Below are positions 1 through 64,000 of a DNA stretch of 64,000 nucleotides, piece by piece; position 1 is the first letter of the stretch; each line of letters begins with the position of its first letter. The translations under genes and the position numbers were made by a program. The stretch comes from Companilactobacillus kedongensis (GTDB lineage: Bacteria; Bacillota; Bacilli; Lactobacillales; Lactobacillaceae). Below the pieces are notes generated by a model. That model had not been told where the DNA came from. It saw only the letters and a list, made by a program, of their open reading frames with translations, and did no database searches. The stretch is taken from NCBI RefSeq assembly GCF_003946625.1, contig NZ_RHOR01000006.1, positions 1 through 64,000 of the forward strand, read 5' to 3'.

Positions 1-147
1 ACTTCTTGTACATCAGCTCGGTACTTTGTCTTAGGCTTCCTTCAGATTCCACCTCGCGGTGAACACCCTTTCCCTCAACTAGTGATTCCGACTACTACGG
101 CTCACAGTGGACTTTCACCACCAAGTTAACACCCATGCCGGGCGCAC
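1..147 (-). mobile_element. Group II intron, 5' end (partial, runs off left edge)
   Basis: Read on the minus strand from 147 downwards, the sequence begins GTGCGCCCGGCATGGGTG, the classic bacterial group II intron 5' boundary (GUGYG) and start of domain I. It continues with GGTGGTGAAAGTCCACTGTG (positions about 125-106) and GGAATCTGAAGGAAGCC (about 52-36), both typical of domain I of introns that encode an LtrA-type reverse transcriptase. The rest of the ribozyme and the encoded protein would lie left of base 1, so splicing and mobility cannot be judged. The 5' exon is the structured repeat at 148-290; the intron entered it in antisense orientation. Boundary confidence is good because the repeat resumes directly at 148. 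Confidence 0.85.
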
Positions 148-290
148 TGAGGACCGATCCGAGTCTCCGTCTCGAATCTCGGTTTGAAGCCTTGTAAAGT
201 TCAACAAGTCTTCAAACACGCCCGATGGCGTAAGAGCTAAAGCTCTAACGCCAATACCACAGCTGGTAAATATTCTCAGATCTTCCAACT
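148..290 (+). repeat. Four-way-junction repeat, copy A (interrupted by the intron)
   Basis: Plus-orientation copy of the repeat family described at 37410. Visible parts are hairpin P3 (arms 182-195 and 205-218, GTTTGAAGCCTTGT with ACAAGTCTTCAAAC), hairpin P4 (arms 227-238 and 241-252, eleven of twelve pairs) and the right closing arm around 261-286. The left closing arm is absent because the group II intron starts at 147/148. It should lie beyond the intron, outside the window. Confidence 0.7.
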
Positions 291-334
291 TGTTTAGTTT
301 TTAAAAGAGTACAATCAATGTTTTTCTATAACAA

Positions 335-388
335 AAAAAGGAGCTGTATCACGCTTGAGATAAATCAAGTATGATACAGCTCCTTTTT
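335..388. terminator. Bidirectional terminator hairpin between copies A and H
   Basis: Perfect 17-bp inverted repeat (arms 335-351 and 372-388) ending in A5/T5 runs, so it can terminate transcription from both sides. It would serve the operon ending at 522 and an unseen plus-strand gene to the left. The stem contains GAGCTGTATCA, which resembles GAGTTGTATCA of the hairpin at 37604. Confidence 0.75.
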
Positions 389-418
389 CGATATATTTTT
401 AATTATATATATACTATC

Positions 419-520
419 TAGCCGAAGATGACGTAAAGCTTGCCCGCAGTACAAGTGGCGTTATAACGGCGGTTTCCCGTTATTACAGCATGCAAGCCTT
501 TGCGCCATCGTAGGCGGATT
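419..520 (-). repeat. Four-way-junction repeat, copy H (shortened)
   Basis: Minus-orientation, degenerate member of the repeat family. A closing stem with mismatches pairs about 421-437 with about 498-516. One internal hairpin (P4-like; ATAACGG 463-469 with CCGTTAT 477-483) remains; the other two hairpins are missing. It directly follows the stop codon of the glycosyltransferase gene, as the other copies follow their genes. Confidence 0.5.
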
Positions 521-521
521 T

Positions 522-1727
522 TTAATGACCGCTTATTATTTCCTCAATTCGTTTTATCAAATGAGGCCAACTATTAGTTAGCACTGACTCCTTAACTGAT
601 TCGGTAAATTGTGGCTTCTCAAGTGCACCGGCAATCTGTTCTCGTAATGCAGCTTCAAGTCTATCGTAAAACGCTGGCAAGTCCTCTTTTACTGGCTCAT
701 CCTGATTGACCAATCTAGGAAGATCAACATAACTGATATAGCCACTTTTATTAACCGTATCCCCCAGTTGAGCCTGCAGAGCGGGAATTGTTGTCGTAAC
801 AACTCGAAGATCACAGGCCAGTGCTTCAATCGAAATCAAGCCGATGCCTTCATAATACGATGGCAATACAAAAACATCAGATTTTCTAAATACATCCGCT
901 AGTTTCTTCTGTTCTTGAAATCCATAAAATTTAATTTGTGGATTTTTTTGATATGGTTTCAATTTTTCTTGAGCATATTCGTCTGCGTTACCGATCAAAT
1001 TTAAAACTGCTTTAGGATACTCCGAACTGATTCGATCAAATACTTTGGCTAATGCAAAAACACCTTTGGCATCAGACATTTTCCCAGCGAATACTAGATC
1101 AACTGTATCTTTTTTAGGCTTAGGTGCCGGATAAAAAATATCAGAATCAAAACCACCACCAATGGTAGTAATTTTTTCAGCAGGAATATGATAGATATCC
1201 TCAATTTGTGTAGTTTCTGGATGACTAAGTGCAAATACATGCGTCAAACGATTCATATTAGTTACATATTTTTTCAAAAGATCCGGATGTTGATTTGCCT
1301 GACGAATGTCCGTCCCATGGCAGAAAGCATAAATCGGAATATTCTTTGTCTCCTGACAAACTAATGATGTTAAAAACCAGAGATGGTGCGTAAGAATGAC
1401 ATCCGGTTTAAAGGCATCAATAGCTTGATGAATTTTCTTGCGAAATACATCTTGCCATTCGGCGATCATTTCTGGTGTCATTTCACCATAAACAGTGCTT
1501 TTATATGGCATAACATCACTCATACCAGGTAGTGGAAAATCACAAATTTCATTAGGAAATGAGACTGGGAATTGCTTATTTTCTGGTAACACATCATATT
1601 TGAAGTCACCAAATCGACCATAGATACAGGCTTGTTGATGATTGTCCAAACCCTTTATAACATTAGAGAAATAAACACCACTGCCGGTTTTTGATGGAAG
1701 CTGCGCTTGAACATGTAGTATTCTCAT
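522..1727 (-). CDS. GT4-type glycosyltransferase
   Basis: A 401-residue retaining GT-B glycosyltransferase. The N-terminus (MRILHVQAQLPSKTGSGVY) is the first Rossmann fold with its glycine-rich acceptor loop. The C-terminal donor-binding domain begins near residue 208 (LVFAGKMSDAKG) and carries the E-x7-E motif at E293 and E301 within PSYYEGIGLISIEA. No signal peptide or membrane segment, so it acts in the cytoplasm or at the inner face of the membrane. Its start codon touches the end of the ABC ATPase gene, so it is the last gene of the transporter operon, an unusual partner for an importer. Donor and acceptor cannot be told from sequence. Repeat copy H and the terminator at 335-388 follow the stop. 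Confidence 0.85.
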   Translation of the reverse strand: MRILHVQAQLPSKTGSGVYFSNVIKGLDNHQQACIYGRFGDFKYDVLPENKQFPVSFPNEICDFPLPGMSDVMPYKSTVYGEMTPEMIAEWQDVFRKKIHQAIDAFKPDVILTHHLWFLTSLVCQETKNIPIYAFCHGTDIRQANQHPDLLKKYVTNMNRLTHVFALSHPETTQIEDIYHIPAEKITTIGGGFDSDIFYPAPKPKKDTVDLVFAGKMSDAKGVFALAKVFDRISSEYPKAVLNLIGNADEYAQEKLKPYQKNPQIKFYGFQEQKKLADVFRKSDVFVLPSYYEGIGLISIEALACDLRVVTTTIPALQAQLGDTVNKSGYISYVDLPRLVNQDEPVKEDLPAFYDRLEAALREQIAGALEKPQFTESVKESVLTNSWPHLIKRIEEIISGH

Positions 1728-2665
1728 TATCTCTCCTCCAATTTCGATACTTTATATTGTACATCAACACGAGTTCCTACTCTTAAAGGCTCCATCCGAT
1801 TTAAACAAGTTACATGAAAAACATGTTTATTATAGTTAATTAAATAATTGATCGTAGAACCTTGAAAATCCATCTGTTCGATAACGCCATCCCCATTAGG
1901 ATCATCCGTTATAACGATGTCCTCAGGACGGATGTAGTCGCCATTATCAAGTAAATTAGAATCTCCAATAAATTTCAAAACAAAGTGGTTTTTAGGCGTC
2001 GAATATAATCCTTGTCCTGTATCTATCTGCTGGATTTGCCCTTGATCCATTACCAAAATTTGGTCTCCAATAGAAAATGCTTCCTGTTGATCGTGAGTCA
2101 CAAAAACCATCGTCATATTGAGCTCTTTTTGAATTTGGCGTAATTCATGTCGCATGGTCAAACGTAATTTTTCATCTAAATTGGAAAATGGCTCATCCAA
2201 CAATAATAGTTTAGGTTCAACAATCAAACTGCGTCCCAAAGCGATTCTTTGTTGCTGACCACCACTGAGATCTTGAATTTTAGTATTGGCGAACTCATCC
2301 ATCTGCAATAAATGGAGCATTTTTAGAGTTTTCTTTCGAGCATCATTACGACTCATTTTTTTAAATTTCAGTCCATACATCAAATTTTGCATGACATTCA
2401 TATGGGGAAATAGACTATACGATTGAAAAACGGTCGTAATGTCACGTTCTTCAGGAGCTAATTTCGTAATATCTTTTCCATCCAAAAGAACTGCCCCCTC
2501 ATCAACTGTTATAAATCCGTTTAGACAAGACAATAGGGTACTTTTCCCACAACCACTGGGACCTAAGACAACTAGGATCTTATTTTGATCAACACCAAAT
2601 GATAATGAATGTAGAACGGTTTTACTTGAATATTTTTTAGTGAGATTTTTTACTTCTAAAAACAT
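1727..2665 (-). CDS. ABC importer ATPase (Fe3+/2-aminoethylphosphonate/spermidine class)
   Basis: 312 residues. ATP-binding domain with Walker A GPSGCGKST (35-43), signature LSGGQ (133-137), Walker B LLLLDEP (153-159) and an H-loop in VFVTHDQQEA. The last 85 or so residues form a TOBE-like regulatory domain. This places it in the CUT1/POPT/FeCT ATPase group that energises importers with fused permeases. It overlaps the permease gene by 29 bases and abuts the glycosyltransferase gene, so translation is probably coupled. The substrate is not readable from the ATPase; the binding protein at 4351 points to iron or 2-aminoethylphosphonate. Confidence 0.85.
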   Translation of the reverse strand: MFLEVKNLTKKYSSKTVLHSLSFGVDQNKILVVLGPSGCGKSTLLSCLNGFITVDEGAVLLDGKDITKLAPEERDITTVFQSYSLFPHMNVMQNLMYGLKFKKMSRNDARKKTLKMLHLLQMDEFANTKIQDLSGGQQQRIALGRSLIVEPKLLLLDEPFSNLDEKLRLTMRHELRQIQKELNMTMVFVTHDQQEAFSIGDQILVMDQGQIQQIDTGQGLYSTPKNHFVLKFIGDSNLLDNGDYIRPEDIVITDDPNGDGVIEQMDFQGSTINYLINYNKHVFHVTCLNRMEPLRVGTRVDVQYKVSKLEER

Positions 2666-4286
2666 AGCCCCAATCCTTTCCGCTTAGACTGATCAATCCA
2701 AAGACAATTCCAGACATTACTAAACAAATCAAAATAATCATGCAGGCAATAACTGCGGCTACTTGATATTCTCCTCGTTGAACAACGTCAAACATTACCA
2801 AGGTCATCATATTTTGACCAGGATGAACTAAGAAAATGATTGATCCAATTGTAGTCATCGTACTAATAAACCCATTTAAAAATGTTATCGCAAATCCTTG
2901 TTTAGTCATCGGAAAGAAAACATCTTTCCATTCGTTAACTACCGTTCCACCAAGATCATGGACTGTTTTAAAATATGTCGGTTCGATCTGGCTAACAGAT
3001 GCCTTAGCGGCTTTGGTAGCAAATGCCACCTGTTTAAAAATCACGTTGATAATAACGATGATCGAAGTTCCAGTCATTATTAATGGTGGTTTTGAGAAGG
3101 CGTACAAATATCCCAAGCCAAAGAATGTCCCTGGCAAAATATACGGAAATGTCCCAACCATTTCAATAAATTTCATAAATCGATCATTACGCACTTTACT
3201 GTAGTAAATAATCAAGAAACTGATCAAACTACCTAATAATCCAGCAACCAGACTGTACAAAATAGTTCTAGTAATGGTGTCATTGAGATATATTTGTGAA
3301 TCAATGATCGGTTGTAAAGAAAATCGATAATTTCCCATCACTTTTACGGAGAAAGCATTCATAACGATCGATCCATATTGTAAAAGTAAGGCTAGATAAA
3401 AAATCACTGACAATATCACCGAACCTACAAAGAAGAAACCCTTTTTAGGTAGTGGAAAAGCCTTCATATTGCTGGAAAGACCATGATGTTGAACACTCAT
3501 CTCACGATCGTATTTTATATATAAGAAAAAACCGATCAAGGCTGGAATCGCCAAAGTTAAGTTGATCAAAGCGGCTTTATGAATATCGCCCATACTTATT
3601 ACGGCAAAATATCCTTCACTGGCTAACATTTTAAAACTTCCACCAATGATCGTTGGTGTTTGGAAGTCAGCCAAACTGCGAATAAAACTAATCAAAGCTA
3701 CAACTATTAGACCTGGTTTCAATAACGGTAAAATAATATCTTTAATAACCGCATCAGTTCTTGCACCAAGACTTCTAGCACTATTGATCAAACTAGGTTC
3801 CAATTGTTTTAATAATCCAATCAACACTAAGGCATTCAAGGAAGCAAAACTCAATGTTTGCATGAGGATTATTCCCTGTGGTCCATAAGGATCAATTGTC
3901 ATTTGCAACAAATCATGTGTGATCATCCCTCGACGACCAAAGAGTGTTATATAAGCCAATGACGTTACAAATGGTGGTGAAACCATTGTTATCAAAAGAA
4001 ATACTCTAAGTATGCTTTGCCACTTTTTAGAAATAAAGACAAAACAAAGGGTCACTGAAACTGCTAGAAAAACAGACAAAACCATTGTAATGATAGCAAC
4101 AAATAGCGAATTTTTGGTTAAATCAATATTTTGCATAAAAAAATTATTAAATGTTTCGCCAGGTTCATGTAATGCTTGAACAAAGATACTCAGATACGGA
4201 TAAAAAATAAATAATAAAATACTAAGTGATATAACTATGTACACAAACCAGTTAGTAATTTTGCTACCGAGATGATTCTTGCCCAT
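2637..4286 (-). CDS. ABC importer permease, two fused BPD domains
   Basis: 549-residue integral membrane protein with about twelve hydrophobic segments. It is two binding-protein-dependent permease domains in tandem, as in FbpB/ThiP-type importers. Each half has an EAA-like loop: around NSARSLGARTDAVIKDIILP in the first half and TVHDLGGTVVNEWKDVFFP in the second, where the ATPase docks. It has a clear ribosome-binding site (AAAGGAG, 4290s). A terminator hairpin at 4305-4338 separates it from the binding-protein gene upstream, which probably gives more binding protein than permease. Confidence 0.85.
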   Translation of the reverse strand: MGKNHLGSKITNWFVYIVISLSILLFIFYPYLSIFVQALHEPGETFNNFFMQNIDLTKNSLFVAIITMVLSVFLAVSVTLCFVFISKKWQSILRVFLLITMVSPPFVTSLAYITLFGRRGMITHDLLQMTIDPYGPQGIILMQTLSFASLNALVLIGLLKQLEPSLINSARSLGARTDAVIKDIILPLLKPGLIVVALISFIRSLADFQTPTIIGGSFKMLASEGYFAVISMGDIHKAALINLTLAIPALIGFFLYIKYDREMSVQHHGLSSNMKAFPLPKKGFFFVGSVILSVIFYLALLLQYGSIVMNAFSVKVMGNYRFSLQPIIDSQIYLNDTITRTILYSLVAGLLGSLISFLIIYYSKVRNDRFMKFIEMVGTFPYILPGTFFGLGYLYAFSKPPLIMTGTSIIVIINVIFKQVAFATKAAKASVSQIEPTYFKTVHDLGGTVVNEWKDVFFPMTKQGFAITFLNGFISTMTTIGSIIFLVHPGQNMMTLVMFDVVQRGEYQVAAVIACMIILICLVMSGIVFGLISLSGKDWGYVFRSKKSH

Positions 4287-4304
4287 ATTTTATCTCCTTT
4301 CACA

Positions 4305-4338
4305 ATTTGAAAAAGCCGAGAGCAACTCTCGGCTTTTC
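4305..4338 (-). terminator. Intra-operon terminator after the binding-protein gene
   Basis: Hairpin AAAAGCCGAGAG-CAA-CTCTCGGCTTTT just downstream of the binding-protein stop and upstream of the permease start. On the minus strand it ends in a T-run. It lies inside the operon, so read-through would supply the downstream genes at a lower level. Confidence 0.8.
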
Positions 4339-4350
4339 GTATTACTTATT

Positions 4351-5409
4351 TTATTTATCTCCGACCATATCTGACCATTTGTTTAAGATAGAAGTTCTAT
4401 CTGAACCAAAGTTCGATAGGTTTTCTTTAATGAGATCTTTTTTGTTTAATCCTAAATCAAGGCCCTTAATACCAGGCATGATAATTTGATCTGTATCTTT
4501 ACCATCAAGTTTAGCTAATTCTTTCATATTCCTTGGTTCAAGCATGAAGTCGATGAAAGCTTCAGCAACTTTTTTACCAGGTGCGTTCTTAAATACAGCA
4601 ACACCTTCGGGAACCCAAGGAATACCATCTGATGGATAAATTACTTTAAGGTCATCTTTCTTTGCAGCATCGAAGGCCATCTTGTCAACTGGAATAACTC
4701 CGATTCCAAATTCACCTGAAGCAGTCTTTTCTTGTGGATCTTTACCACGTTTGCCGTAGAAAGTAATATTATCATTTACTTTGTTCCAGTAATCCCAGCC
4801 AGCTTTTTCACCTTTTTTATCGATGATTCCTTTAACAATGGCATACATTGTACCGGAAACTGATGGATCACTCATAATGATTTCGCCTTTATATTCGCTC
4901 TTAGCTAAGTCATCCCAAGTCTTTGGAACAGGTAGGCCTTTTTCTTTTAGAACCTTTTTGTTAACTACAAATCCACCAACAGTTAATCCTTTAGATAACC
5001 AATAACCGTCTTTATCACGATATTTGGTACTGATCTTGTCGATCGAATTTGATTGATACTTTTCAAGCTGATGATCTGTCTTAGCTTGCATGAAGGCATC
5101 TAGACCACCACCAAACCAAAGATCAGCCATTGGCTTACTCTTATCAGCTTTCATTCTGGCAAGTACTTCACCACTAGACATTGATAAAACTTTAACTTTA
5201 GCCCCAGTTTGCTTGCTAAATTTATCAAATAGCGGTTGATAAGCGTCGGATGTTGCTACGACGTTCATCGTTTGACCCTTAAACTCTTTGGTTGTCTTGG
5301 TGTCAGACGATTTACTTGAACTCTTTGAAGAATTGTTCCCACATGCCGTTACAAGGACCAATCCCAAAAGAAATACGAATAAAAGTCCCAGACGTTTAAT
5401 CGTTTTCAT
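4351..5409 (-). CDS. Substrate-binding lipoprotein of the Fe3+/2-aminoethylphosphonate-type importer
   Basis: 352 residues. Signal peptide with lipobox LVTACGN (lipidated Cys23), then a Ser/Lys/Thr linker and a periplasmic-binding-protein type II fold (MNVVATSDAYQPLFDKFSKQTGAKVKVLSMSSGE, split here by description only at its start). The family covers iron(III)- and 2-aminoethylphosphonate-binding proteins. The segment VSGTMYAIVKGI and the aromatic/Asp residues around NITFYGKRGKDP would line the ligand cleft. It is the first gene of the importer operon (binding protein, permease, ATPase, glycosyltransferase). The ligand is unproven. Confidence 0.8.
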   Translation of the reverse strand: MKTIKRLGLLFVFLLGLVLVTACGNNSSKSSSKSSDTKTTKEFKGQTMNVVATSDAYQPLFDKFSKQTGAKVKVLSMSSGEVLARMKADKSKPMADLWFGGGLDAFMQAKTDHQLEKYQSNSIDKISTKYRDKDGYWLSKGLTVGGFVVNKKVLKEKGLPVPKTWDDLAKSEYKGEIIMSDPSVSGTMYAIVKGIIDKKGEKAGWDYWNKVNDNITFYGKRGKDPQEKTASGEFGIGVIPVDKMAFDAAKKDDLKVIYPSDGIPWVPEGVAVFKNAPGKKVAEAFIDFMLEPRNMKELAKLDGKDTDQIIMPGIKGLDLGLNKKDLIKENLSNFGSDRTSILNKWSDMVGDK

Positions 5410-5523
5410 TCCTATAACACTCCCCTTTTATATAAGAAATACATTTAAAGTATAACTAATATTTTTATAAACTACAACGAAGTGTTAATGATTTCACATA
5501 TTTATTTAGCTCTATTACTTTAC

Positions 5524-6885
5524 CTAAGCCATTGCAGGTTCATTTTTTGATGTATTTGTTACAGGAACTTTATGTTCAGATGCATCAACTAATGTTGCTG
5601 CAACCATTGAACTAGTAACATTGGTAGTCGTTCTTGCCATATCAGCGAAAGCATCGATACCGGCAAAGATACTTACTAACTCTACAGGTAATCCAAGTGT
5701 GACAAACATTGCTGTTGCAAGCATGATGCCACCACCTGGAACCCCAGCTGTCCCTAATGACACTACTGGACAAAGCAAAACTATTACAGCAATTTGGAGA
5801 AATGAAACATTCATTCCCAAGGAGTTCATAGCATAAATAGATAGTAATGGCGGCCAGATCCCAGCACAACCAGACATTCCTACTGTGGTTCCCAATGGAC
5901 CAACAAAATTAGCTATATTTTCGGAAACACCTTCCTTTTTAGTTAAGCATTCAACATACAAAGGTAGTGTTCCTGATGAACTTCTGGATGAAAAAGCCAT
6001 CAATTGTGCAGGCATGATATTTTTAAAATATTGGATCGGTGATCTCTTAGCAACAAACTTCAATAGTAAACTATCCGTTACATACATGTGGAAGAAGCAG
6101 CCAACAAATGCTAAGACAATAATTGTTACTAAAGGCATCAAAGCTTTAGCGTCACTCGTTCCAATTGTATCTGCCATCAAAAAGATAATTGAATATGGTA
6201 AAAACTTAATAATTACACGAATAATTTGATAGACGATATCATGACAATCATCGATAAATGATTTAAAAGTCTTCATCGAATCTGGACGTTTGCTTGATAA
6301 AGCAACCACAGCTATCCCGACAATGATAGAGAAGAAAACAATTGGGATAACTTTGCCTTCGGCCATAGAAGTAAACAAATTATCAGAGAAAAAGTCCGTT
6401 ATAACCTCCGTAAACTTAGGAATCTTCTCCACTTTAAATCCATTCACGACACTCAAATGACTGCCTTTACCAATTCCCGATCCAACGGCTAACGCTGCAC
6501 CGACAATTGCGGCTAGTAAAGTTTGAAACAATAACCAAAACAATGATTTTGATCCGATTTTTTTCAATTGTTTCAAAGATTGCATTGAATAAATACTTTT
6601 GATCAGTGAAACCATCAACAATGGAATAACCATCATTGAAATGACTCTTGTGTAAATAGTTCCCAGAACGGCAACATAGGACGTGTATCCTTTAAAAATA
6701 ATCCCTATGAAAATACCAACTATCAGAGCTACAACCGAAGTAAACGTAAAATTAGTTTTCCGGTTCAACACATAAATAAAATAACAGGCAACTAAAGAAA
6801 CAAATAACGTACCTAAATTCATTGTTATATTCATCAAATCCCTCGCTTTGATAAATTTCTTTACTGTTCTTTTAGATTTGCTCAA
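5524..6885 (-). CDS. tcyP: L-cystine/dicarboxylate:cation symporter (DAACS family, TcyP-like)
   Basis: 453 residues and about nine to ten membrane segments. The Ser-rich re-entrant signature AFSSRSSSGTLP, the GCAGIWPP stretch and the DMARTTTNVTSSM transmembrane 8 motif are those of the glutamate/dicarboxylate symporter fold. The general layout (long N-terminal helix, IQYFKNIMPA before the SSRSS loop) resembles Bacillus TcyP, the sodium-coupled cystine importer, more than GltP/GltT. Single gene with its own upstream region (6886-6955). The cystine assignment fits other cysteine genes in the window but is an inference from family resemblance. Confidence 0.75.
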   Translation of the reverse strand: MSKSKRTVKKFIKARDLMNITMNLGTLFVSLVACYFIYVLNRKTNFTFTSVVALIVGIFIGIIFKGYTSYVAVLGTIYTRVISMMVIPLLMVSLIKSIYSMQSLKQLKKIGSKSLFWLLFQTLLAAIVGAALAVGSGIGKGSHLSVVNGFKVEKIPKFTEVITDFFSDNLFTSMAEGKVIPIVFFSIIVGIAVVALSSKRPDSMKTFKSFIDDCHDIVYQIIRVIIKFLPYSIIFLMADTIGTSDAKALMPLVTIIVLAFVGCFFHMYVTDSLLLKFVAKRSPIQYFKNIMPAQLMAFSSRSSSGTLPLYVECLTKKEGVSENIANFVGPLGTTVGMSGCAGIWPPLLSIYAMNSLGMNVSFLQIAVIVLLCPVVSLGTAGVPGGGIMLATAMFVTLGLPVELVSIFAGIDAFADMARTTTNVTSSMVAATLVDASEHKVPVTNTSKNEPAMA

Positions 6886-6955
6886 TAATCAAATCTATTT
6901 TCACCTCTTTTATTAGTTCTTTTAATTATTGAAGCATAGAACACAATTAGAATAA

Positions 6956-6989
6956 CAAAAAAAGGAAACACCGAAAGCGTTTCCTTGTA
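6956..6989 (-). terminator. Terminator downstream of rlmH
   Basis: Hairpin with arms AAGGAAAC/GTTTCCTT; on the minus strand it is followed by seven T residues. It would end the rlmH transcript before tcyP. Confidence 0.7.
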
Positions 6990-7085
6990 TGTTAATTCAC
7001 TAATCTAATTTTTTTGATATTAATCTAATATTTTTGTTAAATTCTTTAGAGCTTGTTTTATTAAATACCCACTGTGGATAATTTC

Positions 7086-7565
7086 TTACTTATGATAAGT
7101 ACGATGATTAATGATCATAAACGAACGATAGATCTGTTCAGTCATAACCAGGCGCATCAACTGATGTGGCAAAGTGAATTTACCAAAACAGACACTATAA
7201 TCGGCTCGCTTAGTAACCTCTGGACTAACACCAAGTGACCCACCAATTACGAATGTAATGTCGCTAGTTCCATATGTGGATAAATCGTCGATCTTCTTAG
7301 CTAGTTCTTCAGATGTTAATTCCTTACCACGAAGATCTAGTAAGATCACATATTCCTTATCCTTGATTTTAGATAGAATCCTTTCACCCTCGACTTCTTT
7401 AACGTGAGCATCTTCTGCCTCACTTAAGTTCTCGGGGGCTTTTTCATCTGGACATTCCACCATTTGGAACTTACAAAAAGCGCCTAAACGCTTGGCATAC
7501 TCGGCAATACCAGCCTTTAAATATTTCTCTTTTAATTTCCCTACTGTTACTAATTTAATATTCAT
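7086..7565 (-). CDS. rlmH: 23S rRNA (pseudouridine1915-N3)-methyltransferase RlmH
   Basis: 159 residues from the ATG at 7565, exactly the usual RlmH length. The upstream AACGAGGAG-type site supports this start over a longer reading frame reaching 7613. The protein opens [20 protein letters not shown], has the SAM-binding loop [13 protein letters not shown] and ends in the [13 protein letters not shown] tail typical of the SPOUT-fold RlmH dimer. It methylates pseudouridine 1915 in helix 69 of 23S rRNA. It is the usual last member of the wal cluster, but here a 381-nt spacer with DnaA boxes separates it from htrA. No SCC-like insertion is present at its 3' end. Confidence 0.95.
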
Positions 7566-7645
7566 TAATAGTCTCCTCGTAAATATAATAAGCAAAAATT
7601 GTCTCTTTGCCAAACAGTAAAAATCGAATTATCTTACTACTAATC

Positions 7646-7841
7646 TTATCCACATTTAATAAATAGTTTGTGTAAACCTGTGTAACATCCATAACCCCTG
7701 TTATATTAGGCTTTCACTACTAATTCATGTCAAGTTATTAGCACTTATTAACAGGTGGACTGTTAATTGTGGATAACTTGTCGACAACGTAAATATAAAT
7801 AATTCATTAGTTTTACACAAGTTATCCACATATGTGGAAAA
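7646..7841. other. DnaA-box cluster between htrA and rlmH
   Basis: The 7566-7946 spacer is AT-rich and carries three exact TTATCCACA boxes (7646-7654 plus, 7768-7776 minus, 7822-7830 plus). Two more boxes have one mismatch (TTTTACACA 7811-7819 plus; TTTTCCACA 7833-7841 minus). A fourth exact box lies just past rlmH (7073-7081 minus). Boxes at 7811, 7822 and 7833 are spaced 11 bp apart, on one helical face. This could be an origin-proximal DnaA-binding locus or part of an origin; dnaA itself is not in the window. Confidence 0.6.
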
Positions 7842-7906
7842 TTAATTTTTATTCATCTACTAAAAAGCCGAAAAAAAACTGTCATTTATTGATAAATGTT
7901 CAAAAA

Positions 7907-7945
7907 AAGACGTGAAACTATTTAAATAATAGTAACACGTCTCAT
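7907..7945 (-). terminator. Terminator of htrA
   Basis: Minus-strand hairpin GACGTG...CACGTC with an extended AT stem (ACTATTATTTAAATAGT), followed by seven T residues, right after the htrA stop. Confidence 0.75.
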
Positions 7946-7946
7946 T

Positions 7947-9296
7947 TTATTCAGAAGTTTTTTTAGTTAAATGAACCTTAGATGTCTTCAACTTACCGTT
8001 ATGGTAATATTGAACGCTAACCGTTTCGCCAATTGAATGCGAATACAAAGCACTGTGAAGGTCAGCAACCGAACTTACAGTTTTACCACCGAGCTTCACG
8101 ATAACATCATTCTTGGATAATCCAGCCATTTTAGCAACTGATCCTGCAGTTGTACTATAAACAACTACACCCTTAGTTACTTTACTTGGCAACTTCAAAC
8201 TTGATTGTGAATCATCAGTTATTTGATCCAAATCGACTACTTTAACACCTAATGATGGTCGCTCGACTTTACCACTCTTAACTAATTGATTAATGATCTT
8301 GACCACTTCGTTACTTGGAATGGCAAATCCGATACCTTCGACTGAAGTTCCATCGGTACTTGAAGCTAGTTTCATTGAATTAATACCAATTATCTGTCCC
8401 GCAGAATTGACCAGTGGACCACCAGAGTTACCTGGGTTAATAGCCGCATCTGTTTGAATAACAGTTGCTTCACCATTTGCTTGACCGGTATTTTGATCCT
8501 GTGTCTCAATAGTTCTATTTGTAGCTGAGATAATACCTTGTGTTACTGTCGTGGCATACTGGCTGCCTAATGGCGAACCAATGGCAATGACAGGGTCACC
8601 AGGTGAAATATTATCTGAATTACCAAAGTTTGATGTTGCAGGTACTTTGTCACCAGAAATTTCCAAAACAGCCAAATCGGTAGTGGAATCTGTACCGACT
8701 AATTTGGCTGACAGCTTAGTTCCATCGGCAAGGATAACTTCAAGTGAATCAGATCCAGAAACAACGTGGTTATTAGTTACGATGTAACCTTTACCATTTT
8801 GTTTAGCGTAGATCACACCTGAACCCTCACTATATTCCTGCAAATTAGCATTGGAACTATTTGAATCACTGTTAGAATTCTGATCATTTGATCCTGATGA
8901 ATCAGAGTTACTATCGCCGGAATCCGAATTTGAATTTGAGTCTGAGTTACTGTCGCCAAACAGATCACCAAAGATAGACGATAAATCGCCATCACTATTC
9001 TGTTTCTGTTTTTGCAGGTTAACAACAGACACGACGGAATTACTTACTTTCTTATAGGAGCCAGACATTGTGCTGGCCGTATTTGCTTTGCTATAACTGA
9101 CTTGGGTCGTTCCTGGAGAACCGTCAGATGCCGTATCAGCGACTCTATTTCCAAAGTAAGAGAATCCGGCAAAAGCTATCCCAACACCCAGCATGGCTGA
9201 AACAAAGGCTACTACGGCCGTTTTCAGCATTGAGTGATTGTTAGAGCCTCGCTTCTTTTCTTCTACTCTCGAATCAGTTTTATGGTTATTATCCAT
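7947..9296 (-). CDS. htrA: HtrA/DegP-type membrane-anchored serine protease
   Basis: 449 residues from the ATG at 9296, chosen because GGGAGGT sits 8 bases upstream; the ATG six bases earlier is too close to it. Order of parts: short cytoplasmic tail, membrane anchor (about 24-46), a Ser/Asp/Asn-rich low-complexity linker (about 105-150), trypsin-like domain with catalytic His177 (TNNHVV), Asp207 (STTDLAVL) and Ser291 (GNSGGPL), and one C-terminal PDZ domain (about 350-445). It degrades misfolded exported proteins outside the membrane. A terminator precedes it at 9383-9416, so it is transcribed apart from the wal genes. The long SDN linker is more extended than in Bacillus HtrA. Confidence 0.95.
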   Translation of the reverse strand: MDNNHKTDSRVEEKKRGSNNHSMLKTAVVAFVSAMLGVGIAFAGFSYFGNRVADTASDGSPGTTQVSYSKANTASTMSGSYKKVSNSVVSVVNLQKQKQNSDGDLSSIFGDLFGDSNSDSNSNSDSGDSNSDSSGSNDQNSNSDSNSSNANLQEYSEGSGVIYAKQNGKGYIVTNNHVVSGSDSLEVILADGTKLSAKLVGTDSTTDLAVLEISGDKVPATSNFGNSDNISPGDPVIAIGSPLGSQYATTVTQGIISATNRTIETQDQNTGQANGEATVIQTDAAINPGNSGGPLVNSAGQIIGINSMKLASSTDGTSVEGIGFAIPSNEVVKIINQLVKSGKVERPSLGVKVVDLDQITDDSQSSLKLPSKVTKGVVVYSTTAGSVAKMAGLSKNDVIVKLGGKTVSSVADLHSALYSHSIGETVSVQYYHNGKLKTSKVHLTKKTSE

Positions 9297-9382
9297 AAAC
9301 ATTTACCTCCCCAATACTCGATACTCTTAATATAACCTTAAATTTTGAACAAATTATGAACTAGATAAGATATTTTTTCAAA

Positions 9383-9416
9383 AAAAGCGCGAAATCTATT
9401 AAATTTCGCGCTTTTG
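9383..9416 (-). terminator. Terminator of the walK-yycHIJ transcript
   Basis: Minus-strand hairpin AAAGCGCGAAAT...ATTTCGCGCTTT with a T-run, just past the yycJ stop, separating yycJ from htrA. Confidence 0.85.
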
Positions 9417-9426
9417 TACTATTTTT

Positions 9427-10227
9427 TTACAAAGTTATCAATGGATCGGCAATTGCTGGATCAGTATCATGGATCGAGAAGTCGTGTTCAACTCCAAAAT
9501 CATGATCTTCCAGAATATCAGCTACTGCTGTATGAGCAACTTTTTTGGTATTGTTCTCATGACTCAAATGTCCAAGATAAATTTGTTTAGTATTATTACC
9601 GATAATATCCATCAGAGTATGAGCACCGTCATCGTTAGATAAATGACCCTTTTCACTTAAGATACGTTGCTTCAAAGGCCAAGGATACATTCCATTACGC
9701 AACATTTCGACATCATGATTACATTCCAATAAATATCCATCCGCATTTTCAATCGTCTTTTGAACACGTTCAGACACATAACCGGTATCTGTCAAAATAA
9801 CAAATTCCTTGCCATTATGATAGAACTTATAGAATTGTGGATCTGCGGCATCATGCGACACTGCAAAGCTTTCGACATCCAAGTCATCTAATGTCATTAC
9901 TTTATTGTGCTCAAAAAGATTGATTTTTTCTTCTGGGACTTTGCCGATCTTTGGCATCATAGCATCCCAAGTCTTTTTGTTGGCATAAACGTTTAAATCG
10001 TAGCGTCGAGCAAGTACCCCGACACCTTTTATATGATCAGAATGCTCGTGTGTTACAAACAAAGAATCAATCGTATTGATATCTTTACCAACACTTTCTA
10101 ATGATTCTTTGATTTTCTTGCCGGACATCCCTGCATCTACTAAAATATGGTGCTTAGGAGTTTCGATATAGGTAACATTGCCTGAACTACTGCTGGCCAA
10201 AACACTTATTTTTAAATCATCACTCAC
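9427..10227 (-). CDS. yycJ: YycJ/WalJ metallo-beta-lactamase-fold exonuclease
   Basis: 266 residues. The metal-binding motif H60-x-H62-x-D64-H65 (TSLFVTHEHSDHIKG region) and a later HDAADPQFY region mark the metallo-beta-lactamase fold; LSHENN near the C-terminus supplies a further His. Known YycJ/WalJ proteins are 5' exonucleases linked to mismatch repair and to replication. Its first codons overlap the end of yycI by 8 bases, so translation is coupled with the WalK regulator genes. Confidence 0.92.
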   Translation of the reverse strand: MSDDLKISVLASSSSGNVTYIETPKHHILVDAGMSGKKIKESLESVGKDINTIDSLFVTHEHSDHIKGVGVLARRYDLNVYANKKTWDAMMPKIGKVPEEKINLFEHNKVMTLDDLDVESFAVSHDAADPQFYKFYHNGKEFVILTDTGYVSERVQKTIENADGYLLECNHDVEMLRNGMYPWPLKQRILSEKGHLSNDDGAHTLMDIIGNNTKQIYLGHLSHENNTKKVAHTAVADILEDHDFGVEHDFSIHDTDPAIADPLITL

Positions 10228-11032
10228 TATAATCTTCTCCTGTTGTTGAACTCTTGATCACATTCCCTGTGAAGGCATTGACCTTCTTTAGAGAATTTAC
10301 TTTGCTATCACGGTTTTGGATCGTTACAAACCAAACCGGAATATAAATTGTACTGCCTTTTGCTTCCAATAACTTAGCATAAGCCAAGTTAGCGTAAGTT
10401 ATTTTAGAATTATTGGAAATTTCGGAATTAGCATAGAGATTGATAATAATATCCTTCTCACTCTTAGTTGCTTCTTTTTCATGCAAGATCATCAAATCAT
10501 GAATATATGTCTGTGTATACCCCGTAACCTTATCATCGTTGACTGTAAAAGTCAGTTGTGCCGTCTTATCGTAAACTTCTCCTAAATCCTTGTCTGTCTG
10601 TGAAAAAACAATCTGGCTACTTGTTGATTGTTGTGGCGAATACTTGTATTGGGTACCGAATAAAACATTTGATTCTTTTTTAATAAATTCATTGATCTTC
10701 TTTACACGATTATCTTTAGTAACAGTAATTGGTGTATTCAATGAACTTGTTAATTTATGGCTGCTTTCGTCATATTGGAATTCTTGATCACGTAATTTAC
10801 CAACATTATTAACTAGAGCATCATTTGGCTTTGATCCCAAATAATAAGCCGAACCACTCTTAGTATCAAGTTTGCCAAAACTAATATCACGTTTTCTCAT
10901 CTCAGAAACAGTTGACGTATTGGTACTGCTACTTGTGACAATTTGTTGACTGTTACGAAAAGATAGCAATAGGAACACATCTAACGATACAAAGACTATC
11001 AAGAAGATGATTTCAATTCTTCGAAAATCCAT
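10220..11032 (-). CDS. yycI: YycI, WalK regulatory membrane protein
   Basis: 270 residues with a single N-terminal membrane helix (about 6-24, IEIIFLIVFVSLDVFLLLSF) and an extracytoplasmic domain. YycI works with YycH at the WalK transmembrane helices to tune kinase activity. Sequence conservation in this family is low; the call rests on membrane topology, length and its place between yycH and yycJ. It starts 2 bases after the yycH stop. Confidence 0.9.
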   Translation of the reverse strand: MDFRRIEIIFLIVFVSLDVFLLLSFRNSQQIVTSSSTNTSTVSEMRKRDISFGKLDTKSGSAYYLGSKPNDALVNNVGKLRDQEFQYDESSHKLTSSLNTPITVTKDNRVKKINEFIKKESNVLFGTQYKYSPQQSTSSQIVFSQTDKDLGEVYDKTAQLTFTVNDDKVTGYTQTYIHDLMILHEKEATKSEKDIIINLYANSEISNNSKITYANLAYAKLLEAKGSTIYIPVWFVTIQNRDSKVNSLKKVNAFTGNVIKSSTTGEDYSE

Positions 11033-11034
11033 TA

Positions 11035-12348
11035 CTATCCCTCCTCTGCAGATTCATTGGTCCAGTCTTGGTACGGGCGCCAATGATTATCAATTTTAAT
11101 ATAGTAGGTTGGAGTCAGGTCAACTACATTTTGATTCTCAGATTCACTTTCCCATTGGTATCCTGCTTGAATATCTTGAATATCGTTCACAGAATATCCG
11201 GCCTTATCCAATCCCTTGAGGATCGAAGTAGTAGACTTCAAAGTCGTCTCTGAATTAGAAGAAGGTACCGGAACTTCAAGAACCTTATTTAAGAAGTGTT
11301 CGGTCGTACCATTTCGACTAAAGCTTATCTTGATCGATCCAAATTGACTCTTCTTAAAGATCGGGAATCCTTCGACATATTCACGGAAAACTAAATCTTT
11401 ATCGTTCCAGTCAGCATCATATAAACGTAGGTTAGAAACGGAGCTCTGCAAATTGACCGCTTTATTATAACCACGTTGATAAAAGGCCAACCTGTTCTTT
11501 GGAACAGAAGTATCGGTGTAATCATAGAAGGTCAACTCGCCTTTATCGTGATCTGAGATCAAGCGCTTGGTTTCACTGTAATTGTATGTATAAACATCAC
11601 CATCTTGTGATGTAACTAAGTCATCACTGTTAGAGTCGAATAGTGCTGTTGTGTACTCTCTATCTTGTTTTTCATCAATAACGTATGAATAGGTCCTCAT
11701 CTTGATCGGTTCAGTATAGAACGTAAAGACGCCGTGCTTCATCAAATTCAATCTAACTTTCAAATCGATATTTGCTTTCTTAGCCAGCTTCAAAATAGGC
11801 TCAGCCGCTGCATCTCGAACACTAACTTTATAGACAGCATAGTTACTATCATTGGCTAGATAGATGTTTTTATCGGTTTTATCATTCAAATTAATAATAA
11901 TTCGATTGAATGAATAGTCTGTTGAATGTTTCAGAGTGGAGCTATTCAATAAATAACCTAACGTTCTCACCGTTATAGCGGTCGGATAAACTAGTTGAAT
12001 CGCATTGTGCTTTTGAATGGTCTTCTGATATTTAGCACCATCCTTCTTGAAAACACGTGTGACCCGATCAAATTTCCAATCGTTCATAACATTTTGAACA
12101 CTGAAAGAAATATTTTCTTCATTGTTGTAGATCAAGCGCTGATCAGTTCCGTCATGCCAAATAACTTGCGTAGGACTGATAACCTGATTGATCGGTATTT
12201 TATTCTTATCGGACTCAGTTGTCGTAACATCAACATTGCGTCCTCTTTGATAGCGTGCAGTATTCGTCCAGATAAAATAGGACAAAACTACACTAGTAAT
12301 AACTGCAAAAACTAGCAGGATCTGTACAATTAATCGACTAAATTTCAT
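11035..12348 (-). CDS. yycH: YycH, WalK regulatory membrane protein
   Basis: 437 residues from the ATG at 12348 (MKFSRLIVQILLVFAVITSV). This start has GGAGGAG 5 bases upstream and overlaps the walK stop by 11 bases; an in-frame upstream extension to 12420 lies inside walK and has no support. One N-terminal membrane helix (about 5-24), then a large extracytoplasmic domain. It partners YycI in controlling WalK. Confidence 0.9.
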   Translation of the reverse strand: MKFSRLIVQILLVFAVITSVVLSYFIWTNTARYQRGRNVDVTTTESDKNKIPINQVISPTQVIWHDGTDQRLIYNNEENISFSVQNVMNDWKFDRVTRVFKKDGAKYQKTIQKHNAIQLVYPTAITVRTLGYLLNSSTLKHSTDYSFNRIIINLNDKTDKNIYLANDSNYAVYKVSVRDAAAEPILKLAKKANIDLKVRLNLMKHGVFTFYTEPIKMRTYSYVIDEKQDREYTTALFDSNSDDLVTSQDGDVYTYNYSETKRLISDHDKGELTFYDYTDTSVPKNRLAFYQRGYNKAVNLQSSVSNLRLYDADWNDKDLVFREYVEGFPIFKKSQFGSIKISFSRNGTTEHFLNKVLEVPVPSSNSETTLKSTTSILKGLDKAGYSVNDIQDIQAGYQWESESENQNVVDLTPTYYIKIDNHWRPYQDWTNESAEEG

Positions 12349-14233
12349 CCCATTCTCCTCCAGTCTCATTAGGGTCAAAAGGCAGAGAAATATAGAATGT
12401 TGAGCCTTTACCTTCGGCACTGTTTACCCAAATTCTACCTTTATGCTGTTCAACGATCTCTTTAGAAATAGACAATCCTAGACCGGTACCACCTTGTTTA
12501 CGCGAACGTGCTTTATCAACACGATAGAATCGATCAAAGACCTTCTTGATATCCTTTCTAGGAATACCCAATCCTTGGTCAGAGATACTGATAATAATAT
12601 GCTTATTAGTTTCCAACAAGCGACACGTTATAACGCCTCCATCTGGTGAATACTTGATGGCATTATTTATAATGTTATCCATTACTTGCGTCATCTTATC
12701 GGTATCTAATTCAACCCAAAGATCCTTGTTAGTAAAGATTCGCTTGATACGATAATTCTTGACGACTTTTTTATCGTCTTCTTTAGCGTCAGCTTTTTCC
12801 TTTTTCAACATCATATCAAAACGATCCAAGATGTATGAGAAAAACTCATTGAAGTTGACTAATTCCTTATCTAATTTAGAACGACCTTGGTCCATACGTG
12901 ATAAGTTCAACAAGTCTTGGATCATACGGATCATACGGTCAGTTTCCTCAGCCGTAACTTTTAAAAATTGTGGTGCTAGATCTTTATTTTCCCAGGCACC
13001 ATTGTTCAAAGCATCGATGTAACTACTGATACTTGTCAAAGGTGTTCTCAATTCATGAGAAACATTGGAAACAAATTGACGACGTTCATCATCGATTTTT
13101 TGTTGTTCAGTAACATCATGTAGGACACAAACCATACCACTGATAAAACCACTATTTCTCTGAATTAGAGAGAAGTCTGCATTTAAGATCAATGAGTTAT
13201 CGTCTTCGTCATCATCGTCCCCATCAGGTAGATCACTAGTTTCAATAATCATTGGTTCAGGATTCTCTAATAGTTGATCAAAGCTGATTCGATCATCAAT
13301 ACCTAAAGCTTCTACTAAGGGCTGACCATCAGCTTCTCCCTCTTCCTTATTTAAGAATTCCTGTGCCATTTCATTGATAACAGTAATGTTACCTAAACGA
13401 TTAGTGGCAATAACACCATCAGACATTTGTGTCAAAACACTATCCAAACGCCTTCGCTCAGATTCTGAATTTTCTGTTGCTTCTTCAACTTTAACTGACA
13501 GGTCATTAACGGCCATCGCCAACTGTCCTAATTCATCCGGTGAATAGACACGAACTTGACCGGAATAATCTCCTTCAGCCATTCGTACAGCTTGTTGTTT
13601 CATTTCATCGATCGGACGAGTGATCGCACGGGCAATAAAAATTGCAATGACTGCTCCCAACAATCCGGCAACTAATGAAGCTGTAAGAAAAATAACAATA
13701 ATATTATTTATACCTGAATATACTGATTCCATACTGGCTCTAACATAAATAGCCCCAACAACCGTACTATTATCAGGCGAAGAAACTGGTGAGATAGATT
13801 CGTAAGAACTACCTGTTGCCTTGTCATAGTAAATTTGAGTTATTTTCTTATCAGTATTGATACTCTTTTTAACTTGGTCTTTGAGAGTCTTAGTCCCGAT
13901 CGACTCTTTATCTACGTCTTTGGTACCGACTATAATGCCGTTACGATCGACGATCTGCACATCAGTAATATCATTATTATTTCTTGTATAATCTTGAATA
14001 ACATTACTGATATTTTCTTTAGTTTTTGAATCATTATCATTTAGACTTTCTGAAACTTGATTCAAACGGTAGGCTGGAATGACCACGGAATCCTCGAACT
14101 GTTGGACATTCTGCTCCTCTAATTGACGAACAAAGTATGCTCCAATGATTTCAATGGTGACTATCAGAATCAAAATAAACGATAATCCAATCTTGAAATT
14201 AATGGAATGTAAAAACACAAATCTATTTTTCAA
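12338..14233 (-). CDS. walK: Essential sensor histidine kinase WalK
   Basis: 631 residues. Two membrane helices (about 13-34 and 178-203) flank an extracellular sensor domain. Then come HAMP (about 200-255), PAS (about 262-378), HisKA with phospho-acceptor His393 (FVSNVSHELRTPL), and HATPase_c with the N-box DNIINNAIKYSPDGG and G2 box GGTGLGLSISK. It senses wall state and phosphorylates WalR. An acidic run (about 337-347, DGDDDDEDDN) is inserted in the PAS domain. A terminator hairpin (14287-14321) lies between walR and walK, so WalK output may depend on read-through. Confidence 0.96.
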   Translation of the reverse strand: MKNRFVFLHSINFKIGLSFILILIVTIEIIGAYFVRQLEEQNVQQFEDSVVIPAYRLNQVSESLNDNDSKTKENISNVIQDYTRNNNDITDVQIVDRNGIIVGTKDVDKESIGTKTLKDQVKKSINTDKKITQIYYDKATGSSYESISPVSSPDNSTVVGAIYVRASMESVYSGINNIIVIFLTASLVAGLLGAVIAIFIARAITRPIDEMKQQAVRMAEGDYSGQVRVYSPDELGQLAMAVNDLSVKVEEATENSESERRRLDSVLTQMSDGVIATNRLGNITVINEMAQEFLNKEEGEADGQPLVEALGIDDRISFDQLLENPEPMIIETSDLPDGDDDDEDDNSLILNADFSLIQRNSGFISGMVCVLHDVTEQQKIDDERRQFVSNVSHELRTPLTSISSYIDALNNGAWENKDLAPQFLKVTAEETDRMIRMIQDLLNLSRMDQGRSKLDKELVNFNEFFSYILDRFDMMLKKEKADAKEDDKKVVKNYRIKRIFTNKDLWVELDTDKMTQVMDNIINNAIKYSPDGGVITCRLLETNKHIIISISDQGLGIPRKDIKKVFDRFYRVDKARSRKQGGTGLGLSISKEIVEQHKGRIWVNSAEGKGSTFYISLPFDPNETGGEWDEI

Positions 14234-14286
14234 ATTTTCTCACCCATAATTACAGTCTTAGTTTCATTATACAGCTATGAAGATAA

Positions 14287-14321
14287 CAAAAAAACTGACT
14301 CGCAACTTCAAGTCAGTTTTA
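14287..14321 (-). terminator. Terminator between walR and walK
   Basis: On the minus strand AAAACTGACTTGAAG-TTGCGAG-TCAGTTTTTTT forms a stem (arms ACTGACT/AGTCAGT) ending in a T-run. It lies in the 104-nt gap after the walR stop, within what is normally one operon. Confidence 0.75.
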
Positions 14322-14337
14322 TTTGTTACATATTTTT

Positions 14338-15042
14338 CTAAACTTCAGAATCAGGATCTCTCAAATAATAACCTACACCACGTCTGGTCATTAACCATTC
14401 AGGTTGACTAGGATTATTTTCGATTTTTTCACGGAGTCTACGTACAGTAACATCAACTGTTCTGACATCACCAAAGTAATCGTATCCCCAAACTGTTTGA
14501 AGTAAATGTTCACGTTTCATTACTTGACCAATATGTTGTGCCAAATAATAAAGTAATTCAAACTCACGATGAGTTAACTCAATTTCTTTACCATTTTTAG
14601 TTACCGTATAAGCATCAGGGAGAATAGTTAGATCACCGATCTTTATTTCACTAACTTTATTATCTTCATTTTGAGCGTGCCTTTGTGTTCTCAAACGTGC
14701 TTTGACACGTGCAACTAATTCTCTATTAGAGAATGGCTTTGTGACATAGTCATCTGCACCTAGTTCCAAACCAATGACCTTATCGATCTCTGCGTCTTTG
14801 GCAGTTAACATGATAATTGGGGTGTCTTTAGTCTTGCGAACCGTTCTAGCTACTTCTAGACCGTCAATTACAGGCAACATCAAATCAAGTAGAATTAAAT
14901 CTGGATCATCTTCTTCTACTTTATCCAATGCTTCTTGACCGTCGAAAGCTGTTATAACTTCGTAGCCTTCGTTCTCAAGGTTATATTTAACAATGTCTGA
15001 AATAGGTTTCTCATCGTCTACTACTAGAATTTTCTTAGCCAT
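14338..15042 (-). CDS. walR: Essential response regulator WalR
   Basis: 234 residues from the ATG at 15042, which follows AAGGAGAG; an in-frame ATG at 15066 lacks a binding site. Receiver domain (1-120) with the acidic pair D9/D10, phospho-acceptor Asp53 (LILLDLMLP) and Lys in [10 protein letters not shown]. The C-terminal winged-helix DNA-binding domain (about 130-232) is OmpR/PhoB-like, with [14 protein letters not shown] as its recognition region. It controls autolysin and wall-turnover genes. It leads the wal cluster from a strong promoter (15065-15093). Confidence 0.96.
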
Positions 15043-15064
15043 ATTATCTCTCCTTGACTTGACC

Positions 15065-15093
15065 ATTATACTAGTTATAACCTATTAAAACAA
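15065..15093 (-). promoter_or_regulatory. Promoter of walR
   Basis: Minus strand -35 TTGTTT (15093-15088), 17-bp spacer, -10 TATAAT (15070-15065). It lies 23 bases upstream of the walR start codon. Confidence 0.7.
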
Positions 15094-15142
15094 AATCAGC
15101 ATAACTGAAGCTTAAAAATAAAAATTTTTATTTAAAAAACCC

Positions 15143-15172
15143 TTGCCCCTGATTTGTCCCTTATGGTATTAT
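15143..15172 (+). promoter_or_regulatory. Promoter of tRNA-Lys
   Basis: -35 TTGCCC (15143-15148), 18-bp spacer, -10 TATTAT (15167-15172), ending 26 bases upstream of the tRNA. Confidence 0.6.
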
Positions 15173-15198
15173 ATAACTCGTTGATTGATAGATCACAT

Positions 15199-15271
15199 GG
15201 GTGGCTAGCTCAGCTGGCAGAGCAACGGACTCTTAATCCGTGGGTCCAGGGTTCGATCCCCTGGCCACCCA
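15199..15271 (+). tRNA. tRNA-Lys (CTT anticodon)
   Basis: 73 nt with a perfect 7-bp acceptor stem GGGTGGC/GCCACCC and discriminator A, D-arm GCTCAGCTGGCAGAGC, anticodon arm ACGGA-CTCTTAA-TCCGT with CTT at 15232-15234, and T-arm CCAGG-GTTCGAT-CCCTGG region. CCA is not encoded. A single tRNA with its own promoter and terminator. Confidence 0.97.
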
Positions 15272-15278
15272 TAACTTA

Positions 15279-15307
15279 ACCGATTACTTAGGTAATCGGT
15301 TTTTTTG
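15279..15307 (+). terminator. Terminator of tRNA-Lys
   Basis: AACCGATTAC-TTA-GGTAATCGGTT followed by six T residues, 8 bases after the tRNA. Confidence 0.85.
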
Positions 15308-15545
15308 TGTCTACAAATATTATAATATTTATAGACCTAATATGTTAAATAATAAAAGCCTAGGTTAGTAAGATTAGCAGCTATTGAAATAATTCAAATA
15401 ATTTTAAAGTGGGCAAATATATAAGAAAGTTTAATAATTTTTTACATTGATATATAATTAGGACTAAGTATCAATGGAATGGTTAATCTAATTTGAAAGA
15501 ACGTGATACTCATTTTGATTAGGCACAATAATTTTTTTAAGGATA

Positions 15546-15707
15546 ATGGCAATCAATACGCTGGTGTTATTAATAATAATTAATGACTACATACCCCATC
15601 TAATCAAAACAATTTCTAAGATATTAGATGAAATTTCTGCTTTGTTAGATAGTATTAGTCTACTAATTATTAAGTTTAAGAATTTAAAAAAGCAAATTAA
15701 AAAGTAG
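15546..15707 (+). CDS. Small 53-residue cationic hydrophobic peptide (hypothetical)
   Basis: ATG at 15546, stop at 15705-15707. The product starts MAINTLVLLIIINDYIPHLI, passes through SKILDEISALLDSISLLII and ends KFKNLKKQIKK. It therefore has a hydrophobic N-terminal half, an amphipathic middle and a strongly basic tail. AAGG lies only 3 bases before the ATG, a poor spacing, but a TATAAT box (15453-15458) lies upstream and a good terminator hairpin directly follows (15697-15753). The composition recalls small membrane toxins or leaderless bacteriocin-like peptides, but I recognise no family. It sits alone in a 760-nt spacer. Confidence 0.4.
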   Translation: MAINTLVLLIIINDYIPHLIKTISKILDEISALLDSISLLIIKFKNLKKQIKK

Positions 15708-15753
15708 GCCCTTATATTTAGCTTTGCCAGAAGCTAAACAGCCTACTTTTCAA
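15697..15753 (+). terminator. Terminator of the small ORF
   Basis: AAAAGTAGGC...GCCTACTTTT closing stem with an inner TTAGCTT/AAGCTAA stem, overlapping the stop codon of the small ORF and ending in T residues. Confidence 0.7.
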
Positions 15754-15779
15754 AAAAGCAAAAACCATCCATTGTTACT

Positions 15780-15812
15780 TTCAAAAAAGAGGAGAACGGA
15801 ACTCCTCTTTTT
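15780..15812. terminator. Second terminator-like hairpin
   Basis: AAAAAAGAGGAG-AACGGA-ACTCCTCTTTTTT, symmetrical A and T runs. Between it and the ATPase terminator (15813-15978) I see only AT-rich sequence with a short palindrome ATTGAGCT-AC-AGCTCAAT near 15842. Confidence 0.65.
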
Positions 15813-15978
15813 TGTTGCTCTAGAAAAATGCTTCAATATTCTATTGAGCTACAGCTCAATCTTAGCAACACAAAACATAACTGTCAACCAATTAAGATGT
15901 TTTATAAATGCCTTATAACATAAGGACATTTAAAAACAAAAGCTATGTGTTTTATAAATAATATTAATTTAAAACATC

Positions 15979-16019
15979 GAAAAAGACATATTTGCAATCA
16001 TCCAAATATGTCTTTTTAT
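15979..16019 (-). terminator. Terminator of the P-type ATPase gene
   Basis: Arms AAAAAGACATATTTG and CAAATATGTCTTTTT around a short loop, 12 bases beyond the ATPase stop codon. Confidence 0.85.
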
Positions 16020-16030
16020 TGTTATTAACT

Positions 16031-18769
16031 TTACTTCTTCAACCAAACTAATGCTTTTATCCCGGAGATTAAGAAAACAGGTATTGCAGGAATGAATATC
16101 ACCATCAGGTAAACGATTCCACTTAGTCTTGCTGTACCCATTACTTCATTAAAGAATGGTGAGATAGTTACGAACAGTGAACTTATTGCTGAAAAGGCAA
16201 CTGCCATAACTAGTTTTGGATTGCCAAAAGGATTTCTGTGGAACAATGTCTTAGAACTTCTAGCGTCAAAGACATTCCACAATTGACCGAATACTAATGT
16301 TAGAAAAGCAACTGTCTGTGCTTCTTCAACTCTCATCCCACTTCTAGCAGCCAATACAAAGGCTACAAAGACAACCAATCCCATTGTTATACCACGAACG
16401 ATAATTCGACTCATCATCCCGTTAGCTAAGATCGACTTATGCGTGTCACGTGGTGGTTCATTCATGATATCTGACTCTGGAACATCATATCCTAAAGCAA
16501 ATGATGGCAACGCATCGCTGACCATATTTACCCATAACACCATCAAGGCGGTCAAAGTTGGTGTATTACTACTAACATTACCAATATCATGAGTGATCAA
16601 TAGCAGTCCTAATAACAACGACAAGACTTCTGCCACATTAGTCGTCAATTCATGACGCATAAAGTTTTTGATATTTGTAAAAATAGTTCTACCAGCTTCA
16701 ACTGAATGCTCGATCGTAGTGAATTTGTCATCTAATAAGATCAAATCAGCAGAATCTTTAGTAACATCTGTCCCATTTATACCCATCGCTACACCAATAT
16801 CTGCCGCACGTAGAGCTGGCGCATCATTTACACCATCACCTGTCATAGCGACAACTTCCCCATGACGTTGTAATTGATTAACAATCCTTTGTTTATGTTC
16901 TGGTGAAACACGTGCGTAAACTCTAATATCTTCAACTTTATCAAATAATTCATCATCTGATAGTTTATCGATCTGCTTACCTTCCATTACTTGCGTGCCC
17001 GTATGTGAGATGATCCCTAACTTAACCGCAATAGCTTGCGCTGTTTTGGCATGGTCCCCAGTGATCATCACAACATTTATATCGGCGTTATGAAGCGTTT
17101 CAACTGAATCTCTAACTTCTTCTCTTGGTGGATCAATAATCCCGGCCAAGCCAAGTAATGTAATATCTTTTTCTAGATCTTCCATTGAGGCATTCATAGC
17201 TTCATCTTCAGATATAATTCTTTCACCAACTGCTAAAGTTCTCAAAGCTTCATTAGCGAATTCATCGATCTTAGTTTCAAATGCTTTATTGTCAGTATTG
17301 ATGGCAATATTCAACAGTACGTCAGGTGCACCTTTAGTTAATACCTTATACTCATCGCCACTTTTAATAACAACACTCATCATTTTTCTCGTACTATCAA
17401 ATGGAAAGACTCTTAAAATATCATAGTCTGTCTCATCTTTTTTATTTAATAATTCATGTCGATCTAAATTTAACTTTAACCCTAGAACTACTAAAGCAAC
17501 ATCCGTTGGGTTCCCAAAAGGTACATAATTTCCATTCTCATCCCTTGATACGTTTGCCTCGTTGTTCAAAATACTAGCAATGACAAACTTTTTGGCTGAA
17601 TCAATTTTATTTGAAGGTGTTATTTCACCTAAAGGATCGTATCCACGTCCTTCCACTTCAAATTCAGTTCCGTCAGCAAAAAATCTCGTTACTGTCATCT
17701 CATTTTTAGTCAATGTACCTGTTTTGTCAGATGCAATAAAAGTTGTTGACCCCAATGTTTCCACGCTATTGAGCGATTTGATCAGACCTTTGCTCTTAGT
17801 AAGAACTGTCGCACCAATTGTTAGAACGATCGACAATACTGCAGGCAAAGCATCTGGTATAGCGGCCACGGCTAAAGCTATCGCTGTGGACAAGATAGCT
17901 GCAAAACTAGTGAATGAAAATGTTCCCGTTGTTAACCATGTCTTCAATGATCCAGCTACAAGCGTGAATAATACCACACCACCAGCCACATACATCAACT
18001 TACGTGTTAAGTCATTTACTGTTTTCTCGATTGGAGTTTTCTGATCCTTTGTATCTTTTAACAGACCAGCAATTTTTCCTAATTCTGTTTCCATTCCTGT
18101 CGCAACTACAACTGCGTACCCATTACCATTAGTTACTGTTGACCCAGAATATCCCATATTTTTACGGTCACCAAGATCAGTATCTTCTGGTAAAGCATCA
18201 ACTACTTTTAAAATTGGATCTGACTCACCTGTTAAATGTGCTTCTAAAACTTGTAATTCTGATACTTTGAACCAGCGTACGTCAGCTTCAATAAAATCGC
18301 CCATCTTTACACTGATAATGTCCCCAGGTACTAAAAGATCAACTTTAATTTTTTCCCAATCACCATCACGTAAAACTGATACCTGATGATTATTCATTTC
18401 TTTTAAACTATCAAGCGACTTTCTAGCACTGACTGTCTGCCATACTGACAAACCACTATTGATAAAAATCAGTATTAGAATGGCGATTGCTTCATAGAAT
18501 GATGACATTGCGTGCTTAACATCACCGTTTTGTGTTAAATCATAAACGCCACTTACCAGAGATAATAAAACCGCTAGCAACAAAATTATCACTAGTGGTT
18601 CTTTAAATGAGTGGAGCAACACTTTCCAAATCGGAGTAGGCGCTTCTTGTTGTATTTCGTTTTTACCATATTTCTCAAGACGTATTTTGACTTCATCTCT
18701 AGTCAATCCTTCATGACGACTACTATTTAATTCTTTTAACACATCTTCTTTATTTTGGTTGTAAAACAT
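16031..18769 (-). CDS. P2A-type (Ca2+/PMCA-like) cation-transporting ATPase
   Basis: 912 residues with the full P-type layout: N-terminal cation-ATPase domain, TGES actuator motif (180-183), phosphorylation site DKTGTLT with Asp348, nucleotide-binding domain, hinge TGDGVNDAPAL and ten membrane helices. M6 carries NMVSD, matching the Ca-site Asn/Asp pair. M4 has IPDALPAV (304-311) where Ca pumps normally have PEGLP, so the usual M4 glutamate is aspartate. The residue before the phosphorylation motif is Ala instead of the common Cys (ASDKTG). It probably exports Ca2+ or a related divalent cation. Good binding site GGGAGG upstream. Confidence 0.9.
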   Translation of the reverse strand: MFYNQNKEDVLKELNSSRHEGLTRDEVKIRLEKYGKNEIQQEAPTPIWKVLLHSFKEPLVIILLLAVLLSLVSGVYDLTQNGDVKHAMSSFYEAIAILILIFINSGLSVWQTVSARKSLDSLKEMNNHQVSVLRDGDWEKIKVDLLVPGDIISVKMGDFIEADVRWFKVSELQVLEAHLTGESDPILKVVDALPEDTDLGDRKNMGYSGSTVTNGNGYAVVVATGMETELGKIAGLLKDTKDQKTPIEKTVNDLTRKLMYVAGGVVLFTLVAGSLKTWLTTGTFSFTSFAAILSTAIALAVAAIPDALPAVLSIVLTIGATVLTKSKGLIKSLNSVETLGSTTFIASDKTGTLTKNEMTVTRFFADGTEFEVEGRGYDPLGEITPSNKIDSAKKFVIASILNNEANVSRDENGNYVPFGNPTDVALVVLGLKLNLDRHELLNKKDETDYDILRVFPFDSTRKMMSVVIKSGDEYKVLTKGAPDVLLNIAINTDNKAFETKIDEFANEALRTLAVGERIISEDEAMNASMEDLEKDITLLGLAGIIDPPREEVRDSVETLHNADINVVMITGDHAKTAQAIAVKLGIISHTGTQVMEGKQIDKLSDDELFDKVEDIRVYARVSPEHKQRIVNQLQRHGEVVAMTGDGVNDAPALRAADIGVAMGINGTDVTKDSADLILLDDKFTTIEHSVEAGRTIFTNIKNFMRHELTTNVAEVLSLLLGLLLITHDIGNVSSNTPTLTALMVLWVNMVSDALPSFALGYDVPESDIMNEPPRDTHKSILANGMMSRIIVRGITMGLVVFVAFVLAARSGMRVEEAQTVAFLTLVFGQLWNVFDARSSKTLFHRNPFGNPKLVMAVAFSAISSLFVTISPFFNEVMGTARLSGIVYLMVIFIPAIPVFLISGIKALVWLKK

Positions 18770-18900
18770 ATCCGCGCCTCCCTTGAATTAGTTTTTATTT
18801 TACTTTTGCATAAGTGACTACTTATAGATTAACAAATATTTTTATAGTACGCCAGACTTTTTAGCATTATTCTTGACATTTTCTTCTGATTTTTGATTAA

Positions 18901-18938
18901 TAAAAAGATCTCTTCATATATACATGACGAGATCTTAT
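18901..18938 (-). terminator. Terminator of the pentapeptide-repeat gene
   Basis: Arms AAGATCTC and GAGATCTT around an AT-rich loop, T-run on the minus strand, just past the stop at 18951. Confidence 0.75.
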
Positions 18939-18950
18939 TACAAAAAATTT

Positions 18951-19583
18951 TTACATGTAACCTTCGGCTTCTTTTCGCGTCATCCAAAAATGAATCCCGC
19001 CAGTTGAGTCGACCCATCTGTTGGGGTTAAAGTTATTAGCTACAATAACGTGCCCTACACGATAGACAAAGTTTGGATCAACATAAGAAATGGCATCATG
19101 GTAAATGTCATCAGTATACATATCATCGATTGTCATAACTTTGGCTTTATCACAGCGACATGAATTAGCCGTTGCCGATGTTCTCTGAGCATCTGCTGGG
19201 ATCAAAAGCTTCACGATTCGATAATCAAAACACTTCTTATATCCTAGAAATGCACCCTTTTCTGGGCAATGCATTCTAAAGTGTTGCGTAGCTTTATCAT
19301 AAATAATTCCAGTTAAATCAGCATTTTCTAGCATAGAGTGAAACATATTAGCACCAGAAATATCACTGTAACTCAAGTCACATCCACGAAGATCAGCACC
19401 AACTAATGATGCATTTTTTAATGAGGCATGTGAGAAATTACAATTCTCAAACAGACAATTGCTAAAATCAATGCCATCCAAGTCAGCTTTAGAGAAATCC
19501 ACATCATTGAAACGGACATTATTATAATTTCTATTTGATAAATCCTCAGTAGTAAAATTTTTATCGATTATTTGTTCAACCAT
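18951..19583 (-). CDS. Pentapeptide-repeat protein
   Basis: 210 residues from the ATG at 19583 (AAGAGG site 8 bases upstream). A longer frame would start at a TTG at 19613 without support. Residues about 15-95 are A(D/N)LXX pentapeptide repeats (VDFSKADLDGIDFSNCLFEN, then NASLVGADLRGCDLSYSDIS), which build a right-handed beta-helix. The C-terminal half has an HFRMHCPEKGAFLGYKKC segment and a GGIHFWMTRKEAEGY ending that occur in DUF5758-like pentapeptide proteins. No known activity can be assigned; it is not a close match to the gyrase-protecting Qnr/MfpA type. Confidence 0.75.
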   Translation of the reverse strand: MVEQIIDKNFTTEDLSNRNYNNVRFNDVDFSKADLDGIDFSNCLFENCNFSHASLKNASLVGADLRGCDLSYSDISGANMFHSMLENADLTGIIYDKATQHFRMHCPEKGAFLGYKKCFDYRIVKLLIPADAQRTSATANSCRCDKAKVMTIDDMYTDDIYHDAISYVDPNFVYRVGHVIVANNFNPNRWVDSTGGIHFWMTRKEAEGYM

Positions 19584-19688
19584 ATCTAGAACCTCTTTTC
19601 GTTCATCTTGCAAACGTTTCCCTTAATACTAAGTGTAGGTCAAATAGTGAATTTAATCACTATTTTTAGAAGTTTAATTTTAGAATTT

Positions 19689-19702
19689 AGGAAAGCGTTT
19701 AC
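19689..19702. promoter_or_regulatory. Possible cre (CcpA) site
   Basis: GGAAAGCGTTTACT matches 12 of 14 positions of WGWAARCGYTWWMA. It lies between the pentapeptide gene and cyuA, about 130 nt upstream of the latter. Binding is untested. Confidence 0.35.
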
Positions 19703-19827
19703 TCATATGATATACTCGTTACGGAATCAGTATCTAGGTCGATAAACATAGGATTATGCTTGCCACCCAGAAACATATTTTAGGCATATTCTTCAACTCA
19801 TCACCTGTAATTTTTTGAAAGGATATA

Positions 19828-21126
19828 TTGATTATGTGCTTACAAGAAGAAACCAGAACCAACTTTATCCAAGCATTAAAAAATGGTGTAGTTCCAGCTA
19901 CCGGCTGTACCGAACCAATTGCAGTTGCCTTTGGAGCAGCAAATTGCCTAGCCTATCTGGAAAACAAAGATATTCAAAAAATTGAAATTAGTGTTTCTTT
20001 AAGTGTTATGAAAAACGCTATGGCAGTGATCGTTCCCGGTACTGGAAAACCCGGATTGTTGATTGCAGCAGCTACCGGTGCTATTGCTGGTGATCCAACC
20101 GCCGGATTGAACGTTATAGCCAACTTGACAGATGACGATTTACCTAAAATAAATAAACTCGTCGAATCTGGAAAAGTCTCTGCGAAAATAGCTCCGGTTG
20201 AAGATAAACTCTATGTTGAGGTTATCGCGACTGATAAAGAAGACACCGTAAAAGTTTGTATTGCTGGTGGTCATACTAATATCTTCTTAATTCAAAAAAA
20301 TGATCAAGTGATATTTTCTAAAAATCGCCCTGCAGCATACTCAGTTTCTGAATCACAGGAATTTCTTCAGACTGTAAAGTTCAAAGATGTTTGGAATTTT
20401 GCTCAAACTGAACCATTAGAAAATATTTTCTTCATTAAAGATTCGGCAAATTTAAATATGGCCTTAGTAGATGATGGTTTGACACATAGCTACGGACTTA
20501 ATCTAGGAAAATCTCTAAAAAACTCTCCTCTAGATTCAGCAACAGATGATTTCTCTAATAAATTAATTTCATACTCATCCGCGGCTTCAGATGCCCGAAT
20601 GGGTGGTTCCCAACTACCAGCTATGACAAATTCCGGATCAGGCAATCAGGGGATTGCCGCTACTGTTCCTATTTGTGTAACAGCAAAGTATGTCGATGCA
20701 TCAGAAGAACAATTAATACGTGCCTTGACCGTATCCCATCTGACTGCACTCTACATTCATGCCTTCTTACCCGTTCTATCAGCTTATTGTGCCGTAGATT
20801 CAGCTGCTATGGGTGCTGGTGTAGGTTGCGTTTATCTATTGAAAAATGATTATGAAATGGCTACTGCGAGTATTAAAAATATGGTGGGAGATGTTTCCGG
20901 AATGGTCTGTGACGGTGCTGGTTGTTCCTGCGCTATGAAAGTGGCAAGTTCCGTTTCATCAATGTATCGTTCCATGAATCTAGCTATTCAAGGTATCGTA
21001 ATTCCTGGAAGCAATGGTTTAGTTAGCGATGAAGTTGATACCACTATTCGTGGATTAGGAGTTCTTGCTACAGATGGACTTAAAGAAACCAATCCCGTTA
21101 TTTTGGATATTATGATGAGTAAGTAG
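19828..21126 (+). CDS. cyuA: L-cysteine desulfidase / UPF0597 (CyuA-YhaM-like)
   Basis: About 430 residues. Near the N-terminus is VVPATGCTEPIAVAFGAAN with the family's invariant Cys, and near the C-terminus CDGAGCSCAMK with Cys residues for the iron-sulfur cluster. The fold is that of the serine dehydratase alpha-chain family. Members break down L-cysteine to pyruvate, ammonia and sulfide. The start is uncertain: TTG at 19828 is 5 bases from AAAGG, ATG at 19834 is 11 bases away. Single gene, followed at once by repeat copy D. A near-consensus cre lies upstream. Confidence 0.85.
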   Translation: MIMCLQEETRTNFIQALKNGVVPATGCTEPIAVAFGAANCLAYLENKDIQKIEISVSLSVMKNAMAVIVPGTGKPGLLIAAATGAIAGDPTAGLNVIANLTDDDLPKINKLVESGKVSAKIAPVEDKLYVEVIATDKEDTVKVCIAGGHTNIFLIQKNDQVIFSKNRPAAYSVSESQEFLQTVKFKDVWNFAQTEPLENIFFIKDSANLNMALVDDGLTHSYGLNLGKSLKNSPLDSATDDFSNKLISYSSAASDARMGGSQLPAMTNSGSGNQGIAATVPICVTAKYVDASEEQLIRALTVSHLTALYIHAFLPVLSAYCAVDSAAMGAGVGCVYLLKNDYEMATASIKNMVGDVSGMVCDGAGCSCAMKVASSVSSMYRSMNLAIQGIVIPGSNGLVSDEVDTTIRGLGVLATDGLKETNPVILDIMMSK

Positions 21127-21133
21127 CCGGGTT

Positions 21134-21306
21134 TCCGCTTCCGGAAGTGAGGACTTCGTGCCTGCTGTGGAACCGACACGAACCAAGGTTTCGTGTCTCG
21201 ATTTTGAGCTTTGCTGTCGCAAATCTCAGAATCGTTCATGGTGTACGGACGAAATCGTCCTACGCCATTGTCACTGCTGGCGCGAATTCCTCACTTCCTC
21301 CAGCTC
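21134..21306 (+). repeat. Four-way-junction repeat, copy D
   Basis: Closing stem 21143-21162 with 21279-21298 (18 of 20 pairs). P2 ACACGAACC-AA-GGTTTCGTGT (about 21175-21195), P3 GATTTTGAGCTTTGC with GCAAATCTCAGAATC (about 21200-21233), P4 around 21238-21269. Sense orientation directly after the cyuA stop. Confidence 0.8.
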
Positions 21307-21333
21307 TTTTTATGACAATTATTGTATAAATTT

Positions 21334-21375
21334 AAAATGGCTACATCTCAAATAATATTGAGATGTAGCCATTTT
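21334..21375. terminator. Bidirectional terminator between copies D and E
   Basis: 17-bp perfect stem AAAATGGCTACATCTCA (21334-21350) with TGAGATGTAGCCATTTT (21359-21375), shared by cyuA and the convergent DUF436 operon. Confidence 0.85.
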
Positions 21376-21408
21376 TGTATTGAATCTCATATATTAATAA
21401 ACAAAACG

Positions 21409-21575
21409 GAGGTTAAGAGTAATTCCACCAGTTGTGGTTGTGGCGTTGGAACGTTGGTTTTCCGTTCTTACACCACGGACGATTTGAAGATTTGCGAAAT
21501 ATGCAAAGCTTCAAATTGAGTCTTCGGACCTTGACCGAAGATGATCCCACAACAGGCGATATTACTCTTAACCGG
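21409..21575 (-). repeat. Four-way-junction repeat, copy E
   Basis: Minus-orientation copy after the DUF436 gene. The closing stem pairs GGTTAAGAGTAAT (21411-21423) with ATTACTCTTAACC (about 21560-21572). Internal hairpins: P4 GGCGTTGGAACG/CCGTTCTTACACC (21442-21474), P3 GATTTGAAGATTTGC/GCAAAGCTTCAAATT (about 21480-21516), P2 TCTTCGGACC-TTGA-CCGAAGA (about 21521-21541). Confidence 0.8.
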
Positions 21576-21584
21576 AGACCAAAT

Positions 21585-22142
21585 CTATTTTATAGGATCA
21601 TAATTAGCCCGAGGACCGCCAACATATTTAGGACGTGATCGTAACGCCGTTACATGTGCTGATCCTAAAGTGTCCTTTGTTGGGCGCACTGGAACTTGAA
21701 CGAACTTAACATGCATGCCTATAAAAGTATCACCTATATCCAATCCCGCTTGAGCGGTAACATGCTCCACCTCTACTGGATCTTTAAACTGTTTAAACGC
21801 CTGAATTGAAGCTGCACCGCCAGCATGTAAAGCTGGAACTACTGAAACAACTTCTAAGTTATTATGTTTAGCAACTGACTTTTCTACTACTAAGCTACGA
21901 TTAATATGTTCACAGCCTTGAACAGCTAGATTAATTCCTTTAGGAGTTAAATTAGCTAATAAAGTCTTGATGATGACTTCACCAACATCTAAGTTAGAAT
22001 CTTTCCCAATCCGTCCGCCTGCCACTTCACTAGTAGAACATCCCAAAACAAACAAATCGCCATCTTCTAAATTTGCGGCACCTAAAACATCTTTAACAAT
22101 ACTATCTAAATCATTTTCTATCTTATTTAAATCTACTACCAT
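21585..22142 (-). CDS. DUF436 / YwlG-family protein
   Basis: 185 residues. Recognisable family segments are [18 protein letters not shown] near the N-terminus, [15 protein letters not shown] in the middle (conserved Cys) and [19 protein letters not shown] towards the end. The biochemical role of this family is not established. It follows the ECF S-component gene by 10 bases, so it is the last gene of a vitamin-salvage operon. The DNA is followed by repeat copy E. Confidence 0.8.
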
Positions 22143-22152
22143 AAATACACCC

Positions 22153-22653
22153 CTAAACTAAGTTGGGTCTGAATTTAACTAAACTTTCTACAATAAGTAA
22201 TGTAACTGCCATACCAAAACCAACTTGAATAATATTACTGAAAATTGATGCAATGCCTGCTGGCCAACCGAATAACAAAGCTGTTGCCAAGCAATAACCA
22301 ACTACCATAATGATGCTTCCGATAAGTAACGGAATAATTGTATTCTTGATCTTTTTATTTCTTTCTGGTGTGAAGTAAGCGACCGCTGCACCTTGTAGGC
22401 CGTGAATAATCAGAGAGAATAAACACCATTCTGGATAACCAGAAATAATATCAATTAAGAATCCGCTGACTGCTCCAACGGTGAAGCCCATTGGGTTTCC
22501 GAATAAAATTGCACTAGTATAAATACCTACTTCACAGAGCGTTACGATTCCCTTTGTTGCAGGAATGGGAATGATAACAAGTAATGACAAGCTGACGGTC
22601 ATAGCAATTAAAATTGCCGCCAAAGTTATTTGTTTAACTGAATTATTTTTCAT
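22153..22653 (-). CDS. ECF transporter S component (B6 or HMP type, predicted)
   Basis: 166 residues, six hydrophobic segments, starting [20 protein letters not shown] with the small-residue helix-1 signature (AAILIAM) by which S components dock to EcfT. Other features are [18 protein letters not shown] and [13 protein letters not shown]. It binds a vitamin or precursor and uses the shared EcfAAT module, which is not in this window. The neighbouring ThiD/PdxK-type kinase and divergent MocR-type regulator suggest pyridoxine, with hydroxymethylpyrimidine as the alternative. Inference from context only. Confidence 0.75.
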
Positions 22654-22662
22654 TATTTACCC

Positions 22663-23448
22663 CTAATGTCGATAAGCGCCTTGCCAGACGCTTCCTAATT
22701 GAGAATTTATTTTGATTCCTTTTTCAATTCCTGAATGTACAAACCTCTTAGCGAAATACACTGATTCTGGTAAAGGCTGTCCTAATGCAAGTTCAGCCGT
22801 TATAACGGCTGAAAACGTACAACCTGCACCATCAGTCGTATTTTTAGATATTTTAGAACTTTCAAACCAATAATCTCTGTCCTCATATCTTAAATAATCA
22901 ACTGCCATATCTCCGGGAAATCTATTGCCCCCTTTGATGACTACATTTTGGCAACCAAATTTTTGGATTAAGATTGCGGCCTTTTTTATATCTGCTTTAG
23001 TCGCAATTTCTTTTAGACCACTTAGTTGCTTGGCTTCTTCTAAATTGGGTGTAACTACGTAGGATAAAGGTAACAGTTTATCCTTTAAAACATCCAAATA
23101 GTCAGTTTCTATTTGCGTACTGCCTTCTTTAAATACCAATACTGGATCAACTACTAGCGTCAATTCATACTGAGATATTTTATGGCAAATACTTTTAATA
23201 GCTGACAAATCGCCAAGTAATCCGGTTTTGGCAAAATGAATCGGTAATTGATCTAAAATTGAATCCAATTGCTGCAAAATAACAGCTGAATTGATTTGAT
23301 TTAAAACAACTTCATCATTAATGATCGAAGCAATACTAGTTAAAGCACTGACGCCAAAGACATCTAGTTCTTCAAACGTCTTTAGATCAGCCTGAATTCC
23401 ACCGCCGGCTAAACTGTCTGAACCAGCAATTGTTAAAACATCCTCCAT
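22663..23448 (-). CDS. Pyridoxine/hydroxymethylpyrimidine kinase (ThiD/PdxK family)
   Basis: 261 residues from the ATG at 23448; GGGAGGT lies 6 bases upstream, so the ATG at 23463 is not the start. Ribokinase-fold enzyme: substrate loop IAGSDSLAGGGIQADLKTF at the N-terminus, VVDPVLVFKEG in the middle, and the catalytic anion-hole motif TDGAGCTFSAVITAELALG near the C-terminus. It phosphorylates pyridoxine/pyridoxal or HMP with ATP. The catalytic segment resembles the firmicute ThiD-like PdxK. First gene of an operon with the S component and DUF436. Confidence 0.85.
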   Translation of the reverse strand: MEDVLTIAGSDSLAGGGIQADLKTFEELDVFGVSALTSIASIINDEVVLNQINSAVILQQLDSILDQLPIHFAKTGLLGDLSAIKSICHKISQYELTLVVDPVLVFKEGSTQIETDYLDVLKDKLLPLSYVVTPNLEEAKQLSGLKEIATKADIKKAAILIQKFGCQNVVIKGGNRFPGDMAVDYLRYEDRDYWFESSKISKNTTDGAGCTFSAVITAELALGQPLPESVYFAKRFVHSGIEKGIKINSQLGSVWQGAYRH

Positions 23449-23506
23449 CAATTTACCTCCCATTTAAGAACAAGTATTACGTTAGACTGGTTTTACTACA
23501 ACATCC

Positions 23507-23542
23507 AATTGGCTTGTTTTTTATCCAGCCAATTATTATACT
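23507..23542 (+). promoter_or_regulatory. Promoter and inverted-repeat operator of the MocR regulator
   Basis: -35 TTGTTT (23514-23519), 17-bp spacer, -10 TATACT (23537-23542). An 8-bp inverted repeat AATTGGCT (23507-23514) / AGCCAATT (23527-23534) straddles the -35 and ends just before the -10. That is a fitting position for autoregulation and for control of the divergent kinase operon. Confidence 0.6.
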
Positions 23543-23571
23543 AAAGAAAATTTACCCGAGGTGGATTCAAA

Positions 23572-24978
23572 ATGATCAATTGGCATGATGATTTACCCGA
23601 CATTAAACCTAAATATTTGGCCATAACAAAACTCATCAAGAGTTTGATTCAAGAAGAAAAACTATTACCTGGTCAAAGACTTCCCTCTGAAAGAAAATTG
23701 GCACAATTATTTGAAGTCGATCGTTCAACCGTGACTCGAGCACTATTAGAATTAACATCATCAGGTTTGCTCATAAAAAAAAGTGGTAGCGGGACCTATA
23801 TTTCCCAACTACCACAATTACATGCATTGCCAACCAGAGTTAACTGGCATTTATTTTTAGAGAACAACAAAACAAGTTACTCATCATATCAAAGTAAGAT
23901 CACTCAAACACGTGCCTTGGATAATGGGAAAATTTTAGACGCTGCTGGAAATGAATTGCCAATGGAATTAATTCCCAATTTAGGCTCACTGCAGATGAAT
24001 TGGCAAAGTTTCTTACTTGCTCAAAAACAATCTCAGGATGCTGGTTATTTACCGCTGATTCAAACTATCGGTCATATCCATGAACAAAAAAAGCAATTTA
24101 AATTGAACGATCAGACACTTTTGATTACTGGAGGTGCACAACAGGCATTGTTACTGGTCTTGAGAAGTTTGCTCAATGTTGGTGATTCTGTGGCCTTTGC
24201 TCAACCCTCTTACTTTAATTCCAGCGCTATCTTCAAAACTGTTGGTGTTCGTACTTTTCCCATTCCACTAACAGATACGGGCATGGACCTAAACATATTA
24301 GAAGATGTTATTCTAAAGCATCGCATCAAACTATTGATCCTTAATCCTACTTTTCAAAATCCCACGGGTGAAATTATTTCTCTTGAACAACGTCAAAGAA
24401 TTCTAAAATTATGCCAAGAATATCAAATAGCCATTATTGAGGATGATGTTTTTGGGTGGCTGGTAGATTCTAAAGATGAAGTCCCAACCTTTAAATCACT
24501 GGCTCCAGAAAACGTGATTTATATCAGTTCCCTTTCCAAACTACTAGGTTCAAGTACTAGAATTGGCTCGATCGTAGCTCCAGAAACTATTGGTCAACGC
24601 CTATTACAAGTTCAAAAAAAATTGGATATCGTCCCCAGCATGCTAGCCCAGGTTATGGCCAATCTAGCTCTGACCGACGAAACATTAAATGCCGAAATCA
24701 ATAAATTAACCAAAGAACTAACCACAAGACGCAACAATATCACTAAGATCTTGCAAAACTTAAAACCAGATTGGAATTTTAAAACACCCAAGGGCGGTTT
24801 TTACTTATGGATCAAACAATCTGATCCTGATATTTTTGAAAAACTACTAAAAGAAAATATCTTAGTCAAACCCGGTCCGATATACGGCACAACTAAACAA
24901 GATTTTCGTTTCAACTTTGCTAACTTTGATTTAGACAAACAGAAAAAATTACGCTCAGCACTGGCAAAAGATAAGTAG
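23572..24978 (+). CDS. MocR-type PLP-dependent regulator (GntR + aminotransferase-like; PdxR-like)
   Basis: 468 residues. N-terminal winged-helix GntR domain (about 10-78: LIQEEKLLPGQRLPSERKLA, then VDRSTVTRALLEL). The C-terminal aminotransferase fold I domain (about 110-468) includes NPTFQNPTGEI and the PLP-lysine region YISSLSKLLGSSTRIG. MocR proteins such as PdxR and GabR sense PLP or a ligand aldimine. Divergent from the ThiD/PdxK operon over a 123-bp gap holding an inverted repeat, which argues for a B6-salvage regulator. That role is inferred. Confidence 0.8.
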   Translation: MINWHDDLPDIKPKYLAITKLIKSLIQEEKLLPGQRLPSERKLAQLFEVDRSTVTRALLELTSSGLLIKKSGSGTYISQLPQLHALPTRVNWHLFLENNKTSYSSYQSKITQTRALDNGKILDAAGNELPMELIPNLGSLQMNWQSFLLAQKQSQDAGYLPLIQTIGHIHEQKKQFKLNDQTLLITGGAQQALLLVLRSLLNVGDSVAFAQPSYFNSSAIFKTVGVRTFPIPLTDTGMDLNILEDVILKHRIKLLILNPTFQNPTGEIISLEQRQRILKLCQEYQIAIIEDDVFGWLVDSKDEVPTFKSLAPENVIYISSLSKLLGSSTRIGSIVAPETIGQRLLQVQKKLDIVPSMLAQVMANLALTDETLNAEINKLTKELTTRRNNITKILQNLKPDWNFKTPKGGFYLWIKQSDPDIFEKLLKENILVKPGPIYGTTKQDFRFNFANFDLDKQKKLRSALAKDK

Positions 24979-25017
24979 TATATTTAGTTATAATGATTTT
25001 AATTAGGGGATATTCAC

Positions 25018-26784
25018 ATGGGGAGTTTTAGAGATTTCAGAGCACTAAATCACACATTCTGGATTAATTTTTGGAAATATAGCCAAATTATCATTTTAGT
25101 GGAAATGTCGATAAACTTAATCGTCATTCCAATTTTAAATGTTCTAACAAACGGTATTTTAGACTGGGGAAATGTTAGTTACGTTTCATACACTAATATT
25201 TTAGATTTGATTACTAAAAAGCCACTGGTAATACTGGGATTACTATTCATTCTGTTGTTGATTTTGATCTTGATATTCTGTCAATTCACTTTACTCTTAA
25301 CCAGTTTCCAAGCTATCAAATCAAATGCCAATTTACGCTGGCGTAATTACTTCAAGGATGTCTTTAAAAATGTTTATCAAATGTCATTTAAAGGATTCGG
25401 TTTCTTCTTACTATACTTTTTACTAGTCTTACCGATCGGTGATATCGGATTTTATTCAAATTTGTTAAACAAAGTGAAAGTTCCAGAATTCATCTTAGAA
25501 TGGATCTTTCAAGAGCATTTCTATGTTGGTGCACTATTAATCATTTCATACATAGTTATCTTTTATATTGGATTACGGTGGCTATTCGTTCTGCCAGCAA
25601 TAATCTTTGAAAATAAAACTATTAGACAATCGATTCATTACAGCTGGAATAAAACTAGAAATCGCACACTTCACTATTTGTTGATTTTTTTGATCATCTC
25701 AACCGTTGTGCCAGTAATATTTGAAAGTATCTTATTTCTTATCATTGGATTACAGTGGGTGATCGACAAGATTCCTGTTGTCAGATTCCCGATGGCAGTT
25801 ATTAACATGACGATCGTTCAAATCGTCAATTATTCCGCTAGTATTTACGGAACATCAATTGCGGCTTTAATAATCCTCAGTAAAACAAAAACTTCATACT
25901 TTGCTTCAACGAGAAACAATAAAGCACACAAGTGGTTCTGGGCTTTACTCGCTGCAGGTATCCTTTTCAGTTTTATGAGTTACAATACCGTTTATTTCAA
26001 AGGTTGGTTATTAGAACGTCCCGTTACAATATCCCATCGCGGTGTGGATGATGGTAATGGCGTTCAAAATTCCATCCCAGCACTAAGAAAAACTTCCAAA
26101 GAAAAACCATCTTATATCGAAATGGATATTCAAGAAACCAAAGATCATCAATATGTCGTCTATCACGATACAACTTTAAAAGGCTTAGCAGGAATTAAAA
26201 AACGACCTAGTCAGATGACTTTGGAGCAACTAAAAAAGATCAAAATTCATGAAAATGGAAAAACTGCTCATATTGCAAGCTTTGATGACTACCTAGCCGA
26301 ATCCACAAGATTGCATCAAAAACTATTGATCGAATATAAAGATGTTAAGGGAAATAGCAACCATTTTGTTAAGGGATTTGCTCACAAATACAATCGTCAA
26401 TTGCAACATAACGGCGATATGGTCCATTCATTAGACTACAATTATATTCAAGAAAGTAAGCGTTATATGCCCAATGTCCCTGCTAGTTATATCCTATCTT
26501 ATAATCTATCTGGTGTGCCAAAAACGCATGCCAATGCTTTTACTATGGAATATACGACCTTGAATTCTACTTTTATCGATGAGTCACATGTACTTAATAA
26601 ACAGGTCTTTGCTTGGACGGTCAATAATTCTAGTTCAATGGATCAGATGATTTTTCTTGGTGTTGATGGAATAATAACTGATAATTTAGCGGATCTGAAA
26701 CAAGAAATAAAAAATAATTTCGATGAATCTTCTTATTCAACGAGAATTCTTAATTATGTAGTTCAAATGCAGAAACCCTTTTAA
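25018..26784 (+). CDS. Membrane glycerophosphodiester phosphodiesterase
   Basis: 588 residues. The N-terminal 320 residues hold about eight membrane helices (GPDPase membrane domain). The C-terminal catalytic domain starts near residue 335 with TISHRGVDDGNGVQNSIPA, IEMDIQETKDHQYVVYHDTTL and later LLIEYKD, supplying the HRG, E-x-D and H catalytic/metal residues of the GDPD TIM barrel. It hydrolyses glycerophosphodiesters, possibly lipoteichoic-acid or lipid head groups outside the membrane. Starts 40 bases after the regulator gene and may be co-transcribed, although TATAAT-like sequence occurs in the gap. Confidence 0.88.
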   Translation: MGSFRDFRALNHTFWINFWKYSQIIILVEMSINLIVIPILNVLTNGILDWGNVSYVSYTNILDLITKKPLVILGLLFILLLILILIFCQFTLLLTSFQAIKSNANLRWRNYFKDVFKNVYQMSFKGFGFFLLYFLLVLPIGDIGFYSNLLNKVKVPEFILEWIFQEHFYVGALLIISYIVIFYIGLRWLFVLPAIIFENKTIRQSIHYSWNKTRNRTLHYLLIFLIISTVVPVIFESILFLIIGLQWVIDKIPVVRFPMAVINMTIVQIVNYSASIYGTSIAALIILSKTKTSYFASTRNNKAHKWFWALLAAGILFSFMSYNTVYFKGWLLERPVTISHRGVDDGNGVQNSIPALRKTSKEKPSYIEMDIQETKDHQYVVYHDTTLKGLAGIKKRPSQMTLEQLKKIKIHENGKTAHIASFDDYLAESTRLHQKLLIEYKDVKGNSNHFVKGFAHKYNRQLQHNGDMVHSLDYNYIQESKRYMPNVPASYILSYNLSGVPKTHANAFTMEYTTLNSTFIDESHVLNKQVFAWTVNNSSSMDQMIFLGVDGIITDNLADLKQEIKNNFDESSYSTRILNYVVQMQKPF

Positions 26785-26833
26785 GTTGTTATAATTAAAT
26801 CATTAAATATGCATCAAAATAGGAGGAAATTAA

Positions 26834-27754
26834 ATGAAACAGCGTAACATTGGTGAGACAAGTTGGGAAGCTTCAGCAGTGGCTTTAGGTATTATGCGTA
26901 TGAATAAGCTTACTTCGGATCAAGCTGTCAAAACTATCGAAGCAGCCTACGATAGTGGAATTAATTTCATAGATGCAGCCGATGTGTATGGAAATGGCGA
27001 CTCAGAAAAAATTTTTGGTGAGGCTTTGAAGAAAAGCAACATAAGCCGAGACGACCTCTATATTCAATCAAAAGGTGGAATTATTGCCGATACACGTTAT
27101 GACTTTTCTAAACAACATTTAATTGATGCTGTAAACGGAAGTCTAAAACGTTTGGGTGTAGATTATTTAGATTCATTTTTACTACATCGTCCCGATCCAT
27201 TAATGGAACCAGAGGAAATTGCCGAAGCTTTTGATGAATTGCAAACTAGTGGTAAGGTTAGACACTTTGGTGTTTCAAACTTTAATCCACAACAATACTT
27301 GATGGTTCAAGAAGCTGTCAGCCAACGTTTGATCATCAATCAATTACAATTTAGTATTATGCATACTGGCATGGTCGATTTCGGTATGCATTCCAATATG
27401 AATGACTCCCGTTCGATCAATCATGACGGAGGTATTCTTGAATTCTCAAGACGTATGGGTGTTACTATCCAAGCTTGGTCACCTTTCCAATATGGGTTTT
27501 TCGATGGCGTATTTATCAATAGTGATAAATTCCCAGAGTTGAATCAAAAACTCCAAGAGCTCGCCGATAAATATGGTGTAAGCAAAAACGGTATTGCTAC
27601 TGCTTGGATCTTACGTCATCCTGCAGATATGCAAGTCATCATTGGAACAATGAATCCGGAACATATTATTGACAGTGCAAAAGGTGCTGATGTAGATCTT
27701 ACTAAGCAAGAATGGTATGACATTTACTTCGCAGCCGGTAACGATTTACCATAG
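26834..27754 (+). CDS. Aldo/keto reductase (YdhF-like)
   Basis: 306 residues, TIM-barrel NADPH oxidoreductase. The catalytic tetrad is visible: Asp in FIDAADVYGNG, Tyr four residues on, Lys in IQSKGGI and His in SFLLHRPDPL. The GVSNFNPQQYLM and ATAWILRHP segments are typical of the YdhF/AKR11 group. Physiological substrate unknown. Strong AGGAGG site 7 bases upstream; terminator at 27759-27792. Confidence 0.88.
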   Translation: MKQRNIGETSWEASAVALGIMRMNKLTSDQAVKTIEAAYDSGINFIDAADVYGNGDSEKIFGEALKKSNISRDDLYIQSKGGIIADTRYDFSKQHLIDAVNGSLKRLGVDYLDSFLLHRPDPLMEPEEIAEAFDELQTSGKVRHFGVSNFNPQQYLMVQEAVSQRLIINQLQFSIMHTGMVDFGMHSNMNDSRSINHDGGILEFSRRMGVTIQAWSPFQYGFFDGVFINSDKFPELNQKLQELADKYGVSKNGIATAWILRHPADMQVIIGTMNPEHIIDSAKGADVDLTKQEWYDIYFAAGNDLP

Positions 27755-27758
27755 AATT

Positions 27759-27792
27759 AATCAAGATCAATCGGAAGATTGGTCTTTTTTTA
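27759..27792 (+). terminator. Terminator of the aldo/keto reductase gene
   Basis: AAGATCAATC-GGA-AGATTGGTCTTTTTTT just after the stop codon. Confidence 0.85.
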
Positions 27793-27943
27793 TTAACAAA
27801 AATATTATTGGTATATAATTTAATTACTGTTATATCGGGATTAAATAATAATTGGGCTAATTATTGTATTAAAAAATAGCCAGGATCTATAATTACGTTT
27901 GATTAAAAGATAAGAGCATTTATTGCTAAGGGAGATGTTAATC

Positions 27944-30265
27944 ATGCGCATTAAAAGATCTAAGCTTTTAATTGCAATGATAACGGTCATATTGGCCCTT
28001 TTAGCATGGATAGTTCCAAGTTCTGAGACTGCTCGTGCCGCAACTACCGATATTCAACCATTATCATCTATTCCAGTATCTGGATTAGACGCTGGAGATG
28101 CTGTTGTAACAAATTCAAGTGGTAATGTCGTGCAAAACGGCGATACCATGTATACTTGGGAAAAATTCAAGGTAGATTATCAATGGTCAATTGCCAACGA
28201 TGTTCCTATTAAAGCTGGTGATACCGCACCATTCACTTTACCTGATGGTATAAGTTCCAGTGGTGATTTGAACAATATTCCAATGTACAATGACGAAGGT
28301 GTTCAAATTGGTACCTTTACACTAAAGGCCGGTCAAAAAACTGGTACGATCACCTTTAACGATGCATTCTCATCGGCAACACAAGATAGAGAAGGAACTT
28401 TGCATTTCAATGGTACTGGTACACAAACTAATACCGAAAGTCCTGGCCATTTTGATTGGACTGTCAACAAAATAGGCTGGTTAAACGAATACGACGAAAA
28501 CGGACTTCCAAAATATGTTGTCTGGAATATCGCCTTTAATCCTAACAGTCAAAAATTATCTAACGTCGTTATAACGGATACATTAGGACCCGGACAAACT
28601 TACGTTAATAGTAGCGTAAATGCCTCTGCTGGTTCCTTTAGCGACAATGGTAATTTTGTACCTAATGGATCATATTTAACACCTAAAGTTACCGTTAATG
28701 GCGACAAAATAATGTTTGACTTCGGTAATATTGATACTGCCGTTAATATGACTTTTAGAGTTGAAATTGAGCCTAAAGCTGACGCCGGAAACAACTGGTA
28801 CGACAATGCTTCATTATCATCTGATCAAGTTTCTGGTAGCGTTGGTTCTGACGTAAGCTGGGGTGGATCTGGTACCGGAACCGGTAACATCCTTGGAAAT
28901 ATTATCTTTGAAAAACGTGCCGATAATACTGGTAACCCATTACCTGGTGCTGTTTATGAACTCAGCGATTATAAAGGCAATGTCATTATGAGTTCCATTA
29001 CTACCGATGAAAATGGTAGTTTCAGCATTCATGATTTACCCGTTGGAACCTATGTATTAAAAGAAATTAAAGCTCCTGACGGATATGCGTTAAATACTGA
29101 ACCAATTACCTTTAGTGTCATGGGTGATACCAGCATACCAATTGATCTTGAACAATCTGATAGTCTTCTTCGAGGAACTCTTGGATTAACTAAATATGAC
29201 GGAGCAACTGGTGATGCCCTTGCTGGAGCTGTCTATAATTTACTAGATTCTGAAGGTCACGTTATTAAATATGGACTCACTACTGACGAAAATGGTGCAC
29301 TTAGTGTATCCGGATTAAAACTTGGCAAATATTCACTTGTCGAGACTAGCGCCCCTGAAGGATATTTAGTAAATAAGAATCCAATTGAATTTGATTTAAC
29401 AAGTGGAAATAATTACCTCATGTACCAAGCTAATGACTATCCAATTTCATCCGGTGAAGACCAATTTGGTAATCTAGACTTCACTAAGACTGATGCAACA
29501 ACTGGATTTGTCGTACCAAATGCTGTCTATGAATTAAGAGACGCAAATGATAAAATCATGAAAAACATTACAACCAATCAAGAAGGTAAGATTTATCTAG
29601 AAGGATTGGCTGAAGGAAAGTATTCATTAGTTGAAATCAAAGCCCCTGAAGGATATGTCCTTGACAAAACACCAATTTACTTTGAAATAAAAGCTAACCA
29701 AACCGTTGATGCTTCGGCCAAAGATAGTCAGGAATTACCTACAAATCCTGGTGTCACACCTCCTACTGAACCTGAGAATCCTGAAGAACCTGAGATACCT
29801 GGCGTTACACCTCCTACCGAACCTGAAAATCCTGAAGAACCTGAGATACCTGGCGTTACACCTCCTACCGAACCTGAAAATCCTGAAGAGCCTGAAATAC
29901 CTGGTGTTACACCTCCTACTGAACCAGAAAAACCTGAAGAACCTGAACCCGAACCTGAAGAACCTGAAAATCCTATTGAGCCTGAGAAACCTACTTATCC
30001 AGAAGAACCCAGTGATCAAAATGATGAAGAACTACCTAGCGTAAAGCCTGTGGAACCTTCTCCATCTGTTCCTATTAAACCTGGTCAACCTGGAGTTATA
30101 ACCGAACCTAACTTCCCAGAAACATCTCAATCTGGAGGATCAACTTCAACCGGAAAAGGTAGATTCCCTCAAACTGGCGATGCTAAAACTACTTTAATTA
30201 TTGTAGCTGGATTTGCTGTTTTGATGTTCGTACTCGGACGTATAATCCGTAAATATGATAAATAG
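27944..30265 (+). CDS. Sortase-anchored surface protein with SpaA/Cna-B repeats
   Basis: 773 residues from the ATG at 27944 (GGGAG 9 bases upstream). Signal peptide ending ARA-ATT (about residue 36). An N-terminal adhesin-type beta domain follows (about 45-310; FNPNSQKLSNVVITDTLGPG resembles Cna/SdrG-like collagen/fibrinogen-binding folds). Three prealbumin-like SpaA domains lie at about 315-400, 410-490 and 505-585, each with a KEIKAPDGY/VETSAPEGY/VEIKAPEGY end motif and N-terminal Lys for isopeptide bonds. Then a Pro/Glu stalk of 17-residue repeats, and a C-terminal FPQTGD sorting signal, hydrophobic helix and RKYDK tail. FPQTG departs from LPXTG at position 1. It is likely a wall-attached adhesin. 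Confidence 0.9.
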   Translation: MRIKRSKLLIAMITVILALLAWIVPSSETARAATTDIQPLSSIPVSGLDAGDAVVTNSSGNVVQNGDTMYTWEKFKVDYQWSIANDVPIKAGDTAPFTLPDGISSSGDLNNIPMYNDEGVQIGTFTLKAGQKTGTITFNDAFSSATQDREGTLHFNGTGTQTNTESPGHFDWTVNKIGWLNEYDENGLPKYVVWNIAFNPNSQKLSNVVITDTLGPGQTYVNSSVNASAGSFSDNGNFVPNGSYLTPKVTVNGDKIMFDFGNIDTAVNMTFRVEIEPKADAGNNWYDNASLSSDQVSGSVGSDVSWGGSGTGTGNILGNIIFEKRADNTGNPLPGAVYELSDYKGNVIMSSITTDENGSFSIHDLPVGTYVLKEIKAPDGYALNTEPITFSVMGDTSIPIDLEQSDSLLRGTLGLTKYDGATGDALAGAVYNLLDSEGHVIKYGLTTDENGALSVSGLKLGKYSLVETSAPEGYLVNKNPIEFDLTSGNNYLMYQANDYPISSGEDQFGNLDFTKTDATTGFVVPNAVYELRDANDKIMKNITTNQEGKIYLEGLAEGKYSLVEIKAPEGYVLDKTPIYFEIKANQTVDASAKDSQELPTNPGVTPPTEPENPEEPEIPGVTPPTEPENPEEPEIPGVTPPTEPENPEEPEIPGVTPPTEPEKPEEPEPEPEEPENPIEPEKPTYPEEPSDQNDEELPSVKPVEPSPSVPIKPGQPGVITEPNFPETSQSGGSTSTGKGRFPQTGDAKTTLIIVAGFAVLMFVLGRIIRKYDK
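29747..29950 (+). repeat. Four tandem 51-bp repeats in the surface-protein stalk
   Basis: Four copies of a 51-bp unit coding PGVTPPTEPENPEEPEI, the last diverging to KPEEPEP. It continues as EP-rich sequence to about 30015. Repeat number is likely to vary between strains by slippage or recombination. Confidence 0.9.
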
Positions 30266-30276
30266 ATCCTAAAATA

Positions 30277-30315
30277 AAATCCGCCCCATCCAAAAGGATG
30301 AGGCGGATTTTTTAT
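30277..30315. terminator. Terminator of the surface-protein gene
   Basis: AAAATCCGCC...GGCGGATTTTTT with an inner CCATCC/GGATGA stem, 12 bases past the stop. Confidence 0.85.
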
Positions 30316-30420
30316 CTTTCCATAGATAATTATGTACGCATTTTTAACCCAATACAAGACTGTTATTTAACGGCATATCGTAATATCATTTAATATCTAA
30401 AACAATTGTGGAGGTATTTT

Positions 30421-32478
30421 ATGGATAGTACTTTTGATTTAGAACAAGCACACCTAAAAAACGTTTATCAAGAATTGAGCAATACTTTAAACAGTGTTGA
30501 AAGACTGATTTCTGATAACTCTAAAAATGCTAGAGATTTCAAAAGGCAATCTGGACACGATACAGCTTTAAACTTTGACAGTTACGCTGATAATCTTGAT
30601 ACTTTCGCTTCTATGGAAACAATGAATAAACAAATCGACTATTTTAACAGTAAGCAAACTCAATTAGAAGTTATTAAAAGCAAAACTAAACAATTACTGC
30701 CTAGCCCATATTTTTCTAGGATCGACCTGCAATATCCCGACGAAACCGAAGCGATTCCCTTTTATATTGGATCAACTGGATTTTCCAAAACACCTGAAGA
30801 ACCCTTGGTAATAGATTGGCGTTCGCCTATCGCTGATTTATATTACAACAATAAAATTGGTAAAACCTTTTACAATGCCAATAATCATAAAATAGATGTC
30901 GACGTAACTACAAGAAGACAGTTTTTACTACACGACGACGTACTTCAAGATATTTTCGACACCGACGTAGCGATTCAAGATCCACTACTAGTCAAAACAC
31001 TTCAGGAAAATAAAAGTAATCAGATGACTTCGATTACGGCAACAATTCAAAAAGAACAGAACTTAATTATTCGTGATGAAAACTCGTTGGCTTTATTAGT
31101 TAATGGTATCGCTGGAAGTGGAAAAACTTCTGTTGTTCTGCAAAGAATCGCTTATTTGCTCTATCGTTACCGCGATACACTCGTGGCCGAAGACGTCTTA
31201 TTGCTGACACCCAATGCTCTTTTCACAAGCTATATCAATGATGTTTTACCCAGTTTAGGGGAAGATTCTCCTTCACAGATGACTTTTGAGCAATTTTTAG
31301 CCAACTTTGGTGACAGTAGAGATTTCAAAAATAAGCAAAGTCATTTAAAAGTCATCAACGAAAATATTGATAGTTTACATTTAACTGACAATGATTTTAT
31401 TGAATTAAAACTCGATGACACAGTTATATTTTCAACCAATAAAATACTAGAATTTTTTAATAGGACACCTGCTTCATTGTCGTTACCAAAACGAATCACT
31501 GCTTTAGCGGAGTTACTACTAAGTAATGTAACTGACAATATCATAAAACTGTCATCTGATCCTGACATCCAAGCACAACTAGATGATTTAACAGATATGG
31601 AACAAGAACAAATCTTTGGTAAATCAATTACACCCACTACTGATCCAGAAATACGTCAGGCAACTAAAAAAATGTTAAATTGGCAATATCGTAAACTCAT
31701 CCGACAAATAAAACAAAAAAATTGGCTCGATCTGTCCCAAATACTTACTGACATTCTGGGAGTAAAAGAGCACAACTTTATAGATTTTTCTTTTATTAAA
31801 TTGAAACTGTTTAATCTTGCTAAAAATAATATTAAATTCGTCATGATCGACGAAGTTCAAGACTACACTTTGGATGAACTATATTTTCTAATAACTGCCC
31901 TACCAAAAGCCAAGTGGACTCTCGTTGGTGACGAATTTCAATCCATAAAGGATACAAATGAACCACTTACTTTTACCGATTTAGAAAACTTATTTGAAAC
32001 AAATAAAATATCTGTCAAGCAGCGACATCTCTACACTAGCTACCGCTCAAGCGGCAATATTACCAAGGCTTTCACCAAATTTGGATCTAGCGAATTATCT
32101 AAAAAGATAAAAATCATTCAAACAGACGGTCCAGAAATCCAAAAATACACCTTAAATTCCGAACAATTAAACGAAACTATTGAAGAACAAATCAGACAAT
32201 TTGACCCAAATAAACTTTCGGCTGTTATTACTACTGATATGACAACTGCAAAAACACTATCCGATGATTTAAATATAAAACTGTTAACGTCAAATAGCTT
32301 ACTGCCTAAAAACGGAATTTCAGTCATGCCATTGATCATTGCCAAAGGTTTGGAATTTGATAACGTCATAGTAATAAATAACGATGCAACTTACTACACT
32401 AACGATCGAATCGGCCAAAATCGCATGTATACTGCACTATCTCGTGCTTCCAAAAATCTAATTATCGACACTATTTGA
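30421..32478 (+). CDS. helD: HelD-like UvrD-family helicase
   Basis: 685 residues from the ATG at 30421 (GTGGAGG 7 bases upstream; an upstream TTG at 30406 overlaps that site). The N-terminus (1-110) is a coiled-coil-prone arm. The P-loop is VNGIAGSGKTSVVLQRIAYL, followed by motif II FVMIDEVQDYT, VGDEFQSI (motif III), YRSSGNI (motif IV) and a C-terminal ALSRASKNL (motif VI). HelD proteins remove or recycle stalled RNA polymerase. Its 3' end overlaps the convergent yibF gene by 21 bases, so the two transcripts are antisense at their ends. Confidence 0.85.
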   Translation: MDSTFDLEQAHLKNVYQELSNTLNSVERLISDNSKNARDFKRQSGHDTALNFDSYADNLDTFASMETMNKQIDYFNSKQTQLEVIKSKTKQLLPSPYFSRIDLQYPDETEAIPFYIGSTGFSKTPEEPLVIDWRSPIADLYYNNKIGKTFYNANNHKIDVDVTTRRQFLLHDDVLQDIFDTDVAIQDPLLVKTLQENKSNQMTSITATIQKEQNLIIRDENSLALLVNGIAGSGKTSVVLQRIAYLLYRYRDTLVAEDVLLLTPNALFTSYINDVLPSLGEDSPSQMTFEQFLANFGDSRDFKNKQSHLKVINENIDSLHLTDNDFIELKLDDTVIFSTNKILEFFNRTPASLSLPKRITALAELLLSNVTDNIIKLSSDPDIQAQLDDLTDMEQEQIFGKSITPTTDPEIRQATKKMLNWQYRKLIRQIKQKNWLDLSQILTDILGVKEHNFIDFSFIKLKLFNLAKNNIKFVMIDEVQDYTLDELYFLITALPKAKWTLVGDEFQSIKDTNEPLTFTDLENLFETNKISVKQRHLYTSYRSSGNITKAFTKFGSSELSKKIKIIQTDGPEIQKYTLNSEQLNETIEEQIRQFDPNKLSAVITTDMTTAKTLSDDLNIKLLTSNSLLPKNGISVMPLIIAKGLEFDNVIVINNDATYYTNDRIGQNRMYTALSRASKNLIIDTI

Positions 32479-33219
32479 AGTTTTTTTTCCAACCCCTCGA
32501 TATACAAAATAAGCAGTGATGGGAACTGTTAAAATAACCCCAACCGCACAGATCAACATTGTTAAAATCTCCGCTACCAGTAACTTGTCATTGATAATAT
32601 CCGTAAATTTATAGTTCAACGAATTCATCAAGAAAAATAATGGAAATGTTGAAGAAAAGAAATTGAACAACAAGGTATTGGTCTGCGTACTGAGAATCTT
32701 ATTACCAACAGAAAAGCCATCGGAGAAAACTTCTTTGGGAGTAAGTGTTGGTTTGCTGAGGATAATTTCATTCAATCCACTGGAGATGGCAACACTAGTT
32801 TCCGAAATAACTCCTAAACTATTAACCACAATTATCGCAATTGCTAGTTGTGGAAATGAAACTCCTGCTGCCAAAGAAAATGCCTCAAGGTCTTCTTGAT
32901 TTTCCATGCCCATGCCTTGAGCACTGGCCCAAAATTCTAATGGTATCGTGATCAATAAAATAATAACGACGATCAAAATAGAAGTTTTGAAGGCAATGTT
33001 AGCAGTATTAGCATTCTCGACGTTCATATAAATCGCTACAATCAGTATTATCAAAGCGATAATTGCTGTCGTAATCAAAACATTGAATCCATCAGCAATT
33101 AGGATCAATAAGGCTACGATCGAAACTAGATTTATCGCCAAACCAAATAACAATGTGAAGCCACGACTACCTGCGACCATCAATAATAAAACTACAAAAG
33201 CACCTAATAGAAATAACAT
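32458..33219 (-). CDS. YibE/F-family membrane protein (YibF-like)
   Basis: 253 residues with about seven membrane helices and no enzymatic motif. Features such as NSLGVISETSVAISSGLNEI and SDGFSVGNKILSTQTNTLLF match the YibE/F family, whose members are predicted transporters of unknown substrate. It begins where the partner gene ends (adjacent codons at 33219), so the two are translated together. A heteromeric membrane complex is likely but unproven. Confidence 0.8.
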   Translation of the reverse strand: MLFLLGAFVVLLLMVAGSRGFTLLFGLAINLVSIVALLILIADGFNVLITTAIIALIILIVAIYMNVENANTANIAFKTSILIVVIILLITIPLEFWASAQGMGMENQEDLEAFSLAAGVSFPQLAIAIIVVNSLGVISETSVAISSGLNEIILSKPTLTPKEVFSDGFSVGNKILSTQTNTLLFNFFSSTFPLFFLMNSLNYKFTDIINDKLLVAEILTMLICAVGVILTVPITAYFVYRGVGKKTSNSVDN

Positions 33220-34295
33220 TAATAAGCCCTCCTTGTAATTATTTTACTGGCAATAAAACTTGTTATCGGCACGGTTAAAACAATTCCGATTGCACTGATC
33301 AAAAGTTGTGCAAAGCCAAGACTGAGTGTCATCGTAAATGTATATCCAATTGAATTACCATTACTCAAATATAATAGGATCAAATTTAAATGCTCCGCTA
33401 TAACGATGAATAACAAAATATTGATCAGTGGTCCGATTAATTCTCGACCAATGTTTATGCCAGCTTTAAAGAGTGCACTCTCTTTGACATCATTGACTTC
33501 TTTTTTCATTTCGATCAGAGACGATGATATATCCATGGTTTCATCTAAAATAACTCCCAGAACACTGAAGATAACTTGTGACAAAAAGACACTGAAATAT
33601 GGCTGCAAGCCAAAGTCGGTCAATTCCAAATGTACCCCACTGTTCCCTGAAAGTTTTAACAATAAAACACTCAATAAAATAGCTAAAGTTGTGGCACAGA
33701 CGGTGCTGAGATATGCCATCAGTGCATCACTTGTCGGTCCCAGAATAACTAATAAGGCTATCCCAGAAATCAGAAGTGACGTTATAACGGTCATAATGAG
33801 TAGGTAATTATTGCTATTATGAATCAATAATTTGATGAATCCGTAATAAACTAATAGATTCAAAAGTACACTTATAAGTAATTTTGCACGGCTAAACTTC
33901 ATACAGAATAACAGTATTACTACTAGTCCCAGCCCAAATACCAGAACTGTATCACGTTTCACATTCTTAATTGAATAGTGTTTACCTGATTTAGCTAAAA
34001 TCACCTGTTGACCAGAGCGATACTTTTGATCGATCAATTGCGATTCATAGTAAGAATTCTTTAAAGTCACTCTCTGACCCTTTTTAGATGTATTCAATAA
34101 CATACCAGTTAGTTTCTGACTCACTTGAGTATCAGTATTTTTGTATTCATCGGTACTTTTATCCTTACTGACAACTTTAGATTGCTGAATTTTCATCACT
34201 GGATTTCCATACATAAACGAATCAAAATGTGTAATAATCGTTGCTGTTAAAACAAGCAAAACCACGATCAAAATCCTAATCATATTTTTTTTCAT
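33219..34295 (-). CDS. YibE/F-family membrane protein (YibE-like)
   Basis: 358 residues from the ATG at 34295 (TTAAGGATG site 5 bases upstream). An in-frame ATG at 34346 has none. One N-terminal helix, an extracytoplasmic beta-rich domain (about 40-115: GQRVTLKNSYYESQL, GQQVILAKSGKHYSI) and seven or more C-terminal helices with VLGVILDETMDISSSLIEM. The domain order is that of YibE. Function unknown; operon partner of the gene at 32458. Confidence 0.8.
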   Translation of the reverse strand: MKKNMIRILIVVLLVLTATIITHFDSFMYGNPVMKIQQSKVVSKDKSTDEYKNTDTQVSQKLTGMLLNTSKKGQRVTLKNSYYESQLIDQKYRSGQQVILAKSGKHYSIKNVKRDTVLVFGLGLVVILLFCMKFSRAKLLISVLLNLLVYYGFIKLLIHNSNNYLLIMTVITSLLISGIALLVILGPTSDALMAYLSTVCATTLAILLSVLLLKLSGNSGVHLELTDFGLQPYFSVFLSQVIFSVLGVILDETMDISSSLIEMKKEVNDVKESALFKAGINIGRELIGPLINILLFIVIAEHLNLILLYLSNGNSIGYTFTMTLSLGFAQLLISAIGIVLTVPITSFIASKIITRRAY

Positions 34296-34460
34296 AAAAA
34301 CATCCTTAACGGTTTCTGATATACCTGATATCTTATCACTTTTCATTTACAGTATTTTTACAAAAAAAGTAAACAGTTCTTCAGTGTTAGTGGCCCAACG
34401 TTTTGAGCTTAATTTATTTTATATTTCTTTAGTTAGTTTAAAAAAAATCCTGATTTCGTA

Positions 34461-34489
34461 TTGACAAGATTTGATTTATGAAATAACAT
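34461..34489 (+). promoter_or_regulatory. Promoter of the trp leader-trpXYZ operon
   Basis: -35 TTGACA (34461-34466), 17-bp spacer, -10 TAACAT (34484-34489). Transcription would start near 34496, leaving a leader of about 260 nt before the first transporter gene. Confidence 0.7.
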
Positions 34490-34521
34490 TTTAGCCATCA
34501 ACAAGTTAGGAGATTTCAATT

Positions 34522-34575
34522 ATGAAAAACTTAGATTCTCTAAACATCGTAAATATTCGTTGGCAAAGCCGATAA
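34522..34575 (+). CDS. Leader peptide with a Trp codon (attenuator)
   Basis: 17 codons: MKNLDSLNIVNIRWQSR then TAA. AGGAG lies 9 bases upstream. The single Trp codon is four codons from the stop. The last codons form the 5' arm of a stem (34566-34572 AAGCCGA with 34624-34630 TCGGCTT) that encloses a second hairpin (34594-34603 with 34611-34620). Two terminators follow before the transporter genes. This layout fits translation-dependent attenuation that senses tryptophan, either by tRNA-Trp shortage or by nascent-peptide stalling. Confidence 0.7.
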   Translation: MKNLDSLNIVNIRWQSR

Positions 34576-34730
34576 ATCAGGTTGATCCGGTATGGATGCA
34601 ATCTGAGTAGGATTGTATCCGTGTCGGCTTATTAAACTACGTTTAAATAACACCCACATGGAATAAGTTTAAATTTCATGTGGGATTTTTTTGTTCATCA
34701 AGACAATCTCACTAAGCTGAGATTGTCTTT
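34566..34730 (+). promoter_or_regulatory. Trp leader RNA: two hairpins and tandem terminators
   Basis: After the leader peptide come stem 34566-34572/34624-34630 with the nested hairpin GGATGCAATC/GATTGTATCC. Terminator 1 is CCCACATG (34653-34660)/CATGTGGG (34677-34684) plus seven T. Terminator 2 is AGACAATCTC (34701-34710)/GAGATTGTCT (34719-34728) plus T-run. No T-box consensus (AGGGTGGNACCGCG) is present. Confidence 0.65.
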
Positions 34731-34754
34731 TTTTATACATTAGGGGGAGAAAAT

Positions 34755-35762
34755 ATGAAACACACGAAACGATTATATGGCACTCTTATCTTTTTATTCG
34801 CATTTTTGATATTTGCATTCTTTTATACAGGACATAACGAAAAGGTCGCTAAAAATAGAATTCCAAAAGTTGGTGTCTTACAGTTGATGTCACATCCGGC
34901 CTTAGATCAAATCAATAAAGGCCTAGATGATACTTTGAGAGAACATGGATACATCAATGGTAAAAATATCAAAATTGAATTTCAAAATGCACAAGGCGAT
35001 CAAAGTAATTTAAGAACTATCAGTAAACAATTCGTTGAAGATAACGTTGATGTGGCTGTTGGGATCGCTACTCCATCGGTTCAATCATTAAAGAACGCAA
35101 CTTCAAATATTCCGATCGTAATGGGTGCTGTTACTGATCCTAAAGGATTTGGTATCATCCCTAGCAACACTAAACCGGGTGGTAACATCACTGGAGTTTC
35201 TGATAAAGCACCTCTTGAAAGCCAACTCAAGATGATCAAACAAATCATGCCTGACTTGAAAACACTAGGAATTGTCTATACTTCAAGTGACATGTCGGCT
35301 ACTACTGAAATGAAATCTATGAAGAAACTCGCAGAAAAGAACGGTCTTCAAGTTAAAGTTTCAAGTATCAGTAATGTTAATGACTTACAACAAGTTGCTA
35401 CCAACTTGTCAGAGAATTCTCAAGCAATCTTTGTTCCGACTGATAATACTGTTGCCAGTGGTATGAAATTACTATCAAGTGTAGCCGGCAAACAAAACGT
35501 TCCGGTCTTCCCAGCCGCAACTACCATGGTTAAAGATGGTGGACTTGCTACTATTGGACTAAGTCAATATGAACTCGGCCAAAAAACTGGTGAAGATGTC
35601 ATCAAGATCCTTAGAGGAAAAGGCAAACCAGCTACAATGCCTGTTACATTTATTAAAAAAGGACATCTTGTATTAAATGAAAAGAAAGCTAAAGAATTAA
35701 ATATCCAATTTCCAGACTCACTCGTTAAAAAAGCTCAAAAAGAAGGGAAGATCATAAAATGA
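34755..35762 (+). CDS. trpX: Tryptophan-type ABC importer, substrate-binding protein
   Basis: 335 residues of the ABC_sub_bind family (PVGVLQLMSHPALDQINKG-like start at about 35, VDVAVGIATPSVQSL, IPIVMGAVTDP, AIFVPTDNTVASG). An N-terminal hydrophobic helix (about 9-26) has no lipobox cysteine, so the protein is probably held by an uncleaved signal anchor; most relatives are lipoproteins. First of a three-gene importer. The upstream Trp-codon leader supports tryptophan, or a close relative, as substrate; the family itself is not substrate-specific. Confidence 0.8.
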   Translation: MKHTKRLYGTLIFLFAFLIFAFFYTGHNEKVAKNRIPKVGVLQLMSHPALDQINKGLDDTLREHGYINGKNIKIEFQNAQGDQSNLRTISKQFVEDNVDVAVGIATPSVQSLKNATSNIPIVMGAVTDPKGFGIIPSNTKPGGNITGVSDKAPLESQLKMIKQIMPDLKTLGIVYTSSDMSATTEMKSMKKLAEKNGLQVKVSSISNVNDLQQVATNLSENSQAIFVPTDNTVASGMKLLSSVAGKQNVPVFPAATTMVKDGGLATIGLSQYELGQKTGEDVIKILRGKGKPATMPVTFIKKGHLVLNEKKAKELNIQFPDSLVKKAQKEGKIIK

Positions 35763-36649
35763 ATCTAATAATATCAACTATCAGCCAGGGCTTTATCTGG
35801 GCTATCATGGCTATCGGCCTTTACATCACATTTAGAATTTTAGATTTTCCTGATATGACCGTTGAAGGGAGCTTCCCTCTTGGGGCCGTCACAGCAGTCA
35901 TGCTGATCCAACATGGTTATTCAGCTGAAATTGCTTTACTTGTTGCCTTTATATTTGGTAACTTGGCAGGATTCGCTACAGCTTTCATGTATACTAAGTT
36001 GCACATCCCTAGTCTTTTAGCTGGAATTTTAACAATGACAGCACTCTATTCCGTCAACTTAAGAATTCTCGGTAAAGCCAATATGTCATTGACTAAACCC
36101 AATAATATCTTTAATCAATACGGTTTAAATAAATTGCCAGTAAACTTTAACGGCATCATTCTAGGAATCATTCTCATTGCCATCATTACTTTCCTATTAA
36201 TAATCTTTTTAAATACAGAAAAAGGCCAAGCTGTTATCGCTACTGGTGATAACGAAATCATGGCAGCATCCCTTGGTATCAATACAACGGTTATGAAATT
36301 CATCGGTATCATGGTTTCAAATGGTATCGTTGCTTTAACAGGTGGATTGATTGCGCAACAAAATGGATTTGCGGACGTTAATATGGGTATTGGCTCTATC
36401 GTTATCGGACTTTCAGCTATTATTATCGGTGAAGTTTTATACCCAGATGTTCCATTAAGTATCAGAATCATCACGATTGTAATTGGTTCTATCGTTTATC
36501 GTTTAATTCTAATGATCGTTCTACAATTAGGATTCAATACCAACGATTTGAAGCTTATTTCAGCCATTATTTTGGCACTATGTTTAGCACTTCCTACTAT
36601 TAGAGAACAATTCTTCAGAGCATTCAGAAACGGGGTCAAATCAAAATGA
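35759..36649 (+). CDS. trpY: Tryptophan-type ABC importer, permease
   Basis: 296 residues, eight or so membrane helices, BPD_transp_2 (branched-chain/ribose) family. The segment FPDMTVEGSFPLGAVTAVML near the N-terminus and MAASLGINTTVMKFIGIMVSNG in the ATPase-docking loop are characteristic of the TrpY/YufQ-like permeases. It overlaps trpX by four bases (ATGA) and trpZ likewise, so translation is coupled. Confidence 0.85.
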   Translation: MNLIISTISQGFIWAIMAIGLYITFRILDFPDMTVEGSFPLGAVTAVMLIQHGYSAEIALLVAFIFGNLAGFATAFMYTKLHIPSLLAGILTMTALYSVNLRILGKANMSLTKPNNIFNQYGLNKLPVNFNGIILGIILIAIITFLLIIFLNTEKGQAVIATGDNEIMAASLGINTTVMKFIGIMVSNGIVALTGGLIAQQNGFADVNMGIGSIVIGLSAIIIGEVLYPDVPLSIRIITIVIGSIVYRLILMIVLQLGFNTNDLKLISAIILALCLALPTIREQFFRAFRNGVKSK

Positions 36650-37395
36650 AACCATTACTAGAAATTAATGATGCAGTTAAAACAATTTATAATGATAATC
36701 AGGATCTAAATATTCTCGATGGGATCAATTTAAAAATCTATCCAAAAGATTTCATCGTTGTACTAGGAACCAATGGTGCTGGTAAATCAACCCTACTTGA
36801 TGCCATCACTGGTGCCAACAAATTATCTTCTGGTGATATCAAATTAAACGACGAAGATATCACTCAAAAAAATCTTGCTAAAAGAAGCCGTTATATCAGC
36901 CGTGTTTACCAGGATCCCAAACTAGGAACTTCCCCTAGAATGACCGTTGCTGAAAATCTTCTCCTAGCTCAACGTCGTGGTCTACCTAGAAGGTTGCGTT
37001 TACGAAAGTTGAACGACAATATGGCGAAGTTCAAAGAATTAACCAAAGATCTACCTACTTTGGATAATCGTTTAAATACTTTTACCGAAAAGCTATCCGG
37101 TGGTCAAAGACAGACATTAAGCTTCTTAATGGCAATCATTCAAAAACCAGAATTATTACTATTAGATGAACATACCGCTGCGCTTGATCCTCAAACCAGT
37201 CAAGAATTGATGGAACTTACTAGTAAAATTATTCTCGAAAAAGAATTAACTTGTCTGATGGTTACACATAATCTAACCGAAGCCGTTAAATATGGTAATC
37301 GTTTGATCGTTTTGAAAAAAGGAAAGGTTATTTTAGACTTAGATAAAGAACAAAAGTCTAAATTGAAGGAACAAGATTTACTTGAGTACTTCTAG
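36646..37395 (+). CDS. trpZ: Tryptophan-type ABC importer, ATPase
   Basis: 249 residues: Walker A LGTNGAGKSTLLD, Q-loop region SRVYQDPKLG, signature LSGGQRQTLSF, Walker B LLLLDEHTAALDP and H-loop MVTHN. The catalytic residue after Walker B is the normal Glu. Overlaps trpY by four bases. Last gene of the operon; repeat copy B and a terminator follow it. Confidence 0.88.
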   Translation: MKPLLEINDAVKTIYNDNQDLNILDGINLKIYPKDFIVVLGTNGAGKSTLLDAITGANKLSSGDIKLNDEDITQKNLAKRSRYISRVYQDPKLGTSPRMTVAENLLLAQRRGLPRRLRLRKLNDNMAKFKELTKDLPTLDNRLNTFTEKLSGGQRQTLSFLMAIIQKPELLLLDEHTAALDPQTSQELMELTSKIILEKELTCLMVTHNLTEAVKYGNRLIVLKKGKVILDLDKEQKSKLKEQDLLEYF

Positions 37396-37409
37396 ATTTG
37401 AGAGTCTCC

Positions 37410-37569
37410 AGGAATAAGAAAATCCACCTGCTATGCGGAACGGGGTGAGCCTTGGTCTCTCCCTCTCGGTTTGAAGCCTTGCAAGTTCAGCAAGTCTCCA
37501 AACTCGCCCGGTGGTGTAATGGCTTACGCCATAACGCCACTCTCATAGCTGGTGGATTTTCTTATTCCT
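37410..37569 (+). repeat. Four-way-junction repeat, copy B (best-preserved)
   Basis: Closing stem P1: perfect 19 bp, AGGAATAAGAAAATCCACC (37410-37428) with GGTGGATTTTCTTATTCCT (37551-37569). P2: GAGCC/GGTCTC region (37447-37459). P3: GTTTGAAGCCTTGC (37469-37482) with GCAAGTCTCCAAAC (37490-37503). P4: GGTGTAATGGC (37512-37522) with GCCATAACGCC (37527-37537). Conserved unpaired or junction sequence is CTGCTATGCGGAAC on the left and CATAGCTGG on the right. It follows the trpZ stop by 14 bases in sense orientation. Confidence 0.85.
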
Positions 37570-37603
37570 TCCGACTTGTTTGGCCTTTTAAATACTATAT
37601 TAA

Positions 37604-37655
37604 TAGGGAGTTGTATCACATCTTAGATAATCAGGTGTGGGACAATTCTCTTTTT
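37604..37655 (+). terminator. Terminator after copy B
   Basis: Stem AGGGAGTTGTATCACATCTTA / TCAGGTGTGGGACAATTCTCT region (arms 37604-37624 and 37631-37651, imperfect) followed by six T residues; would end the trpXYZ transcript. Confidence 0.7.
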
Positions 37656-37754
37656 TGGTTATATAACTAAATACTGCGTAAGTAATAAATATTTAGAGAT
37701 CAGCACTCACTCTACATGCACGGTAAATAGTAAATATAGTTGTAAAAACAAATA

Positions 37755-37790
37755 AAAAAAAGAGGCATCTCAATTAAGAGATACCCCTAA
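37755..37790 (-). terminator. Terminator before copy C (minus strand)
   Basis: AGAGGCATCTC (37761-37771) with GAGATACCCCT (37778-37788); on the minus strand an eight-T run follows. It would end the serine-hydrolase transcript. 37656-37754 shows nothing else I can name. Confidence 0.7.
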
Positions 37791-37804
37791 ATACAACTCA
37801 AATT

Positions 37805-37977
37805 AGTCGGAAGAGCTGAGAATATTTACCAGCTATGGAAGTGGCGTTATTGCTTCAGCAATTACACCACCGGGCGGTTTGGAAACTTGCAGAACTTGCA
37901 AGGTTTCAAACTGAGAGACGAGACCATGGCTCGGCTCGTTCCGCATAGCAGGTGAATATTATCAGCTCTGTAGACGG
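37805..37977 (-). repeat. Four-way-junction repeat, copy C
   Basis: Minus orientation. The closing stem pairs AGAGCTGAGAATATTTACC (37812-37830) with GGTGAATATTATCAGCTCT (37951-37969), 17 of 19 pairs. P4 GGCGTTATTGC/GCAATTACACC (37843-37865), P3 GTTTGGAAACTTGC/GCAAGGTTTCAAAC (about 37877-37910), P2 GAGACC-ATG-GCTC (about 37920-37932). It lies just past the stop of the serine-hydrolase gene. Confidence 0.82.
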
Positions 37978-37992
37978 GAAGCAAAATATAAA

Positions 37993-39144
37993 TTATTTCC
38001 CAAGAACTTCTTGAGTAACCTCTTTACCAAGAGAACCCATAGCATCCTTTTGTTCATCAGAATCACCATTTTGACTCATAACAACTAATACAAAAGCCTT
38101 ATTTCCGCGTTTAAAGATTGCTGCATCGTTTTCAACACCATATTGTGCATACTCACCAGTCTTATTGTAAACATCGACTACATTGGTATTTATATTAGCT
38201 GGTAATTTAGAATGATTACTTGTATTACTTAAAATCGACAACATTTGCTTATCGTATTTATCTGAAACAACATCATGCTGATAAAGTTTTCTCATAAACA
38301 TAGCTAAATCATGTGCCGTTGTCATATTATCTTTACCTTCACTAAGTGCATCTTGATCCATCAACATACGTTCCATTTTAGTATTACTACTCAAATCAAG
38401 TTCATCGATCTCATCGTTGACAGCATCTAATCCACCGATTTCCTTGGTAATAATATTAGCAGCAGTGTTATCACTCTTCGTGATCATGTAATCGATCAAA
38501 TCACGATATGTCAATGAGTCACCGACTTGCATGCTTTGAACGACGCCAGTTCCACCAACTTTATCTTCACTAGTTAGTTCATAACGGTCATTAAGTGAAA
38601 TCTCACCATCATCCACTTTTTGATAAGCGGCCGCCATGATATAAACTTTGATATCACTAGCAGCACGTTGAGAATCTTCATCATCTCCATAACTAGCTGA
38701 ATCATTATCATTTAAATTATAGTAAAAGGCTGAAGTATCACCTTTTATCCCCGCTAAATTGTTAGAAAGAAGCGACTTCACATCTGAATTTGTTTCAGAA
38801 TTATGCTTTTGTGAAGAATCATCGTCAGCATCAGATTGTTTATCATTACTATCAGATGAAGATTTGGTCTGTTCCGTCTGATTATTCTCATTTTTATGAT
38901 GAGTCATATAGTCATAGCCACCAGCGGCTACTAATAAAATAATAATAATCAGCCAAATAATCATTGACCTATTACTCTTCTTTGGTCGTTGTGGCGGTGT
39001 AGGTTGTGATTGTTGTTGCGTTTGTTGCACTGGTTGTTGTGGCTGTTTTTGTTCTGACTGTGTATTTTCAATTAGTGCTCCACAATTCTCACAGAACTTT
39101 GAATCAGCTGCATTCAGATGTCCGCATTTTTGACATTTAATCAT
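37993..39144 (-). CDS. Zinc-ribbon, membrane-anchored class A serine hydrolase (beta-lactamase-like)
   Basis: 383 residues. N-terminal zinc ribbon (C4-x2-C7, C18-x2-C21: KCQKCGHLN and FCENCGA), a Gln/Pro-rich linker, a membrane helix (about 63-80), a charged Ser/Asp linker, then a class A penicillin-recognising domain. That domain has SxxK (ASDIKVYI), SDN (TKSDNTAAN) and KTG (VYNKTGEY). No clear Glu166-type omega-loop motif is obvious, so wall-peptide binding or hydrolysis is more likely than antibiotic resistance. A cytoplasmic zinc ribbon joined to an extracellular hydrolase is common in lactobacilli. Good GGGG site upstream. Confidence 0.8.
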   Translation of the reverse strand: MIKCQKCGHLNAADSKFCENCGALIENTQSEQKQPQQPVQQTQQQSQPTPPQRPKKSNRSMIIWLIIIILLVAAGGYDYMTHHKNENNQTEQTKSSSDSNDKQSDADDDSSQKHNSETNSDVKSLLSNNLAGIKGDTSAFYYNLNDNDSASYGDDEDSQRAASDIKVYIMAAAYQKVDDGEISLNDRYELTSEDKVGGTGVVQSMQVGDSLTYRDLIDYMITKSDNTAANIITKEIGGLDAVNDEIDELDLSSNTKMERMLMDQDALSEGKDNMTTAHDLAMFMRKLYQHDVVSDKYDKQMLSILSNTSNHSKLPANINTNVVDVYNKTGEYAQYGVENDAAIFKRGNKAFVLVVMSQNGDSDEQKDAMGSLGKEVTQEVLGK

Positions 39145-39236
39145 ATTAATTCCCCTTGATCTTTAAAAGTAACCTATATTAATCCTTACTATATAATAGC
39201 AATTACGGCTTTCTTTTTAAATACAGTAAAAACTAT

Positions 39237-39280
39237 CAAAAAAAGCATTATCAGAAACATTTCATTCTGATAGTGCTTTA
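39237..39280 (-). terminator. Terminator of the B3/4 pseudogene locus
   Basis: AAAGCACTATCAGAA-TGAAATGT-TTCTGATAATGCTTT on the minus strand followed by seven T residues. Confidence 0.8.
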
Positions 39281-39936
39281 TTTAATAATTATTTGTTCCT
39301 TAATAGATATATTTTGTAAGTACCCTTCGGCGTATTTCTTAACTGAAGCTTGAACATCATTTTTTCTATCATCATCTAAACCAAACATGTAAGCTACTAT
39401 CACAGCTTTTTTAGTGTCATCACTGATCATGGCTCTAGTAGAGTCTGATGTTGGACCACCGAAGGGACCCTCACTGTCTTCTAGTAGCAACATGTTTTCT
39501 AGGTTGATAGCTTTTTTACCGATACCATGATAAGTTGCACCATTTTTTCCCGTTGTCAAAGTAACATTGCTAGAAATTTTTTCAAGATCATAACTACCAA
39601 ATGGTAATTTATAAATTAAAGAAAGATAGTTATTCAAATCAACTAGCGCATTAATTTGATACAATCCTTTCCCTTTACAACTCTGCGCCACAGACTATCA
39701 GATGACGGTCTAAAACGAGACGGATCTTTGCCAAGATACTTATATACTTTTTTCGTAGCTATAATTGTTGAATCTTCTCTGATAGTTTCTAAAGTATCAT
39801 CACTACTTATTTGATCATTTAGTGGATTCAACAAGTCATCCCACATTTTTTGATCATATTCTTGATTATCAAAATCAATTACAGTTATTCCTAAAGATAT
39901 TTTATCTTTTAATTTATCATCAATTTTAAAATTCAG
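39278..39936 (-). pseudogene. B3/4 (tRNA-synthetase beta-like) domain protein, frameshifted
   Basis: Two reading frames together make one B3/B4-domain protein. Frame 1 reads from 39936 through MWDDLLNPLNDQIS to SSDSLWRRVVKGK; frame 2 continues GLYQINALVDLNNYLSL to the end at 39278. The family expects RVVKGKGLYQ in one frame, so a single G seems lost near 39666. The natural start also looks damaged: the codon 8 bases after GAGG is CTG at 39936-39934, followed by NFKIDDKLKDK. Intact members bind or edit mischarged tRNA-like substrates or are of unknown role. A sequencing error could explain the frameshift but less easily the start. Confidence 0.75.
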
Positions 39937-39973
39937 GTTATTTTCCTCTAAGTATCCTAATCATACTATGTGG

Positions 39974-41181
<1,208 letters not shown>

Positions 41182-41210
41182 TACAAACATCATTATTGCC
41201 TTCAAAACTT

Positions 41211-41285
41211 TTAGGCACTCAAAATGATGGTTCGCACAAGATGCGAGCCACAACAACATAAACTTTGAGTGTTAGTTAAAAGCAT
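41211..41285 (-). CDS. Cys-rich leader peptide (Cys-Cys-Cys attenuator)
   Basis: 24 codons plus TAA. It begins MLLTNTQSLCCCGSHLV and ends RTIILSA. CGGGAGG lies 6 bases upstream of the ATG, an excellent site. Three consecutive TGT codons sit at positions 10-12. The codons that follow (TCGCATCTT, 41246-41238) can pair either inside the leader (GGCTCGCAT with GTGCGAACC) or with AAGGTGCGG (41180-41172), the 5' arm of the terminator. A ribosome stalled at the Cys codons could therefore free the antiterminator strand. Too short for ordinary gene finding; confidence rests on the combination of site, codons and alternative pairing. Confidence 0.8.
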   Translation of the reverse strand: MLLTNTQSLCCCGSHLVRTIILSA

Positions 41286-41317
41286 AAGAGACCTCCCGAT
41301 GAATTTATGTTTAGAAG

Positions 41318-41344
41318 ATTATAACAACTCCATCATTCTGTCAA
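41318..41344 (-). promoter_or_regulatory. Promoter of the Cys leader operon
   Basis: Minus strand -35 TTGACA (41344-41339) and -10 TATAAT (41323-41318), both exact but only 15 bp apart. Transcription would start near 41311, about 25 nt before the leader ATG. The rest of the divergent gap (41345-41641) is AT-rich with no clear signal except TTAACATGTTTC near 41467. Confidence 0.55.
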
Positions 41345-41641
41345 ACAAATAATATTTTATCCACAGATTTTTAGATAGTGTTGTCTATTTAAAATAAGAT
41401 CAAAATTTAATAACGCCTTTACATATTTCCTAATATTCATACTCTACATAATGCGTTACCAGTTTATTAACATGTTTCATATTTGAGACGTTTATTTTTT
41501 AGATCAAAATATTCAAATAAATTCCAATTTTCATAGAAATAATAATTCATAAATTATAAAAATCCTTTACAAAAGCTGATGAAATAAACATTCGGTTATT
41601 TGGTACTATTTAAATAGAATCTTTGTGGGAGGAGGTATACT

Positions 41642-42445
41642 GTGAAAAACATTAAAAAGGCTCTATTTAGTTTGTTAATAGCTACTTCGGCCCTCCTGAC
41701 TTTGTCCACAAACATAGTTAATGCAGATACTACATCTGCGACAGTTGCCTCCGATGGATCTAGTACAGCTGCTGACGGTACAGTTATGGATTCAAAGACT
41801 TCCACAGTTTCAGTTACCGTCCTTTCTGGAATTTTAACTCTGGACGCTGTTCCAGATTTTAGTTTTCGTGCCGTTGACGGCGCAAAAGTTGGATTGAATT
41901 CTAACACTACTGACTTTAAAGATAATAATAATGCAGCTACTGCTAATAATGGTAATAGCGATGGTAATAATACCGGCTTGCTTAAAATTACCGATTCACG
42001 TGTTTCACTTCTTCACCAGGACGGTATGGACAAACCAGGGTCAGCTGGATTTACATTAGGAGCAAGTATCTCTAGCTTAGAACCATATGATGCAAAAGAT
42101 AGTCCCATATCAGGATTTGAATTAACACTCAAGCCCCAAGCTTTAGTTGACGGCGAAGGTAATAATTCAAGTATCTATGGAGAATACTATCCAATGTTAA
42201 CAAAAAAAGCCACTCTGTCAGATACTAATGTAGGCGATACTAGTATAATCGACCTTAATGCAATGTCTTATCGTCCTGGTGTCCTATCAGCCAATTTCTC
42301 ACAATTTACAGATGGTGCTAGCTTTTATTTACCAAAGGGATCTACTAATATAAATAAATCTTCAAATCAAAAATATAACGCTGTAATAACCTGGACTCTA
42401 ACTCCAAAACCTATCGATACATATCAAACTATACCAATGCCATAA
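41642..42445 (+). CDS. WxL-domain surface protein
   Basis: 267 residues starting at a GTG (41642) with a strong GGGAGGAGG site. Signal peptide MKNIKKALFSLLIATSALLT ending near VNADT. The mature part opens with a Ser/Thr-rich stretch, then the WxL domain: SGILTLDAVPDFSFRA, ITDSRVSLLHQDG, GFTLGASISSL and the terminal VITWTLTPKP. The C-terminal W-x-L is intact; the first W-x-L position reads FTL. These domains attach proteins to the wall non-covalently. It stands alone here, without the DUF916/DUF3324 partners of classic WxL clusters. Confidence 0.82.
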   Translation: MKNIKKALFSLLIATSALLTLSTNIVNADTTSATVASDGSSTAADGTVMDSKTSTVSVTVLSGILTLDAVPDFSFRAVDGAKVGLNSNTTDFKDNNNAATANNGNSDGNNTGLLKITDSRVSLLHQDGMDKPGSAGFTLGASISSLEPYDAKDSPISGFELTLKPQALVDGEGNNSSIYGEYYPMLTKKATLSDTNVGDTSIIDLNAMSYRPGVLSANFSQFTDGASFYLPKGSTNINKSSNQKYNAVITWTLTPKPIDTYQTIPMP

Positions 42446-42480
42446 AAAATACCAGTTGGAACTCAACTGGTATTTTTTTG
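42446..42480. terminator. Terminator of the WxL gene
   Basis: AAAAATACCAGTTG-GAACT-CAACTGGTATTTTT directly after the stop codon, symmetrical A/T runs. Confidence 0.85.
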
Positions 42481-42663
42481 TCTTGAAATCCTTTTCAAAC
42501 AATAATTTATTACAGACAAACTTATTTATCTCAACTTTATTAGAATTTTATTAAGAAAACCGAGATTTTTAGAAAAGTTTGTAGTAAGATAAGACCCTAT
42601 AGTAGAGTTACAGTTGTTTATCAATTGTGAACAGGGATTAAATAAGAAAGGTGGTCCATATTT

Positions 42664-44040
42664 ATGGATAAAGAAAACAAAACGCTAAACCGTAGTTTAT
42701 CGTCGCGTCAAATGCAGATGATTGCTCTTGGAGGAACTATCGGGGTTGGACTCTTCATGGGATCTGCCTCTACTATTAAATGGACCGGACCTTCAGTGTT
42801 ACTTGCCTACGCTTTTGCGGGGATAATCTTATACATGGTTATGCGTGCTTTAGGGGAAATGATCTATGTCGATCCTTCAACTGGATCATTCGCAAAATTC
42901 GGAGCTGAATATATTCACCCAGTTGTTGGTTATTTAACGGCTTGGAGTAATGTTTTCCAATATCTTTGTGTCGGTATTAGTGAAGTTATTGCGGTCGGAA
43001 CATATTTACAATTTTGGTGGCCCAACATGCCACAATGGATCGCAGGGGTTATCGTTGTCATAACGCTTTGCGCTGCTAACCTTACTTCCGTTAAAGCCTA
43101 TGGTGAATTGGAATTTTGGTTTGCTTTAATTAAAGTTCTAACAATTATTTTTATGATTATTATGGGTCTTTTAGTTATTATTTTTGGTGTTGGTAACCAC
43201 GGTCAACCTGTTGGTATCAGTAATCTTTGGACAAATGGTGGTTTCTTCACTGGTGGCTTTAAAGGATTTATCTTTGCCTTATCGATCGTCGTTGGTTCAT
43301 ATCAAGGTATCGAAGTTATCGGTATCACAGCTGGTGAAGCCGAAGATCCACAAAAAAATATCGTTAAAGCCATCAGAACTATTGTCGGTAGAATCTTGAT
43401 TTTTTATATTGGTGCAATTTTTGTTATCGTTTCGATCTACCCTTGGAACAAGCTTGGTACGATCGGTTCTCCATTTACAGAAACATTTGCTAAAGTCGGT
43501 ATTACTTTTGCGGCTGAAATTATCAACTTTGTTGTTTTGACAGCTGCATTATCCGGATGTAATTCTGGTATCTTCAGTTCCAGTAGAATGCTGTATACAT
43601 TAGGTATCGAGCACAATTTACCAAAAGCTTTTACCAAATTATCAAGACATCACGTTCCATACTTACCAGTTTTAACAATTTCAGCCGGTATCTTGATCGG
43701 TTTGATCTTGAACTTCACATTGCCTGTCTTGTTCCATACATCCAGTGACGTTTTCGTTATTGTTTATAGTTCAAGTGTTCTACCTGGTATGGTGCCATGG
43801 TTTGTTATCCTCTTTAGTGAATTAAAGTTCAGAAAAGTTAACAAAGCACATATGGATGAGCATCCCTTCAAAATGCCTTGGTATCCTTTCAGTAATTATT
43901 TTGCCATTGTTTCACTATTAATAATTCTAGTTTTCATGTTCTTGAATCCTGAAACAACTGTTTCATTATTAGTAGGGGTAGTCTTCTTACTCGTCATGAC
44001 GATTATTTACTTCATAAGAGAAAAGTTAGCTAAAGCTTAG
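42664..44040 (+). CDS. Amino acid permease (APC superfamily, AAT family)
   Basis: 458 residues with twelve membrane helices. N-terminal signature RSLSSRQMQMIALGGTIGVG (split from LFMGSASTIKWTGPS), helix-3 EMIYVDPSTGSFAKFG and VVLTAALSGCNSGIFSSSRMLY are typical of the AAT family (GabP, LysP, YcaM-like). It imports an amino acid with protons. Substrate cannot be chosen from sequence. Single gene; terminator-like hairpin follows at 44044-44081. Confidence 0.85.
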   Translation: MDKENKTLNRSLSSRQMQMIALGGTIGVGLFMGSASTIKWTGPSVLLAYAFAGIILYMVMRALGEMIYVDPSTGSFAKFGAEYIHPVVGYLTAWSNVFQYLCVGISEVIAVGTYLQFWWPNMPQWIAGVIVVITLCAANLTSVKAYGELEFWFALIKVLTIIFMIIMGLLVIIFGVGNHGQPVGISNLWTNGGFFTGGFKGFIFALSIVVGSYQGIEVIGITAGEAEDPQKNIVKAIRTIVGRILIFYIGAIFVIVSIYPWNKLGTIGSPFTETFAKVGITFAAEIINFVVLTAALSGCNSGIFSSSRMLYTLGIEHNLPKAFTKLSRHHVPYLPVLTISAGILIGLILNFTLPVLFHTSSDVFVIVYSSSVLPGMVPWFVILFSELKFRKVNKAHMDEHPFKMPWYPFSNYFAIVSLLIILVFMFLNPETTVSLLVGVVFLLVMTIIYFIREKLAKA

Positions 44041-44043
44041 TTT

Positions 44044-44081
44044 GGAAAGTGTTTGCGACTACTGTTGCAGGCACTTTTTTC
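44044..44081 (+). terminator. Terminator of the amino acid permease gene
   Basis: AAAGTGTTTGC...GCAGGCACTTTTTT imperfect stem with a T-run, 4 bases past the stop. Confidence 0.65.
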
Positions 44082-44122
44082 TTTTCCATATAAAAAGTAG
44101 TTCCAGGAACAATTTAAAAGTG

Positions 44123-44132
44123 TAACATGTTA
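44123..44132. promoter_or_regulatory. Palindrome upstream of the AEC carrier gene
   Basis: TAACATGTTA is a perfect 10-bp palindrome 34 bases before the start codon. It may be an operator; no regulator can be named. Confidence 0.3.
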
Positions 44133-44166
44133 TGGTATATACAAATTTACTAAGGGGATTTATCAC

Positions 44167-45105
44167 ATGGAAGTATTTTTTCAAAGTGTCCAAGGTATTT
44201 TCATTATTATTGGTCTAATCGCTGTTGGTTATGTTCTGGCTCGAAGAAACTGGTTTACTGAAGATACAACTAAATTGATTGCTAAATTGGTTACGCAAAT
44301 TGCTTTGCCAGCCTATATGATTTATACAATTACCAATGATTTTACAGCACACAAATTGATCACTCTCTTACCGAATCTAGTCATCCCCTGTCTTTCAATG
44401 ACTATCCTGATCGGTATTTCCGTCTTAATGATTCGACTATTAGGAATCGACCCCAAGCATCGAGGATTATTCTCTTCAATGTTTTTCAACTCCAATACTG
44501 TCTTTGTTGGTCTACCTGTGAATATGGCACTGTTCGGTTCACAAAGTTTGCCTTATGTCTTGGTTTATTACATGGCAAATACGACTTTCTTTTGGACTTT
44601 AGGAACATATCTAATTCAAGTCGATGGTGAACAAAAGGGTTCATTTAGTTTGAAAAAGACTTTAGGAAAACTATTTTCCCCACCACTAATGGGATTCATT
44701 ATCGGTTTACTATTGGTTGTCTTTCACATTCAACTACCACATTTTCTTATGTCAGATTTTGAATATTTGGGTAATTTAACGATTCCTATGTCAATGATCT
44801 TTATTGGTATTTCAATCGCTAATGCTGGATTAAGCAACTTAACATTGCACCGTGAAAACGTCGGTATCTTGTTCGGACGTTTTATCTGCGCACCTCTTTT
44901 GATGAGTGCCTTGTTCCTGTTCATCCCCGGACCAGCATTAATGAAACAAGTCTTTATTATTCAAGCCGCAATGCCTGTTATGACTAACGCACCCGTTGTT
45001 GCTAAACTTTATCACGCCGATTCTAACTACGCTGCTGTCATGGTAACTGAAACTACCTTAATGAGTCTGGTCGTAATTCCAGTTCTCATGATGATCATCA
45101 AATAG
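44167..45105 (+). CDS. AEC-family (auxin efflux carrier-like) transporter
   Basis: 312 residues, ten hydrophobic helices in two halves. Features are LIAVGYVLARRNWFTEDTTK at the N-terminus, FFNSNTVFVGLPVNMALFG and QAAMPVMTNAPVVAKLYHAD in the conserved crossover helices. Lactic acid bacterial members include malate permease (MleP) but the family is broad. It is followed after 9 bases by the DUF1275 gene, so both are likely one transcript. Confidence 0.85.
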   Translation: MEVFFQSVQGIFIIIGLIAVGYVLARRNWFTEDTTKLIAKLVTQIALPAYMIYTITNDFTAHKLITLLPNLVIPCLSMTILIGISVLMIRLLGIDPKHRGLFSSMFFNSNTVFVGLPVNMALFGSQSLPYVLVYYMANTTFFWTLGTYLIQVDGEQKGSFSLKKTLGKLFSPPLMGFIIGLLLVVFHIQLPHFLMSDFEYLGNLTIPMSMIFIGISIANAGLSNLTLHRENVGILFGRFICAPLLMSALFLFIPGPALMKQVFIIQAAMPVMTNAPVVAKLYHADSNYAAVMVTETTLMSLVVIPVLMMIIK

Positions 45106-45114
45106 GAACTATCT

Positions 45115-45789
45115 ATGGAAAAAAAATTCCCAATTTACGAGAGAACGCTTATGGCTCAGCTGATGGCAATGACGTCTGGTGGGATCGATGCCTATTCGTA
45201 TCTGACCCACGGACATGTTTTTGCCAGCATGCAAACTGGTAATTTAATTTTATTAGGCGTGAATATAATTGACGGTAAGTTTTCCGTTATTTTAAATTAC
45301 CTCTTACCAATTTTGACATATTGCATTGCAGCAGCTATCACTAAGTGGTTCCAACTTCACTTTCCAAAAGAAGCTCGTGTTGATCGTCAGTCATTGATTC
45401 TGTCCTTTGAGTTATTTGTCTTCTTAATAGTCGCTATCATCAGCGACATTGTACCTTTGGATATAACGATTCTCATGATATCTTTCGCTATATCGGCACA
45501 GTTTGTGGAATTCAGTTCCCTACATGGAATGCCAGTTAACACCTTAATGATGTCTGGTAATATAAAAAAAGTCGGTATGTTAACAGTTGACGGTGTTATC
45601 AATAAGAAACCAAAATCAATTCGTCGTGCCAAAAGAAGCCTATTATTAATATTAGCCTTCTTTATCGGAATAATTGTCAGTGCTTGGGCAGTTAAAATAT
45701 TAGATCGTCAAGCTATTTTATTTGAAGTATTGATTCTACTAGTCGCACTATTTGTGGTTCACTTTAACAATAAAAAACAGGTTGCATAA
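45115..45789 (+). CDS. DUF1275 (YoaK-family) membrane protein
   Basis: 224 residues, six membrane helices. The N-terminal MTSGGIDAYSYLTHGHVFAS and MQTGNLILLGVNI motifs are the family's hallmark. Function unestablished. It starts 9 bases after the AEC gene. Its stop codon is inside the hairpin shared with the convergent patB gene. Confidence 0.85.
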   Translation: MEKKFPIYERTLMAQLMAMTSGGIDAYSYLTHGHVFASMQTGNLILLGVNIIDGKFSVILNYLLPILTYCIAAAITKWFQLHFPKEARVDRQSLILSFELFVFLIVAIISDIVPLDITILMISFAISAQFVEFSSLHGMPVNTLMMSGNIKKVGMLTVDGVINKKPKSIRRAKRSLLLILAFFIGIIVSAWAVKILDRQAILFEVLILLVALFVVHFNNKKQVA

Positions 45790-45812
45790 TCGCAACCTGT
45801 TTTTTTTATTTA
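45779..45812. terminator. Bidirectional terminator between DUF1275 and patB
   Basis: AAAACAGGTTGC-ATAATC-GCAACCTGTTTT with T-run; it overlaps the DUF1275 stop codon and ends next to the patB stop. Confidence 0.9.
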
Positions 45813-46972
45813 TTCAAATATGCTTTAGTACCAGCTTTTAGACGTTTCAAGCCATCTTCAACACGTGATTTAGTAGTAGCTAAATTGATCCGCAAGAATT
45901 GATTACCGTTACCTTTGTATTTCTCACCATCAGCAACATATAGACCGGTTTGATCACGAACAAATTGAGCAAATTCTTCAGAGTTATCAGTCACTTTACT
46001 ACAATCAAGCCAGGCTAGATAAGTAGCTTCACCATCAAGGACAGTGATTTCTGGAATATTAGCTTTAACAAAGTTTCTAAGGATCTGACGATTATTAGAA
46101 ATATATTCCCTTAGTTCCTTGAGCCACTCATGACCATACTTATATGCGGCAATCGAACCATTTATTGCTAATGCTCCCGGACTACTGATACCGTCGATCG
46201 ACAAACCACGTTCAACTCTTGTTAACAAAGCTGCATTTGGAACGATCAATGTAGCAGCATGCAAAACAGCCAAATTGAAAGTCTTACTTGGTGAAACTAA
46301 CGAAATACTATTATCCGTAATTTCTTTATCTAATGAAGCAAATGGAACATAGCTAAATCCTGGCATTGTTAGATCACCATGGATCTCATCGGAAATAATC
46401 ATTACATGATGTTTCTTGGCCAATGAACCAATTTTAGTTAATTCCTCAGCTGACCAAATGTATCCGGTTGGATTATGCGGATTACAGATAATCATAGCCG
46501 TAGTCTCAACTTCAGATAATTTGTCCTCTAAGTCCTGCCAATTAACAGCATATTTACCATCACTATAATCTAGTTCACTATTTAAAATGTGACGACCATT
46601 ATCCGTTATCGTATGATAGAAAGAATTATAATTTGGTTCTTGAAGTAAAATATTGTCACCAACGTCAGTTAAATGACGAATAATTGATGCAATTGAAGGC
46701 ACAACGCCAGTACTAAAAGTTAGCCATTCCATTTTTGGTTCAAAGTTATATTCTGTTTTGTACCAATTTATTATTGCTTGATAATACTCATCTGGCACGT
46801 ACTGATAGCCAAAGATACCACGGTCGACATCCGCATGCATTGCTTCCAAAACCTCAGGTACAGTTTGAAAATCCATATCTGCGACCCACATTGGAAGCTC
46901 ATTTTCTTCAACGTCCCACTTGATCGAGTTAGTCTTACGACGATCATTTAATTTGTCAAAATCATAAGCCAT
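45806..46972 (-). CDS. patB: PatB/MalY-type C-S lyase (cystathionine beta-lyase)
   Basis: 388 residues from the ATG at 46972 (GGAGGG 7 bases upstream; a TTG at 46987 would overlap it). Fold-I aminotransferase-like enzyme: RKTNSIKWDVEENELPMWVA at the N-terminus is the PatB/MalY signature, then MIICNPHNPTGYIWS, ISDEIHGDLT and the PLP-lysine motif VSPSKTFNLA. It cleaves cystathionine or cysteine conjugates to thiol, pyruvate and ammonia. It is a second sulfur-amino-acid PLP enzyme besides that at 39974, in a separate unit. Confidence 0.88.
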   Translation of the reverse strand: MAYDFDKLNDRRKTNSIKWDVEENELPMWVADMDFQTVPEVLEAMHADVDRGIFGYQYVPDEYYQAIINWYKTEYNFEPKMEWLTFSTGVVPSIASIIRHLTDVGDNILLQEPNYNSFYHTITDNGRHILNSELDYSDGKYAVNWQDLEDKLSEVETTAMIICNPHNPTGYIWSAEELTKIGSLAKKHHVMIISDEIHGDLTMPGFSYVPFASLDKEITDNSISLVSPSKTFNLAVLHAATLIVPNAALLTRVERGLSIDGISSPGALAINGSIAAYKYGHEWLKELREYISNNRQILRNFVKANIPEITVLDGEATYLAWLDCSKVTDNSEEFAQFVRDQTGLYVADGEKYKGNGNQFLRINLATTKSRVEDGLKRLKAGTKAYLNK

Positions 46973-47106
46973 TTTATATCCCTCCAAATTATTTCACTGA
47001 TAAAAGCTTATCACTGATATGTTTTTATTACCTTTATTAGTTCTTTGATCCATAATTTTGGGATTATAAATACACTCATACTAACTTTTGAGATTAAAAT
47101 TGGATT

Positions 47107-47265
47107 AAAAAGAGGCTGTGACATAACTATTTTCATCTTAAACATGCAGCGCAACGAAACATAACCTTTCCTCTTAAAACAAACAAGACTAGCAATCCCA
47201 ACGGATTACTAGTCTTGTTTGCTTTAATGCCCGAAAGCTGACCATATTTTGTCACAATCTCTTTT
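47107..47265 (-). repeat. Long imperfect inverted-repeat element / terminator after the GNAT gene
   Basis: An outer stem pairs AAAAGAGGCTGTGACATAAC (47108-47127) with ATATTTTGTCACAATCTCTTTT (about 47244-47265). It encloses a strong hairpin with arms CAAGACTAGCAAT and ATTACTAGTCTTG (about 47187-47217). The right arm overlaps the GNAT stop codon. On the minus strand the element ends in T residues, so it can act as a terminator. Its size and end sequences also resemble small non-autonomous repeats of lactobacilli. Confidence 0.55.
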
Positions 47266-47812
47266 AGTTTGCCATTGGTAATGAAACTGGAAGATTTAGT
47301 TTCTCGTATCCAATATTATAAACTTGTTCTACGTTACTACTGTTCAATACTTTAACCATACCCGTTTCAACAAATCCCATCTTTTTGATGACATGTTGCA
47401 TGCCGAAGTTCTCAAGATGTGTATCAACTCTGATACCTTTGATAGTTGGGTTCAAACTTAATTCATCCAAAACAGCATTAAAAAGCTTTGTAGACAAACC
47501 TTCACCTCGATGGTTAGCGGAGACTGCTACACGATGCAAAGCAACGTATTCACCCTCTTGTGTCAACCATTGACCATCAAGTGTTTGATAACTCATATCT
47601 GGACCAGAAATAGCAGAGATAGTTCCCAAGACTTCATCGCCTTCAACGAGAACATAGTTGTACCCATTATTAATATCGTGGACTAGGACATCCATATTAG
47701 GGTATTGTCCTCTCCATTGATTGATATTCTGGGCCGCCAGGTGGGCCTTCCCATCCAAGATTATTTGTTCAATTTGTGGTAGATCTCTCATTTCCGCATG
47801 ACGTAACAACAT
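47264..47812 (-). CDS. GNAT-family N-acetyltransferase
   Basis: 182 residues from the ATG at 47812; an upstream in-frame GTG (47845) would add 11 residues and cannot be excluded. The acetyl-CoA binding segment is LHRVAVSANHRGEGLSTKLF (R/Q-x-x-G-x-G/A variant RGEGLS), with GIRVDTHLENFGMQHVIKKMGF following. Substrate unknown. A TTGACA-17-TATAAC promoter and a palindromic site shared with the divergent marR gene suggest it is the MarR target. Confidence 0.82.
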   Translation of the reverse strand: MLLRHAEMRDLPQIEQIILDGKAHLAAQNINQWRGQYPNMDVLVHDINNGYNYVLVEGDEVLGTISAISGPDMSYQTLDGQWLTQEGEYVALHRVAVSANHRGEGLSTKLFNAVLDELSLNPTIKGIRVDTHLENFGMQHVIKKMGFVETGMVKVLNSSNVEQVYNIGYEKLNLPVSLPMAN

Positions 47813-47854
47813 TGTTCTCACTTCTTTACAATTATATTTCTCCACTTTTTAACA

Positions 47855-47868
47855 CTTAGATATCTAAG
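47855..47868. promoter_or_regulatory. Putative MarR operator, site 1
   Basis: CTTAGATATCTAAG, a perfect 14-bp palindrome in the 5' leader of the GNAT gene, about 20 nt downstream of its predicted transcription start. A related half-match TTTAAATATC lies at 47871-47880. Confidence 0.55.
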
Positions 47869-47890
47869 CATTTAAATATCGATAAGTTAA

Positions 47891-47919
47891 GTTATAATAC
47901 GTTTTCAAGTAACTGTCAA
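47891..47919 (-). promoter_or_regulatory. Promoter of the GNAT gene
   Basis: Minus strand -35 TTGACA (47919-47914), 17-bp spacer, -10 TATAAC (47896-47891). Confidence 0.65.
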
Positions 47920-47930
47920 GTACTTAATTA

Positions 47931-47942
47931 TTAAATATCTAA
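47931..47942. promoter_or_regulatory. Putative MarR operator, site 2
   Basis: TTAAATATCTAA differs at one base from the palindrome core TTAGATATCTAA of site 1 and lies between the two divergent promoters. A -10 for marR (TATAAT, 48004-48009) follows. Confidence 0.45.
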
Positions 47943-48042
47943 CTATTAAGGATTGAAGTGTAGTAATCCCTATATTAACGGCCTAACCTAGCGTGTCATG
48001 TGGTATAATTATTAATACTAGACCTACAATACGGAGGGTTAT

Positions 48043-48474
48043 ATGGAGGACAAAAAAGCTCAGGAGATAAATTATCTATTACATTCGATACTTTTTAATG
48101 AACAGAGATTATTTAATGAGCAGTCAACAAATTTAGATTTAACAGTACAACAGGCCAGAACACTAGAATTGATCCAAAAGGACCCCGGAATGATCCAGCG
48201 CGAAATTGCTGATGCTTTAAGTATTCGTGATGCCAGTGTTTCTAGTATGCTCAAAAACCTTGAACGTGACGGCTACGTTAAACGTCGAAAAGACCGACGC
48301 AGCGATCGCAATAAGCGGATTTTTTTAACTGATAAGGGTGACGAGATCATCAAAGAATTGGGGAATCTTTTTGAAGATGTCGAAAAACAAATTGTTAAGC
48401 CACTTGAAAATAGTGAAACTAAAGACTTACTTGTGCTTTTAAAAAAAATAGACGAGGAATTGAGTGAGGATTGA
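48043..48474 (+). CDS. MarR-family transcriptional regulator
   Basis: 143 residues. Winged-helix domain with IQKDPGMIQREIADALSIRD (helix-turn-helix), ASVSSMLKNLERDGYVKRRK (recognition helix) and DRRSDRNKRIFLTDKG (wing). The N- and C-terminal helices form the dimer interface. Divergent from the GNAT gene with palindromic sites between, so it probably represses itself and that gene. Repeat copy F begins soon after its stop. Confidence 0.88.
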   Translation: MEDKKAQEINYLLHSILFNEQRLFNEQSTNLDLTVQQARTLELIQKDPGMIQREIADALSIRDASVSSMLKNLERDGYVKRRKDRRSDRNKRIFLTDKGDEIIKELGNLFEDVEKQIVKPLENSETKDLLVLLKKIDEELSED

Positions 48475-48483
48475 TTCTGCCTT

Positions 48484-48660
48484 CCCGCCTCCGGTATGGA
48501 GTAATTCCACCTGTTATACGACCGACTCGAGCCAAGGTCTCTCGTCTCGATTCCAAGCTTTGCTTTCGCAAATCTCAGAATCGTCGGTGGTATAAGAAGG
48601 AAAACCACCTTCTAACGCCACTTGCATGACTGGTTCCAGTACTCCATACCTACGGCTATT
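48484..48660 (+). repeat. Four-way-junction repeat, copy F
   Basis: Closing stem GGTATGGAGTA (48493-48503) with TACTCCATACC (48640-48650). P2 GACTCGAGCC-AA-GGTCTCTCGTC (about 48522-48545), P3 GATTCCAAGCTTTGC/GCAAATCTCAGAATC (about 48549-48582), P4 GGTATAAGAAGG/CCTTCTAACGCC region (about 48588-48618). Sense orientation after the marR stop. Confidence 0.8.
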
Positions 48661-48681
48661 CAAATTTTAATATTACTTTAT

Positions 48682-48715
48682 AGGACTACATTCAATTGAA
48701 ATGTAGTCCTTTTTG
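48682..48715. terminator. Bidirectional terminator between copies F and G
   Basis: AGGACTACATT-CAATTGA-AATGTAGTCCTTTTT; arms 48682-48692 and 48700-48710. Shared by marR and the convergent guaB gene. 48716-48800 shows no further signal. Confidence 0.75.
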
Positions 48716-48800
48716 ACATCAAAAAAAATCCCTTCACAACAATCAGACCATAATTCATCTGAAAATCATAAAGAGATCATAATAATATTTAAAATTAAGC

Positions 48801-48976
48801 TGGAGGTTCCGAGTGAGTTCACCAGCTGTGACAATGGCGTTAGAACGGCGAATTTCCGTTCTTACACCATGAACGACTTTGAGATTTTCGAACTTATGAA
48901 AAGCTCAAAATCGAGAACTCAGACCGTGGCTGAGGCCGGTTCCACAGCAGGTAAACTCACTCGGAACCGGAAGCGG
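48801..48976 (-). repeat. Four-way-junction repeat, copy G
   Basis: Minus orientation, after the guaB stop. Closing stem GGTTCCGAGTGAGTTCACC (48805-48823) with GGTAAACTCACTCGGAACC (48950-48968), 18 of 19 pairs. P4 GGCGTTAGAACGG/CCGTTCTTACACC (about 48836-48868), P3 ACTTTGAGATTTTCG/AAAGCTCAAAATCG region, P2 ACCGTGGCTGAGGCCGGT region (about 48923-48940). Confidence 0.82.
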
Positions 48977-48999
48977 AATCAAAACACCAACATTCTACT

Positions 49000-50502
<1,503 letters not shown>

Positions 50503-50585
50503 TTACCCATTTAAGGGTAAAATTTATAAGATATGATAGTCGATTTTTGTAGACTAGTCAATTAAATGGTCTAGAGAACCTTGGT

Positions 50586-50599
50586 GGTAAGCGCTTACT
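50586..50599. promoter_or_regulatory. Possible cre (CcpA) site between guaB and the SMR pair
   Basis: GGTAAGCGCTTACT contains the palindrome GTAAGCGCTTAC and matches 12 of 14 positions of the cre consensus. It lies about 110 nt from both divergent genes. Confidence 0.4.
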
Positions 50600-50700
50600 G
50601 ACGGATGCTGACGCAGTTTATTTTGATGGGTATGTGCTAGAATAATCACAGTTACACTTTGCTATAACTAAGTTTCTATTTTTTCTTCGAGGTGATCAAA

Positions 50701-51036
50701 ATGACTAAAAGTTGGTTTGAAATATTTATTGGCGCCTTACTCGAAGTAGTTTGGGTATCAGCTATGAAGCACGATCATTCATTGCTTTCTGCAATCATCG
50801 TTATCCTGATTTTGATACTGAGTTTTTACTTAATGATCGATGCCAGCAAAAATATCCCTGCTGGAACAACCTATGCAGTTTACGTTGGACTAGGATCATT
50901 ATTTGTCGTTCTAGCGGGTGTATTAGTCTATCACGAGGCGTTTAACCTGACCAAGCTATGTTTTCTTATCCTATTAACAATCGGCGTTATCGGGCTTAAG
51001 AGAGTCACTGATATTGAAGAAAGACAGGCACACTAA
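50701..51036 (+). CDS. Small multidrug resistance (SMR) protein, subunit 1
   Basis: 111 residues from the ATG at 50701 (AGGTGA 5 bases upstream; an upstream in-frame GTG is part of that site). Four membrane helices and the conserved membrane Glu (IGALLEVVWVSAMKHDHSL). GTTYAVYVGLGSLFVVLAGV is the helix-3 signature. Paired SMR proteins (EbrAB, YkkCD-like) work as heterodimers that export cationic drugs or guanidinium-type compounds with protons. Overlaps or abuts the next gene. Confidence 0.85.
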   Translation: MTKSWFEIFIGALLEVVWVSAMKHDHSLLSAIIVILILILSFYLMIDASKNIPAGTTYAVYVGLGSLFVVLAGVLVYHEAFNLTKLCFLILLTIGVIGLKRVTDIEERQAH

Positions 51037-51037
51037 A

Positions 51038-51352
51038 ATGGATTGGATATTTTTATTACTGGCTGGATGTGGTGAAATGTCCGGTGTAACATCGTTAGGT
51101 TACTATTCAAATACTAAAAATAAGTTTGCTTTAGGTGCTATGATAATCTCATTTGTCTTCAGTTTTACGTTTTTGTACCTATCTTTACAGACCATTCCTA
51201 TGTCGATCGGATATTCGATCTGGACTGGGATCGGTGCCGCGGGTGGGTCACTCATGAATATGTGGCTCTTTAACGAATCAAAAAGTTTTAAAAGATTCTT
51301 CTTTATCTTTTTAATTATCATATCCGTTATCGGTTTGAAATTCATCGGCTAG
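51038..51352 (+). CDS. Small multidrug resistance (SMR) protein, subunit 2
   Basis: 104 residues from the ATG at 51038, one base after the TAA of subunit 1. Four helices, membrane Glu in LLAGCGEMSGVTSLGYYS, and MSIGYSIWTGIGAAGGSLMN. Its opposite N-terminal charge pattern to subunit 1 agrees with antiparallel pairing of the two. Terminator at 51352-51382. Confidence 0.83.
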   Translation: MDWIFLLLAGCGEMSGVTSLGYYSNTKNKFALGAMIISFVFSFTFLYLSLQTIPMSIGYSIWTGIGAAGGSLMNMWLFNESKSFKRFFFIFLIIISVIGLKFIG

Positions 51353-51382
51353 GAAATAAATTTCCTAGCTTTTTTATTTACT
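51352..51382 (+). terminator. Terminator of the SMR pair
   Basis: CTAGGAAAT-AA-ATTTCCTAG followed by CTTTTTTA, overlapping the stop of the second gene. Confidence 0.8.
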
Positions 51383-51384
51383 TT

Positions 51385-51425
51385 CGATAATTATTTATCG
51401 TTTATCGATAAATATATGCTATAAT
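51385..51425 (+). promoter_or_regulatory. Promoter with tandem ATCGATAA-type operators for the DUF2975 operon
   Basis: -10 TATAAT (51420-51425). Upstream lie CGATAA (51385-51390) facing TTATCG (51395-51400) and a perfect 12-bp palindrome TTTATCGATAAA (51401-51412) that covers the -35 region. The Xre-type regulator encoded as third gene is the natural candidate to bind here. Confidence 0.55.
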
Positions 51426-51451
51426 GATTTCAAAATAAAAGGAGATTAACC

Positions 51452-51928
51452 ATGAAAAGGGAAACTATTTTTTTAAGACTTGCAGTCTACATAATGGGAC
51501 TAATGATGTTAGCCATCTGTATTTTCGTTATCCCAGCTCATTTGACCTACGCCAATCATCTTATGCACAATTGGGCCTATAATTTAACTTTTGGAATAGG
51601 CCTATATATAACAGCTATTTTATTTTTTATAATTCTCTGGCAGGCTTTGAAATTATTACACTTGATAGATAAAAATGAAGCTTTTTCTCATTCATCAGTT
51701 TCAAATCTTAAAAACATTAAAATTTCCGCTTATCTAGCCTGTTTGATCTACATTCTAGAATCACCATTTTTCTATATGTTCGCAGACAATGATGATGCTC
51801 CAGGTGTAGTTATTATCGGTATGATTCTCGCCGGTGCCGCTCTAGTTATTGCTCTTTTTGCCAGTATGTTACAAAAACTTTTGAGTCAGGCAATCAGGAT
51901 AAAGCAAGAAAATGATTTAACTATTTAG
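51452..51928 (+). CDS. DUF2975 membrane protein, first paralog
   Basis: 158 residues, four membrane helices. Begins MKRETIFLRLAVYIMGLMML; the middle LHLIDKNEAFSHSSVSNLKN and the ending IKQENDLTI are shared with the next protein. DUF2975 proteins are small membrane proteins usually encoded beside a YozG-like Xre regulator; function unknown. AAGGAG site 7 bases upstream. Confidence 0.8.
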   Translation: MKRETIFLRLAVYIMGLMMLAICIFVIPAHLTYANHLMHNWAYNLTFGIGLYITAILFFIILWQALKLLHLIDKNEAFSHSSVSNLKNIKISAYLACLIYILESPFFYMFADNDDAPGVVIIGMILAGAALVIALFASMLQKLLSQAIRIKQENDLTI

Positions 51929-51937
51929 GAGGAAACT

Positions 51938-52414
51938 ATGAAAAAAATGACGATATTTTTGAGATTATCACTCTGTATCATGCTTTTCTTTTTGACTTTG
52001 ATCACATTCCTAATGTTTCCAAATGTTCTATCATTTATGATCCAAGAAAAAACAGCACCCTTAATGATTATCTTATTTGGAATCGGAATTTATGCTTCCG
52101 CAATCGGGTCCTATGCAATTATTTTCTTTGCTTGGAGACTACTGTATTTAATTGATCATGGGAAAACTTTCTCAAATTCCAGTTTATTTTCCTTAAATAA
52201 AATCAAATTGATTGGCTTTTCTATCGCCGGTATTTATGCATTACTGATTCCTAGTGTTGCGACATTTGAAAACGCAGACTGCAATCCATTATCAGCTATC
52301 ACAAATATTTTCCTAATTGGTCTAGGAGTAACAATCGGTGTTTTTGCTAATGTTTTAGAGCTGATCTGTAAACATGTTGTCAAATTTGAAACAGAAAACG
52401 AGTTAACCATATGA
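51938..52414 (+). CDS. DUF2975 membrane protein, second paralog
   Basis: 158 residues, the same length as its neighbour and clearly a duplicate (MKKMTIFLRLSLCIMLFFLT, LYLIDHGKTFSNSSLFSLNK, ETENELTI end). Four membrane helices. Starts 9 bases after the first copy with an AGGAGG site and overlaps the regulator gene by four bases. Confidence 0.8.
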   Translation: MKKMTIFLRLSLCIMLFFLTLITFLMFPNVLSFMIQEKTAPLMIILFGIGIYASAIGSYAIIFFAWRLLYLIDHGKTFSNSSLFSLNKIKLIGFSIAGIYALLIPSVATFENADCNPLSAITNIFLIGLGVTIGVFANVLELICKHVVKFETENELTI

Positions 52415-52614
52415 TTGTAATTAATTTAGATGTAATTTTAGCCCAAAGGAAAATGTCTCTAACACAATTGTCGGAAGAAGTTGGTTTGACCATGGCCAAT
52501 TTGTCAATTTTAAAGAACGGTAAGGCCAAAGCCGTTCGTTTTTCTACGCTCGCTAAAATTTGTGAAGTATTGGATTGCCAACCAGGTGATATTTTGGAAT
52601 ACCGAGTGGACTAA
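52411..52614 (+). CDS. Xre-type HTH regulator (YozG-like)
   Basis: 67 residues, a single Cro/C1-type helix-turn-helix: VILAQRKMSLTQLSEEVGLT then NLSILKNGKAKAVRFSTLAK and ICEVLDCQPGDILEY. ATGA overlap with the second DUF2975 gene shows coupled translation. Family members usually control their own operon; the palindromes at 51385-51412 are likely sites. Confidence 0.85.
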   Translation: MIVINLDVILAQRKMSLTQLSEEVGLTMANLSILKNGKAKAVRFSTLAKICEVLDCQPGDILEYRVD

Positions 52615-52681
52615 CCAATTTTGTAGAATTCCCAACTTAATGGTAATATTCATTACACACACCAATTGAGGGGGAATTTTT

Positions 52682-52978
52682 ATGAATAAATTGGTTCGCG
52701 ACAAAATACCAGATATAGTAAAAGAAGATGCGAAATTCGATATCCTGTCAAATGACGAATACCGACTATCACTACGCGACAAACTAGTTGAAGAGGCTAA
52801 AGAAGTAAAAATCGCAAATTCACGAGCAAATCTCGTCGAGGAATTAGGGGATCTCGAAGAAGTCTTGCGCGCCATTTTAACTGATGCATCTATCACATAC
52901 GAAGAAATGGATAGTATCAGGCAGTCAAAGGTCATTCAACGTGGCAAATTTGAAAAGAAAGTTTCTATTAATATATAA
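52682..52978 (+). CDS. MazG-like nucleoside triphosphate pyrophosphohydrolase
   Basis: 98 residues. Starts MNKLVRDKIPDIVKEDAKFD, as in the phosphoribosyl-ATP pyrophosphohydrolase-like house-cleaning family. The metal-binding EExxE/ExxD pattern is EEAKEV...LVEELGDLEEVL. It would hydrolyse unwanted NTPs to NMP and pyrophosphate. Stand-alone gene with GAGGGGG site and its own terminator. Confidence 0.8.
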   Translation: MNKLVRDKIPDIVKEDAKFDILSNDEYRLSLRDKLVEEAKEVKIANSRANLVEELGDLEEVLRAILTDASITYEEMDSIRQSKVIQRGKFEKKVSINI

Positions 52979-52981
52979 AAA

Positions 52982-53017
52982 ATAGGACCTAAGACGTCGT
53001 CTTAGGTCCTATTTGGC
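52982..53017. terminator. Terminator of the MazG-like gene
   Basis: AAATAGGACCTAAGACG / CGTCTTAGGTCCTATTT, a near-perfect palindrome right after the stop codon. Confidence 0.85.
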
Positions 53018-53323
53018 ACAGGATATGATTTGGGTAGCCCATCGTATAACGATAGAACTTATAGAATTAAATTATGAAATTATAAATTTATGGTGTGTAA
53101 GATATTAGATGTGAACGATAGGACTACCATCACCACTACCCATAATCAGAAAAGAAAAAGTAGTTTTTAGAGCCGGTGTTACCCAATGAGAAGTTTTCCC
53201 GTATCTTGCTTGTCAAAAGATTGGAAACACTTCCATTGCCCTGCCCTACCCTTATACAATAAATCTCCCAAGTATTTTATACAATTTACAAATTTATTAA
53301 AGTGTAAAATATTGAGATAATAA
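53018..53323. other. Gene-free spacer with a possible long hairpin
   Basis: No coding sequence is apparent on either strand. GGTAGCCCATCG (53033-53044) can pair with CGATAGGACTACC (53116-53128), and GGGTAG/CTACCC motifs recur (53032, 53134, 53250s). Base composition is less AT-rich at 53130-53260 than in the flanks. It may be a decayed gene or an RNA; nothing recognised. Confidence 0.3.
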
Positions 53324-53878
53324 TTAAGATTTAACGTATTTTTGTAAGTCATTGCGGAAGTTACCTTTTAACAAGGTTCCAATTTTATCAGATACTTCTT
53401 TCGGATCGGCCTTCATGCCATTTTTGATCCATTCCACAATGATGGCCATAAAAGCCAAACTATAAAAATGTGCGACAAAGTTCTTATCGTCCTGAGCTAT
53501 ATCTAATCCATACGCTTGTTTTTCCACGACAGTTATTACGTAGTTATTAATTATTTTGTAGATATACTTCACCAATATATCCCGATTCTGAGATCGTTGC
53601 ATATTGTTGACCAATAAAGAATTTTTCTTAATTGCTAACATTAACTTATATAAACCTTTTTGCCAATGATCGTAATCAGAATTATCTTGGAGCGATTCCT
53701 TGATTGCCTGCAGACATGTCCATTCGACTAACTCGTACATATCACCAAAATGGTTATAAAAAGTCTGCCTAGTCAATCCACATTCATCCACGACATTTTT
53801 GACCGTGATCTTATTGAATGGCTTGGTTTGAAGGATACTCATTAATGCGTTCGCTAAAGATACTTTAGTAGTATTCAT
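53324..53878 (-). CDS. TetR-family regulator
   Basis: 184 residues. N-terminal helix-turn-helix KITVKNVVDECGLTRQTFYN followed by HFGDMYELVEWTC. The C-terminal ligand domain resembles the DhaS-like TetR_C_8 type. It is divergent from the DUF1304 gene across a 178-bp AT-rich gap, so that gene is its likely target. No convincing palindrome was found in the gap. Confidence 0.83.
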   Translation of the reverse strand: MNTTKVSLANALMSILQTKPFNKITVKNVVDECGLTRQTFYNHFGDMYELVEWTCLQAIKESLQDNSDYDHWQKGLYKLMLAIKKNSLLVNNMQRSQNRDILVKYIYKIINNYVITVVEKQAYGLDIAQDDKNFVAHFYSLAFMAIIVEWIKNGMKADPKEVSDKIGTLLKGNFRNDLQKYVKS

Positions 53879-54056
53879 GATATTATCCCCTGCAGAGTTT
53901 ATTTATAGGAAACCTTCTCTAAGATAAGAATATCATAATTTTATTTGTATAAAAACATTTTTTCACAAATTGGTATACATCCAAAAATCAAGCAATTATT
54001 GTATCAATTATCAAAACAGTTTAAGATATTAACTATATTTAAAGGAGATATTTAAT

Positions 54057-54425
54057 ATGGAATTATTGACACTTTTTATCGTAGCGCTGGTCGCCGTTGA
54101 ACATATTGGGATCGCGATACTAGAAATGTTTGTTGCACCTGAGAAACAAGCAGAAGCTTTTGATATGCCCTTAGACTTCGTTAAACAAAAAAATGCTCAA
54201 GTTGCTTTATCAAATCAAGGTATTTACAATGGGATGCTTGGAGTATTGATCCTGGCCATTATCCTATTCTTTACCGGTGCTGTTCTCAAAACGATCCTCA
54301 TTCTCTTAATGATCTACATCATCGTTGTGGCCGTTTACGGTGCTGTAACAGTTACCAAAAAGATCCTGTTCCTACAAGGATTACCTGCACTAATTGCTTT
54401 AGTTCTAGTAATGATCTTTTACTAG
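54057..54425 (+). CDS. DUF1304 membrane protein
   Basis: 122 residues, four membrane helices. The family signature is ALVAVEHIGIAILEMFVAPE and ALSNQGIYNGMLGVLILAI. Function unknown. AAAGGAG site 7 bases upstream. Divergent TetR neighbour; 30 bases before the flippase gene, so possibly co-transcribed with it. Confidence 0.83.
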   Translation: MELLTLFIVALVAVEHIGIAILEMFVAPEKQAEAFDMPLDFVKQKNAQVALSNQGIYNGMLGVLILAIILFFTGAVLKTILILLMIYIIVVAVYGAVTVTKKILFLQGLPALIALVLVMIFY

Positions 54426-54455
54426 AAATTTTGATTATAGAAATGGGTACTCTCA

Positions 54456-56063
54456 ATGAAAAAAGATTCATTACTTAAAAGCTCACTTTGGATTTCTGTC
54501 AGCGGGATTTTTTCAAGGATCCTAGCGGTTATCTACATTATTCCATGGAATATTTGGATCGGCCCGATTGCTTTAGGTGCTGCCAATGCGCTATATGGAA
54601 AAGTTTACAACATCTACAATCTATTCTTGATCATCGCTACCGCTGGTATTCCGTCAGCTATTTCAAAAGAAGTAGCGGCACACAATGCCTTGGGTCGATA
54701 CGACCAGAGTGAAAAATTACTTAAAAAATATACGCTGTACATGACACTAGTCGGAATTGTTTTAGCTGGATTTATGTTCTTCGGTGCTAAATATGTCGCA
54801 ATAATCTTTGCCGCCGGCGATATGCGTGTCATAACGCCGATCAAATACTTGAGTGTTGCTATTTTGATCATTCCTGCTTTAGGAATTATGCGTGGATATA
54901 TTCAAGGATATGCCTTCATCTCATTCTCAGCCTTTTCACAGGTTATCGAACAAATTGCACGTGTGGCCTATATGCTTTACGCAACATATACGATCATGAT
55001 CCTGCAAAATGGTAACTATATGGCTGCCGTTAACCAATCTACCTTTGCCTCATTTATAGGTGCCACTCTAGCTTATATTTTCTTGATCTGGATGAGACGC
55101 CGAGTCCGTAAGTCTATTCCTGCTGAAGACATCAAAACGGCCGCAGAAGTCCCTGATAGTGAATTAACCAAGGTTAACTTTGGCTCGATGTTAAAATCAG
55201 CCATTCCTTTCTTACTAGTCGATACGATCATGACTGTTTTGCAGCTATTCGATCAGACTAGCTTTGTCTGGATCTATCAAAATGTGATCCATGCTAGTCA
55301 AAGAACCGTCGACAACCTATATGCCATGTTTGGATTCCAGGCCAACAAGTTGATCATGGTTTTAGTTTCTCTAGCGATTTCCGTTTCAGCAACAATTATT
55401 CCTGCATTGTCAGCTCTAATTAGTCGTAAAGCTAAGAAAACTGATATTCAAAAATTATTACGAAATATCGTTCAATTTACAGTCTTCATTATCCTACCGG
55501 CAGCCTTTGGGATGATCGGTATCGGTAGTCAGCTTTGGACAGTCTTTTATGGCACCAGCAAACTTGGTACGCAAATCTTGATCGTATCTTGTGCGGAAGC
55601 ATTCTTCTATTGTGTCTTCATGATTTTGGAAAATGTTCTTCAAGTTGATGGCCGCACCAAGACTTCCATGATTTACTTGGCATTGGCCTACCTGATAAAA
55701 GTAGTCCTGCAGTATCCATTAACGATTTATATGGGAGCATTCGGTCCAGTGGTGGCAACAACTGTTGCCTTCATGATCATGGGACACTTTGCCTTTAGGA
55801 TCATCAATAAGCAATACAATATCGTCGATAAGGTCCTCGGCATCAAACTATTAAAAATAGTTTTCGATTCAATTGTCATGTTGATAGTTGTCTATGGAGC
55901 AGATTTCTTATTAGTTAAAGTTATCAATAGTGATACTAAAGTTGGAGCTACGATAATTCTATCGATTTGTGCTGTTATCGGTATTATCGTCTATGGCTTC
56001 TTAGCTTATAAAGATGGATCAATGAAAGTACTTAAAGATATTCGTGGAACGGATATTTACTAA
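54456..56063 (+). CDS. MOP-superfamily polysaccharide/lipid flippase (SpoVB/YtgP-like)
   Basis: 535 residues, fourteen predicted membrane helices. N-terminal LLKSSLWISVSGIFSRILAV, NALYGKVYNIYNLFLIIATA and GIPSAISKEVAAHN match the SpoVB/YtgP/Amj-like branch that translocates lipid-linked wall precursors or polysaccharide units. The C-terminal half contains an AFFYCVFMILENVLQVDGRT segment typical of the family. The weak binding site suggests coupling to the DUF1304 gene or low expression. Confidence 0.83.
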   Translation: MKKDSLLKSSLWISVSGIFSRILAVIYIIPWNIWIGPIALGAANALYGKVYNIYNLFLIIATAGIPSAISKEVAAHNALGRYDQSEKLLKKYTLYMTLVGIVLAGFMFFGAKYVAIIFAAGDMRVITPIKYLSVAILIIPALGIMRGYIQGYAFISFSAFSQVIEQIARVAYMLYATYTIMILQNGNYMAAVNQSTFASFIGATLAYIFLIWMRRRVRKSIPAEDIKTAAEVPDSELTKVNFGSMLKSAIPFLLVDTIMTVLQLFDQTSFVWIYQNVIHASQRTVDNLYAMFGFQANKLIMVLVSLAISVSATIIPALSALISRKAKKTDIQKLLRNIVQFTVFIILPAAFGMIGIGSQLWTVFYGTSKLGTQILIVSCAEAFFYCVFMILENVLQVDGRTKTSMIYLALAYLIKVVLQYPLTIYMGAFGPVVATTVAFMIMGHFAFRIINKQYNIVDKVLGIKLLKIVFDSIVMLIVVYGADFLLVKVINSDTKVGATIILSICAVIGIIVYGFLAYKDGSMKVLKDIRGTDIY

Positions 56064-56092
56064 GATAAGCCGAAAGGCTTATTTTTTTCGGC
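56062..56092 (+). terminator. Terminator of the flippase gene
   Basis: AAGATAAGCC-GAAA-GGCTTATTTTTTTC, next to the stop codon. Confidence 0.75.
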
Positions 56093-56117
56093 GGTATAAC
56101 GAAGATATAAAGATACT

Positions 56118-56149
56118 AAAAAAGACGACCATCTGGTCGTCTTTTAATT
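56118..56149. terminator. Second terminator in the convergent gap
   Basis: AAAAGACGACC-ATCT-GGTCGTCTTTT, usable from both sides, including the lipoprotein gene at 56206. Confidence 0.8.
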
Positions 56150-56205
56150 TATTGAATTTCTCTATAAGCTGAAAACTTTTGTAATATTTAAAAAATCATT
56201 TTATT

Positions 56206-57096
56206 CTAATTTTCACTCGGCTGTCCGTCCAAAACAGTTCCATCTGGATAAACCGTCCACCAAGTCCAGCCTGCTGGAAGGCCTGGTGCTACATCCTTAA
56301 CATACGTTACCCAATATGCTTTACCCCTGCTTGTATCATACATACCGTAATTGTATGAAAAGTAATAGTCACTGTGATCATCCGGCATTGAAGGATTTTG
56401 AGACTTAACTAAGTCCTCTGCTTCCTGTTCACTATTGATAACATTTCCACCCTTAGAATCATTAGTATCATCAGAACTATTAGTATCGGTCGTATTATTG
56501 TCCGTAGTAGAGCCATTATTTGAATCGTTGCTAGAATCACTACTATCATCAACAGTAGAACTTTCGGAATTAGTAGTTACATCATCTTTATGTTCCACAA
56601 AATGACGATATTCTTTCTTCAACTCTGGATCTGATAAGTTGTCTGATTTTGAACTCTTACCATCGAGATAAGCTAACTTGAAACTATCATTTTTATAACA
56701 GAACAATCCTGGATCACTAAAAATATCATCATCTATATCTTTAAAGATTCCTTTGATAGTAACCTTGCTATTAGTCTTAACGGTCTTCATTCCTGATTTA
56801 TCAGATTTCAAACTATCTGATCCTAACAACACAATATCTTCCAAATCAAACTTAACATTCTTATTCGACTGGTTGTCGATCGTTAAGTTTATCTGATTTT
56901 GTCCCTTAATAGTTCCGTCATAACGCTTAAAATCAAATTTAACATGATCACGATCACCATTTGACAGCTTGTTATACATCTTAGTCTCGACTTTAACGTT
57001 GGAACTGGTCTTAGTCCGTTTACTCTGACTAGAACAACCAGCAACAACCAATAAAAGTGCAATTATCGCAGTTAAAAAAATTCCCCTTTTATTCAT
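56206..57096 (-). CDS. Lipoprotein of unknown function
   Basis: 296 residues. Signal peptide with lipobox VVAGCSS (Cys21). A beta-rich domain follows (about 40-160; INLTIDNQSNKNVKFDLEDI and TNSKVTIKGIFKDIDDDIF) that looks like the DUF4352/DUF5067 immunoglobulin-like type. Then come a Ser/Asp/Asn/Thr linker (about 175-218) and a C-terminal domain NSEQEAEDLVKSQNPSMPDD...YYFSYNYGMYD...WTWWTVYPDGTVLDG. The C-terminal part recalls the ending of the lipoprotein at 59235. No function assigned. Confidence 0.7.
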   Translation of the reverse strand: MNKRGIFLTAIIALLLVVAGCSSQSKRTKTSSNVKVETKMYNKLSNGDRDHVKFDFKRYDGTIKGQNQINLTIDNQSNKNVKFDLEDIVLLGSDSLKSDKSGMKTVKTNSKVTIKGIFKDIDDDIFSDPGLFCYKNDSFKLAYLDGKSSKSDNLSDPELKKEYRHFVEHKDDVTTNSESSTVDDSSDSSNDSNNGSTTDNNTTDTNSSDDTNDSKGGNVINSEQEAEDLVKSQNPSMPDDHSDYYFSYNYGMYDTSRGKAYWVTYVKDVAPGLPAGWTWWTVYPDGTVLDGQPSEN

Positions 57097-57157
57097 AAAA
57101 ATTCCCCCTATTTGATATTTATAATATTATTCTTATATATTCCTTATTTCAATATAC

Positions 57158-57189
57158 AAAAAAACCGTACTGACGAAACAGTACGGTTA
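57158..57189 (-). terminator. Terminator of the metal-transport/GtrA operon
   Basis: On the minus strand AACCGTACTG-TTTCGT-CAGTACGGTT with seven T residues, 13 bases past the GtrA stop. Confidence 0.88.
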
Positions 57190-57201
57190 CACTTGGGAAG
57201 T

Positions 57202-57624
57202 TTATTTCCCATCTAATTTTTCTTTTTTTCTAAAAATAATGAACTTACTAAAAATGTAATTCAAAATTACAACTACCACATTAGCGATAAACTTAACGAT
57301 CAAATCATTCATATGCAACAGCGAAACACCTATCATCATTGTTCCCTGGTCGATTACCCATGATCCACCACGGAATAAGAAGAATGAACCCATTTCCAGT
57401 AAAAAGGCTTTGGTTGTATCAGTATGTGAATCAAAGACCCACAATTTATTAGTCACATAAGCGAATACCACTGATACGAAATAGGCTATCACATTGGCAA
57501 TTTGATAATTCATACCAACAATGTAATTGAAGAACCAAAAACCAACGATGTTTACCAAAGTTGTTAGAACTCCAAAAAACAGATAAGGTATTGTATCTTT
57601 ATATTTATTCCATAATTCTTCCAT
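57202..57624 (-). CDS. GtrA-family membrane protein
   Basis: 140 residues from the ATG at 57624; a TTG at 57660 would overlap the upstream gene and is less likely. Four membrane helices with the GtrA pattern: FFGVLTTLVNIVGFWFF, YFVSVVFAYVTNKLWVFDS and NYIFSKFIIF. Such proteins move or help flip lipid-linked sugars for wall or teichoic-acid glycosylation. It lies 17 bases after a metal ABC permease gene, a neighbour with no evident functional link. Confidence 0.82.
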   Translation of the reverse strand: MEELWNKYKDTIPYLFFGVLTTLVNIVGFWFFNYIVGMNYQIANVIAYFVSVVFAYVTNKLWVFDSHTDTTKAFLLEMGSFFLFRGGSWVIDQGTMMIGVSLLHMNDLIVKFIANVVVVILNYIFSKFIIFRKKEKLDGK

Positions 57625-57641
57625 ATTAACTTCCAGTTCTC

Positions 57642-58439
57642 CTAGTGGTTTAATTTCCAATTCTTATAGCTCAATCCCATGAAGTAAACGATAACTTCAA
57701 ATGATGAGATGAAGAATGTGACAGGCCAATTAGTGACAAAGGCTAAATATAATCCTAACCAGACACCTGCTAGAGATAAACCGACTGATACCATAATTAA
57801 CTTTGGAACTGAGTGTACCAAATATCTGGCCGTTGCGCCAGGTAGAGTTAGCAATACGAAAACTAACATTGAACCGACGATTTGTGATCCAATGCTGACA
57901 CTGAGTGCCAACGTGATCAAAAAGGCAACTGATAAGAATCTTGTTTTAAGACCGGCAGCACGTGCACCAATATGATCAAATGAATCAAAAGCTAATGATT
58001 TATAAAATACCAAAATAATGACAATAACTACGATTGCTAAGATCATTAACTGCTGCACTTCTTTAGCACTGATACCAACAATGCTACCAAAGAGGATATT
58101 TGTCGCATAACTGCTGGATTGTGACGATAATGATAAGAATAAGATCCCCAAACCAATGAATAACGACGATATGGTACTGATCGAGGCTTCACGTCTTGAT
58201 GATTCGGCACTTAAACTACCTACAGCCACCGAACTGACCATAGTGAATAAAATCATCCCAGCTAATGGCGAAATGCCAATCAGGACTCCAAACGAGGCTC
58301 CTGCAAAACCGATTTCTGAAAGAGTATGCGATAAGAATGACATATTTCTTGAAACTACAAAGACTCCAACTATTCCGGCTGTTATCGCAATAAAGGTACT
58401 AGCAATAAAAGCCTCCCTCATAAATTCATACCCAAACAT
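57642..58439 (-). CDS. Metal (Zn/Mn) ABC importer permease, ABC-3 family
   Basis: 265 residues from the ATG at 58439 (AGGTGG 8 bases upstream). Eight to nine membrane helices; VSRNMSFLSHTLSEIGFAGA near the N-terminus and RAAGLKTRFLSVAFLITLAL in the ATPase-contact region identify the ZnuB/AdcB/MntB family. No metal-binding lipoprotein gene is adjacent, so the binding protein must be elsewhere. Zinc versus manganese cannot be decided here. Confidence 0.85.
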   Translation of the reverse strand: MFGYEFMREAFIASTFIAITAGIVGVFVVSRNMSFLSHTLSEIGFAGASFGVLIGISPLAGMILFTMVSSVAVGSLSAESSRREASISTISSLFIGLGILFLSLSSQSSSYATNILFGSIVGISAKEVQQLMILAIVVIVIILVFYKSLAFDSFDHIGARAAGLKTRFLSVAFLITLALSVSIGSQIVGSMLVFVLLTLPGATARYLVHSVPKLIMVSVGLSLAGVWLGLYLAFVTNWPVTFFISSFEVIVYFMGLSYKNWKLNH

Positions 58440-58440
58440 C

Positions 58441-59112
58441 TTATCTACCACCTAACTCAAACATGTCTTCTGATACATCGTTAATACTGATCGGTTTGAT
58501 CGTCTTATTTTCAAAGAACAAGGCCCGCTTAGTATATTTCTTCGATAATTCATAATCATGTGTAATAAAAATAACTGTTAATTTAAATCGCTTATTTAAT
58601 TCTTGAACTAGATCCATCAATTGCATCTTTACTTCAACATCTAAACTGGCAGTTGATTCATCAAGAATCAAAACTTTAGGATCATTCAAAAGTGATTGAG
58701 CCAGATAAGCCTTTTGTTTTTCACCGCCAGAGGCTAAACCTAAAGGACGATTCTTCAATTCTGTTAAATGTGTCTTTTCCAGAATTTCATTCACCAATTC
58801 GTTATCCTTACGACGTTTTTCTGGACTAAGTTTCCATTTAAGATTTAAACGAACAAATTGTTCAATATCCAAAGGATAATCTAAGTCGATATTACGAAAT
58901 TGTGGCACATACCCGATCGTCTGTTTTTTATCGATCAGAATATCTCCACCGCTTTTTTTCTCTAGTCCCATCAAAATTTTTACTAATGTTGTTTTACCAG
59001 AGCCATTATGACCAACTAGACTGATAAATTCGCCATCATTTATCTTGAAATTTACATCTTTAAAAACTAATTGCTTACCGAATCTTTTCTCTAGATTTTT
59101 TGCTTCAATCAC
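58441..59112 (-). CDS. Metal (Zn/Mn) ABC importer ATPase
   Basis: 223 residues from the GTG at 59112, chosen because AAAGGG lies 8 bases upstream. The ATG at 59130 has no binding site and would remove that one. Walker A GHNGSGKTTLVKI, signature LASGGEKQKAYLAQ (ASGGE variant), Walker B VLILDESTASLD, H-loop FITHD. Pairs with the following permease. A hairpin at 59142-59168 directly precedes the start, so expression may be attenuated. Confidence 0.83.
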   Translation of the reverse strand: MIEAKNLEKRFGKQLVFKDVNFKINDGEFISLVGHNGSGKTTLVKILMGLEKKSGGDILIDKKQTIGYVPQFRNIDLDYPLDIEQFVRLNLKWKLSPEKRRKDNELVNEILEKTHLTELKNRPLGLASGGEKQKAYLAQSLLNDPKVLILDESTASLDVEVKMQLMDLVQELNKRFKLTVIFITHDYELSKKYTKRALFFENKTIKPISINDVSEDMFELGGR

Positions 59113-59141
59113 TGAATTTTCCCTTTCCATTAAAAAGTAAT

Positions 59142-59168
59142 AGAGACCTGAACAAAGTTCAGGCCTCT
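59142..59168 (-). terminator. Hairpin between the lipoprotein and metal ABC genes
   Basis: AGAGGCCTGAAC-TTT-GTTCAGGTCTCT on the minus strand, followed by the weak T-tract ATTACTTTTTA. It may end the lipoprotein transcript or attenuate the ABC genes. Confidence 0.6.
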
Positions 59169-59234
59169 AACATTTGAGGACATACTATGCCCTATGCATA
59201 TTATCTGATTATTTAAATTATAGCAAATCTATCC

Positions 59235-59795
59235 CTACCAAATTTGGAAATATTGTCCATTAGCAGGTACTAAATAGCTACCTAAAGGTGAATCAGAATC
59301 CTTACTATAAACATTTACTTGATAACCTTCAACATTGTTCCAAGTTACTTTACCATTTGAAACATATTGTGTCGTTGAACGATCATAAGATGCTGACAAG
59401 GCATTTCCAAGATATGAAACTGCTTGATCAGCTGTTGTAATATTTACAGAACTTTGACTGTTTGATTGAGTCGACTGACCACTATTATTAGTGGTGTTAT
59501 TGTCGCTGTTGGTACCATTAGTTGTTGTTGAACCTGAACCCGTGGTTGTTTTGCTATTATTACCTGATGCTTGTGAACTAGCATCATCATTTTCTTTTTC
59601 AGAATTTGATGTGTTGTTATTAGTTGCTGGTGCACTGCTTCTAACGGCAGCCTTCTTAGTAGCCTTTTTAGGTGCAGAACTTGTTTTTTCAGATTTTGTA
59701 TTTGAGTCTGATGTACCACTGGACTGTTGACTAGAACAACCAGCAAGTGTAACAGCTGCAAGTACTGTAGCTGCTAGTGATAGTTTTTTAAACAT
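59235..59795 (-). CDS. Small lipoprotein with low-complexity linker
   Basis: 186 residues from the ATG at 59795 (GGGAGGT 7 bases upstream); a longer in-frame reading to 59954 enters racD and is not supported. Lipobox VTLAGCSS (Cys21 region), then about 100 residues rich in Ser, Thr, Asn and Lys. A compact C-terminal domain follows (VNITTADQAVSYLGNALSAS ... GYQVNVYSKDSDSPLGSYLV). This is a surface-exposed lipoprotein of unknown role; the C-terminal domain may be of the PepSY-like small-domain type, which I cannot confirm. Confidence 0.75.
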   Translation of the reverse strand: MFKKLSLAATVLAAVTLAGCSSQQSSGTSDSNTKSEKTSSAPKKATKKAAVRSSAPATNNNTSNSEKENDDASSQASGNNSKTTTGSGSTTTNGTNSDNNTTNNSGQSTQSNSQSSVNITTADQAVSYLGNALSASYDRSTTQYVSNGKVTWNNVEGYQVNVYSKDSDSPLGSYLVPANGQYFQIW

Positions 59796-59865
59796 AGTGG
59801 GTACCTCCCTGTTAGGTATATTGTATCTAAGGGGCAGTTTTTTTTTCAATAATTCACAAGAAACA

Positions 59866-60600
59866 TTAATAAATCTTATTAAAATCGATTTTTTCACCAT
59901 TACGGATCTTTCGAGAATATTCAATCGATTTATCAACGATGATACTTTGAGCATCGATCACATCATAGACGTGATCTGGTGCTTTTTCTTGTGCATACGA
60001 TAATTCCGTACATCCCAAGACGATCACATCACAATGAAATTTATCGTGCATCGTCTTCAAAATATTATGATATTTAGCTGCGTTCATAACGCCCTTTTCT
60101 TTAATATCATCATAGATCAAGCTTTCAACTTTATCTTGAACTGTCTGATCTCCTAATGAATAATCGAATCCGGCCGCTTTGATCTCATCTTCGTAGATAT
60201 GATCAGCAATCGTTCCCTTGGTAGCAATCAAGCCAACACGAGCATGTGGATATTTCTTTTTCATAACTGAAACAGCCATGTGTGGCATATGGATCAAAGG
60301 CACCTTAGTAGCTGCTTGCAATTCTTTGTAGTAATAATGAGCCGTATTACAAATGATCACCATAAATTCTGGATCAAGTTTGCTTTGTTGCTCAATATCT
60401 TCTTTTAATGGTGGCAAAAAGCTTGGTTTGCTGTTATCTAAGATATGAGCAGTCCGATCAGGAACAGTCGCATGATTTACGATAATGTAATCCAAATAAT
60501 CCTGATCCTTCTTAGCTTCGGTTCTTTGATTCAATAAATGGATATAGCTCTCTGTAGCGAGAGTTCCCATGCCACCAATAATTGTAAAGAACTTCTTCAT
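59866..60600 (-). CDS. racD: Aspartate/glutamate racemase family (RacD-like)
   Basis: 244 residues. Cofactor-independent racemase with the two catalytic cysteines in VIICNTAHYYYKEL and VLGCTELSYAQE, and GGMGTLATESYIHLLNQRT at the N-terminus. The sequence is of the aspartate racemase type, distinct from MurI. It directly follows murE (gap of 1 base). In lactobacilli with Lys-D-Asp cross-bridges, D-Asp is needed for peptidoglycan, which would explain the pairing with a Lys-type MurE. Confidence 0.85.
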   Translation of the reverse strand: MKKFFTIIGGMGTLATESYIHLLNQRTEAKKDQDYLDYIIVNHATVPDRTAHILDNSKPSFLPPLKEDIEQQSKLDPEFMVIICNTAHYYYKELQAATKVPLIHMPHMAVSVMKKKYPHARVGLIATKGTIADHIYEDEIKAAGFDYSLGDQTVQDKVESLIYDDIKEKGVMNAAKYHNILKTMHDKFHCDVIVLGCTELSYAQEKAPDHVYDVIDAQSIIVDKSIEYSRKIRNGEKIDFNKIY

Positions 60601-60601
60601 A

Positions 60602-62119
60602 TTATTCTCCCTCGATATCTTTTAAAATACCTTTGGCAATTACAGTGTCAGTTGGGTAAGGTACGTCCACACCTTTGATCTTTTGGTATGGATCATCTCC
60701 TTTAGCTGCTAAAACAACAATGTCATCTCCGCTACTGTGTTCAATCATCTCACGAATAGCACTGGGACGGTCAATAATTGTCGTTACGTCAACTTTAGAA
60801 TGGTCGATCTTTTCATCAATTTGACGACAAATATCCGCTGGATCTTCAAAAGCTGGATCATCAGTTGTCAAAATGGCAACATCAGCAGATTCTGTCAAAG
60901 CTTTAGCAAATCCCTCACGACGTGATACTCCCTTATTACCGGGACTACCTACAACTACCTTAAGTTTTGATTTAGGATACTCCTCGCGTAGAAATCCTAA
61001 TAGAGCTTTCATACTAGCATAATTATGAGCATAATCCACGAATATTGTTCCGTGGCTCTTTGTATTGATATGTTCCATTCGACCTGGAACTCTGGCACTT
61101 CTTAGACCTTCAACGATATCTTTGCGGTCAACTTTAGCAACTCTAGCTGCAATAATTGCTGCTGCAGCATTCAATTCGTTAAAGTCACCGACTAGACCTA
61201 ATTTGTATTCACCAGCTAAATCTAACGACTCTGCTTTTTTATCAGTTGCGGATAATTCAAAAATACTATCACTTAAAGTAGTTTCTTTACTTGTGATATT
61301 TACATCGGCATCTTTACGACCAAATAAATAGATTTGATCATCTGAACTAGTTTCTTTGGCAGCAGCGTGAACTGTTTCAAATTCGTTAGTCTGGCGATTA
61401 ATAATATTGACCTTAGAATTGATCAGCAATTGCTTCTTGCAATATAGATAGTCTGCAAAAGTTGGATGCTCATTTTCACCGATATGATCAGGTGTAATAT
61501 TCAAAAATCCACCAATATCAAATGTCAATCCGTAAACACGATTCTTCTTATATGCTTGCGAAGAAACTTCCATAACTAAATACTTAGCACCATTTTGGAC
61601 AGCACGATGCATATCTCTGAATAGATCTAATGATTCTGGCGTTGTTAAGTCAGATTTGAATTTATCTTCTGGCTTTGGTCCAACGATTCTATCAACTGTT
61701 GAAAAGAGTGCTACTTGGTCTGGGAAGGCACGTCTTAACATATCGTAAGTAAAGTATGATGTCGTAGTCTTTCCTTTAGTTCCTGTAAAAGCAATAATGA
61801 ATAAATCGTTTTCGGGATTACCAAAGTATGCGGCACTGAGCAAAGCTAACGATTTTTGAATGTCATTAACGATCAAATGGTCAGTTTCTTTGTCGAATTC
61901 TTTTTCAGCAACATAGATTTTTACACCCTTGGCAACGGCTTGTTGTAGATACTCGGCTTTAAAATTATTTCCCTTACAGAAGAAAATACTATCAGTCTGA
62001 TCTTCTTTAGAATTGTAACTAATATTTTTAACGATCTCTTGATCATCAGCAACTTGACTAGAAACTAATAAATTATGTTCTTTTAATAAATTAATAGCTT
62101 TATCTATTCTTAAACTCAT
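60602..62119 (-). CDS. murE: UDP-MurNAc-tripeptide ligase MurE (L-lysine type)
   Basis: 505 residues. ATP loop GTKGKTTTSYF, the Mur-ligase central domain with YLVMEVSSQAYKKNRVYGL (the conserved Glu and SSQ), HIGENEHPTFADYL, and the C-terminal domain FVDYAHNYASMKALL. The amino-acid selectivity motif reads DDPA, with Ala in the place of the Arg found in DNPR of diaminopimelate-adding enzymes. This points to L-lysine addition. Followed at once by racD; preceded by dacA. Confidence 0.92.
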   Translation of the reverse strand: MSLRIDKAINLLKEHNLLVSSQVADDQEIVKNISYNSKEDQTDSIFFCKGNNFKAEYLQQAVAKGVKIYVAEKEFDKETDHLIVNDIQKSLALLSAAYFGNPENDLFIIAFTGTKGKTTTSYFTYDMLRRAFPDQVALFSTVDRIVGPKPEDKFKSDLTTPESLDLFRDMHRAVQNGAKYLVMEVSSQAYKKNRVYGLTFDIGGFLNITPDHIGENEHPTFADYLYCKKQLLINSKVNIINRQTNEFETVHAAAKETSSDDQIYLFGRKDADVNITSKETTLSDSIFELSATDKKAESLDLAGEYKLGLVGDFNELNAAAAIIAARVAKVDRKDIVEGLRSARVPGRMEHINTKSHGTIFVDYAHNYASMKALLGFLREEYPKSKLKVVVGSPGNKGVSRREGFAKALTESADVAILTTDDPAFEDPADICRQIDEKIDHSKVDVTTIIDRPSAIREMIEHSSGDDIVVLAAKGDDPYQKIKGVDVPYPTDTVIAKGILKDIEGE

Positions 62120-62143
62120 TCTATTCTCCTCAAATAAATGTTT

Positions 62144-63370
62144 CTAAAATAAATTCTCAAAAAATTCCGTGATCTGATGCCAAAATGATTTTTGAACTTT
62201 TTTGATTTTCTTAATTACAACTTGTTCTTTAGGATAAGGCAAGTAACCGCCCGGTACATTAGTAGCAATCATTTTAACTGTCTTTTTATCCGTCTTAGCC
62301 TTAAATCCCAAATCAGTCTTAGATACATTATAGCTTAATGAATTCTCATTGAAATCCCTTGGAAGCCACATATACACATCACTTTTATTTTTATATTTCT
62401 TATTTCCATCTGTGAACATTTGATCCTTAGATAGAACTCTCTTATTGATAAAATTATCTTTGACATACTTAGTCAATGTTTGTGTACTACGGAAACGTTT
62501 ATCTTGATCATTGTCATCCCCACCGGCATTCATCACAATCGTAACAATACGACTATTTCCCATCGGTAAGGTTCCAACAAACGAATCCCCTGCTTGCTTA
62601 GTTGTACCTGTCTTTAGTCCATCAAATTCATAACCTGCTTGATAATCACGAGCTCCGTCCAGAAGTAGATTTAATGAAGGATAAGTCTTGGTTTCACTGC
62701 CTTCTGGGAAGACCAATCTTTGTTGAGACGTAGTCTTTAGAATCTCAGGATATTTATTCAAAATATGCTTAGTGATGATTGCAATGTCGTTTACTGAAAG
62801 CTTATTTTCAGCATCACTATTGCCGAGATACATTCCTTCTTTGAGGTCACTATTATTTAGTCCTGAAACGTTATTGATCTCAGCATCTTTAATACCCCAA
62901 CTCTTCAAAGTTTTGCGCATCAACTTAATAAAACTAGTTTGATCACCAGAAACTTTTTGGGCCAACATCATAGCAGCTGAATTAGATGATACTATCCATG
63001 CGGCATCATAAAGATCCTTAACTGTATAAGCTTTATCCATGTCTAAACGAACATTCGTCAATTCATCATCTTGCGTCATTTCAGACTGTTCAGGAGTCGG
63101 TGTTAGTTGATCTGATTCTTTGATCTTCCCATCTTTTATAGCTTGGGTAACCAAATAAAGGGTAATTATTTTGGTAATAGAACCAATCGCCACTTTTTTA
63201 TTTGTATCTTTGGAATAGATCACTTGACCTGTATTAGCATCAAACGCCATTGCGGCGATGGCATTAACTTCTGGTTCATTTGCTGCTTGGGCAGGGCTCA
63301 AGTTGATAATTGGAAACATTAAAATTAAAACTGATAGAACTATTAAGAACCTTTTAAAAAATTTGTTCAT
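62144..63370 (-). CDS. dacA: D-alanyl-D-alanine carboxypeptidase (DacA, S11 family)
   Basis: 408 residues. Signal peptide (to about AQAANEP, residue 30). Penicillin-binding motifs in order: SxxK in IGSITKIITLY, SxN in WIVSSNSAAMM, KTG in LKTGTTKQAGDS. A C-terminal PBP5-like beta domain and an amphipathic membrane-anchor helix (KVQKSFWHQITEFFENLF) follow. It trims the terminal D-Ala from wall stem peptides. It starts 2 bases after the kinase gene, so it is probably co-transcribed with that two-component system. Confidence 0.92.
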   Translation of the reverse strand: MNKFFKRFLIVLSVLILMFPIINLSPAQAANEPEVNAIAAMAFDANTGQVIYSKDTNKKVAIGSITKIITLYLVTQAIKDGKIKESDQLTPTPEQSEMTQDDELTNVRLDMDKAYTVKDLYDAAWIVSSNSAAMMLAQKVSGDQTSFIKLMRKTLKSWGIKDAEINNVSGLNNSDLKEGMYLGNSDAENKLSVNDIAIITKHILNKYPEILKTTSQQRLVFPEGSETKTYPSLNLLLDGARDYQAGYEFDGLKTGTTKQAGDSFVGTLPMGNSRIVTIVMNAGGDDNDQDKRFRSTQTLTKYVKDNFINKRVLSKDQMFTDGNKKYKNKSDVYMWLPRDFNENSLSYNVSKTDLGFKAKTDKKTVKMIATNVPGGYLPYPKEQVVIKKIKKVQKSFWHQITEFFENLF

Positions 63371-63372
63371 AC

Positions 63373-64000
63373 TTATTCCTCACTAGTTAATGGAAAATGA
63401 ATCGTAAACGATGTCAATTTCTCGTCTGAAGCTGCTGTAATGGTACCGCCGTGCATCTCGATCATGCTCTTGGCGATGGCCAATCCTAATCCTGTACCAC
63501 CGGTTTTTTTGGATCGTGAATCTTCTACTCGATAAAATCGATCGAATAAATTAGGCAAGGATTTTTTTGGAATCTGACGACCGTTATTAGCTATCGTTAC
63601 AACGACTCCTGATTTCTCCTGTTTAGCTTCTAAATATAGATCTGTAGCACCGGCACCGTATTTAAAAGCATTGGTGATCAAATTATTGAAAGTTCGGCCG
63701 AGCTTTTCAGTATCACCATTCATCATGATTTTTTTTGGTTCAGAAACTACATTGATCTTGATATTACGTTTTTTAGCTTCTAACTCAAAATCTGCGGACA
63801 ACTGTTCCAACATCTGTACCATATCAAAATGAGTTGCATTCAACTTACTAGTAGCGTGTTGAACATTGGCATACTCAAAAAGTGAATTTACTAAATTTTG
63901 CATTTCTAACGATTTTTTGTAAGCTACATGAGTATATTTCAAAATCTGCTCGATATCTTGATAATTTTGACTTTCAATCAAGCCCAAATAACCAATAATT
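63373..64000 (-). CDS. Sensor histidine kinase, C-terminal part (truncated by window edge)
   Basis: At least 204 residues visible; the frame runs past base 64000, so the sensor and the phospho-acceptor His are outside. The visible part has the end of the dimerisation helix, then HATPase_c: N-box NLITNAFKYGAG, G1 TIANNGRQIPKK, F-box LFDRFYRVEDSRSKK and G2 TGGTGLGLAIAKSMIEMHGG. Adjacent dacA suggests a wall-related two-component system of the VanS/CssS-like size class. The cognate regulator should lie further right. Confidence 0.88.
   Translation of the reverse strand, partial: IIGYLGLIESQNYQDIEQILKYTHVAYKKSLEMQNLVNSLFEYANVQHATSKLNATHFDMVQMLEQLSADFELEAKKRNIKINVVSEPKKIMMNGDTEKLGRTFNNLITNAFKYGAGATDLYLEAKQEKSGVVVTIANNGRQIPKKSLPNLFDRFYRVEDSRSKKTGGTGLGLAIAKSMIEMHGGTITAASDEKLTSFTIHFPLTSEE

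Follow-up and report, generated by a model that had tools for sequence, protein, structure and literature searches.

A large interspersed repeat with a four-way-junction fold, organised mostly as inverted pairs at gene ends in Companilactobacillus

REP sequences and BIMEs have been proposed to act at the DNA level, as insulators or as binding sites for proteins such as gyrase and HU, and the enzyme linked to the spread of REPs is the Y1 (HUH; RAYT) transposase. Among repeats of other bacteria, BOX is modular, RUP resembles an IS-derived MITE, and the bcr repeats of the Bacillus cereus group are interspersed, structured and about 150 bp long; we know of no pairing rule for the latter. In the available portions of two accounts, REP dimers, REPINs and BIMEs are described as high-copy extragenic palindromes in which inverted dimers dominate and direct ones are rare; most REP families prefer heterodimers, their stems show complementary changes, and they lie mostly between convergent and unidirectional genes, near 3′ ends (PMC3733652, PMC2817692). 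Within the Lactobacillales, BOX, RUP and SPRITE of Streptococcus pneumoniae are structured interspersed repeats found in excess between convergent genes; roughly half of their insertions were common to all strains compared, and the available part of that account judges the elements parasitic, with slow transposition (PMC3049150).

Here we describe a structured repeat that occurs in many copies at gene ends of Companilactobacillus kedongensis. The window, meaning the whole stretch of 64,000 nucleotides that was analysed (contig NZ_RHOR01000006.1, positions 1 to 64,000), had been given an initial annotation from its letters alone, which claimed eight copies, A to H, seven of them with a closing stem P1 and hairpins P2, P3 and P4, or what the intron had left of these, and H reduced to P1 and P4. 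All eight were re-found by a covariance model and by single-sequence folds. The folds bear out the helices of the individual copies and the reduced state of H, and for copy B, whose P1 had been said to pair at 19 of 19 positions, they give 19 consecutive P1 pairs.

The complete module spans about 170 nt, with the long P1 and the three hairpins meeting at a four-way junction. An addition to the earlier description is what lies below P1 in most copies, namely a foot of 3 bp, usually GTC/GAC or GCC/GGC, and then a 3x3 internal loop that reads UCC/UCC or UAC/UCC. In the flank profile a T/G-rich leader of about 17 nt precedes the module and an A/T-rich tail follows it. Three subfamilies can be told apart, with 37 (I), 40 (II) and 41 (III) of 118 copies by nearest-consensus assignment: I (copies A, B and C) has a common P1, II (the D type) has a P1 that is hypervariable between copies and complementary within each copy, and III carries a second UCC/UCC loop within P1. 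The claim that P1 sequences are unrelated between copies thus holds mainly for the D type and fails for subfamily I, which has a P1 consensus. The four-way junction is the minimum-energy fold of 55 of 70 own-genome copies in the sense strand and of 37 of 70 in the antisense strand, against 19 of 210 shuffles. For copies of other genera the same test is weak (9/21 sense, 6/21 antisense, 32/210 shuffles); there the P1-P4 plan is visible by eye, and 9 of the 21 minimum-energy folds contain the strict junction. Two variant forms were seen. A nearly identical version in genome G031 (L224-L228) has, by eye, apparently lost P2, which would make it a three-way junction. Reduced copies of about 60-100 nt (L119:19739-19798, L127:5479-5538, L135:9422-9480 and window 420-515) seem to retain P1 and to have lost the core wholly or for the most part, like the core deletions in genome G023.

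The eight copies form four units in the window (palindromes are given without strand). The first joins copy A (148..290, plus strand, subfamily I; 82.2 bits in cmsearch over a model match at 125-290, junction read directly) to its inverted partner H (420..515, minus strand, P1 and P4 only; 29.6 bits, supported by fold and context), which starts 6 nt past the stop of the minus gene 522-1727; a bidirectional terminator palindrome read directly at 340..383 lies between them. The 5′ part of A is replaced by the end of a group II intron (window 1-147, minus strand), whose 5′ end is matched by RF02001 at 1-63. A second repeat copy (L010/L247, C18 end) carries a group II intron 5′ end at the identical position, the insertion point in both being after GGTCC[GT]CA on the antisense strand; the shared position in two different copies makes the repeat seem a recurrent intron target. 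In the second unit, copy D (21137..21305, plus, subfamily II; 153.4 bits and context) begins 10 nt past the stop (TAG) of the plus gene 19828-21126, and copy E (21404..21579, minus; 160.2 bits and context) begins 5 nt past the stop (TAG) of the minus gene 21585-22142. The bidirectional terminator palindrome between them, at 21337..21372, was read directly and has Rfam matches below gathering only.

The third unit begins with copy B (37404..37576, plus, subfamily I; 153.4 bits and context), 8 nt past the stop (TAG) of the plus gene 36646-37395, and ends with copy C (37805..37975, minus, subfamily I; 160.3 bits and context), 17 nt past the stop (TAA) of the minus gene 37993-39144. Between the two, direct reading gives an imperfect terminator-like palindrome after B at 37606..37650, of which a better-paired relative is retained in G023 where copy B is lost, and a second terminator-like hairpin before C at 37761..37788, with a below-gathering Rfam match to DicF. 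Copies F (48487..48657, plus, subfamily III; 160.2 bits and context) and G (48798..48974, minus, subfamily II; 173.4 bits and context) make up the fourth unit, 12 nt past the stop (TGA) of the plus gene 48043-48474 and 25 nt past the stop (TAG) of the minus gene 49000-50478, respectively. The terminator hairpin between them (48683..48709) was read directly and was missed by a permissive terminator scan. Terminators had been claimed between the partner copies, and palindromes or hairpins can be read in all four units; gene context likewise agrees with the placement of B, D and F after plus genes and of C, E, G and H after minus genes, always in the sense of the transcript.

The initial annotation proposed a genome search with a covariance model built from the copies. 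Such a model (R1, from 70 own-genome copies) found at least 150 non-overlapping copies, a lower bound because 150 of the 761 candidates received a score, and further copies were seen. In a genome of 2.27 Mb this is over 1% of the sequence. Simple sequence search of the same genome returned 44 matches with copy B and 49 with copy D, some of them antisense or partial. Across 35 other Companilactobacillus genomes the number of matches, antisense shadows included, was 22 to at least 46 in 14, 1-8 in 10 and none in 11. All 27 stretches named among the core-pattern matches belong to Companilactobacillus (own-genome records perhaps excluded), from the species tucceti, nantensis, keshanensis, hulinensis, baiquanensis, nodensis and huachuanensis. 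When 395 genomes of the order were searched with R1, 27 matched at 1e-6. Three of these belong to the genus and 14 to six further genera of the family, with scores above 100 bits in seven of the 14; the other 10, from other families of the order and at no more than 55.8 bits, may be unrelated palindromes. A 299-genome sample of the phylum gave no match except the own genome, and copy B had no match in the plasmid and phage collections. From the other genera, 15 stretches of seven genomes in four genera, with 21 copies, were read.

The initial annotation could not match the repeat to a described family, and this stands against both sources consulted. The 4227 covariance models of Rfam 15, run over the whole window at gathering score, returned tRNA and group II intron only and left the repeat unmatched; in E-value mode on the B/C and D/E units there were below-gathering matches only, mostly at the terminator hairpins. 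A literature search of titles and abstracts and of parts of a few full texts, with subscription papers outside its scope, returned nothing that describes the repeat.

The arrangement of copies is highly regular. Among these 150 copies of the own genome, 48 pairs of neighbours lie within 1 kb, of which 47 are oriented '+ -', one '+ +' and none '- +', and 42 of the 47 inverted pairs are 82-183 bp apart. The usual unit is thus an inverted pair with the 3′ ends facing, often flanking a bidirectional terminator. Gene context was read in 20 stretches of 13-20 kb and the window, with genes called by codon usage; of 160 model matches, 89 were retained as copies after manual inspection, and the others are antisense shadows. 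The gene upstream of the copy is in sense for 71 of the 89, antisense for 14 and not called for four, and 58 of the 71 sense copies begin no more than 50 nt past the stop codon (median 15). Among intergenic regions of at least 100 bp, an element occupies 31 of the 47 that are convergent (Fisher p 9e-12), 18 of the 95 that are tandem and one of the 51 that are divergent, and the smallest region that bears one is 249 bp. An orientation and 3′-end preference, whose absence would have told against the initial reading, is present in the sampled stretches. In tandem regions all eight pairs are '+ -', and single copies are sense in seven cases and antisense in three; in other genera, five of five close pairs among the 21 copies read are '+ -'. 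The persistence of this form in tandem regions and in other genera argues that the inverted pair belongs to the unit itself and does not follow only from the sense of the genes. The only '+ +' neighbours found are in a '+ + -' triple right after a tRNA gene called by ARAGORN (L137:14121-14781, C12), where the two '+' copies look like a tandem duplication.

Partners within a pair are no more alike than chance would have them (likeness 0.651 versus 0.644 for re-paired copies, with 76 of 300 re-pairings as high), and for the own genome we rejected the idea of a composite element that is copied whole. Pairs do combine subfamilies unevenly: 24 of 39 are II-III, against 12.4 expected (reached in 0/20,000 shuffles), two are III-III (p 0.007) and six are I-I. 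A typing by short motifs (21, 65 and 32 copies; II-III pairs 22 versus 14.0 expected, p 0.001) misplaced copies and was discarded.

At many sites, related versions of the terminator palindromes reappear between the two modules. With hits on either strand counted, a permissive scan scored a terminator-like hairpin in 77 of the 86 3′ flanks of elements and in 47 of the 86 5′ flanks. Split by strand, the 3′ flanks scored 59 (sense) and 54 (antisense) of 86, compared with 75 and 83 of 300 random 160-nt stretches and 135 and 100 of 258 element-free gene 3′ ends. A separate observation concerns the stop codons. TAG ends 41 of 70 genes before an element and 76 of 284 others (p 9e-7; 20 stretches and the window), and the orthologous stops read in G023 are at the same place, often as TAA or TGA. 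Stop-codon readthrough, which this excess might suggest, was rejected because B reads TAG-ATT-TGA and the orthologous stops are read at the same place.

The initial annotation saw in P1 the compensatory variation of a selected structure. In the 70-copy alignment 45 of 53 pairs vary on both sides, and 94.9% of cells pair versus 74.8% after shuffling. Double-change cells number 798 against 244.9 (sd 15.9) in shuffled alignments, a value reached in 0/500 shuffles, and at most 151 when the partner is slid by 1-3 columns; relatedness is not taken out by the shuffles, the slid control retains it and the difference is wide, although the structure was derived from the same 70 sequences. Covarying secondary structure is a feature of functional cis-acting 3′-UTR RNA, and the repeat has it. 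Selection on the structure is thereby supported against both controls, with the caveat that exchange between copies can contribute. Comparison of 18 orthologous copies between the own genome (G000) and G023 points the same way: 60 stem pairs are double-changed and still Watson-Crick and 621 are unchanged, while a further 18 changed on both sides in other ways and 5 passed from one non-Watson-Crick state to another. One-sided changes led to G-U 33 times, to A-C 23 times (p 0.23) and to other mismatches 37 times. Because changed stems stay Watson-Crick, pairing is maintained. In one orthologous pair the P2 stem was swapped on both arms, as exchange between copies would give.

Which strand is folding is a further question. 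An RNA that folds in the sense strand accepts G-U pairs but no A-C pairs. Over the 70 copies, leaving out columns with more than 10% of either, G-U (67) and A-C (69) are about equally frequent. Per helix and with all columns the G-U/A-C counts are 4/4 in P0, 31/45 in P1, 20/16 in P2, 34/16 in P3 and 54/9 in P4, so that P1 and P2 jointly have 51 G-U versus 61 A-C and P3 and P4 have 88 versus 25. Eight tRNAs from the fetched loci gave 16 G-U and no A-C, a small control and a biased one because the tRNA finder demands pairing. P1 and P2 are symmetric between the strands, and the lack of a G-U preference there makes a purely sense-strand RNA role doubtful; the conserved U-G positions of P3 and P4 favour the sense strand and may be inherited rather than repeated events. 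Mean predicted energies are -77.6 kcal/mol in sense and -79.4 in antisense, the sense fold being better in 29 of 70 copies (Wilcoxon p 0.047, favouring antisense). When G-U is forbidden, sense is better in 8 of 70 instead of 29, which shows a greater use of wobble pairs on the sense strand.

The history of the copies was followed in G023, taken as C. keshanensis 33-7, which holds about 35 distinct copies including weak ones (51 matches, shadows discounted by eye), with 10 '+ -' neighbours and one '- -' within 1 kb, also by eye. For 23 of 83 own-genome units a place could be found in the fetched G023 sequence, 14 with a match there and nine without, a proportion biased upwards because 30 of the G023 loci were chosen on account of the copies they contain. 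In G023, remnants persist of B (its 3′ end), of E (its 5′ end) and of F (a P1 lacking the core), and also at L038, L132:10442, L137:14121 and L131:18999; one at L131:10764 is doubtful, and none was seen at D, L014 and L051. Much of the difference between the two genomes looks like loss, often with the core gone and P1 kept, which also accounts for reduced copies such as H. None of the 10 G000/G023 sites compared was a clean empty site bearing a target duplication. With most of these differences resembling loss, we infer transposition mainly from copy number and from G031. There, among 25 matches, five modules set in different flanks show 0-2 differences over 153 positions, pointing to recent amplification. 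Near-identical copies with different flanks, as MITEs have, occur in G031 only; copies of the own genome are diverged. In L224, L227 and L228 of G031 both modules and the middle align, at 85.6-88.8% beyond or across the first module.

A mobilising enzyme was sought in two ways. Y1 transposase matches are present in 18 of 36 Companilactobacillus genomes, seven among the 15 that are rich in copies and 11 among the remaining 21, and the own genome has a contig-end fragment only; an HUH/Y1 transposase (IS200, RAYT) was rejected as mobiliser, its presence being without relation to copy number. An autonomous parent element was not found between the modules of three widely spaced pairs: C35 has ordinary genes there (by eye), C22 three small frames with no Pfam match, and C23 (L245:4152-4439) a Phd/YefM antitoxin frame. 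Past the element in L225 (G031), a frame that by eye is TnpB-like starts on the opposite strand next to what is left of the partner module and may belong to an IS605-type element adjoining the unit.

Two readings had been offered at the outset, a mobile repeat that spreads as an inverted pair and a 3′-UTR RNA element. The mobile repeat is favoured by the at least 150 dispersed copies, the 47 '+ -' pairs out of 48, the recurrence of that orientation in tandem regions and in other genera, the large differences in copy number between species and the near-identity in G031. A sense-acting 3′-UTR RNA would place the junction between stop codon and terminator, protecting the mRNA from 3′ exonucleases or aiding termination, and pairs would arise since both converging genes need one module. 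The position of the sense copies, 58 of 71 within 50 nt of the stop codon, fits such a role, as do the excess of terminator-like hairpins on the 3′ side (77 versus 47 of 86), the strong covariation, the conserved U-G pairs in P3 and P4 and a junction fold that is commoner in sense. However, tandem-region pairs keep one copy antisense and three of the 10 single copies are antisense, G-U is not preferred over A-C outside the columns where either is common (67 versus 69) or in P1 and P2 (51 versus 61), the predicted sense fold is the more stable in only 29 of 70 copies, and 11 of 35 sister species have no match. We therefore regard this reading as weakened and unlikely, an RNA effect at transcript ends being possible. 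A chromosome-level DNA element, in which the pair is extruded or bound as cruciform or hairpins where the positive supercoils of converging genes meet, as an insulator or protein-binding site, would agree with the strand-symmetric conservation of P1 and P2, the occupation of 31 of 47 convergent regions and the preference for II-III heterodimers. It has no known protein partner, 11 sister species are without a match, and the same symmetry follows from template switching or gene conversion; we give it a low probability.

A functionless, worn-out repeat whose stems are kept paired by quasi-palindrome correction and gene conversion between copies is a further rival, to which the P2 stem replaced on both arms between orthologues, the symmetric mismatches and the decay by deletion in G023 all speak. 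The nearly invariant unpaired letters of the module, its conserved wobble positions and its common plan in other genera suggest instead recognition by some factor, if only while copies spread, and make an entirely passive repeat improbable. For the favoured mobile repeat, copies would spread with the help of a trans-acting enzyme and would settle or survive where they are least harmful, between stop codon and terminator; vertical inheritance and partial homogenisation by exchange between copies would follow. The near-equal upkeep of P1 and P2 pairing on both strands points to a DNA-level step as the main keeper, which could be a single-strand hairpin, a cruciform or template switching, while transcript-end stabilisation and the separation of converging genes would probably be secondary effects. 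Against the mobile repeat stand the want of a clean empty site with target duplication among the 10 compared and of a mobilising gene (Y1 matches in seven of the 15 genomes rich in copies and 11 of the 21 others), the sense polarity of the U-G positions in P3 and P4 (G-U 88, A-C 25), the greater use of wobbles by the sense strand, the junction fold commoner in sense (55 versus 37 of 70), and the occupation of two thirds of convergent regions, more than mere tolerance easily explains. More speculatively, and with rather little probability, the paired modules could form a boundary device around a bidirectional terminator at most convergent gene boundaries, acting on DNA alike on both strands, separating converging transcription or topological domains, and spread by an enzyme that recognises the folded module. 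If so, the stems would be kept as Watson-Crick DNA palindromes, and partners of different subfamilies would avoid pairing too well together.

With at least 150 copies, and at two thirds of the sampled convergent boundaries, the repeat should shape both transcript ends and genome rearrangement. It would also be a Lactobacillaceae family with the inverted-pair and heterodimer logic of the REPs of Proteobacteria and a far larger fold, and thus a case in which one can test independently what favours inverted pairs and heterodimers, and whether repeats of this sort work at the RNA level, at the DNA level or at neither.

Compared with the described systems, the repeat is extragenic, of high copy number and dominated by inverted dimers, as REPs and REPINs are. 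In the available portions of their descriptions, however, REPs are hairpins of 20-40 bp tagged with GTAG or CGTC (PMC3733652, PMC2817692), whereas the present module has about 170 nt and a four-way junction; its flank profile has no constant GTAG or CGTC tag, yet many subfamily I copies start with CCGTC. The pair here also often flanks a bidirectional terminator, and the Y1/RAYT link of the GTAG type was not found for it in the 36 genomes of the genus. The main texts of PMC3733652 and PMC2817692 contain neither 'Lactobacill' nor 'Firmicutes'. As two defining REP features, the short tagged hairpin and the Y1 link, failed, the repeat is better said to be organised like REP dimers than called one. 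BOX, RUP and SPRITE are set apart by description only, no inverted-pair rule around a terminator being noted for them in the available part of PMC3049150, and the bcr repeats, of a different genus, were likewise compared by description only. In our assessment, the repeat is probably an interspersed structured extragenic repeat of the REP-dimer/BOX type, in a larger form with a four-way junction in the Lactobacillaceae.
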